A DNA stretch of 37,919 nt from Candidatus Saccharimonadales bacterium (GTDB lineage Bacteria; Patescibacteriota; Saccharimonadia; Saccharimonadales; JANWIN01), in assembly GCA_025449905.1 (NCBI GenBank), contig JANWIN010000004.1, positions 88,656 to 126,574 on the forward strand, written 5' to 3'. Position 1 is the first letter of the stretch, and the number at the start of each line of letters is the position of its first letter. The position numbers and the translations under genes were made by a program. Positions 1 to 37,919 of this stretch are shown in pieces. The notes below the pieces were generated by a model. The model made no database searches. It was not told the origin of the DNA and worked only from the letters and a program-made list of their open reading frames with translations.

Positions 1-1
1 T

Positions 2-865
2 TCGCTCAGTGATGATCCTAAAAAACTGGGCACCAGAACTGAAACCAAGAATCTAAACTCCTTTAAGAGCGTGTTTGGTGCAGTCGAGCATGAAATTGCC
101 CGCCAAACCGAACTACTTCAAAAAGGCCAGAAAATCGTCCAGGAAACCCGTGGTTGGGACGAAGCCAAGCAAAAAACCATAAGTCAGCGTGGCAAGGAAG
201 AGGCTCACGACTATCGTTACTTCCCAGAACCGGATATCCCGCCGATTGAATTGGACGATGACTTTATAAACAAAATTGATAAGTCTATGCCCGTTCTGCC
301 TGTTGAGTGGCGCCGGCGCTTAAAATCACTGGGCTTGGATAAAAGTTTTACTGAAACATTAATTGAAGCTGAAGCCGAAGATGAAAAAGTTAGTTATTTG
401 GGATTAATTGAACAGAATTTAGAAGAGAAAGAGTTAGCTAAGTTTTTAGCCAAAATGTTTGTAAACGTTGAAATTCCGCTAAGGAGAGCTGATGAGACTA
501 GCGGACTAACTAAAGACGTTAGCCGAGCCGATATTTACTCAGGGATTTACGAACTACTTAAAGATAATAAGCTTAGCTCCACAGCCACTAAATCACTATT
601 AACAGAACTACTGAAAACTGGCGCGCAGCCCGAAAACCTAGAAAAGTATGCTGATGAGCAGGGCTACATCCAGGTCTCCAACGAAAAAGAAATAGAAAAG
701 ATTGTCGCAGAAGTAGTTAAAGAAAACACTGCTGCTGCCGAAGACGTACGTAGCGGTGAAGCTAAGGCCATCGGCTTCTTAGTTGGCCAAGTGATGAAAA
801 AATCACTCGGCAAGGCAAATCCCGAAATTGCCAAAAAACTTATTAAGCAACAACTTGGAGTATAA
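2..865 (+). CDS. gatB: Aspartyl/glutamyl-tRNA amidotransferase subunit B, C-terminal part (5' truncated by window edge)
   Basis: Frame is open from position 2 and reads ...LGTRTETKNLNSFKSVFGAVEHEIARQ...RDYRYFPEPDIPP-like, characteristic of GatB; the GTG at 71 is internal. Confidence 0.93.
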   Translation, partial: SLSDDPKKLGTRTETKNLNSFKSVFGAVEHEIARQTELLQKGQKIVQETRGWDEAKQKTISQRGKEEAHDYRYFPEPDIPPIELDDDFINKIDKSMPVLPVEWRRRLKSLGLDKSFTETLIEAEAEDEKVSYLGLIEQNLEEKELAKFLAKMFVNVEIPLRRADETSGLTKDVSRADIYSGIYELLKDNKLSSTATKSLLTELLKTGAQPENLEKYADEQGYIQVSNEKEIEKIVAEVVKENTAAAEDVRSGEAKAIGFLVGQVMKKSLGKANPEIAKKLIKQQLGV

Positions 866-873
866 TAAGCTAC

Positions 874-1128
874 ATGGATGATGCCGCCGAAGTCCTACTA
901 ATAATTGTTTCAGCTACTCTGTCTATATTTCTGATTGTAGCTATCATCGCCATAGTCAAAAGCATCAAGATACTAAATCATATCAAGAGTATCACCGAAA
1001 AAGCCGAACGGATTGCTGATAATGCCGAATCAGCCAGCGAATTTTTTAAAAATACGGCTGGGCCGGCAGCTATTGCAAAATTGATAGCTAATATCACCAG
1101 CGCGTTTAAAAAAGGGAAGGAGAAATAA
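874..1128 (+). CDS. Small membrane protein, one N-terminal TM helix plus amphipathic helix
   Basis: ORF directly after gatB; hydrophobic LLIIVSATLSIFLIVAIIAIV. Confidence 0.7.
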   Translation: MDDAAEVLLIIVSATLSIFLIVAIIAIVKSIKILNHIKSITEKAERIADNAESASEFFKNTAGPAAIAKLIANITSAFKKGKEK

Positions 1129-1132
1129 TTTC

Positions 1133-1555
1133 ATGAAAGGCAGCACTAAAAAATTTGCCATAGGGGCAGTAGTGGCGGGAATTGCAGGATATGTAACCGG
1201 GTTATTAACAGCACCCAAAAGTGGTAAGGAAACCAGAAAAGATATACACGACACTGCCGTTAAGGCAACCGCCGAAGCTAAGAAGCGGCTCAAACAAGCT
1301 AACGACGAGCTTCATAAAATGATTGAAAAAGCCAAGCGTGAAACCGCACATTTGCGCGGCACAGTCAAAGAACAGGCCGACAAATCACTGGCGGCTATCA
1401 TTGCGACTAAAAACAAGATACAAAATGTAATAAAAGAAGGCAGCAGCAGTGATAAGGAGCTAAAAAAAGCCCTCAAAGAAGCCAATGATGCTATGAATCA
1501 CTTAAAAAAATACATAAACCAATATGGAAAAGCCGCTAAAAACGCCAAAAACTAA
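1133..1555 (+). CDS. YtxH-like gas-vesicle/stress type small membrane protein
   Basis: MKGSTKKFAIGAVVAGIAGYVTGLLTAPKSGKETRKDI matches the YtxH pattern (Gly-rich TM then APKSGKETR). Confidence 0.75.
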   Translation: MKGSTKKFAIGAVVAGIAGYVTGLLTAPKSGKETRKDIHDTAVKATAEAKKRLKQANDELHKMIEKAKRETAHLRGTVKEQADKSLAAIIATKNKIQNVIKEGSSSDKELKKALKEANDAMNHLKKYINQYGKAAKNAKN

Positions 1556-1784
1556 ACAGGACTACGAAAAGCTCGGTAAGGCTGTTGATGCTATGCTCAA
1601 CAGCGATTATTTAAAACGCCGCGAAGCTTTTAAGAACCGTTTTTTAATGGGTATTGTCGGTGGTATCGGCGGAGTTATTGGCGCCACGATTGCCTTAGCC
1701 TTATTACTATGGCTCTTGTCCCTGTTTGACACTTTGCCATTCGTTGAGAATATACGCCAGGCCATAGAACACACTAAGACCTAA
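1524..1784 (+). CDS. Small membrane protein, DUF5665-like
   Basis: ORF overlapping the YtxH-like gene by 32 nt; single TM near C-terminus. Confidence 0.6.
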   Translation: MEKPLKTPKTKQDYEKLGKAVDAMLNSDYLKRREAFKNRFLMGIVGGIGGVIGATIALALLLWLLSLFDTLPFVENIRQAIEHTKT

Positions 1785-1823
1785 ATAGTCTTTTACCTCA
1801 GCTTCGGCTAAAATTATTATTAC

Positions 1824-4800
1824 ATGAGTCCCACTTCTAGGGTGCAAAATTTGCAGCCAAAAGATTTTGTGCACCTGCACAACCATACCCAATATAGTTT
1901 GCTAGATGGTCTGACAAAAGTTCCGCAACTTATTGAAGCGGTCAAAGATTTGGGTATGAAGGCCATCGCTATAACTGACCATGGCACCATGAGTGGCGTT
2001 ATTGAATTTTATAAAGCTGCTAAGCCCCAGGGCATTAATCCGATAATTGGCATCGAAACTTATGTGTCAAGGCGTCGCTACACCGATAAGGACCCAGAGA
2101 AGGACAAGAATCCTTTTCACTTGACACTTCTGGCCATGAACAACACCGGTTATAAGAACCTAATGAAGCTAAGCAGCATCGCAAATTTGGATGGTTTTTA
2201 CTATCGGCCCAGAATTGATCACGACTTGCTGGAAAAATATAACGAAGGATTGATTGTTTTATCTGGCTGTATAGGTGGTGAGATTGGCGATGCCCTGCGC
2301 CAGGGTTTACACAAACAAGCTGCCGCCATTGCCAAGTGGTATAAAGGGGTGTTTGGTGATCGTTATTATCTGGAAATTCAAGATCACGGCCATAAAGCTC
2401 ACCCCACCAGCTGGCCGGAGCAAGTAGAAGTTACTCGGCAAACTTTAAAGATTGCGAAAGATTTGAATATCCCTTGTGTATTGACGTGCGACGCTCATTA
2501 CCTAAAACACGGCGATCAAGACGCACATGAAATATTGCTATGCGTCCAAACCGGCTCATTTCTGTCTGACCAAAATCGGATGAGTTTAAAAAATCTAGAA
2601 TTACACGTGACAGACCCAAAGGAACTGATAAAGCGTTGGGGCAAATCCCACCCCGATTTAATTACCAACACCAAGAAAATTGCTGACCGTTGTGATGTTG
2701 ATATTGCGCTCGGTAAAATTTTAATTCCTAAATTTCCTTTGCCCGGGAACGAGACCGAAAAATCATATTTGGAAAAGTTGGTTTACCAAGGTTTGGCCTG
2801 GCGCTATGGCGGCCAAAACAGGGATAAAGCCTCAAAATTATCCCTGGCAGCAGCAAAAAAGACTCTCAAAAAAGAGATATTAAATCGGGCAGCCTACGAA
2901 CTTGGAGTGATTGAGCAGATGAAGTTCAGCGGCTACTTCTTAATAATTGCTGACTTTGTAAACTGGGCTAAGGACCAAGGCATTGTTTTCGGGCCAGGCC
3001 GCGGTTCGGCCGCCGGCTCCATAATCTCTTATGCGCTTCGCATTACTGAGCTTGACCCACTGGAGTATGATTTACTGTTTGAGCGCTTTTTAAACCCAGA
3101 CCGCATAAGCATGCCAGACATTGACATCGACATCCAAGACTCTAGGCGCGACGAAGTAATCCAATATTGTATCGATAAATACGGAACTGACCGAGTGGCC
3201 AATATTGTGACTTTTGGACGAATGGCGGCGCGTAATGCCGTGCGCGATGTCGCCCGCGTTCTACAAGTACCTTACGGCGACGCCGATCGGATTGCCAAAA
3301 TGATTCCGCCGCCGATTCAAGGGCGTCATATTCCTCTGAAAGACTCACTAGAAAAGGACCAAGGCTTAAAAAATGAGTATAAAACTAATGAACAGTCATC
3401 ACGGGTTTTTGACTTGGCCATTCAGCTTGAAGGCACTATTCGCTCACATGGTGTCCATGCCGCAGGAGTGGTGATTGCACCAGACAATATTGTCAATTAT
3501 GTACCACTGGAGATGGCTCAAAAAGGCGTAGTGGCGACTCAATACGCCATGGGGCCAATTGAAGATTTAGGACTTCTAAAAATCGACTTTTTGGGGCTAT
3601 CTAACCTAACAATTATTAAAAATACGCTTAGAATTGTCCGCAAAGTTTACGGCAAATCTATTGATATTGCCAAGATTCCGATGGATGATAGTGAGACCTT
3701 TGAGCTTTTAGCTCGAGGCGACACCACCGGGGTCTTCCAGCTGGAATCCTCCGGCATGAAGCGTTATTTAAAAGAGCTCAAGCCGACCGCCTTTGATGAC
3801 ATTATTGCCATGGTGGCTCTCTACCGGCCCGGCCCGATGCAATGGATAGAGGACTTTATTGCCCGCAAATATGGTAAGCGCAAAATTGAATATATCCATG
3901 CTTCAATGGAACCATCACTGACTACCACTTATGGGGTGATTGTCTATCAGGAGCAGGTTATGCAGATTTCAAAGGATATGTGCGGCTTTAGCGGCGGCCA
4001 GGCTGACACACTTAGAAAGGCCATTGGTAAGAAAAAGCCTGAAGAACTAGCCAAGCTAAAGACTGACTTTATTGAAGGCGCTATTAAAACTGTTGATGCT
4101 CAGCGGCCGGCCATGGAAAAGTTTTGGTCGCAGCTAGAAGCCTTTGCAGCTTACTGTTTTCCCAAGTCACACGCGGCTTGTTACGGCCTGATTGCCTACC
4201 AAACAGCCTATTTAAAGGCTCATTACCCTGAAGCCTTTATGGCCGCCTTAATGACCAGCGACTTTGATAATACCGATCGTCTGTCGATTGAAATTAATGA
4301 ATGCAAACATATGGGTATTGAAGTCCTGCCGCCGGATGTTAACGAGTCATTTGTGGAATTCGCTGTGGTACCAAAGAAAAAACAAATCCGCTACGCGCTG
4401 CCAGCTGTTAAAAATGTCGGCACGGCTGCGGTCGAGGAAATAATCCGAGTCCGCGAAGAGCTTGGCAGATTTGATCGCCTGGAGGACTTCTTTAGCACAG
4501 TCAGTCCGAGAGTTGTAAACCGTAAAAGTATCGAGAGCTTAATTAAAGCTGGCGCTTTTGATAGTTTTGAAGAGCGTAGCAAGCTGCTGGCCAACATTGA
4601 CGTTTTGCTAGCTTATTCCAGCAACTCGCAAAAGAGGCGGCTCAGCGGCCAAACTGACTTATTCGGTGATGAAGTTAGCAGTTTGTCATCATCAAAAATC
4701 ACTTTAGAGGAAGCCGACGGAGAAATTGGGCTTAATGAACATATGCAATGGGAGCGAGAGCTACTGGGCTTATACCTGTCACAACATCCCTTAGAGAATC

Positions 4801-5396
4801 ACAAAGATAGGCTTGCCAAAATCGCTACGCCAATCAAAAGCCTGGAAACTGAGCATCATGGCCGGGGTGTGACGGTTGGTGGGCTAATTACTGACGTTCG
4901 GCCAATTGTCACCAAAAACGGCCAAAAAATGGCTTTTGTACGTATCGCTGATGAACAGGGCGAAATAGAAATTATTCTGTTCCCGAAGCTTTATCAAAAA
5001 AATGAAGAGCTGTGGCAAAACGATCGGGTTTTACTCGTAAAAGGCAAAGTCACATCTCGCGATAGAGCAGGCAATTCAACCGGTGAAATTAAAATCCTAG
5101 CTGACAGCGGCCATGACTTGGCCACTTATGACGATTCCGCCCAGCCATCGCCGCCGCCTCTACGTCCGGAAAATGAGCGAGTCTATATCCGCTTAGCCAA
5201 CAGCGAAGACCAAGACAAGCTGTTGTCGCTCAAACAAACTATTGACCAATATCAAGGTGATACCGAGGTGGTGCTGGTAATTGGCGAAAATGGTAGTGCC
5301 CAGATTATAAAACTGCCTATAAAAATGGAGCGTGACGAACAAGCTTTATCTGATTTGGCTAATCTAGTTGGCAAGGAAAATGTAAAAGTTAAGTAA
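1824..5396 (+). CDS. dnaE: DNA polymerase III subunit alpha, with PHP domain and C-terminal OB fold
   Basis: PHP motifs HLHNHTQYSLLDG and ITDHGTM; polymerase motif MPDIDIDIQDSRRDEVIQY; GPGRGSAAGS. Confidence 0.97.
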   Translation: MSPTSRVQNLQPKDFVHLHNHTQYSLLDGLTKVPQLIEAVKDLGMKAIAITDHGTMSGVIEFYKAAKPQGINPIIGIETYVSRRRYTDKDPEKDKNPFHLTLLAMNNTGYKNLMKLSSIANLDGFYYRPRIDHDLLEKYNEGLIVLSGCIGGEIGDALRQGLHKQAAAIAKWYKGVFGDRYYLEIQDHGHKAHPTSWPEQVEVTRQTLKIAKDLNIPCVLTCDAHYLKHGDQDAHEILLCVQTGSFLSDQNRMSLKNLELHVTDPKELIKRWGKSHPDLITNTKKIADRCDVDIALGKILIPKFPLPGNETEKSYLEKLVYQGLAWRYGGQNRDKASKLSLAAAKKTLKKEILNRAAYELGVIEQMKFSGYFLIIADFVNWAKDQGIVFGPGRGSAAGSIISYALRITELDPLEYDLLFERFLNPDRISMPDIDIDIQDSRRDEVIQYCIDKYGTDRVANIVTFGRMAARNAVRDVARVLQVPYGDADRIAKMIPPPIQGRHIPLKDSLEKDQGLKNEYKTNEQSSRVFDLAIQLEGTIRSHGVHAAGVVIAPDNIVNYVPLEMAQKGVVATQYAMGPIEDLGLLKIDFLGLSNLTIIKNTLRIVRKVYGKSIDIAKIPMDDSETFELLARGDTTGVFQLESSGMKRYLKELKPTAFDDIIAMVALYRPGPMQWIEDFIARKYGKRKIEYIHASMEPSLTTTYGVIVYQEQVMQISKDMCGFSGGQADTLRKAIGKKKPEELAKLKTDFIEGAIKTVDAQRPAMEKFWSQLEAFAAYCFPKSHAACYGLIAYQTAYLKAHYPEAFMAALMTSDFDNTDRLSIEINECKHMGIEVLPPDVNESFVEFAVVPKKKQIRYALPAVKNVGTAAVEEIIRVREELGRFDRLEDFFSTVSPRVVNRKSIESLIKAGAFDSFEERSKLLANIDVLLAYSSNSQKRRLSGQTDLFGDEVSSLSSSKITLEEADGEIGLNEHMQWERELLGLYLSQHPLENHKDRLAKIATPIKSLETEHHGRGVTVGGLITDVRPIVTKNGQKMAFVRIADEQGEIEIILFPKLYQKNEELWQNDRVLLVKGKVTSRDRAGNSTGEIKILADSGHDLATYDDSAQPSPPPLRPENERVYIRLANSEDQDKLLSLKQTIDQYQGDTEVVLVIGENGSAQIIKLPIKMERDEQALSDLANLVGKENVKVK

Positions 5397-6288
5397 TAAA
5401 GCCACTGGCGCGGGTTAGCACAACGCCAATAATAATTACAGCCGCAAAAATAATATCGAGCTTAGGATTACGAACTATAAACTTCTCTCCGCGCTTAACA
5501 GTCCTTCTAATAGCTACACCATGTTTGATAAATAAAATTGCCAGACAAATGCCTACCGTTGCCCCAATGAACGACGCCGCCCAAGGCGCGTTGCCGCGGG
5601 CAAACAAAGCAATCTTTGGCACGCTTACGCTTGCCGGCTCTTTTAGCAGAGAATTAGTTGAATTAATAGCAGAGTTATTAGTGGTTGCAGCGGCAACGGC
5701 ATTCTTACCGGGCTGACCGTACATGGCTACGACAACCGTCTCCGGACCGTTATGTACGTAGTCATTGGAGTGGGCGACGCCAAAACCAACCTCGCTATAA
5801 GCTGAATCTAATATGTTTGCTCGGTGCGAGGGGCTATTCATCCAGCCGTAAACGGCATCAGCTGCGCTATTAAAGCCATAAGCCAAGTTCTCGCCAGCCT
5901 TTTGAAATTTATACCCGGCCTTGGTAATAAATACCCATGGGCTTTTACCGTCCGGCGTTATATGTGCCCAGTAATTACGCTTGACCATATCCTTGGCTTT
6001 GTCCTGAGCAGCTTCGGTTAAGCGAAAATTAATGCCCAGAGCCGCTTCATTATGGTTTTTGCGCTCGGTGTTAGTTTGAGTCAGCAGAGTGTCTTGATTG
6101 ATAACCGTTGAATATGATAGTACGCTCGTGGTTTGGTTGTGTTTATAAAAGACAAAAAAGCCGATAACTGCTAAAAATACTAGCAAAAAAGGCAGATATG
6201 GATGATAAACATTCAAAAAAGGCTTATTGCGAGTTTGGTGATGACCATGCCGTTTTGTGTTGTGTTTGTAATGCCTTTGATCGGCCAT
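5389..6288 (-). CDS. Membrane-anchored CAP/SCP-domain protein
   Basis: CAP-domain pattern NTERKNHNEAALGINFRLTEAAQDKAKDM...WAHITPDGKSPW...GENLAYGF...WMNSPSHRANILDSAYSEVGFG with flanking TM helices. Confidence 0.88.
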   Translation of the reverse strand: MADQRHYKHNTKRHGHHQTRNKPFLNVYHPYLPFLLVFLAVIGFFVFYKHNQTTSVLSYSTVINQDTLLTQTNTERKNHNEAALGINFRLTEAAQDKAKDMVKRNYWAHITPDGKSPWVFITKAGYKFQKAGENLAYGFNSAADAVYGWMNSPSHRANILDSAYSEVGFGVAHSNDYVHNGPETVVVAMYGQPGKNAVAAATTNNSAINSTNSLLKEPASVSVPKIALFARGNAPWAASFIGATVGICLAILFIKHGVAIRRTVKRGEKFIVRNPKLDIIFAAVIIIGVVLTRASGFIT

Positions 6289-6295
6289 AGGTATC

Positions 6296-6790
6296 TTAAT
6301 TATACCTCAAAACATATAACGCGATAGCCGCGGCAATTGTCACATTTAGCGACTCTTTTTTACCAAGCATCGGGATTTGCAATGCGCCGTCGCAAAGACT
6401 TATGACTTCGGCTTCTAGCCCTTCTACCTCTCGACCGACAATTATGGCAATTTTCTGCGGTGATTGAAATTTATTAAGAGCTGTAGCCGTTTTGGTTTGT
6501 TCCAAAGCAAAAACTCTATAACCTTGGGTTTTAATTAACTCAATTATTGATTCAATTTTCGGGCTTTGACTCCAATTAACAGACTTTTCTGCTCCCAGAG
6601 CAGTTTTAGCAATTTGTCGATCTATTTTCCTGGCTAAGTGTGGCAGACGGCTATCACCCTCTTTAAGTGGATAGGGCGTATAACCGGTCAAATAGAGCTC
6701 ATCAATACCCAGCCCGTCAGCCGTTCTAAGCAGCGAGCCAACATTGTGGGTGCTCCGCAGGTTATGGGCAATGATGGCAATCTTTTTCAT
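6296..6790 (-). CDS. TrmH/SpoU-family RNA 2'-O-methyltransferase
   Basis: NLRSTHNVGSLLRTADGLGIDELYLTGYTP...IIVGREVEGL...LGKKESLNVTIAAAIALY; ATG at 6790 (MKKIAIIAHN) is a more plausible start than 6886. Confidence 0.9.
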   Translation of the reverse strand: MKKIAIIAHNLRSTHNVGSLLRTADGLGIDELYLTGYTPYPLKEGDSRLPHLARKIDRQIAKTALGAEKSVNWSQSPKIESIIELIKTQGYRVFALEQTKTATALNKFQSPQKIAIIVGREVEGLEAEVISLCDGALQIPMLGKKESLNVTIAAAIALYVLRYN

Positions 6791-6853
6791 AAAATTAACT
6801 ATACGGTATTTGTAGGTCGCAACAGAGTGCTTATGGTTTATACTTATTGATAT

Positions 6854-8458
6854 ATGTCTCAGGACGCCAGACTTGACGAAGAACAATCTACGAGTCGTCG
6901 TGCCCGTATTTTGGGTATGAATTATTTTGATACCTCGGTGGCTGGCGAAAAACCATTATTTAAGGATGTTATGCCAAATTCGGAACTCTACAAACTTCGG
7001 CTTATCCCGCTGCGCGCCGATGCCCACCATGTAAACTTTGGCGTAACTACCACCACTTCGCAGCAGACTATGTCCGGCTTGCGGCAACGTTATCAAGACC
7101 AGCAAATTACTTTTTCATTAATTTCCGACACGGGCTTCAAAGAGTATATGAAGCTTTATGACCCGCCAAAACAGGTGGTTTATCAGGATATAGAGCTAAC
7201 CACGGCCGGCACTGATGAGTTGATTAAGCAAGTCTCAGCTACGCTTGAACAAGTTCGAGCCGATGATATGTTGGGCTACTTAGTTCAGCAGGCTCATAAA
7301 CTTGTAGCTTCCGACATTCACTTGGAGAACCAAACCCATCAAGCACGGATACGCTTTCGTATTGACGGCGTTCTGCATCCAGTAGCTGTAATTAGCCCGG
7401 AAAAATGCCGAATATTAATTTCGGCCATTGCCAGCGCCGCCAATGTCTCAACCGCCGCCAATGAAGCCCAGCAGGGCCACATTGCCCAACATGTAAAAAT
7501 GGCCGATGGCGCCGAAGTTGATATCAACCTGCGCGTCGAAACGGTGCCGGCTATTAACGGCATGGACATTGTTATGCGACTATTTAACCTGCGCCAGGAT
7601 ATGTATAACCTCGATAAACTGGGATTGTCACAAAAAGAACGGGCGGTGCTGGACGAAATTATCAAAAAACCAACCGGGCTGGTTTTGGCAGTCGGTCCGA
7701 CCGGCTCCGGTAAAACTACCACACTATATTCAATTTTAAATTCGCTTAATAGCCCGGAACGCAAAATTATCACTATTGAAGACCCGGTGGAGTATCAATT
7801 TGAAGGCATTACTCAGATATCTATTACTACTAAGGGTGGCGAAGAATCCCACTTTGCCGACAAGTTGCGAGCAGTGCTGCGATTAGACCCAGACATTGTC
7901 ATGATTGGCGAGATCCGCGACATGGATACTGCCAAAACAGCCTTGCAGGCGGCGCTAACAGGCCATTTGGTGCTGTCGACCTTCCATGCTGGCTCGGCTT
8001 CGGCGGCTTTAACGCGTATGATGGACGTAATTGGCGAGAATCCGTTGTTCGTTTCGGCCATCCGGCTGGTTATGGCTCAGAGGTTGGTTCGCAAGTTAGA
8101 CGATAATTCCAAGCAGGCTTATGAACCGGACCAAGTTGCCCTGGATCATATCCAAAAAGTAATAGCTACTTTACCCGAAGGTATTGAGAGGCCGAGTTTA
8201 GAAGGCCTAAAACTTTATAAACCAGGTAAGACTGCTGACAACCCTTATGGCTACCGCGGCCAAGTGGCTTTACGCGAGCAATTCACCATGAACCCTGAAA
8301 TTACTAAGCTATTACAGGGTCAAGGTAGTAAACTATCAACCGAGCAACTAGAAGAAGCCGCCATCAAAGCCGGCATGACGACAATGTTACAAGACGGCAT
8401 ACTAAAGACGATCGCCGGCCAAACGACCTTGGAAGAGGTCTACCGCGTAATCGGTTAG
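6854..8458 (+). CDS. pilB: GspE/PilB-type type IV pilus assembly ATPase
   Basis: Walker A GPTGSGKTTTLYS, Asp box IEDPVEYQFEGITQ, Walker B IVMIGEIRD, STFHAGSA. Confidence 0.92.
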   Translation: MSQDARLDEEQSTSRRARILGMNYFDTSVAGEKPLFKDVMPNSELYKLRLIPLRADAHHVNFGVTTTTSQQTMSGLRQRYQDQQITFSLISDTGFKEYMKLYDPPKQVVYQDIELTTAGTDELIKQVSATLEQVRADDMLGYLVQQAHKLVASDIHLENQTHQARIRFRIDGVLHPVAVISPEKCRILISAIASAANVSTAANEAQQGHIAQHVKMADGAEVDINLRVETVPAINGMDIVMRLFNLRQDMYNLDKLGLSQKERAVLDEIIKKPTGLVLAVGPTGSGKTTTLYSILNSLNSPERKIITIEDPVEYQFEGITQISITTKGGEESHFADKLRAVLRLDPDIVMIGEIRDMDTAKTALQAALTGHLVLSTFHAGSASAALTRMMDVIGENPLFVSAIRLVMAQRLVRKLDDNSKQAYEPDQVALDHIQKVIATLPEGIERPSLEGLKLYKPGKTADNPYGYRGQVALREQFTMNPEITKLLQGQGSKLSTEQLEEAAIKAGMTTMLQDGILKTIAGQTTLEEVYRVIG

Positions 8459-9675
8459 TTCTCAATTTCAATCAAATCCCCAGTTGGCGAATGAGGAGAC
8501 TTTAATCTTATTTTGTTTTTGCCGTACCAAGCCCACCACAGCAGGGCCAGCCCACCAAATATGCCGCCAAACTTGAAGGCGCCAAAGACATCATTATTTT
8601 TTATAATTATGCCTGTAATCAAGCCGAAAGGTACTATTAACATTGTGCTTAAGAAGGTGAAAACCGAAGTCGCAGTGGCTCTAATATGCGAAGGCAAATG
8701 CTCTTGGATTTCGCTCTCGCAGTTATTTTGAACCAGCTGGTTGATGCCGTAAAAACTAATCAAACCAATCAAAATTACATATTTGTTATGGCCAAAACCA
8801 ACTAAGCCGAATAGAACAATTATTATGGCCACAAATGGCCGCGTATATTTTGTAAAACGATGCGAAACCAGCCGTCCGATAGCACCGCTGCTGGCCGCCA
8901 AAAAACCCAGTACTCCAAATAACGATAATGCCAGGCCTAGATCATGAAATATTAGCTGGCTGTAACTGTCGCTCATCCAGCGAAAAGCTGTGGTTACCAT
9001 AAATAAGACAGCGGCAGCAATGAGGACGGAGTTACGCTTGATAGTTACAAAGCTTTCACGAATAGCGGTTTTTAAAGCCGGCTTGTTAGCCCCGTAAACG
9101 TGCTGCTTGGGCTCCACTAATAGGCAGGCCAGTAGAAATGAAGTAGCGGCTGAAGCCATCGACAAGCGGAAGTTAAAGCGGAAACCAAAATGCTCAACTA
9201 AGAATCCAGAAAGAAGCAAAGCTGTGCCGGCACCTACGGCTAAAGCTGCCTGCAACCGCCCGTGAATTTTATTGTAGTCCTGGGAGCGATCAAGTTCTTT
9301 TAGGCTATCGTAGGTCAAGGCCTGAGTGGCACCGTTAATGGTGGCAAGGGCTATAGCAAATAGGATAGTGCCAATTAGATAAATTTGCGGTGAATGAGCC
9401 AAGCCGTAAACGGTTGAGGATAAAAACAAGCTGCCCAGTCCGGTTAAAAGCAAATGCTTGCGTCCCCAGCGGTCGGCCAAAGCACCAGTGGGTATATCCA
9501 GGCACAAAACAACGGCTACAAACACAACTGCGTTGAGGCTTATCGCAAAACCGTCACCGCCAATGCTAAGTAAAAATAGTTTCTCGATGCCGGTCCAGAA
9601 GATTAAGCCGCCCGATAATGCCACGGTGTAAAGAAGGGGAATATTAAATTTTAGTGAACGTTTTGGCAGGCTCAT
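8455..9675 (-). CDS. MFS transporter
   Basis: Multi-TM ORF with MFS signature GALADRWGRKHLLL; start at MSLPKRSLK (9675) avoids the overlap given by the 9696 start. Confidence 0.85.
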   Translation of the reverse strand: MSLPKRSLKFNIPLLYTVALSGGLIFWTGIEKLFLLSIGGDGFAISLNAVVFVAVVLCLDIPTGALADRWGRKHLLLTGLGSLFLSSTVYGLAHSPQIYLIGTILFAIALATINGATQALTYDSLKELDRSQDYNKIHGRLQAALAVGAGTALLLSGFLVEHFGFRFNFRLSMASAATSFLLACLLVEPKQHVYGANKPALKTAIRESFVTIKRNSVLIAAAVLFMVTTAFRWMSDSYSQLIFHDLGLALSLFGVLGFLAASSGAIGRLVSHRFTKYTRPFVAIIIVLFGLVGFGHNKYVILIGLISFYGINQLVQNNCESEIQEHLPSHIRATATSVFTFLSTMLIVPFGLITGIIIKNNDVFGAFKFGGIFGGLALLWWAWYGKNKIRLKSPHSPTGDLIEIEN

Positions 9676-9676
9676 T

Positions 9677-10819
9677 CTATTTAATGACTTTGGCAATCGC
9701 TGGCATAAGTCGTTTATCCATAACGCTTGGAATTATTTCGTTGGCGGTTGGTTTTTTAACTAGGCCGGCTATTACTTTAGCAGCGGCGATTTTATGCTCA
9801 TCGGTAATTTTATGTACTTTATTGTCCAGTGCCCCACGAAAGATACCCGGAAAAGCCAAGGCATTATTGACTTGGTTAGGGAAATCGCTGCGGCCGGTGG
9901 CCACTACCGCGGCGCCGGCTTTTTTTGCAACGTCGGGATAAATTTCTGGCACCGGGTTGGCCATAGCAAAGATGATCGGCTTTTTATTCATTACTTTTAT
10001 ATCATCGGCTGTTATCATCTCCGGCTTAGAGACGCCAATAACAATATCGGCTCCATGGAAAGCTTCTTTTATCGGCTTGGGCTTATGATGAGTGTGAATA
10101 ACATTGTGCAAGCTAGCTAGGTGACGCTTATGCTTGTTAAGATCTTTGCGGTTTTTGGTGATAACACCCTTACTATCGACTGTAATAATTTCCGGCTTAT
10201 CATAAAGATATAGGAGCTTGGCAACAGCAACACCTGCCGCCCCAGCGCCAATAATAATCACTCGGCAATCTTTTAACTGTTTACCGACAATTTTCAAAGC
10301 GTTAATAATGCCGGCTAGCACTACCACAGCAGTGCCGTGCTGATCATCGTGCATTACCGGTATACTAAGAGCGGCTTTAACGCGGTCTTCAACTTCAAAA
10401 CAAATCGGTGCGGCAATATCTTCCAGATTAATACCGCCAAAACTAGGAGCTATGGCAAGCACTGCGTCGACAATTTCATCCGCTGTATGAACATTTAAGA
10501 CAATTGGCACGGCATCAATGCCGGCAAAATGTTTAAAGAGCATGGCCTTGCCTTCCATGACCGGCAGAGCACCATACGGGCCAATATCGCCCAAGCCTAG
10601 AACTGCCGAGCCATCACTAATAACCGCCACACTATTATTTAGCCAGGTGTAATCACGGGCTTCTTTAGGATGTTTAGCGACGTGGCTGGAGACGGCCGCC
10701 ACACCTGGAGTATAGTAGGTGCTCAGCTTATCTTTTGTGTCTAATTTATCCTTTAAACTGACTCCAATTTTACCTTTTAGTTGTTTATGGCGTTTTAAAG
10801 CCTCATTGCCAAAGTCCAT
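9677..10819 (-). CDS. NAD(P)-dependent malic enzyme
   Basis: YYTPGVAAVS, VAVISDGSAVLGLGDIGPYGALPVMEGKAMLFK, MHDDQHGTAVV, GAGAAGVAVA, AMANPVPEIYPD. Confidence 0.95.
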   Translation of the reverse strand: MDFGNEALKRHKQLKGKIGVSLKDKLDTKDKLSTYYTPGVAAVSSHVAKHPKEARDYTWLNNSVAVISDGSAVLGLGDIGPYGALPVMEGKAMLFKHFAGIDAVPIVLNVHTADEIVDAVLAIAPSFGGINLEDIAAPICFEVEDRVKAALSIPVMHDDQHGTAVVVLAGIINALKIVGKQLKDCRVIIIGAGAAGVAVAKLLYLYDKPEIITVDSKGVITKNRKDLNKHKRHLASLHNVIHTHHKPKPIKEAFHGADIVIGVSKPEMITADDIKVMNKKPIIFAMANPVPEIYPDVAKKAGAAVVATGRSDFPNQVNNALAFPGIFRGALDNKVHKITDEHKIAAAKVIAGLVKKPTANEIIPSVMDKRLMPAIAKVIK

Positions 10820-10877
10820 TTATTTCAATTGTACTACCTCTTGAGATAAACAGCGAAATAGTGTAAGGTAAACTCTT

Positions 10878-11441
10878 ATGCAGTCAGTGGTTCAAAAGAT
10901 TGAAGACAAGCAGAAGAAGCGCCAAGTTGTCGACGTACGACCGGGCGACACTGTTAAAGTGCACCAAAAAATTCGAGAAGGCAAAAAAGAGCGAATTCAG
11001 ATTTTTGAAGGCCTGGTTATTCGCGCCAACCGTAAGAATAGGCTAACTGCGAGCATTACTGTTCGAAGAATTGCCAGCGGTGTTGGTGTTGAAAAATCAT
11101 ATCTGCTGCATTCACCACTTGTTTTGAAGGTTGAAGTTGTAAAACGTAGCAAAGTTCGCCGTAACTACTTAACATATATGCGCCAGCGCACAGGTAAATC
11201 TACTCGTTTGAGCGGCAAGGATTTTGATAAAGAAGCCGTTAACAAAATAGAAGATGAAGAAGCCGCCAAAGAAGAAGAAAAGCTACACGAAGCAGCAGAA
11301 AAACAACACGAAGCTAAGGCCGCCAAAGAAGCAGCAGAAAAAGCTAAAGAAGACGCCAAAGCCGAGGCCGCTATTCAGGCCCACAAAGCAGCTGCTAAAC
11401 CAAAAGCCAAAGACACCAAAGAAAAATCCGAAGAAGAGTAG
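10878..11441 (+). CDS. rplS: 50S ribosomal protein L19 with long Ala/Lys/Glu-rich C-terminal extension
   Basis: RPGDTVKVHQKIREGKKERIQIFEGLVIRANR...TVRRIASGVGVEKSYLLHSP...VKRSKVRRNYLTYMRQRTGKS. Confidence 0.96.
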   Translation: MQSVVQKIEDKQKKRQVVDVRPGDTVKVHQKIREGKKERIQIFEGLVIRANRKNRLTASITVRRIASGVGVEKSYLLHSPLVLKVEVVKRSKVRRNYLTYMRQRTGKSTRLSGKDFDKEAVNKIEDEEAAKEEEKLHEAAEKQHEAKAAKEAAEKAKEDAKAEAAIQAHKAAAKPKAKDTKEKSEEE

Positions 11442-11458
11442 TTTGTTATCATTAGAGC

Positions 11459-12019
11459 ATGAGGGTAATCGTCGGACTCGACGAAGTTGGCAGAGGCGCT
11501 TGGGCTGGCCCATTGGTAGTTGGAGCGGTTGTTCTGCCTAAACCTATTGACGGCCTAAAAGATTCTAAGAAACTCACAAAATTACAGCGTGAGAAGCTAG
11601 CCACAATCATTAATTCTGAGGCTAATGTTGGATTAGGATGGGTCTCGCACCGGCAAGTTGATGACTTGGGATTGACGAAAGCAATTTCCAAGGCAATGCT
11701 TCAAGCCTTAAAACAAATAAAGTTCAAATATGACGAGGTTATCATTGATGGCAATTTTAACTTCTTGCCAGAAATTCGTAATTGCCGAACCATCATAGGT
11801 GCTGACGAAACTATTGACTGTGTCAGCGCCGCGTCAATTATTGCCAAAGTTGCCCGCGACAATCATATGGTAGAAATGGCCAAACTTTATCCAGTTTATG
11901 GCTTCGAGAGCCACGTCGGCTATGGCACCAAATTTCACGCCAACGCCCTGAAAAACTACGGACCAAGTGCCATCCACCGTCTTTCATATAAACCCATGAA
12001 CCGGCTACTACCAATCTGA
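11459..12019 (+). CDS. rnhB: Ribonuclease HII
   Basis: VGLDEVGRGAWAGPLVVGAVVL...KDSKKLT...SAASIIAKVARD. Confidence 0.95.
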   Translation: MRVIVGLDEVGRGAWAGPLVVGAVVLPKPIDGLKDSKKLTKLQREKLATIINSEANVGLGWVSHRQVDDLGLTKAISKAMLQALKQIKFKYDEVIIDGNFNFLPEIRNCRTIIGADETIDCVSAASIIAKVARDNHMVEMAKLYPVYGFESHVGYGTKFHANALKNYGPSAIHRLSYKPMNRLLPI

Positions 12020-12063
12020 AATTGTACAAGATAATGACGATCGTCACGATTAGGGACAATTTT
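12019..12063 (+). repeat. 45-bp two-tier palindromic element, copy 1
   Basis: AAATTGTACAAGATAATGACGATCGTCACGATTAGGGACAATTTT; shares 15 + 13 + 7 matching bases with copy 2. Confidence 0.8.
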
Positions 12064-12083
12064 TTGGCGCTATAATTTAGCAG

Positions 12084-12425
12084 ATGACTAATTTTTCGCA
12101 TGGCCGAGCGGCTGAGGCCGCAGCCGCAGAATTCTTGAAGAAAAAGAAATTCAAGATTTTAGCCAAAAACTGGAGAACCCGCTACTGCGAAATAGATATT
12201 ATTGCCAGGAAGAAAAAAATCATATATTTCACAGAGGTAAAATACCGTCAGACAGCCCGGCAAGGCAGCGGCTTGGAATATATCACCCCAGCCAAACTAA
12301 GACAGATGGAACTGGCGGCTCGCTTTTGGACGGCAGAAAACGAGTGGCAAGGCGACTACAGGTTAGCGGCTATAGAAGTTAGTGGTCCGGCTTACGAAAT
12401 TACAAATTTTCTGACTGAGCTTTGA
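12084..12425 (+). CDS. YraN/UPF0102 family endonuclease-like protein
   Basis: GRAAEAAAAEFLKKKKFKILAKNWRTRYCEIDIIARKKKIIYFTEVKYR. Confidence 0.9.
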   Translation: MTNFSHGRAAEAAAAEFLKKKKFKILAKNWRTRYCEIDIIARKKKIIYFTEVKYRQTARQGSGLEYITPAKLRQMELAARFWTAENEWQGDYRLAAIEVSGPAYEITNFLTEL

Positions 12426-15030
12426 AGAAAGTTTTGACTTCAGCTGAGGCGCGCTCTTTCCAAGCCGACTGCCACTGAATCATTTCTACGCCCCGCTTGA
12501 ACATTTTGTCTAGACCAGGATCATTAACCGATTTAAAGAATTTTTTGTACTCGGGTAAAAACTTTTTATCGCTAAAAACCCGTGCGCTATAAATTGGCAT
12601 ATAGTAGAAGCTTAAATCGCCGCCCAGATTCTCTTTTAGCCACGCCCAATTGGTAGTCAGCCATTTCCAGGTTTGGGGCCTGGCGTGTCGGTTTAAGAAA
12701 CTGTATGACACCCAATAAGCAACATCCTGAAGTCTTACTTCCTTGCTTTTTATCATCGCCAGCGTGCGCTTAATAAGCTGGGGCTGCCTGAAGGAAGTCA
12801 GGGCCGCGGCGATGGTGACTTTTTCTTCGCTAAGCTTTGCTTCATGATAAAGTCGCAATAACTTTTTATGCTCAGCTTCACTTCCAAGTCGGGCTGCTGT
12901 ACTGAAAACAAGTCCTCGGAGGTCCGGATCAACATCGCCGCCACGCTTTACGCTGGTTTTTGAGGGAATAGTTCTAAGATCTGCTGAAATGTCTTCTTGA
13001 TGGCGGATAGCTTTAAAAATTTTCTGGCAGCGTGCGACAACCGCCGGTTCATCAGCTGAAGCCGCCAAGCCCAGTATCACCGGTCTAAGTAGTTGGTCAA
13101 AGTGTGTTTCTCCAACTCTACGTTGCCAGCCTAAGCGTTTGAGCTGTTTTGAGACAAGGTGTCTGATAAAAGGCTTCATGTCTTCGCGTAACTGTTCATC
13201 ATCCATGGCTATACGCAGCGAACCTAAAAAGCCGGAAATAACTTCCCAGACTGGATAACTAGACTCATCTATAAAATTATCCAAAAAATGAAGAGCATCC
13301 AAAGTGTCAGTGTGGCCACTTTTTGCGCAGTCAATGACGTCAGTCAGCAAACCTAAACGATCAACTACCTCAAGATGGCCCTTGCGTATTAATTCACCAA
13401 AGCGTTCTAGCTGCGTACTGTTATAGGCGACCCGGTAAAAGCCGCTCTGGCCATTGTTTAGCTTGAGCTCGTGGGTATCTGGCAACTTGAGACCCTGAGA
13501 TTTATTACTGAAAAGCTCGGGTAACTGTTTGTTTTTGGCCAATAGCGGAATCGGCCAAGTTTGGGGATTAATCTTAGAGTGGTTAGGGTTAATAAAAAAG
13601 CGTTCCTGAACCAACTTTAGCCTATCTTCTTCAACCGTAGCGTGAACAATTGGAAACCCAGCTTGAGCTATCCAACTATGCATAAAATCCCTAACCGGCT
13701 TTTCACTGGCCGTTTCTAGCGCTCGCCACAAGTCATCGGTCACGGTGTTTTTATAGGCATGCTGGCTTATGTAGTAGCGAAGACCGGCTTTGAAAGCCTC
13801 TTCACCCAGATAATGATATAGCATGTGAATGGCGCTTGAGCCTTTGCCATAGCTAATCGGTGGGTCAAAAGCGGTGCGGATTTCGTCTGGATAGTTAATA
13901 GCCGGCACCTCAATAGCTCGGGTGTGCTCCAGGGCGTCAAAACGCATGGCTTGTTGCTGCTCATCAACTATAAATTGGGTCCACATTTCCCAACCAGGGA
14001 AAAGGTTAGCCAGTGCCAGATGTTCAACCCAGCTGGCGAAGCCCTCGTTTAGCCATAGGTCAGTCCACCAACGCATAGTTACAAGATTACCGAACCACAT
14101 ATGAGCCATTTCATGAGCCACTACCATACCGACTAATTGCTTATTGGCTAGACTGGTATTCTTATCGTCGACTGACAAGGCCATTTCGCTAAAAGTAATG
14201 CAACCCCAATTTTCCATTCCAGCAACTGCAAAATCAGGCAGAGCTACTAAGTCACACTTAGGCAGAGGAAATTCATAATCAAAATAATCTTCATAAAATT
14301 CCAGACATCTAACGGCTGTTTCAAGCGCAAATCCAGTGTGTTCGACAATGCCCGGCGTCGAGTAAGTCCGTACCACCACGCCGCGTTTAGTTTTAGCTTC
14401 CTTAAACTTCAGCTCGCCGTAAACAAAAGCCAGAAGGTAGGTGGGCATTAAGGGAGTAGTCTCAAAAGTCGTAACCGTTTGCTTGCCACTGGCCTTGGTC
14501 GATTTGACCGGAGTATTTGAGACAACCGCTTCGCCTATGGGTGTAGTTAAACTCAGGTCAAAAGTGGCCTTAGCTTCCGGCTCGTCAATACAAGGAAAGA
14601 CTTGCCGGGCAAAATGGCTTTCAAACTGCGTGGCAATAAGTTTTTTCTCTTTGCCAGCGTGTTTAAAATAACATGGGTAGATACCATCCATTGGCCTAGT
14701 AATCTTACCCCTAAAGCTAATTTCTACGCTGTAATTACCAGCAAAAATTTTTTGGGAGGTATGTAAGCGCAGTTCGTCCATTTTTTCATGCGTATTAAGT
14801 CGACTAACTTTTATCTCTTTATCAGCCGTGCGATCATGCCTAGTAAGCTTGGCTTTGGTTATAGTCAGGCCTTTTTGATGGAAAGTGATTCGCTGGCTGG
14901 GCGGACCGACCTTTTTGCCCCGTATCACAACCGTACCGCTAAAGCTCATTTTTTCGCGGTCTGGGATCAGGTCTAATTGATAATTAGCCGGCTGGAACTG
15001 CTCGAACAGCCGTTTCACTTTTTTAGCCAT
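12400..15030 (-). CDS. M1-family (PepN/ERAP-like) zinc aminopeptidase
   Basis: AGMENWG (GAMEN-like) and HEMAHMWFGNLVTMRWWTDLWLNEGFASW. Confidence 0.95.
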   Translation of the reverse strand: MAKKVKRLFEQFQPANYQLDLIPDREKMSFSGTVVIRGKKVGPPSQRITFHQKGLTITKAKLTRHDRTADKEIKVSRLNTHEKMDELRLHTSQKIFAGNYSVEISFRGKITRPMDGIYPCYFKHAGKEKKLIATQFESHFARQVFPCIDEPEAKATFDLSLTTPIGEAVVSNTPVKSTKASGKQTVTTFETTPLMPTYLLAFVYGELKFKEAKTKRGVVVRTYSTPGIVEHTGFALETAVRCLEFYEDYFDYEFPLPKCDLVALPDFAVAGMENWGCITFSEMALSVDDKNTSLANKQLVGMVVAHEMAHMWFGNLVTMRWWTDLWLNEGFASWVEHLALANLFPGWEMWTQFIVDEQQQAMRFDALEHTRAIEVPAINYPDEIRTAFDPPISYGKGSSAIHMLYHYLGEEAFKAGLRYYISQHAYKNTVTDDLWRALETASEKPVRDFMHSWIAQAGFPIVHATVEEDRLKLVQERFFINPNHSKINPQTWPIPLLAKNKQLPELFSNKSQGLKLPDTHELKLNNGQSGFYRVAYNSTQLERFGELIRKGHLEVVDRLGLLTDVIDCAKSGHTDTLDALHFLDNFIDESSYPVWEVISGFLGSLRIAMDDEQLREDMKPFIRHLVSKQLKRLGWQRRVGETHFDQLLRPVILGLAASADEPAVVARCQKIFKAIRHQEDISADLRTIPSKTSVKRGGDVDPDLRGLVFSTAARLGSEAEHKKLLRLYHEAKLSEEKVTIAAALTSFRQPQLIKRTLAMIKSKEVRLQDVAYWVSYSFLNRHARPQTWKWLTTNWAWLKENLGGDLSFYYMPIYSARVFSDKKFLPEYKKFFKSVNDPGLDKMFKRGVEMIQWQSAWKERASAEVKTFFKAQSENL

Positions 15031-15063
15031 TAGATATATTTTAACATATTTTCAGGGGTAGAA

Positions 15064-15092
15064 TTGACATTTTAAGCAAAATCAAGTAATCT
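15064..15092 (+). promoter_or_regulatory. nusA promoter
   Basis: TTGACA (15064-15069), 17-nt spacer, TAATCT (15087-15092). Confidence 0.8.
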
Positions 15093-15104
15093 TATTAGGT
15101 ATTG

Positions 15105-15129
15105 ATCCGGCCAGCAGGTCGGATTTTTT
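15105..15129 (+). terminator. Intrinsic terminator hairpin in the nusA 5' leader
   Basis: ATCCGGCC-AGCA-GGTCGGAT (8 bp, one G-U) followed by TTTTTT; nusA SD AGGAG and ATG follow. Confidence 0.82.
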
Positions 15130-15142
15130 CATAGGAGAAACC

Positions 15143-16366
15143 ATGGAACTAGATATGAAACAACTGGCCTTGGCCGTCAAAGCCATTGCCGAGGAAAAAA
15201 ACCTGCCAGAAGAAACCGTTCAGGAGATTGTTGAACAATCTCTAGCGGCCGCTTATCGGCGTGATTATGGTGACCGCGAGCAGGAAGTTCGTGTAACCAT
15301 GAATTTGAATAACGGCGAGGTTGATGCTTATATTTCTAAAGAAGTTGTAAAAGATGTTGAGGATGAGCGTTTTGAAATTAACCTAACCGAAGCTCAGGCT
15401 GTGCGAAAAAACGCCAAAATTGGTGAAACTGTCGAGTTGCATGAAAAAGTCGAAAGTTTTGGACGGGTAGCAGCTCAAACCGCTAAACAGGTTATTTTGC
15501 AGCGCTTGCGAGAAGCAGAGCGTGAAATCGTTATGGCCGAATATCAAGACAAAATCGGCACGGTTATTAACGGCATTGTCGGCCGGGTAGAAACTAATAT
15601 TGTACGGATTGAGCTAGGTAAAGCTCAAGGCATTATGCCTAAGAGCGAGCAAATTCAAGGTGAGCGCTATTTCCCCGGCCAGAGACTAAAAGTTTTCCTA
15701 AAAGACGTGGAGCGTGGCTTTCGCGGCCCGCAGTTGGTGGTCAGCCGCGGCCATCCGGAATTTATAGAATGGCTATTTAGAAGTGAAGTGCCGGAGATGG
15801 AAAACGGCGCTGTGGAAATTAAGGACTTAGCCCGCGAAGCTGGAGTTAGAACAAAAATTGCTGTACACAGCACCGTTCCGGGCGTTGATCCAGTTGGTAC
15901 GTTTGTTGGCGGCCACGGTACGCGAGTTAACGCTGTAGTTAGTGAAATTGGCGAGCAGGAAAAGATTGACATTGTGGTTTGGGACGAAAACTCCGAACAG
16001 TACATTATTAATGCCCTAAGCCCGACCAACGTCACCAAAGTCAAGATTGATGAAAAAGCCAAAAAGGCCACGGTTGTGGTGCCAGAAGATCAGTTAAGCA
16101 TTGCGATTGGTAAAAGCGGCCAAAATGTGCGACTGGCTAGTAAATTAACAGGCTACGAGATTGATATTACAGCGGAAGGTGAAGAAGGCAAGAAAAAGCC
16201 GGCAGTTAAATCAGCTGAAGAAAAAACTCCAGCAGCGGCCCCTAAGCTCAAGAAAAAAGAGCAATTAGAGAGTAGTCTGCTAGAGGCAATCGAAGAACAT
16301 GGTGTTGAAGAAAAGACCGAACCAGCCAAAGAAGCTGAAAAACAGATGAAAAACAAGCAAGTCTAG
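15143..16366 (+). CDS. nusA: Transcription termination/antitermination protein NusA with charged C-terminal extension
   Basis: S1/KH organisation; GVRTKIAVHST.PGVDPVGTFVGGHGTRVNAVVSEIGEQEKIDIV; IAIGKSGQNVRLASKLTGYEIDI. Confidence 0.96.
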   Translation: MELDMKQLALAVKAIAEEKNLPEETVQEIVEQSLAAAYRRDYGDREQEVRVTMNLNNGEVDAYISKEVVKDVEDERFEINLTEAQAVRKNAKIGETVELHEKVESFGRVAAQTAKQVILQRLREAEREIVMAEYQDKIGTVINGIVGRVETNIVRIELGKAQGIMPKSEQIQGERYFPGQRLKVFLKDVERGFRGPQLVVSRGHPEFIEWLFRSEVPEMENGAVEIKDLAREAGVRTKIAVHSTVPGVDPVGTFVGGHGTRVNAVVSEIGEQEKIDIVVWDENSEQYIINALSPTNVTKVKIDEKAKKATVVVPEDQLSIAIGKSGQNVRLASKLTGYEIDITAEGEEGKKKPAVKSAEEKTPAAAPKLKKKEQLESSLLEAIEEHGVEEKTEPAKEAEKQMKNKQV

Positions 16367-16544
16367 CACTCTTGACCTACGGGCCAAAACTGCCAGATTA
16401 TGATATTGTCTGGCACATCTGTGTCAACCTATTGCACGACTTTTTCTTCCGGTTCAGCTCAAAGTAGCTACAGCTACATTTTGCTCTAATCCTCAGAAAA
16501 ATTCACACACTAGGCTGTCTCAGAAGCACCAACCAGCATCATAA

Positions 16545-16571
16545 CTAGCACTCTTGACCCGCGAGTGCTAA
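16545..16571 (+). promoter_or_regulatory. CIRCE element (HrcA operator) of clpC
   Basis: CTAGCACTC-N9-GAGTGCTAA. Confidence 0.92.
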
Positions 16572-16581
16572 TTGATATAAT
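16554..16581 (+). promoter_or_regulatory. clpC promoter
   Basis: TTGACC-16 nt-TATAAT, ATG 6 nt downstream. Confidence 0.85.
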
Positions 16582-16587
16582 GGTTAT

Positions 16588-19065
16588 ATGATGCCTCAAA
16601 GTCCTGACTTTCAGGAATTTCTAAACCACCTAACAAACAATGCTCTAGCGAGCCTAAAGCATGCTGATGCCATTGCTCGCAGTTTTGGCAGTGCCTACAT
16701 CGGTACCGAACACTTACTCTTGGGAGTCTTAGCGCAGGATTCATCGATGGGTTCAAAATTATTAGAAGGCGTGGGAGTGACTTTAGATAGAGCCCGCATG
16801 GCATTAAATCTGACACCTAAAACATTAGTTATAAACATGGGTGCAAAGGGACTAAGCGAAACTGCAAAACTGACACTGAAAATGGCATATGACGTGGCCC
16901 AGGATTTTAATCAGGAATACTGCGGCACCGAGCATATTTTATATAGCATATTGAGCCAAAAGAATGCTCGGGCGACGATTTTACTGCGCGATATGAACGT
17001 TAACACCAACCAGCTAACAGCCGAATTAGAACAATTTTTAAATCGCCAGCAATATGAGGATAGTAGCCAGGCCAGTGATACTGGACGACGAATTCGCAAG
17101 CAACGTAAAACTGCCCTGGACTTTTTTGGCACTGACCTAACCGCTCAAGCCCGTCAAGGAAAGCTCGATCCGGTTGTTGGCCGAGAAAATCAAATCCGCC
17201 GCGTAATCACCATTTTGAACCGCCGGACTAAAAATAATCCAGTGTTAATTGGTGAGCCGGGTGTCGGCAAGACAGCAATCGTCGAGGGCTTGGCCCAGCG
17301 AATTGTCACTGAAGACGTGCCGGACAGTCTGCTTGATAAACGAATTATTATGCTTGATCTGGCTGGCATGGTGGCTGGTACTAAATACCGCGGTGAGTTT
17401 GAAGAGCGATTGAAGAAAGTTATGGCTGAACTGGACAAAGATTCTAAAACGATTGTCTTTATTGATGAGTTGCATTTAATAGTTGGTACTGGTGCAGCCG
17501 AAGGGGCTATGGACGCCGGCAATATCTTAAAACCGGCCTTGGCCCGCGGCAAAATGCAGGTAGTTGGCGCAACCACTACAAGCGAATACACCAAACATAT
17601 TGAAAAAGATGCGGCCTTGGAACGGCGCTTCCAGCCAATTCAAGTCCCCGAGACTAACTTCGCTGAAACTTTAGCAATCTTGAAAGGCTTGCGCAAGCAT
17701 TATGAGGCCTTTCACGGTGTTTCAGTCAGTGATGAGGTGCTCTACGACACCGTAAATCTTGCCCAGCGCTATATAAATGATCGTTTTATGCCCGATAAAG
17801 CCATTGACTTGCTGGATGAGACTTCCGCATATCTTAGGGTAGATAAAGGCAAGGTACCGCCGCATGTCCGCAAACTGCAAAAAGAGCTGAAGCTTATCAA
17901 TGCCCGTATGGAAGATGCCGCTGAAGCCGGTGACTATGAACGAGCGGCTCGAGCCAAAACCCGCACCAGCCAAATTCAAGAAGAATTAAAAAAACTGCAA
18001 ACTAGCGGTAAGGCAGCTAACAAGCTAAGTATGAAAAGTGAGGACGTAGCTGAAGTGGTAGCTCGTATTACCGGTGTGCCGGTGACTAAAGTTATACGCT
18101 CCGAAGCCAAGTACTTGCTCAACTTGGAGAAGAACTTATCGAAACATGTAATTGGCCAAAGTGAGGCAGTGGCTGCAGTGGCTAAAGCTGTGCGCCGCAA
18201 CCGCTCTGGTATTAGCCATGCCGGGCGGCCAATCGGCTCATTTGTATTCTTAGGTCCAACTGGCGTCGGCAAGACCGAGCTAGCTCGCGTATTAGCCCGA
18301 GAGTTTTTTGGTAGCGACAACTCACTCATAAAAATTGACATGAGCGAGTTTAGCGAACGACACACATCATCTCGTTTAGTTGGTGCGCCGGCTGGCTATG
18401 TCGGCTACGACGACGGCGGCCAGCTGACCGATAAAGTGCGCCGCCAGCCCTACAGCCTGGTGCTGTTTGATGAAATTGAAAAAGCTCACCCCGAAGTCTT
18501 TAATATGCTTCTACAGATACTAGAAGACGGCGTTTTAACTGATGCTAAGGGCCGCAAAATTGACTTCACTAATGCCATTATTATTATGACTAGCAACATT
18601 GGCGCCGAGAAACTACAAAAAGAGGCCAACCTTGGCTTCCACGCTACTGATGCATCAACTCAAAAAGATCTTGACACTCTTCATAATCAGAATAAAGACA
18701 AAGTTTTAGACGAACTAAAGAAAACAATGCGTCCAGAACTAGTTAACCGTATTGATAAGCTAATTGTCTTTAGAGCGCTGACACCTAAAGACGTTATGAA
18801 GATTCTAGATCTGCAAATTGAGGAGCTTCGCCAGCGCTTGATTAAGCACGGGTTAGGGCTAGAGGTTACAGCTGCCGCTAAGCAGCACCTGTTGAATGAG
18901 GGCTACGATGCCTTGCATGGTGTTCGACCACTTCGCCGCTTACTGCAAGATACTATCGAAGATCACATCGCATTGGAGATGCTGGATAGCAAGGTAACTA
19001 AGGGCGATATTGTTCAGGTTGGTATGCGTGATAAAGAGCTTAACTACGCTTCAATAACCGAATAA
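16588..19065 (+). CDS. clpC: ATP-dependent Clp protease ATP-binding subunit ClpC
   Basis: N-terminal Clp repeats, Walker [14 protein letters not shown] and [15 protein letters not shown]-like linker. Confidence 0.95.
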
Positions 19066-19081
19066 GGTTATACTTAATCAA

Positions 19082-20047
19082 GTGACAAAACTTCGAAAAG
19101 TTGGAGGGTTATTATTTAGCCTAGCTTTACTTGGCGGGGTAATTTTTGCCTGGACTCAGCGACAGGACCTTTATGATTGGTATAGATTGCGTGGTTATGA
19201 CCCGCCAGCCACAGTAGCCCAACTCGCTAGAGACACGACCATGAGCGGCTACAGCCGAAAAGTCTTTTATGTTAATCATCCAGATCTAGAAAGCAAGGGC
19301 GAATTTAACCAGCATTGCCCGCAAACCGAGCAAACCATAGTTTTAGGTTGTTATGTCAAAAATGGGGGTATTTATCTTTACAATGTCCAAGATAAGAGGC
19401 TTGCCGGCGTTGAAGAGGTTACAGCTGCCCATGAACTACTGCACGCCTTATACGACCGTCTGAGTGACGGCGAGAAAAGTGAAGTAAACGGGCTACTAAA
19501 GCAGGCTTATGCCGGCGTAAATGACCCTCGTATTCGTAAAAATATAAGCTCCTACCAGCGCGAGGGCGCTAACATTACTAATGAGCTGCATTCCATCTTA
19601 GGCACAGAAGTCCGAAACCTACCAAAACAGCTTGAGGACTACTACCAAAAATATTTCTCCAATCGGCTAAAAATAGTAGATTACTCAGAAAATTATGAAC
19701 AGATTTTTACCTCTAATCAGGCTAAGATTGTTTCACTGAAGAAGGACATAGACAGCGCCAAGACTGAACTAAATAATCTTCATTCGTCCATAGATTCGCT
19801 TCGCGCACAAGTTTCTGAAGATTACGACCAGCTCCAACAACTCAGCAATAACGGCCAGGTTGAGGAATTTAACAACCGTGTGCCTGCCTATAACGCCAAA
19901 GTTAATCTCCTGCGCGCAAAAATTGAGGAGTTTAACCAAAAAGTTAGTTATGTAAACGAATTAGTAAGAAGATACAACCAGCTAAGCGTTGAGCAGTCTA
20001 GCCTCTACCGGGCTCTGGACAGCCATATAAAGTCCGCCCCGCGCTAA
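19082..20047 (+). CDS. Membrane-anchored coiled-coil protein with HEXXH motif; GTG start
   Basis: N-terminal TM; EVTAAHELLHALYDRL contains HELLH; long C-terminal coiled coil. Confidence 0.75.
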   Translation: MTKLRKVGGLLFSLALLGGVIFAWTQRQDLYDWYRLRGYDPPATVAQLARDTTMSGYSRKVFYVNHPDLESKGEFNQHCPQTEQTIVLGCYVKNGGIYLYNVQDKRLAGVEEVTAAHELLHALYDRLSDGEKSEVNGLLKQAYAGVNDPRIRKNISSYQREGANITNELHSILGTEVRNLPKQLEDYYQKYFSNRLKIVDYSENYEQIFTSNQAKIVSLKKDIDSAKTELNNLHSSIDSLRAQVSEDYDQLQQLSNNGQVEEFNNRVPAYNAKVNLLRAKIEEFNQKVSYVNELVRRYNQLSVEQSSLYRALDSHIKSAPR

Positions 20048-20065
20048 TTTGCTACACTGTAATAA

Positions 20066-21412
20066 ATGGCCAAAAAATCAATAAGCCAATATGTTTGCAC
20101 AAATTGCGGAGCAATAAGTCCTACCTGGTCTGGCCGCTGCTATCAATGCAGTGAGTGGAACACCCTAACTGAGCAGGTTGAAGTCAATACCAGCTCAGTT
20201 TCTACGGCCGGCACAGCTTTAAAACCCGAAAGCGTTAAAACCTTAGTAGCTAGGCGGACCCATCAACGAATAGCCAGCGGTATTAATGAGCTAGATGTAG
20301 TCCTGGGCGGTGGTTTTGTCGCCGGCAGCGTAAATTTAATTGCCGGCCAACCGGGCATTGGCAAGAGCACACTGCTACTTCAACTTGCCGATAAGGTTTC
20401 TGCTAAGCACGCAGTTTTATATGTTAGCGGTGAGGAATCAGCTCACCAGATTGGACTCCGGGCCAAGCGCTTGGGCGCTGGCAAGCCCAAGCTACAGCTG
20501 GCGACCAGCTCAAACGCTGATGATATTGCCACCACTATTGCCGGCGGCCAATACGATCTAGTAATTGTTGACTCTATACAGGCGGTTACAACTACGTCTG
20601 TTTCTTCGGCAACGGGCACAATTAGCCAGATTTCTGGCAGTGCCCAGCTTTTAAGCGCGGCCGCTAAACAAACCTCTACGGCCTTAATGTTGGTTGGCCA
20701 CGTTACTAAAGAAGGTGAAATTGCCGGCCCAAAAGTTTTGGAGCATGTCGTTGATGTTGTTTTGCAGCTGGAAGGGGAGCGCTATGGCGGGTTGAGGGTT
20801 CTGCGCGGAGTAAAAAACCGCTACGGCTCAACAAATGAAACCGGAATTTTTGAAATGGAAGACAAAGGACTTAATCCGGTCGCCAATCCGTCAGCGGCTC
20901 TGCTGGCCGAACGCCAAGTCAGTGACGGCTCTGTAGTTCTGGCCACCATGGAAGGAAGCCGTCCATTATTAGTTGAGGTTCAGGCTTTAGTAAACCGGAC
21001 CAGCTTTGGCTATCCCAAGCGAGCGGCCAGCGGAATTGATTTAAACCGACTAAATCTATTAATTGCCATGCTGGAACGACGGACTAAGCTTAGCCTTAGC
21101 GACCAGGATGTTTATGTCAATATTGTCGGCGGCATCAAGATTAGTGAACCAGCAGCCGATCTGGCCATTTGTATGGCTATTGCCTCCGCCAGTCGCGGTA
21201 TGAAGCTAAAAAAGGATGCTGTAGTTTACGGCGAAGTTGGTTTATCGGGTGAAGTTCGCCATGTGCCTTTTGCAGATAAACGCTTAGCTGAAGCCAAAAA
21301 ACTTGGCTTCGTTGGAGCTATAGGTCCAAATCTAAAGAACTTTAAAAAACCCGGGTTCCATCCGGTCCGTGACATTAGAAGTGCCCTTAATCAATTCCTA
21401 GAAAAAGATTAA
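20066..21412 (+). CDS. radA: DNA repair protein RadA
   Basis: CTNCGAISPTWSGRCYQCSEWNTL zinc finger, GQPGIGKSTLLLQ, KNRYGSTNETGIFEM, Lon-like C-terminus. Confidence 0.96.
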   Translation: MAKKSISQYVCTNCGAISPTWSGRCYQCSEWNTLTEQVEVNTSSVSTAGTALKPESVKTLVARRTHQRIASGINELDVVLGGGFVAGSVNLIAGQPGIGKSTLLLQLADKVSAKHAVLYVSGEESAHQIGLRAKRLGAGKPKLQLATSSNADDIATTIAGGQYDLVIVDSIQAVTTTSVSSATGTISQISGSAQLLSAAAKQTSTALMLVGHVTKEGEIAGPKVLEHVVDVVLQLEGERYGGLRVLRGVKNRYGSTNETGIFEMEDKGLNPVANPSAALLAERQVSDGSVVLATMEGSRPLLVEVQALVNRTSFGYPKRAASGIDLNRLNLLIAMLERRTKLSLSDQDVYVNIVGGIKISEPAADLAICMAIASASRGMKLKKDAVVYGEVGLSGEVRHVPFADKRLAEAKKLGFVGAIGPNLKNFKKPGFHPVRDIRSALNQFLEKD

Positions 21413-24204
21413 TGCCCGAATAGGCCGTGGTGGTGGCCATTAGAGTTGGAATTTACTCCCTGAACACTACCAGTTTGAAAATTGTAAGATTCCGCTGCTT
21501 GTGCTCCATAGAGCACACTATCTGTCACTTGAACGCTAATAGTCTTAGAGCCATCTGAATTTGTGGTGTATTGAAAAGTTGAATAGCCGCCAGTCTTTTT
21601 AAGCAACTTAAGTGACTTTCCATCTACGGACACCGAAATATTAAATGGAAACTTATCACTGGTCAGTGGATGTGTGCCTGGCGAGTATTGAACGCTAATC
21701 TTATAAACACCACCTCCATTATCGTCAACTGTGATGCCGTCAATAGTCGGTCTGGCGTCACCACACTTATGAATATCGTCTTTATCCGTACCTGTAGAAT
21801 TGCCACCATTAACAAACGTATCGCTAGAAAAACTGCCTACTGCAGCATTGTTAACGGTCTTTTTTGCTCTGTCGGGCGTACAATTAGTTGCGAGTTTATT
21901 TGAGACAATGTCAATGACTTCTGATTTAGTAGCAACCTTTTTAGGTTGGTACCAAGAAGGGAAAATATCAGTGCTAGGACTTGGCTCGACTGAGGCTACG
22001 CCAACATGGCTGCGGACAACATATGCTGGCAGAGTCTTTACGCCGCTAGGACGTTTTCGCTCGACTGGCTGTAAACCGGTATGGGCTTGATTCATCCAGT
22101 TCGAAATAATTGGCTGGGTCATCGTTTCCATAAAGCCACTCATGACCCTTTGACGATTATGATAGCCAACCCATACACCAGCGGCGTATTTGGTTGAAAA
22201 GCTCATCATTAGGCCGTCTTTGCCGTCATTGGTTGTTCCGGTTTTTACACCAAATCGCCAATTGTTGAAGATGTGTGTTTTACGGCTAAGATAGCTGGCG
22301 TTGGGGTCGCTAATCATGTCGGCTACGATGTAAGCTGCATCTGGACGAACGGCTTGCTCGCCTTTGGATTTCTTCCACTCATACAGCGGCTTAGACCGGG
22401 CATCAGTAATCTTTAATATGTAAGTCTGCGGCAGGTTAACGCCATCTCTCGAAATTGAAGCAAAGCCGTGGACATGTTCATCTAGCTTTAGGTAAGCGCC
22501 ATCACCAATGGCTGACGAGCCGTAACAGGGTCCCTCTTTGGTTAGCTTGTCGTCGACATAACAATTGTAGCCACTCTTCAAGCCTAATTTTTTTGCTACA
22601 TCACGAGTTTTATCAATACCGGCAATCAACATGGCCTTAACGGCTGGGATATTAAGAGAACCACCTAAAGCATATCTAAGTGACAATGGTCCCGGTTGAC
22701 GGAAGTCATAGTCCACCAAACAATTACCGCCGTCGCGCGGACGGGCGTGATTAGTGCAGGGGTAGCCAGGCAAGGGTCCTACTTTATCATACAAAACCGA
22801 CCCAGCCCCGGAGTTAGTAGTATTTTCCAGTAGCGAAATATAATCATATGGCTTAAAGCTGGAACCTGGAGGAATCCGGAGTCGGGCATAATTATTTTGA
22901 CCATGATCCTTATCGGTAAAATCAACTCCGCCAACTAAAGCTACCATTTGGCCTGTAGGCACGTCTTCGGCGGCAAAACCAATTTCGTCCCCTCCTTGGG
23001 CGCGGACTTGGTAAATTCCGTTTTGAACTACCTGCTCGGCTTGTTTTTGTTTTTCAAGATCAAGAGTAGTTGTAACTTTCCAACCGCCACGCTTAGCCGT
23101 ATCAGAACTCTGTAATATTTCATTTTCTAGCTGTTCCTTGGCGGTCAGCACGAAATACGGTGCCTTAATACCGGCAAATTTAGTAGGCCTTGGTTTAACG
23201 GCAGCTATAACATTGACTTTTTTAGCTTTCGCAGCTTTCTCCTTGCTTATCATGCCTTGGTCGACCATTTGGTCTAAGATATACCGCTGCCGACCAACAG
23301 CTGAAGCCTTGTCGAAATCAGCGCTGTATGGTGAATAATAGCGCGGCGATTTAGGAATAGCTGCCAACATCGTTGCTTCAGCTAGTGATAGCTCGTCTGC
23401 CGACTTGTTAAAATAATCACGCGCTGCGGCTTCAACACCGTATTCAATACCGCCATAAGGTGCAACATTCAGATAGCCGCTTAAAATCTCTTGCTTGGAA
23501 TAGGTGCGCTCTAGCTCGACCGCCAGAATAATTTCTTTAATTTTTCGGGCATAACTACGGTCCAGTGTCCAGTTTTGAGTTAGCTTAACTAGCTGCTGAG
23601 TTATGGTAGAGCCACCTTGGGTCGTGCCGCTGCCGCCGAAGACATTATTCCACCCCGCTCGGATTATGCCGCGAACATCAAATCCACCGTGCTTAAAGAA
23701 ATCTTTGTCCTCAATTGCCACAGTGGCTTGCTTCATGTAGGTAGAGATATCTTTATCTTTGACGGGGATACGTTTAACCGCGTCATAATCTTCCCACAGC
23801 AGCACCTTACCAGTGCGATCATAGTACTGTGTACTACCGCCGAGGTTTTTACCATAAATATCGTCTTTAAGGTTCGGCAAGTCTTTTCTAAAGTATGCAA
23901 ACAGACCAATTAACAGTAAGAAACTGGCGGCAATGGTAATGCCAAAAATTTTAAGCGCCATAATAGCGCCCTCGCGGCTAAACCAATAATGATACATTCG
24001 GCTGGGTTGGAAGTGGTAAAAAAAGCGCTTAACACGACCTTTTGGTAAACCGGCTAAGCGTTCGGCCTTGCGTCGCTGTAAATCGTCACGCCAAGTAACC
24101 CAGCGAGCTACCAGGTTACGATTTACTTTAATCGTCTTGCCGCTATGGGTCGTAAACTGGTTACGGCTACTACGGCGGCCCACTCTCCGTCTTGGTCTGC
24201 TCAT
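21409..24204 (-). CDS. Class A penicillin-binding protein (transglycosylase/transpeptidase)
   Basis: VAIEDKDFFKHGGFD, QGGSTITQQLVK, PGSSFKPYDY, VKTGTTNDGKDG. Confidence 0.95.
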   Translation of the reverse strand: MSRPRRRVGRRSSRNQFTTHSGKTIKVNRNLVARWVTWRDDLQRRKAERLAGLPKGRVKRFFYHFQPSRMYHYWFSREGAIMALKIFGITIAASFLLLIGLFAYFRKDLPNLKDDIYGKNLGGSTQYYDRTGKVLLWEDYDAVKRIPVKDKDISTYMKQATVAIEDKDFFKHGGFDVRGIIRAGWNNVFGGSGTTQGGSTITQQLVKLTQNWTLDRSYARKIKEIILAVELERTYSKQEILSGYLNVAPYGGIEYGVEAAARDYFNKSADELSLAEATMLAAIPKSPRYYSPYSADFDKASAVGRQRYILDQMVDQGMISKEKAAKAKKVNVIAAVKPRPTKFAGIKAPYFVLTAKEQLENEILQSSDTAKRGGWKVTTTLDLEKQKQAEQVVQNGIYQVRAQGGDEIGFAAEDVPTGQMVALVGGVDFTDKDHGQNNYARLRIPPGSSFKPYDYISLLENTTNSGAGSVLYDKVGPLPGYPCTNHARPRDGGNCLVDYDFRQPGPLSLRYALGGSLNIPAVKAMLIAGIDKTRDVAKKLGLKSGYNCYVDDKLTKEGPCYGSSAIGDGAYLKLDEHVHGFASISRDGVNLPQTYILKITDARSKPLYEWKKSKGEQAVRPDAAYIVADMISDPNASYLSRKTHIFNNWRFGVKTGTTNDGKDGLMMSFSTKYAAGVWVGYHNRQRVMSGFMETMTQPIISNWMNQAHTGLQPVERKRPSGVKTLPAYVVRSHVGVASVEPSPSTDIFPSWYQPKKVATKSEVIDIVSNKLATNCTPDRAKKTVNNAAVGSFSSDTFVNGGNSTGTDKDDIHKCGDARPTIDGITVDDNGGGVYKISVQYSPGTHPLTSDKFPFNISVSVDGKSLKLLKKTGGYSTFQYTTNSDGSKTISVQVTDSVLYGAQAAESYNFQTGSVQGVNSNSNGHHHGLFGH

Positions 24205-24306
24205 ATTGTCTGTTTAATGCTTCCGTTCATGGATTTCAAGTCAACCATTATTATAGCAAAGCTTAGCCTTAGAAAAGAGCTTATTTTAAGCTATACTAGG
24301 GTTAAT

Positions 24307-25518
24307 ATGACCCTCTCTGAAGAGCTAAAATGGCGCGGCTTTATCAATCAGACAACCTACAGAGACCTAGCAACCCTCGACAAGCAAGTAAACAAGAAAT
24401 TTTACCATGGTTACGATGCCTCCGTTGACTCGCTTGCTATTGGTAACCTGGCAGCCGTCATGCTTGATAAACTGTTTATTCGCCATGGCTGGGAGCCGGT
24501 CATTTTGGCGGGCGGGGCAACCACTTTAATCGGCGACCCAGGCGGTAAGGACAAAGAAAGACCTTTGCAATCTACGCAAGCTGTAGAGAAAAATGTAGCA
24601 GCTGTTAAGCTTCAGCTAGAGAAGTTGTTTGGCTCTAAAGTTATATTTGAGAATAACCTAAACTGGCTCAAATATGTTAAACTTTTAGACTTTTTGCGCG
24701 ACATAGGCAAACATTTTTCGATGACAACGCTAGTTCAACGTGACTACATAGCCCGGCGAATAGGCGGTCAAGGCTCCGGTATTAGCTACAGTGAGTTTAG
24801 TTACACGCTCTTACAGGGATATGACTTTTTAGAACTTTACAAAAAGTATGGAGTTAGCTTGCAGCTGGCCGGGAGCGATCAGTGGGGCAACTGCCTGTCG
24901 GGGGTTGAGTTGGTTAGGCGGGTTACCGGCAAGGAGGTCAACGCTCTAACTATGCCCCTAATTATCAACAAAATTACCGGCAAAAAATTTGGCAAGAGCG
25001 AAGCTGGCGCTGTTTGGCTGGATGAGAATAAAACTAGCCCAAATGACTTTTATCAATTTTGGCTTAACGTTGATGATCGGAGTGTAATTGATTATCTTAA
25101 AATCTATACTGAGCTTGATAAGGCTGAAACGGAGACTTTAATTGAAGGATTTAAAAAAGATAAAAGCCAGCGTAGCGCTCAAAAAAAATTAGCTCACGAT
25201 GTCACCAAGCTAGTTCACGGCGCTAAAGCAGCCCAGCAGGCAGAGGCGTTGGCCACAGGCCTTAAATCAGGGTCATCCAAGAGCAGCGAGGCTAAAATTG
25301 AGGCGCCAAAAGATATGAACATAGTTGAGGCCTTAGTTAAAAGTGGTTTAGCCTCGTCGAAAACCGAAGCCCGGCAGCTGTTAGCTAGCGGCGGCGTTTA
25401 CGTTAATGGCAGTCAGACCACTAAAGATAGTTTTGAAGAGTCTGATTTTAAAGACGGTTTATTGAAATTGCGGCGTGGTAAGACATTAAAAAACACGGTG
25501 ATAATCAAGCAAAAATAA
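24307..25518 (+). CDS. tyrS: Tyrosyl-tRNA synthetase
   Basis: ILAGGATTLIGDPGGKDKER, LQLAGSDQWGN, KFGKSEAGAVWLD (KFGKS), C-terminal S4 domain; ATG 24307 fits better than the 24145 ORF start. Confidence 0.95.
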   Translation: MTLSEELKWRGFINQTTYRDLATLDKQVNKKFYHGYDASVDSLAIGNLAAVMLDKLFIRHGWEPVILAGGATTLIGDPGGKDKERPLQSTQAVEKNVAAVKLQLEKLFGSKVIFENNLNWLKYVKLLDFLRDIGKHFSMTTLVQRDYIARRIGGQGSGISYSEFSYTLLQGYDFLELYKKYGVSLQLAGSDQWGNCLSGVELVRRVTGKEVNALTMPLIINKITGKKFGKSEAGAVWLDENKTSPNDFYQFWLNVDDRSVIDYLKIYTELDKAETETLIEGFKKDKSQRSAQKKLAHDVTKLVHGAKAAQQAEALATGLKSGSSKSSEAKIEAPKDMNIVEALVKSGLASSKTEARQLLASGGVYVNGSQTTKDSFEESDFKDGLLKLRRGKTLKNTVIIKQK

Positions 25519-26270
25519 TGGTAAAAAAAGCGGATCAGTACAACGACCCTAAGCACAATTACCTACATTACTGGGATGGTCGTGACTACGAAAATGCCGC
25601 GGAACAAATTGCAATTAAGCGCTTACTCAAAAATAAGCATTTTAAGCACGCTGTTGATGTTGGTGGCGGCTATGGCCGGCTGTGTATTTTGCTTGAAAAT
25701 TATGCCGATAAAGTTACCTTGGCGGAGCCTAGCCAGCAACAGCTGAACATTGCTAAAAACTTTCTAAAGAACTATCCGGAAATTGAACGCAAACTTACTC
25801 AAGCCGATAAATTAGACTTTAAGAGTAGCTCCGTGGACCTTTTGACGATGGTCAGGGTAATGCATCACTTGCCGGACCCCAAAGATGAGTTTAAGGAGAT
25901 AAGCCGAGTTCTAGCCAAAGACGGTCTTTTTATTCTGGAAGTGGCTAATTTTGCCCACGGCCGCAACCGCATAAAATATTGGCTAAAACGAAAAAAACTT
26001 CCTGTTGAACCAGTTGATATTCGCTCAGAAAAAAATAAAGGCAAGGATGAAATTCAATTTGTAAATCACAACCCTAAAACTGTTGTCCACCAGCTCAATA
26101 AAGCCGGCTTTGAAGTAATGGACGTCTTGTCGGTCTCTAATTTGCGCTCGCCGACTCTCAAGAAGATCGCGCCGCGTAACATCATGTTAGCAATGGAGAA
26201 ATTCCTTCAGCCAACACTTGCTAAAACCTACTTTGGCCCTAGTGTTTTTTTCTTACTTAAGAAAAAATAA
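25518..26270 (+). CDS. Class I SAM-dependent methyltransferase
   Basis: HAVDVGGGYGRLCILL (motif I), VDLLTMVRVMHHLPDPKDEFKEISRVLAKDGLFIL. Confidence 0.85.
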   Translation: MVKKADQYNDPKHNYLHYWDGRDYENAAEQIAIKRLLKNKHFKHAVDVGGGYGRLCILLENYADKVTLAEPSQQQLNIAKNFLKNYPEIERKLTQADKLDFKSSSVDLLTMVRVMHHLPDPKDEFKEISRVLAKDGLFILEVANFAHGRNRIKYWLKRKKLPVEPVDIRSEKNKGKDEIQFVNHNPKTVVHQLNKAGFEVMDVLSVSNLRSPTLKKIAPRNIMLAMEKFLQPTLAKTYFGPSVFFLLKKK

Positions 26271-26304
26271 CGCTCAAGCTTTGTGTGCTAAAATTTCTTT
26301 AAGT

Positions 26305-26946
26305 ATGGATGAAGTTATTCGTGATGTAGATACTGGTCAGCCGGTGTCACAGCCCAAGCAACCCAAAAAGCCCAAAGCCAAGAAAATACTTATCGGATTG
26401 ATTATTGTGGCTTTGTTAGCTGGAACGTTTGCTCTTGGCTATGCCATTCGTGCTGAGGATGAACATGATATACCCGGTGAGCAACAAGCTAAAATAAATG
26501 ATCTAGAGGCTCAAGTGACCAAGCTTAAAAATGATTTAGAGGCCGCTACGACTGCCTCTGATAAATCCACCGAAACAACTATTCCAGATCAGGAAACTCG
26601 AGATATGATTACTTCGGCTATCAATGCTCGTCAAGTAGTCAATATCAAAGAGCATCTACTAAACAAAGTATTTGTCATACATGCTGCAAGTGAAGGAATG
26701 GGGGGGCGCACACCTAGTCAAGCCATAAAAGACATCAGTGCTGACATTGAGAATTCTAAAACGCCTTGGGACTTCGACTTATCAAGTGAAACACTCGACA
26801 AATACAGTAGCGGCGATTATGCCGAGTACTTCCCGGCAGGTGGATTAGTTGGTGAATCGGCCGACGGCACGGTGGTGTCCTTCACCTTTAATACTGCCGG
26901 CAAAATAAGCGTCATCTTTATAGCCGCTGACTCCTCTCTTCTTTGA
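26305..26946 (+). CDS. Hypothetical single-TM protein with short coiled coil
   Basis: ATG 26305 (MDEVIRDVDTGQPVSQ) 10 nt after TAAAAT; TM segment ILIGLIIVALLAGTFALGYAI. Confidence 0.65.
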   Translation: MDEVIRDVDTGQPVSQPKQPKKPKAKKILIGLIIVALLAGTFALGYAIRAEDEHDIPGEQQAKINDLEAQVTKLKNDLEAATTASDKSTETTIPDQETRDMITSAINARQVVNIKEHLLNKVFVIHAASEGMGGRTPSQAIKDISADIENSKTPWDFDLSSETLDKYSSGDYAEYFPAGGLVGESADGTVVSFTFNTAGKISVIFIAADSSLL

Positions 26947-26957
26947 TCTCGTTCAGC

Positions 26958-27002
26958 AAAATTGCACATTTTTGTGACGATCGTCAATATCTTGTACAAT
27001 TT
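26958..27002 (-). repeat. 45-bp two-tier palindromic element, copy 2 (inverted relative to copy 1)
   Basis: Minus strand AAATTGTACAAGATATTGACGATCGTCACAAAAATGTGCAATTTT. Confidence 0.8.
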
Positions 27003-27043
27003 TTAAAAGCAGGCTTCGAAGCTAGTTTTCGTATAATGGTAAT

Positions 27044-27577
27044 ATGCGCATAATTGCAGGGAGTTTAAAAGGACGGCAGTTTCAGTCTCCGCATGGATAT
27101 AGAACTCACCCAATGAGCGAGAAAGTACGCGGTGGTCTATTTAATATTCTAGGGGATATTGAAGGACTAAGCGTTTTAGATGCTTTTGCTGGTAGTGGCG
27201 CACTGAGTTTTGAGGCTATAAGCCGCGGTGCTAAGCATGCTACTGCTATTGATATTGATAAAAATGCTCATAAGACAGCCATTTCTAATGTAAGAGAATT
27301 GGGAATCGGTGACAGAATTAAAATTACTCAGGCTAATGTTAGCGGCTGGTCGGATAATAACCCTAAGGCAAAATTTGATCTGGTTTTTGTAGCTCCGCCT
27401 TATGATGACATACAGCCAAGGATAGTAGAAAAGTTAACGAAGCATATGGCGCTAAAAGGCTTGTTCATATTGGATTGGCCCGGAAAAGTGGAATCACCAG
27501 CGCTTAATGGCTTAAAAATTGTAGAGCAGAAGGACTATGGAGACGCCCAGCTAGTGTTTTACCGAAGAGTCTCGTAA
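27044..27577 (+). CDS. rsmD: RsmD-family 16S rRNA (guanine966-N2)-methyltransferase
   Basis: MRIIAGSLKGRQ...RPMSEKVRGGLFNIL-like start, VLDAFAGSGALSFEAISRGA; catalytic motif reads FVAPPYD. Confidence 0.9.
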   Translation: MRIIAGSLKGRQFQSPHGYRTHPMSEKVRGGLFNILGDIEGLSVLDAFAGSGALSFEAISRGAKHATAIDIDKNAHKTAISNVRELGIGDRIKITQANVSGWSDNNPKAKFDLVFVAPPYDDIQPRIVEKLTKHMALKGLFILDWPGKVESPALNGLKIVEQKDYGDAQLVFYRRVS

Positions 27578-27590
27578 AATATATTGACGT

Positions 27591-27675
27591 GCCGGGATGG
27601 CGAAATTGGTAGACGCACTAGCCTTAGGAGCTAGCGGGGCAACCCATGGAGGTTCGAGTCCTCTTCCCGGCACCA
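27591..27675 (+). tRNA. tRNA-Leu (anticodon UAG), class II, CCA encoded
   Basis: GCCGGGA/TCCCGGC acceptor stem, anticodon stem CTAGC-CTTAGGA-GCTAG, GGTTCGAGTCC T arm, long variable region, terminal ACCA. Confidence 0.95.
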
Positions 27676-27684
27676 ATACAATAA

Positions 27685-27713
27685 TTGACGAACATTGACA
27701 AGTGTGCTATAAT
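27685..27713 (+). promoter_or_regulatory. Sigma70-type promoter of the his leader
   Basis: TTGACG (27685-27690), 17-nt spacer, TATAAT (27708-27713). Confidence 0.88.
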
Positions 27714-27723
27714 ATCTCCCAGT

Positions 27724-27783
27724 ATGAATTATGTTCGGACTAACCAGCATCATCTACATCTATTGCCGGAGCTGATCGGTTAG
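27724..27783 (+). CDS. Putative histidine attenuator leader peptide MNYVRTNQHHLHLLPELIG
   Basis: ATG 10 nt after the -10 box; codons CAG CAT CAT CTA CAT CTA; followed by an intrinsic terminator and his-related genes. Confidence 0.82.
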   Translation: MNYVRTNQHHLHLLPELIG

Positions 27784-27808
27784 TTTCTCTTTGTCTCAAA
27801 ATACATAG

Positions 27809-27835
27809 AACGCCGGGTCGCCTCCGGCGTTTTTT
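27809..27835 (+). terminator. Intrinsic terminator/attenuator upstream of hisG-hisI-hisS
   Basis: AACGCCGG-GTCGCCT-CCGGCGTT stem-loop followed by a T run. Confidence 0.9.
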
Positions 27836-27869
27836 AATTCTGTTTATTTGTAATTTTAAGGAGAAGAAG

Positions 27870-28514
27870 ATGAGTGAATTTAAAAAAGCAGAAAAAGATT
27901 TGGCTAGTGCAGAGCAAATCCTCCTTCCGAACCGATACGAAGATGCTTTCGTTGAAGCTTACCAGGAGTTAACTGGCCTAGAAGTACCAAAAGCCGATGA
28001 AAGGCGCCTCAAGGCGACTTCAAACGGCCTAACTTATCGATGGATAAGGGGTCGTGATATAACGCCAACTATAGTTAAGTTGTCTAGAGAAAAACCAGGT
28101 TTAAGAGTCTCTGGATTGACCGGTTATGAATGGTGGAGGGAATTTGTAGCTGTTGAAAGGAATCGTTGTAAAACCGCCACGAGTGTAGCTAGTAACAAAC
28201 TGATAGGAAGAGTTAGCCTGATTGCCTCTGCAGAAAGTGCAAAGGCTGTAACGCAAAGGCGCTCCAATCAATCACGTATTCAAGTAGTGACAGCATACCC
28301 AAACTTGGCTAGGAAGTTAGGGTTTGGAGTAAAGCAAGCTGTTTCTGGATGCGTGGAGGGTGTTGCTGATAGTTTAGACCTCCCGGCGCTAGATCTCGTA
28401 TGCAGCGGACAAACTATTAAGAAAAACGGCTTCGTAGAAATTGAGCCACTATTAGATAGCTTCCCAGTTGTTGTCAGTACACTAAGTCCTAGTGGTAGAA
28501 TGGAGGAAAGATGA
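27870..28514 (+). CDS. hisG: Short-form HisG-like ATP phosphoribosyltransferase
   Basis: RIQVVTAYPNLARKLGF...SGCVEGVADSLDLPALDLVCSGQTIKKNGFVEIEPLL matches the HisG pattern (EYPNL...SGSVE.AP..GLAD.IVD.V.TG.TL..NGL); RGRDITPTIVKLSR..PGLRVSGLTG matches the N-lobe; 214 aa; SD AAGGAG at 27858. Confidence 0.85.
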   Translation: MSEFKKAEKDLASAEQILLPNRYEDAFVEAYQELTGLEVPKADERRLKATSNGLTYRWIRGRDITPTIVKLSREKPGLRVSGLTGYEWWREFVAVERNRCKTATSVASNKLIGRVSLIASAESAKAVTQRRSNQSRIQVVTAYPNLARKLGFGVKQAVSGCVEGVADSLDLPALDLVCSGQTIKKNGFVEIEPLLDSFPVVVSTLSPSGRMEER

Positions 28515-28894
28515 GTGAGCTTCGACTGTTAACTGATGCAAGTCAATTAGATTATTCTAAGTTGATTGAGCCACAATCAGGCGAGTTAATAGTCCCAGTA
28601 GTCTGTATTGATAGCTTTAAAATGGTAAGCGAAGGATTAGGTGCTTACCGCATGCAGGGATTCGCAAATCAAGCAGCTGTAGAAACTACTCTAAAAACTG
28701 GTAGAGCTACCTTTTTTTCAAGGAAAAGAAGCGGCCTTTGGGTGAAGGGTGAGGAAAGTGGTAACTTCTTAATTGTTAGAGCGTCATATACAGACTGCGA
28801 CTTCGACAGTATATTGTATGACGTAGATGCTCAAGGTCCGACATGTCACAAGGGACCGAATTCTTGCTTTGAGATAAACGATGAAGGAGAATAA
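28511..28894 (+). CDS. hisI: HisI-like phosphoribosyl-AMP cyclohydrolase
   Basis: TLKTGRATFFSRKRSGLWVKGEESGNFLIV...DCDFDSILYDVDAQGPTCHKGPNSCFE keeps the HisI signature (SR.R..LW.KGE.SG...DCD.D...GP.CH.G..SCF). Confidence 0.93.
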   Translation: MSELRLLTDASQLDYSKLIEPQSGELIVPVVCIDSFKMVSEGLGAYRMQGFANQAAVETTLKTGRATFFSRKRSGLWVKGEESGNFLIVRASYTDCDFDSILYDVDAQGPTCHKGPNSCFEINDEGE

Positions 28895-30153
28895 TGCTAA
28901 TGGCACTATCGATACGACCCTATAAAGGCGCGCGGGATTTCTACCCCGAGGATATGTATTTGCGCAATTATATCTTCGGCAAATGGCGGGAAGTCTGCGA
29001 GCGCTTTGGCTACGAGCCGTACGACGGCCCAATTTTGGAGCCGATTGAGTTATTTGCGTCCAAAACCAGCGATGAAATAGTTAACGAGCAGACCTACAAC
29101 TTTACTGACCGCGGCGGCCGAGAAGTAGTTATGCGGCCGGAAATGACTCCTACAGTTAGCCGAATGGTAGCGGCCAGGCGCCAGGAACTAGCTTATCCGC
29201 TGCGCTTATATAGCATAGTTAACTGCTTTCGCTATGAACGGCCGCAAAAAGGCCGTCTGCGCGAGTTCTGGCAGCTAAATGTCGACTTATTTGGTGTTGA
29301 GGGGGCAGAAGCTGATGTTGAGGTAATTCAACTAGCCGATACTATCATGAAAGCCTTTGGCGCACAGAGGAGCACGTATGAGATAAGAATAAGCAGTAAA
29401 AAATTAATAAATGCAATCTTTGACGAATTGAGTCTAAGTGAAGACGAAAGAAAAGTCCTTCTTTTGCTCATCGATAAGAAAGAGAAAATCGAGTTGATAG
29501 AGTGGGAGCAGCTATTTTACGAAGCAATAGACAAGGAAAAAGCAGAGCGGTTAATAGCCTACCTTAAGGAAGAAAAAGCTCCGGAAGAGGTTCAAAAAGT
29601 ACTCGACAAACTAAGTGACAGCGGCATTAGCAATGTTAGCTTCAGTCGTTACTTGAGCCGCGGTTTTCAGTACTACACCGACATTGTATTCGAGGTGTTT
29701 GATAAAAACCCGGAAAATAATCGTTCTTTGTTTGGTGGTGGACGCTACGACGGCTTAATCGGCCAAATGGGCGTTGAGCCACTGCCGACCGTCGGTTTTG
29801 GTATGGGTGACGTTACTCTAATTGAATATTTAAAATCTAATAATTTAGTTCCAAATCTCAAAACTAAAACCGATATAATATTAGTCCCAGTGGGCGATGT
29901 CTATGAAAAAATCCAGAAACTGGCAAGTGACTTAAGGCAAATGGGTGTTAATGTAGCTGCTGACTTTAGTAATCGCAAAATAGACAAACAGATTAAGGCT
30001 GCGGCTAAGCAGGGAGTGGTATATACTTTATTTGTGGGCAAAAACGAACTAGCTGATGAACAATATACACTTAAAAACTTACTGACCGGCCATGAAGAAA
30101 AACACAGCTTACAACGCATTGTCAGCATCATAAAAGACTATCGAAAAAAATGA
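28894..30153 (+). CDS. hisS: Histidyl-tRNA synthetase
   Basis: NCFRYERPQKGRLREFWQLNVDLFG (motif 2), RGFQYYTDIVFEVFD, LFGGGRYDGL, GFGMGDVTL, C-terminal anticodon-binding domain. Confidence 0.96.
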   Translation: MLMALSIRPYKGARDFYPEDMYLRNYIFGKWREVCERFGYEPYDGPILEPIELFASKTSDEIVNEQTYNFTDRGGREVVMRPEMTPTVSRMVAARRQELAYPLRLYSIVNCFRYERPQKGRLREFWQLNVDLFGVEGAEADVEVIQLADTIMKAFGAQRSTYEIRISSKKLINAIFDELSLSEDERKVLLLLIDKKEKIELIEWEQLFYEAIDKEKAERLIAYLKEEKAPEEVQKVLDKLSDSGISNVSFSRYLSRGFQYYTDIVFEVFDKNPENNRSLFGGGRYDGLIGQMGVEPLPTVGFGMGDVTLIEYLKSNNLVPNLKTKTDIILVPVGDVYEKIQKLASDLRQMGVNVAADFSNRKIDKQIKAAAKQGVVYTLFVGKNELADEQYTLKNLLTGHEEKHSLQRIVSIIKDYRKK

Positions 30154-30611
30154 CAGCTACTAACCATGCCCTAACCGGGGCTATTATTGGTTTAAGTTTG
30201 AGCAATCCCTATCTGGCAATTCCATTGGCGTTTGCTTCGCATTTTGCCTTGGACGCTTTGCCGCACTTTACATTTAGGGGGAGCATAAAAGAGGTTTTAC
30301 GAAGCAAGAAGTTTTTAATAAGCTTAATTATTGATGTGGTTCTTTGTTTTACTCTAGCTGGGCTTTTGATAGCTACTCAACCCCCTAACTGGAAGCTTGG
30401 TGTTGTCTGCGCTTTTACAGCCTGTAGCCCAGATTTACTTCAAATTGGCAGATTTATAGCTGCGAAAAGAAATATGGCAGTGCCCAAACTTAGGGGTTTA
30501 ATGGGCGAAATACACGAGCGTGTTCAATGGTTCGAACGGCCGATTGGCGCTTTTGTCGAAGCCGCTTGGTTTGCGACGACTGTCTTGTTTTTACGTTTTC
30601 TAGTAAGATAG
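30150..30611 (+). CDS. Membrane protein resembling YdjM-type membrane-bound metal-dependent hydrolases
   Basis: Multi-TM; NHALTGAIIG and ASHFALDALPHF His/Asp motifs. Confidence 0.65.
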   Translation: MTATNHALTGAIIGLSLSNPYLAIPLAFASHFALDALPHFTFRGSIKEVLRSKKFLISLIIDVVLCFTLAGLLIATQPPNWKLGVVCAFTACSPDLLQIGRFIAAKRNMAVPKLRGLMGEIHERVQWFERPIGAFVEAAWFATTVLFLRFLVR

Positions 30612-30617
30612 TAGCTC

Positions 30618-31898
30618 ATGCAAGTCAAGCGAACTAACCTCGAGCCAACCAAGGTGAAATTAGAGATTTCGGCTGATGAGATCTTCCTTAGAACAGCTAA
30701 GGAAGTTGCTCTTAAAAAACTTAGCAGCAGTGTTAAAGTTGCCGGATTTCGTGAGGGAACAGCACCGGCTAATCTAATAGAAAAAAATATTGATCAAAAT
30801 CGGTTGCAAAATGAATTTTTAGAGCAAGCTATTAACAGTCTTTATGTTGAGGTTATTAATAAAGAAAAGCTGCGACCGGTCAGTGACCCAAAAATTGAGC
30901 TAAAGAAATTTGTACCTTTTTCAACATTGGATTTTGAAGTTGAGGCTGAAGTTGTTGGCGAAATTAAGCTGGCAGATTATAAAAAGATTCAGAAAGCTAA
31001 AACCCCCGTTAAGATTAGCGAAAAAGATGTCGCCCAAGTTGTTAAATCCCTGCAGGAGCGAGCGGCTAAGAAGACAGAAGTTAAGCGCCCGGCTAAAAAT
31101 GGCGATAGCGTTGATATCGATTTTAAGGGCATCAACGACAAGGGCGAGCCAGTAGCCGGTGCCGAGGGCAAAGATTACCCTTTAACTTTGGGCAGCAACA
31201 GTTTTATTCCGGGTTTTGAGAGCAATCTGATTGGCCTAAAGCCCGGTAAGGAGAAGAAGTTTGATCTAACTTTCCCCAAAGATTATGGCGTTAGCGCACT
31301 GGCCAATAAAAAGGTATCTTTTACAGTCAATATTAATAAAGTACACGAGCTATCTATACCAGATCTAGATGATAAATTTGCCGCCGAAGCCGGCCCGTTT
31401 AAAACACTAACCGAGCTAAAAGCTGACATCAAAAAACAATTGAGTGTAGAGAAACAAAATGAAGCCGATAGAGCCTTTGAAAATGAGCTGTTGCAGGAAA
31501 TTTCAGACAAGTCGAGTGCGGTTATACCCAAGACTTTGGTGGATGATCAGATTTTGCGAGCCGAACAGCAGGAAAAGCAGGATATAACCTATAAGGGCCA
31601 GACTTGGCAAGAACATTTGGCCGAGGAGGGTGTAAGCGAAGAGCAGCACCGAGAGCGAAACCGCCCATCGGCCGAGCAAAGTGTTAAAATCGGGTTGGTA
31701 TTATCAGAGTTAGCCGAGAAAGAAAATATCCAAATTACGCCCGAAGAGCTGGAAATACGGACGCAGATTCTAAAAGGCCAGTATAAAGACCCCTCGATGC
31801 AGGCGGAGCTGGATAAGCCTGAAAATCGCCGCGACATAGCTTCAAGACTTATAACCGAAAAAACTGTCAATAAACTTGTTGAATACGCAAAAAAATAG
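30618..31898 (+). CDS. tig: Trigger factor
   Basis: N-terminal ribosome-binding domain (VAGFREGTAPANLIE), FKBP domain GDSVDIDFKGINDKGEPVAGAEGKDYPLTLGSNSFIPGFE, C-terminal helical domain. Confidence 0.95.
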   Translation: MQVKRTNLEPTKVKLEISADEIFLRTAKEVALKKLSSSVKVAGFREGTAPANLIEKNIDQNRLQNEFLEQAINSLYVEVINKEKLRPVSDPKIELKKFVPFSTLDFEVEAEVVGEIKLADYKKIQKAKTPVKISEKDVAQVVKSLQERAAKKTEVKRPAKNGDSVDIDFKGINDKGEPVAGAEGKDYPLTLGSNSFIPGFESNLIGLKPGKEKKFDLTFPKDYGVSALANKKVSFTVNINKVHELSIPDLDDKFAAEAGPFKTLTELKADIKKQLSVEKQNEADRAFENELLQEISDKSSAVIPKTLVDDQILRAEQQEKQDITYKGQTWQEHLAEEGVSEEQHRERNRPSAEQSVKIGLVLSELAEKENIQITPEELEIRTQILKGQYKDPSMQAELDKPENRRDIASRLITEKTVNKLVEYAKK

Positions 31899-31914
31899 AC
31901 TTGTAGCTTCTTTT

Positions 31915-32361
31915 TTAACGAGTAGCTGGCTCGCAAGAGTTGGGGAAAGTGTAGGTACTGCCGGCGTTAATTGCATTAGGGTTTTCTATGCCTGCAATTG
32001 CGGCTACTGCCGTAGTGACAGCTTCTCTTGATAAATCTGGCTGCCCAAGAGCTACAGGCTCATATATAGCGACTTCGGTTGTAACTAATCCAGAAAGTGT
32101 GTCACCAGGGCTAGCTTTTACTTGCTTAGTCCCTCTGCATAAAATATGCCAATCATCAACCTTTAAGTCATAAATATTTTCTTCATTTTGTGCAATATCG
32201 TGTCTTGGATGTACCCCGGATTTTTCCGGAATGGTTGCAACGGCTACAGTAAGTATAACTGCGCCTACACCAGCGGCTAACCACGGAAGGGGGTTTTGGA
32301 TAACTCCTCGCGTTTCCTTACGTGATTTACGCATAGGAACAACATCTATTCGATCTACCAT
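31915..32361 (-). CDS. Membrane-anchored protein with LysM-like C-terminal region
   Basis: N-terminal TM; SPGDTLSGLVTTEV...IAGIENPNAINAGSTYTFPNSC resembles LysM; TTGACT-17-TTAAAT promoter on minus strand. Confidence 0.6.
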   Translation of the reverse strand: MVDRIDVVPMRKSRKETRGVIQNPLPWLAAGVGAVILTVAVATIPEKSGVHPRHDIAQNEENIYDLKVDDWHILCRGTKQVKASPGDTLSGLVTTEVAIYEPVALGQPDLSREAVTTAVAAIAGIENPNAINAGSTYTFPNSCEPATR

Positions 32362-32367
32362 AACTAT

Positions 32368-32396
32368 ATTTAAGCATAAGAGTAGTAATAAGTCAA
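32368..32396 (-). promoter_or_regulatory. Promoter of the LysM-like gene (minus strand)
   Basis: Minus strand TTGACT-17 nt-TTAAAT, ATG 6 nt downstream. Confidence 0.75.
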
Positions 32397-32412
32397 CAGC
32401 AAAGATAGCTAA

Positions 32413-32439
32413 TTAGCACTCACACTTGACGAGTGCTAG
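32413..32439 (+). promoter_or_regulatory. CIRCE element (HrcA operator) of clpP
   Basis: TTAGCACTC-N9-GAGTGCTAG. Confidence 0.92.
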
Positions 32440-32454
32440 TTTAATTCGTACAAT
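32426..32454 (+). promoter_or_regulatory. clpP promoter
   Basis: TTGACG-17 nt-TACAAT, ATG 8 nt downstream. Confidence 0.85.
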
Positions 32455-32462
32455 TGAGTTAT

Positions 32463-33074
32463 ATGGATAAAATCAAGTCGCAAGTACTTATTCCAACAGT
32501 TATTGAAAACGAGGGCCGCTTCGAGAGAGCCTATGACATTTACAGCCGTTTACTGCGAGATAGAATTATCTTTTTGGGTAATGATGTAAATGAGCACACC
32601 GCCAACTTAGTGGTTGCTCAACTTTTATTCTTAGACAATGAAAACAATAATAAGGACATCTATCTCTACATAAACAGCCCGGGCGGTAGCGTTTATGACG
32701 CTCTCGCCATATACGACACTATGCAATACGTTAAAAGCGACGTCCAAACTGTCGGTATTGGTGTTCAGGCCAGTGCGGCGGCTTTCTTGCTAAGCGCTGG
32801 CGCTAAGGGCAAACGATTCATCTTGCCGCACGCTACGGTGATGATTCATCAACCATCGAGCGGGACTAAAGGAAAGGTTACCGACCAGGAAATCGACCTC
32901 AAGGAAGCATTGCGGGTTAAACGGCTGCTGGAGCAAATTATGGCCAAAAACACCGGACAGAAGCCGGAAAAAATTCATTTTGATATGGAACGCGATTTTT
33001 GGATGACCTCTGATGAAGCCAAAAAATACGGCCTAGTCGATGCTGTTATTTCGAACCCGCCTAAGATTAAATAG
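32463..33074 (+). CDS. clpP: ATP-dependent Clp protease proteolytic subunit
   Basis: [54 protein letters not shown] 32463 preferred over the TTG at 32454. Confidence 0.96.
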
Positions 33075-33110
33075 TTTATCCAAACTTGACTAGAAGGGCA
33101 TAATATTAAT

Positions 33111-33851
33111 ATGGCGAATTTTGAGGTAGATGGGCTTAGATTTATTAACGTACCACCGGCAGATCTGGCCGAAAGATTTCCCGAAATTCAAGATTTTCGC
33201 CTGTCTAATTATTCAAGGCTTATTGACCGGCCTCCGGAGCAAATTGAACATTTTGTCGGACGTTTAACTGTTGAGTTTTGGTCAGACCCAAACTTGGCGG
33301 TTGGCAAAGTTGCCCGGTCAGCCCAAAGACGCTTTAATCCCAGAGTAGTAATGGCCCTTGATGACCAAACTGACGAGATAGCTGGCTACACTTATATGGC
33401 CGGAAATGTGTCAAGTAAAATTGAAAAGCTGCTGAGAAAGTTGCATACGCCAGATAAAATCGCTACTTATTCTGGCAATCGCGAACGAAAATTTAAAATG
33501 GAGCGCAGCATGTTTTATGCCTGGGGCAATGAATATGTCACAGATGGGCGCGCTGGGCTGCCAACGGTGCTTGCAGCCATTAACATCGGTAACTACCCTG
33601 AGTTTATACGCGGAACCTGGTTCCCTTGGGATGAAGAAGAAGAGCTAAAAGGAAACTTAAATGTCTGGGGCTATCGGCGCGAAGGTGAACCTGAAGATTT
33701 GGAAGGCGACAAGGGTTTTGGCGAGGGTAGTGACCCAACTCATCAAGAGATATGGAAGTCTAGAACTTTAGCTACTGTGCGCGAGAATATCTTAGCTATT
33801 GCCGGGGCGCGTACCGCCATCGATCAAGCCAAAAGATCATTAGGGCATTGA
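33111..33851 (+). CDS. Hypothetical protein, probable GNAT-like paralog of the next gene
   Basis: Same length and similar layout as the following ORF (MANFEVDG vs MTNFDAEN; DEIAGYTYMAGNVS vs GRLVGYSRSANRVF). Confidence 0.6.
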   Translation: MANFEVDGLRFINVPPADLAERFPEIQDFRLSNYSRLIDRPPEQIEHFVGRLTVEFWSDPNLAVGKVARSAQRRFNPRVVMALDDQTDEIAGYTYMAGNVSSKIEKLLRKLHTPDKIATYSGNRERKFKMERSMFYAWGNEYVTDGRAGLPTVLAAINIGNYPEFIRGTWFPWDEEEELKGNLNVWGYRREGEPEDLEGDKGFGEGSDPTHQEIWKSRTLATVRENILAIAGARTAIDQAKRSLGH

Positions 33852-33876
33852 CCTAGTATTATAATAGTGTTATAAT
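33848..33876 (+). promoter_or_regulatory. Promoter of the GNAT-like gene at 33886
   Basis: TTGACC-17 nt-TATAAT, ATG 9 nt downstream. Confidence 0.8.
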
Positions 33877-33885
33877 AAGCGTACA

Positions 33886-34626
33886 ATGACTAATTTTGAT
33901 GCAGAAAATATAATGCTAACTGTTCTACCGGCTGACAAGGTTGGTTTACTATCTGATGGCGAGGTAGATTATAAGCATTGGCAGGAAATTCAAGATCTTG
34001 TAAGGGAGGGATATACATCGAGCTTACCAGAGCGCTCACCGAAAGAGGTAGACTTATTGGTTGATTCGAGTAATTTAAACACATTTCGTGATGCCCAAGT
34101 TGATCCCAATTTTGATGTTCGCAGAGGCAGACTGCCGCGGAATCAAAAATTAGCACAACCAATTGTGATTTTAGCGACTGAAGGTTCATATGAAGGACGG
34201 CTTGTCGGTTATAGCCGCAGTGCCAATAGAGTTTTTGGAAGATCTGATAAATCAAGGGATCGTAAAATGTCTAGACCAGCTTCACGAGAAGTATTAATAA
34301 GTGAAGTGGTAGTCGCCAAGGATTACCGCCTGCGTGGACTAGCCCATATTCTAGCTTCGGCACACTTAGATGAAAGGCATCCTAAGCAACCCGTAGCGGT
34401 TGATGTCTGGGAGGAAATGAGAGATTTTGGTTCAACCATGCAAACCCTTGGCCGCCTCGGCTTTGTTGGTCGGCCCGCTGAACCACGCAACCCATTTCCT
34501 TACGGAATCCCTGGACCCGTAAAAGAGGTTCATCTTAAAGCTCCAAGTGTCAATTTTTTAAGAAAAAAGCTTCATCGCATACCGGGTTTTACTGACATAG
34601 CAGAGAATATAAACATTTATAGTTAA
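33886..34626 (+). CDS. GNAT-like N-acetyltransferase family protein
   Basis: SEVVVAKDYRLRGLAHILASAHLDE resembles GNAT motif A (R/Q-x-x-G-x-A). Confidence 0.6.
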   Translation: MTNFDAENIMLTVLPADKVGLLSDGEVDYKHWQEIQDLVREGYTSSLPERSPKEVDLLVDSSNLNTFRDAQVDPNFDVRRGRLPRNQKLAQPIVILATEGSYEGRLVGYSRSANRVFGRSDKSRDRKMSRPASREVLISEVVVAKDYRLRGLAHILASAHLDERHPKQPVAVDVWEEMRDFGSTMQTLGRLGFVGRPAEPRNPFPYGIPGPVKEVHLKAPSVNFLRKKLHRIPGFTDIAENINIYS

Positions 34627-34794
34627 GCTTGACAGAAGACTATTGGTGCTTCACAATACTCCGTGAAGTAGTATAAGCTGGGCCGTGCTGTATTTGCTTA
34701 TAACTAGTTGAATAGGCTCACTTAGTGTTCTTCGGTAGAAAGATAAAACTAATAAAATTTAGTTAAATTTTAGGCGGGAGTTTTTAAGCGAGCA

Positions 34795-37700
34795 ATGGCG
34801 AATAAGGCAAAGCAGACGAACATTAAGCAGCAGCGCATTTTTTTCAATTTAGACGATGATGTCGTAGGCCTACCTAACTTAATAGATCACCAGAACAAAT
34901 CTTTTGATTGGTTTGTTAAAGAAGGTCTGGGCGAGTTACTTAATGAAATTAGCCCGATTGATGACTATACAGGCACTAAATTATCCTTAGAATTTAAAGG
35001 CTACCGGTTTGAGCCGCCTAAAATGAGCGAGGCCGAGGCCCGCGAAAACAACACCAGTTATGAAGCACCGCTAAAAAGTAAAGTAGTTTTAACCAACAAG
35101 GTGACCGGCGAGGTTAAGGAACAGGAAATTTACCTTGGCGACTATCCTTGGATGACCCAACGCGGTACTTTTGTGATTAATGGCGCGGAGCGAGTCATTG
35201 TTAGCCAGCTGATACGCTCAGCTGGCGTTTTTTTCACCTCTGACGCCCATGGCACTACTAATCTTTACGGAGCTAAGGTAATCCCCGGACGCGGCGCCTG
35301 GCTGGAGTTTGAAACCGCTGCTAACGGGGCTTTGTATGTAAAGATTGACCGCAAGCGTAAGATTCCGGTAACAACTCTACTAAGAGCTCTAGGTTTAAGC
35401 GAAGTCCAGATGCGCGAAAAATTCGCCCATGTGGACACCGGTGAAACAAACTACTTGCAAGCGACGTTGGATAAAGACCCGACAACCGGTAGTAACGAGG
35501 CTTTGATTGAGGTTTATCGTCGCCTGCGTCCTGGTGATTTGGCGACAGTTGATAACGCCCGCAGCTTGCTGGAAAACATGTTTTATAACTTTAAGCGTTT
35601 TGATTTTAGCCGGGTAGGCCGTTACAAAATAAACAAACGTCTGAACTTGGATGTTCCCAACACCATGAAAAACCGTGCCATGCGGTTGGATGATTTAGTA
35701 GCTATCGTAGCTGAACTTATTAGACTAAATAACACCCAGGATCCAGCTGATGACATAGATAGCCTCGCCAACCGTAGAGTTAAATTAGTCGGCGAATTGG
35801 TCCAAAGGCAATTTAGGATTGGTCTGCTACGCATGGAACGAAACACCAAAGACCGCATGAGTATGAGTGAAATTGAAACTGTTACACCGGCTCAGCTTAT
35901 TAATGCCCGTCCAGTGGTTGCTGCTGTCCGCGAATTCTTTGCCAGCTCTCAACTTAGCCAATTTATGGATCAGATCAACCCATTAAGCGAGCTGGCTCAC
36001 AAGCGGCGTCTTAGTTCTATGGGCCCAGGTGGATTATCACGCGAGCGCGCCGGTTTTGAAGTTCGTGATGCGCACGCCACCCACTATGGCCGTATCTGTA
36101 CCGTAGAAACCCCCGAAGGCGCAAACATCGGACTGGTACTAAATATGGCCAGCTACGCTCGGATTAACGATTTTGGTTTTATTGAGACACCGTATTGTAA
36201 GGTTATAAATGCTGCCACTGCCGCCAAAGCAGCCGGTCATATTGCCGCCGTCGATTTGGAAAATGAAAAAGGCACAGTAATTGTTAAAGCTGGTGCCAAG
36301 ATTACGCCAGCCGCCGCCAAGCGCCTAGCCGCAGTTAAAAATCAGAGGACATGGCCGGTCAAAGCTAAGGTTACCTCTGATGTTATTTATATGGATGCTG
36401 CCGAGGAAGAACAGGCAGTTATTGCCAGCTCTGGCGAAGAGACCGACGAAAACGGCTATTTTGTCAACGAACGCGTCAGTGCACGTAAGCGATTGCAATC
36501 AAGTGAAGTTGATGCTGACGACGTAACTCACGTTGACGCCTCTCGACGTTTGATTATCGGTTCTTCTGCCGCCCTAATTCCTTTTATCGAGAAGAACTAT
36601 GTCTATCGCAGCCTGATGGGCAGTAACCAACAGCGCCAAGCCGTGCCCTTAATAAAATCAAGCTCGCCAATAGTTGGCACCGGTATGGAAGGCGTGGTTG
36701 CCAGAAATAGTGGTCAGATTATTGAGGCCGAAGGCAGCGGCGTAGTCACCAAGGCTTCAGCGGATGAAGTTGCCGTGCGTTATGGCAGTAAAACCGTTCG
36801 TTATAATCCTCAACACTTTGTGCGCAGCAATGAAGGCACCAGTATAAATCAAAAAGTTGTGGTTAGTACCGGTGATAAAGTTAAAGGCGGCGACGTGCTA
36901 ATTGAAGGAATGTCAATAGCCGAGGGTGAGCTGGCGCTGGGCCGAGACCTGTTAGTGGCCTTTATGCCCTGGGCTGGCTATAATTTTGAAGACGCCATTA
37001 TTATTTCACGCAAATTAGTCGAGGACGACGCCTTAACTTCTGTGCACATTGTTGACTTTATGACTGAGGTCCGCGAAACCAAGCTGGGTCCGGAAATTGT
37101 AACCCGTGATATTCCCAACGTTTCCGAAGAGGCCCTGCGCCACCTGGATGATGACGGAATTGTCCGTATTGGTGCAGAAGTTCATCCCGGCGACATCTTA
37201 GTCGGTAAAATTACACCAAAGGGCGAACAAGAACTATCCAGCGAGGAGCGATTGCTTAGAGCTATCTTTGGTGAAAAGGCTAAAGAAGTTCGTGATACCT
37301 CGCAGCGCATGAGTAACGGCAAGCACGGCAAGGTCGTCGGTGTTAAGATTTTCAGCCGTGAGAACGGTCACGAGCTAAAGGCCGGCGTAATAATGCAGAT
37401 TCAAATTTTCGTAGCCCAAATGCGAAAAATTGCTGTTGGTGACAAACTTGGTGGAAGACATGGTAACAAGGGTGTAATTGCTCGCATCCTTCCTCAAGAA
37501 GATATGCCATTTACAGAGGATGGCACGCCAGTTGATGTGGTCCTAAATCCACTGGGTGTACCATCTCGCATGAACATTGGCCAGCTGTTTGAAACCCACT
37601 TAGGTATGGCCGCTCGAGCTTTAGGTATGCGCGTAGCCAGCCCGACCTTTAACGGTGTGGGCACTGACAAGATTAAAGAGTTATTAAAGGAAGCTAAGCT

Positions 37701-37919
37701 GCCAGAAGACGGAAAGCAGCAACTATACGATGGTCGAAGCGGTGAGCCGTTTAACGATCGCAGCACCGTTGGCTCAATGTACATCATTAAGCTTAACCAC
37801 ATGATCGCTGACAAAATCCATGCCCGCTCGACGGGCCCATACACAATGGTCACCCAGCAGCCGCTTGGTGGTAAAGCTCAAAATGGTGGCCAGCGCTTTG
37901 GTGAAATGGAAGTTTGGGC
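34795..37919 (+). CDS. rpoB: DNA-directed RNA polymerase subunit beta (3' truncated by window edge)
   Basis: ATG 34795 opens MANKAKQTNIKQQRIFFNLDDDVVGLPNLIDHQNKSFDWF...FVINGAERVIVSQLIRSAGVFF and stays open to the end; absent from the ORF track because it has no stop in the window. Confidence 0.96.
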   Translation, partial: MANKAKQTNIKQQRIFFNLDDDVVGLPNLIDHQNKSFDWFVKEGLGELLNEISPIDDYTGTKLSLEFKGYRFEPPKMSEAEARENNTSYEAPLKSKVVLTNKVTGEVKEQEIYLGDYPWMTQRGTFVINGAERVIVSQLIRSAGVFFTSDAHGTTNLYGAKVIPGRGAWLEFETAANGALYVKIDRKRKIPVTTLLRALGLSEVQMREKFAHVDTGETNYLQATLDKDPTTGSNEALIEVYRRLRPGDLATVDNARSLLENMFYNFKRFDFSRVGRYKINKRLNLDVPNTMKNRAMRLDDLVAIVAELIRLNNTQDPADDIDSLANRRVKLVGELVQRQFRIGLLRMERNTKDRMSMSEIETVTPAQLINARPVVAAVREFFASSQLSQFMDQINPLSELAHKRRLSSMGPGGLSRERAGFEVRDAHATHYGRICTVETPEGANIGLVLNMASYARINDFGFIETPYCKVINAATAAKAAGHIAAVDLENEKGTVIVKAGAKITPAAAKRLAAVKNQRTWPVKAKVTSDVIYMDAAEEEQAVIASSGEETDENGYFVNERVSARKRLQSSEVDADDVTHVDASRRLIIGSSAALIPFIEKNYVYRSLMGSNQQRQAVPLIKSSSPIVGTGMEGVVARNSGQIIEAEGSGVVTKASADEVAVRYGSKTVRYNPQHFVRSNEGTSINQKVVVSTGDKVKGGDVLIEGMSIAEGELALGRDLLVAFMPWAGYNFEDAIIISRKLVEDDALTSVHIVDFMTEVRETKLGPEIVTRDIPNVSEEALRHLDDDGIVRIGAEVHPGDILVGKITPKGEQELSSEERLLRAIFGEKAKEVRDTSQRMSNGKHGKVVGVKIFSRENGHELKAGVIMQIQIFVAQMRKIAVGDKLGGRHGNKGVIARILPQEDMPFTEDGTPVDVVLNPLGVPSRMNIGQLFETHLGMAARALGMRVASPTFNGVGTDKIKELLKEAKLPEDGKQQLYDGRSGEPFNDRSTVGSMYIIKLNHMIADKIHARSTGPYTMVTQQPLGGKAQNGGQRFGEMEVW

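Follow-up and report, generated by a model that had tools for sequence, protein, structure and literature searches.

Control by a histidine-rich leader peptide is the textbook example of attenuation in the enterobacterial his operon. The enterobacterial his attenuator (Rfam His_leader) and the trp attenuator share a short open reading frame (ORF), clustered control codons and a terminator and an antiterminator that exclude each other, and both are coupled to ribosome stalling. In bacilli, Naville and Gautheret (2010, PMC2965389) described a His leader peptide upstream of a hisS paralogue and of hisZ; his attenuators of Firmicutes were found in groups lacking HisR, and the histidine repressor HisR of Firmicutes belongs to the TrpR/YerC family (Ashniev 2022, PMC9413887).

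Here we analysed a window of 37,919 nucleotides from a Candidatus Saccharimonadales bacterium (contig JANWIN010000004.1), in which a short leader precedes a hisG-like gene, hisI and hisS. This leader is very likely a transcription attenuator of the trp/his type, operated by a translating ribosome, that senses shortage of His-tRNA. It has the short ORF, the clustered control codons and the exclusive terminator/antiterminator pair of the enterobacterial systems, while coupling to ribosome stalling is inferred for it. However, it carries three His codons, as HHxH, where the enterobacterial his leader has a run of seven, is only ~115 nt long and probably leaderless, has no Rfam match and ends up controlling hisS. 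With the Firmicutes leaders it shares a His-codon leader placed before a hisS-family gene or a his operon, although it belongs to another phylum and the parts of those reports at hand mention no fusion to HisR (PMC2965389, PMC9413887). The regulated gene and the signal (charging of tRNA-His) are also those of the hisS T-box of Firmicutes, but sensing would be done by the translating ribosome and not by direct tRNA binding, and no T-box match was obtained. The earlier note on this DNA knew of no His leader governing hisS together with two his genes; this novelty is partly anticipated by the hisS-paralogue and hisZ leader reported for bacilli in 2010 (PMC2965389), so that the statement has to be softened. 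A search of the literature on attenuation and leader peptides in Patescibacteria and Saccharibacteria, which left most subscription papers outside, found nothing relevant, and within that limit a ribosome-mediated attenuator has apparently not yet been described in Patescibacteria.

The order read from the sequence is promoter, leader ORF, terminator and then the three structural genes, with the following features:

27591..27675, + strand, tRNA-Leu(TAG), a conserved upstream neighbour found also in L005/L017, L008, L009 and L012
27685..27713, + strand, sigma-70-type promoter TTGACG-17-TATAAT (-35 TTGACG at 27685-27690, -10 TATAAT at 27708-27713), from the sequence
27724..27783, + strand, leader ORF MNYVRTNQHHLHLLPELIG followed by a stop, 19 codons, probably (nearly) leaderless
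27738..27745, + strand, 5' arm of helix P1, GACUAACC, pairing with 27778-27785 (GGUUAGUU)
27748..27759, + strand, control codons CAU-CAU-CUA-CAU (HHLH), with His codons at 27748, 27751 and 27757
27765..27771, + strand, segment A, GCCGGAG, the codons around Pro-Glu, predicted to pair with D in the antiterminator state
27772..27780, + strand, segment B, CUGAUCGGU, the end of the ORF up to the stop codon, 5' strand of the antiterminator, predicted to pair with C
27808..27822, + strand, segment C, terminator 5' arm and loop
27822..27828, + strand, segment D, CUCCGGC, terminator 3' arm, complementary to A
27808..27836, + strand, strong intrinsic terminator GAACGCCGGG-TCGCC-TCCGGCGTTTTTTA, the C:D hairpin and its T's
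27858..27863, + strand, Shine-Dalgarno AAGGAG of hisG, the first structural gene, from the sequence
27870..28514, + strand, hisG-like gene, divergent ATP phosphoribosyltransferase (PF01634 29.2 bits, cut-off 25.5; TIGR00070 29.3 bits)
28511..28894, + strand, hisI-like gene, phosphoribosyl-AMP cyclohydrolase (PRA-CH, PF01502, 97 bits, E 5.7e-28)
28894..30153, + strand, hisS, histidyl-tRNA synthetase (TIGR00442 350.5 bits, over the cut-off of 286.75)

The consensus promoter, the 19-codon ORF with three clustered His codons and the intrinsic terminator, all claimed in the earlier note, were found again, the hairpin now at 27808-27832 and followed by T's (27809-27835 in that note); its tightly packed HisG-like, HisI-like and HisRS genes agree with the Pfam and NCBIfam profiles, neighbouring genes overlapping by 1-4 nt.

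Transcription usually starts ~7 nt 3' of the -10 box. In the window that box is extended (TGTGC 5' of TATAAT) and the leader ATG lies only ~10 nt 3' of it, which leaves no space for a Shine-Dalgarno sequence, a detail absent from the earlier note; in the ten best loci a TATAAT-like box stands 6-10 nt 5' of the leader start codon, placing the beginning of the ORF at the RNA 5' end or within a few bases of it. The leader ORF is thus probably translated from an mRNA that is leaderless or nearly so, its transcription start being inferred. Positions 27694-27715 (ATTGACAAGTGTGCTATAATA) have 95% matches over ~21 nt elsewhere in genomes G010, G029 and G031; possibly this is a general promoter motif of the order, with TTGACA only 7 nt 5' of TATAAT. 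A TATAAT-like box was also seen a few bases 5' of the start codon in many hisS genes of relatives without the element (L159-L178), which suggests that the hisS mRNA may be leaderless there. No His leader with a terminator was found at the hisS genes of 20 genomes of the order chosen for having no match to the covariance model described below.

When the 194-nt intergenic stretch of the window was compared by BLAST with 60 related genomes, eight further families within the order gave matches, 70-81% identical over ~100 nt with E values down to 7e-22. The HisI proteins of the same relatives are only 41-51% identical; leader identity above that of the HisI proteins indicates that the leader is conserved beyond chance. 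Translation of the relatives' leaders gave similar peptides (NQHHIHILPELIG, NQHHIHLSPELSVS, VHIHISPERLG, NQNHLHISPELVG, NQHHLHILPESLR, NQHHLHMQPERRG, HHLHILPERIR and QHLHMSPERVG; that of the window ends in NQHHLHLLPELIG and a UAG stop codon), with conservation of the peptide core, HHxH..PE, and of its distance to the stop. Among 52 loci of this His type the last His stands 8 codons 5' of the stop in 43 and is followed by Pro at +3 in 48, and the His codons comprise 114 CAT and 13 CAC; in the peptide of L017, THMQPEPVLR, the sole surviving His is the last one.

A covariance model was then built from ten loci aligned by MAFFT. At E<=0.01 it gave matches in 72 of 295 genomes from the order, in a patchy distribution that includes weak false matches; the stronger of these are convincing, and plain terminators occur among the weak ones. 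The weak matches L071, L081, L087, L090 and L094 were dropped because they resemble plain terminators and lack a His ORF; those outside the order (L123-L127) also look like plain terminators. The check proposed in the earlier note, that the HHxH run and the terminator be kept in relatives, was passed in 15 families, and covariation of the antiterminator can be added to it. The histidine-codon attenuator reading of that note is therefore supported by the conserved ORF, His codons, spacing and terminator and by the covarying antiterminator.

A hairpin and T-run lie between the leader ORF and the first gene in nearly all loci, and the P1 pairing is present in seven of ten and mostly lost in the other three. 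The antiterminator strands were compared among 54 loci: the cognate B:C duplex has a mean energy of -11.4 kcal/mol vs -7.7 kcal/mol when B and C are taken from different loci, and none of 20,000 permutations reached the cognate sum. With one locus per family (15 loci) it was reached by 0-12 of 20,000 permutations in 11 draws. Changing partners that still pair include GUUCUUCGG with CCGGAGAAC in L044, GUCUCGG with CCGGGAC in L030, and CGUGCUG with CAGCACG in loci of the HisR type (see below). Taken alone, these last showed weaker B:C covariation (604 of 20,000 permutations) because they are closely alike. In the window itself the advantage of B:C over swapped partners is slight (-8.7 vs -8.1), but the whole leader has the alternative hairpin of B:C plus A:D as its minimum-energy fold. 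Pairing of A with D alone (GCCGGAG:CUCCGGC) had been considered as the antiterminator, and the covariation analysis led to B:C plus A:D instead; the A:D pairing by itself is a consequence of the resemblance of A to C. Since A:D lies just 5' of G-U6, the antiterminator might itself terminate weakly. By these comparisons the predicted mutually exclusive terminator/antiterminator pair is conserved by covariation.

Moreover, we positioned a ribosome at every codon in turn and folded the RNA 3' of it, using the partition function and assuming that the ribosome covers 13 nt counted from the A-site. When it stood at the first or the second His codon, the probability of the terminator fell below 0.5 in 49 of the 52 His-type loci; it was back in 48 with the ribosome at the last His codon and formed in all 52 at the stop codon. 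In the controls the terminator was lost in 2.4% of 2,080 cases when the upstream segment was dinucleotide-shuffled and in 35% when that segment was taken from another, non-cognate locus. For the window, terminator probability was 0.01 with the leading edge 8 nt past the start of the last His codon and 0.93 at 9 nt, the switch point being the first base of segment A covered by the ribosome. These folds are at equilibrium, and cotranscriptional folding may differ. The calculation shows that the leader sequence is laid out to switch where it should; switching in the cell has not been shown. That a stall at the last His would already favour the terminator is puzzling, as this is the most conserved control codon, unless the footprint is a few bases shorter than assumed.

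Regarding the structural genes, the earlier note had called hisG and hisI "his biosynthesis genes", which proved too strong: a hisG-like gene and hisI are present, yet the window HisG is divergent, its 29.3 bits lying below the TIGR00070 equivalog cut-off of 75.75, and neither HisA/HisF (PF00977) nor HisD (PF00815) gave a match in the 93%-complete window genome, in which control profiles did match. Without these enzymes histidine could not be made there by the known route, nor could hisG-hisI serve the known pathway. The hisG-like gene and hisI (27870-28894) remain intact despite the absent HisA/HisF and HisD. Further along the window, two adjoining ORFs of 246 aa were noted (33111-33851 and 33886-34626), the first without a Pfam match and the second weakly resembling an acetyltransferase (GNAT).

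We propose that RNA polymerase would start a few bases 5' of the leader ATG and that a ribosome would follow it, translating the leader. With ample His-tRNA this ribosome would reach the UAG and cover A and B, so that the C:D terminator forms and transcription stops after ~115 nt. With His-tRNA scarce it would stall at the first His codons and leave A and B free; B would then pair with C and A with D, no terminator would form, and hisG-hisI-hisS would be transcribed. The useful output in the window genome would be hisS: a cell without the known histidine route would answer a shortage of charged tRNA-His with more synthetase. Support for the attenuator is comparative and comes from conservation, spacing, covariation and association with his genes; in the absence of expression data, the transcription start, leaderless translation, stalling, premature termination and the direction of the response are inferred. 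If true, very small cells that depend on a host, and of whose regulation hardly anything is known, would have transcription-translation coupling and amino-acid-specific starvation sensing, and the locus would be a record of reductive evolution in which a switch outlived its pathway and now runs a tRNA synthetase. This could be tested in cultivated Saccharibacteria with genetic tools.

It may be asked whether the attenuation is an ordinary one that serves hisG-hisI as a live metabolic pair (making, for example, a phosphoribosyl-ATP-derived compound), with hisS as a passenger. Both genes are intact and tightly packed, and HisI has a good Pfam match; nevertheless, key pathway enzymes are absent from the window genome and the element lies 5' of hisS alone in many relatives (L029, L035, L038, L042, L048), which makes this explanation unlikely. 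Arranged by gene content, the loci of the order run from repressor-attenuator-hisIE-hisG-hisD-hisS (G225) and repressor-attenuator-hisGE-hisD-next gene (G139), through attenuator-hisG-hisD-hisI-hisS (G046), attenuator-hisGE-hisD-hisS (G029), attenuator-hisGE-hisS (G043, G013), attenuator-hisG-hisI-hisS (the window) and attenuator-hisI-hisS (G040), to attenuator-hisS (G031, G025, G035). This series, which is read from gene content and not from a tree, is interpreted as stepwise loss of the his operon down to attenuator-hisS, and hisG-hisI of the window is, on this reading, a relic of a his operon still longer in relatives.

Some relatives carry the HHxH run not in a short peptide but at the C-terminal end of a protein of 105-115 aa of the TrpR/YerC family. 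The long leader ORF of L074 scored 52 bits with PF01371 and 58.5 bits with TIGR02531 (HisR/YerC; cut-off 42.2), and the HisR-like protein of G030 is also above the TIGR02531 cut-off; further loci of this form are L061, L065, L072, L080 and L085. As in the HisR/YerC family, repressor ORFs of the L074 type head his operons, but unlike the Firmicutes protein these carry a C-terminal HHxH tail with the attenuator right after the stop. A search of 247 genomes with the L074 protein gave 20 strong homologues in the order (L097-L116), all 20 with a His-containing tail (for example HHSHLSPARAE, HHEHLSPARAD and HHIHIQPDSAD) and 19 with a hairpin directly 3' of the stop. The tails of the HisR form and of the short leader are alike (NQHHSHILPARAD vs NQHHLHLLPELIG). 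HH-tailed HisR-like proteins with a terminator after the stop occur in other classes of Patescibacteria too, such as NHHHNLSPYGKRLG and LHHSHTNPSLEDS. Among the HH-tailed loci outside the order a folding switch was found in five, was partial in one and absent in one; L138, L140, L145, L148, L149 and L155 have the tail and a terminator after the stop, the switch being predicted in five of these six, and their downstream genes include SLOG-fold-like and epimerase-like proteins. HisR without the HH tail, outside the order, had a terminator after the stop in one of ~20 cases. No HisR was found in the window genome. We lean towards the view that HisR of Patescibacteria doubles as its own leader peptide, combining repression at the DNA with ribosome-sensed attenuation of the his operon, and that the window leader is a remnant or sibling of such a tail that stayed behind when the operon was reduced to hisS, although neither the direction of evolution nor the function of HisR has been shown. 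For a repressor-fused attenuator in the relatives, and not in the window, our confidence is moderate, since the function of HisR is assumed here from homology. Such a form would be an economical two-level regulator within one gene.

The conserved frame bears on whether the leader RNA senses histidine or tRNA-His directly, as a T-box or riboswitch with an incidental ORF. In its favour, primary-sequence conservation over ~100 nt is strong, and hisS is under T-boxes in Firmicutes (PMC2965389). Against this, the frame with its His codons is kept also where it forms part of a 105-aa protein, and a permissive Rfam scan of 27676-27880, up to E 10, gave neither a T-box nor His_leader nor any other leader match, only low scores far below gathering; at the gathering threshold the scan of the window reported only tRNA. 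Direct sensing is highly improbable on these grounds. A chance origin of the His-rich ORF, next to a hairpin that merely terminates transcription of tRNA-Leu, is scarcely credible, for although tRNA-Leu lies 48 nt 5' of the ORF and near the leader in several relatives, a promoter stands between the two, the element is kept without an upstream tRNA in L010, L011, L013 and L015, and conservation extends to the His codons, their frame and spacing and the antiterminator.

Returning to the ribosome-mediated attenuator, hisS, hisG, hisI or hisD were found downstream in 40 of 65 loci (within the fetched stretch and with the weak tail included), and other downstream genes encode an M20 ArgE/DapE-type deacylase, an M15 dipeptidase and a SLOG-fold protein. 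At L041, L049, L052, L054, L055, L065 and L080 the element lies 5' of a gene pair for an unidentified Cys-containing protein of ~220 aa, which in L041 has no Pfam match, and for an AstE/AspA-type deacylase. That the non-his genes, including this pair, act in histidine scavenging is plausible, but a guess.

Two weak model matches, L088 and L086 (minus strand, 5' of the first ORF), have isoleucine-codon leaders in the same four-segment layout and good cognate B:C pairing. The leader of L088, MSKQIIDTIIIIPEARG, lies 5' of a LeuA-family gene; that of L086, MSKQMIIISIIISPTSG, is followed by an unidentified gene and then by M20 peptidase-like and DAHP-synthase-like genes. With only two loci, use of the same layout for isoleucine is a lead. 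Finally, a scan with the DNA pattern of the leader core returned several Saccharibacteria records and ~20 others, the latter probably by chance; one exact match to the pattern lies on the viral contig IMGVR_UViG_3300035190_000793 (L215:1788-1810).
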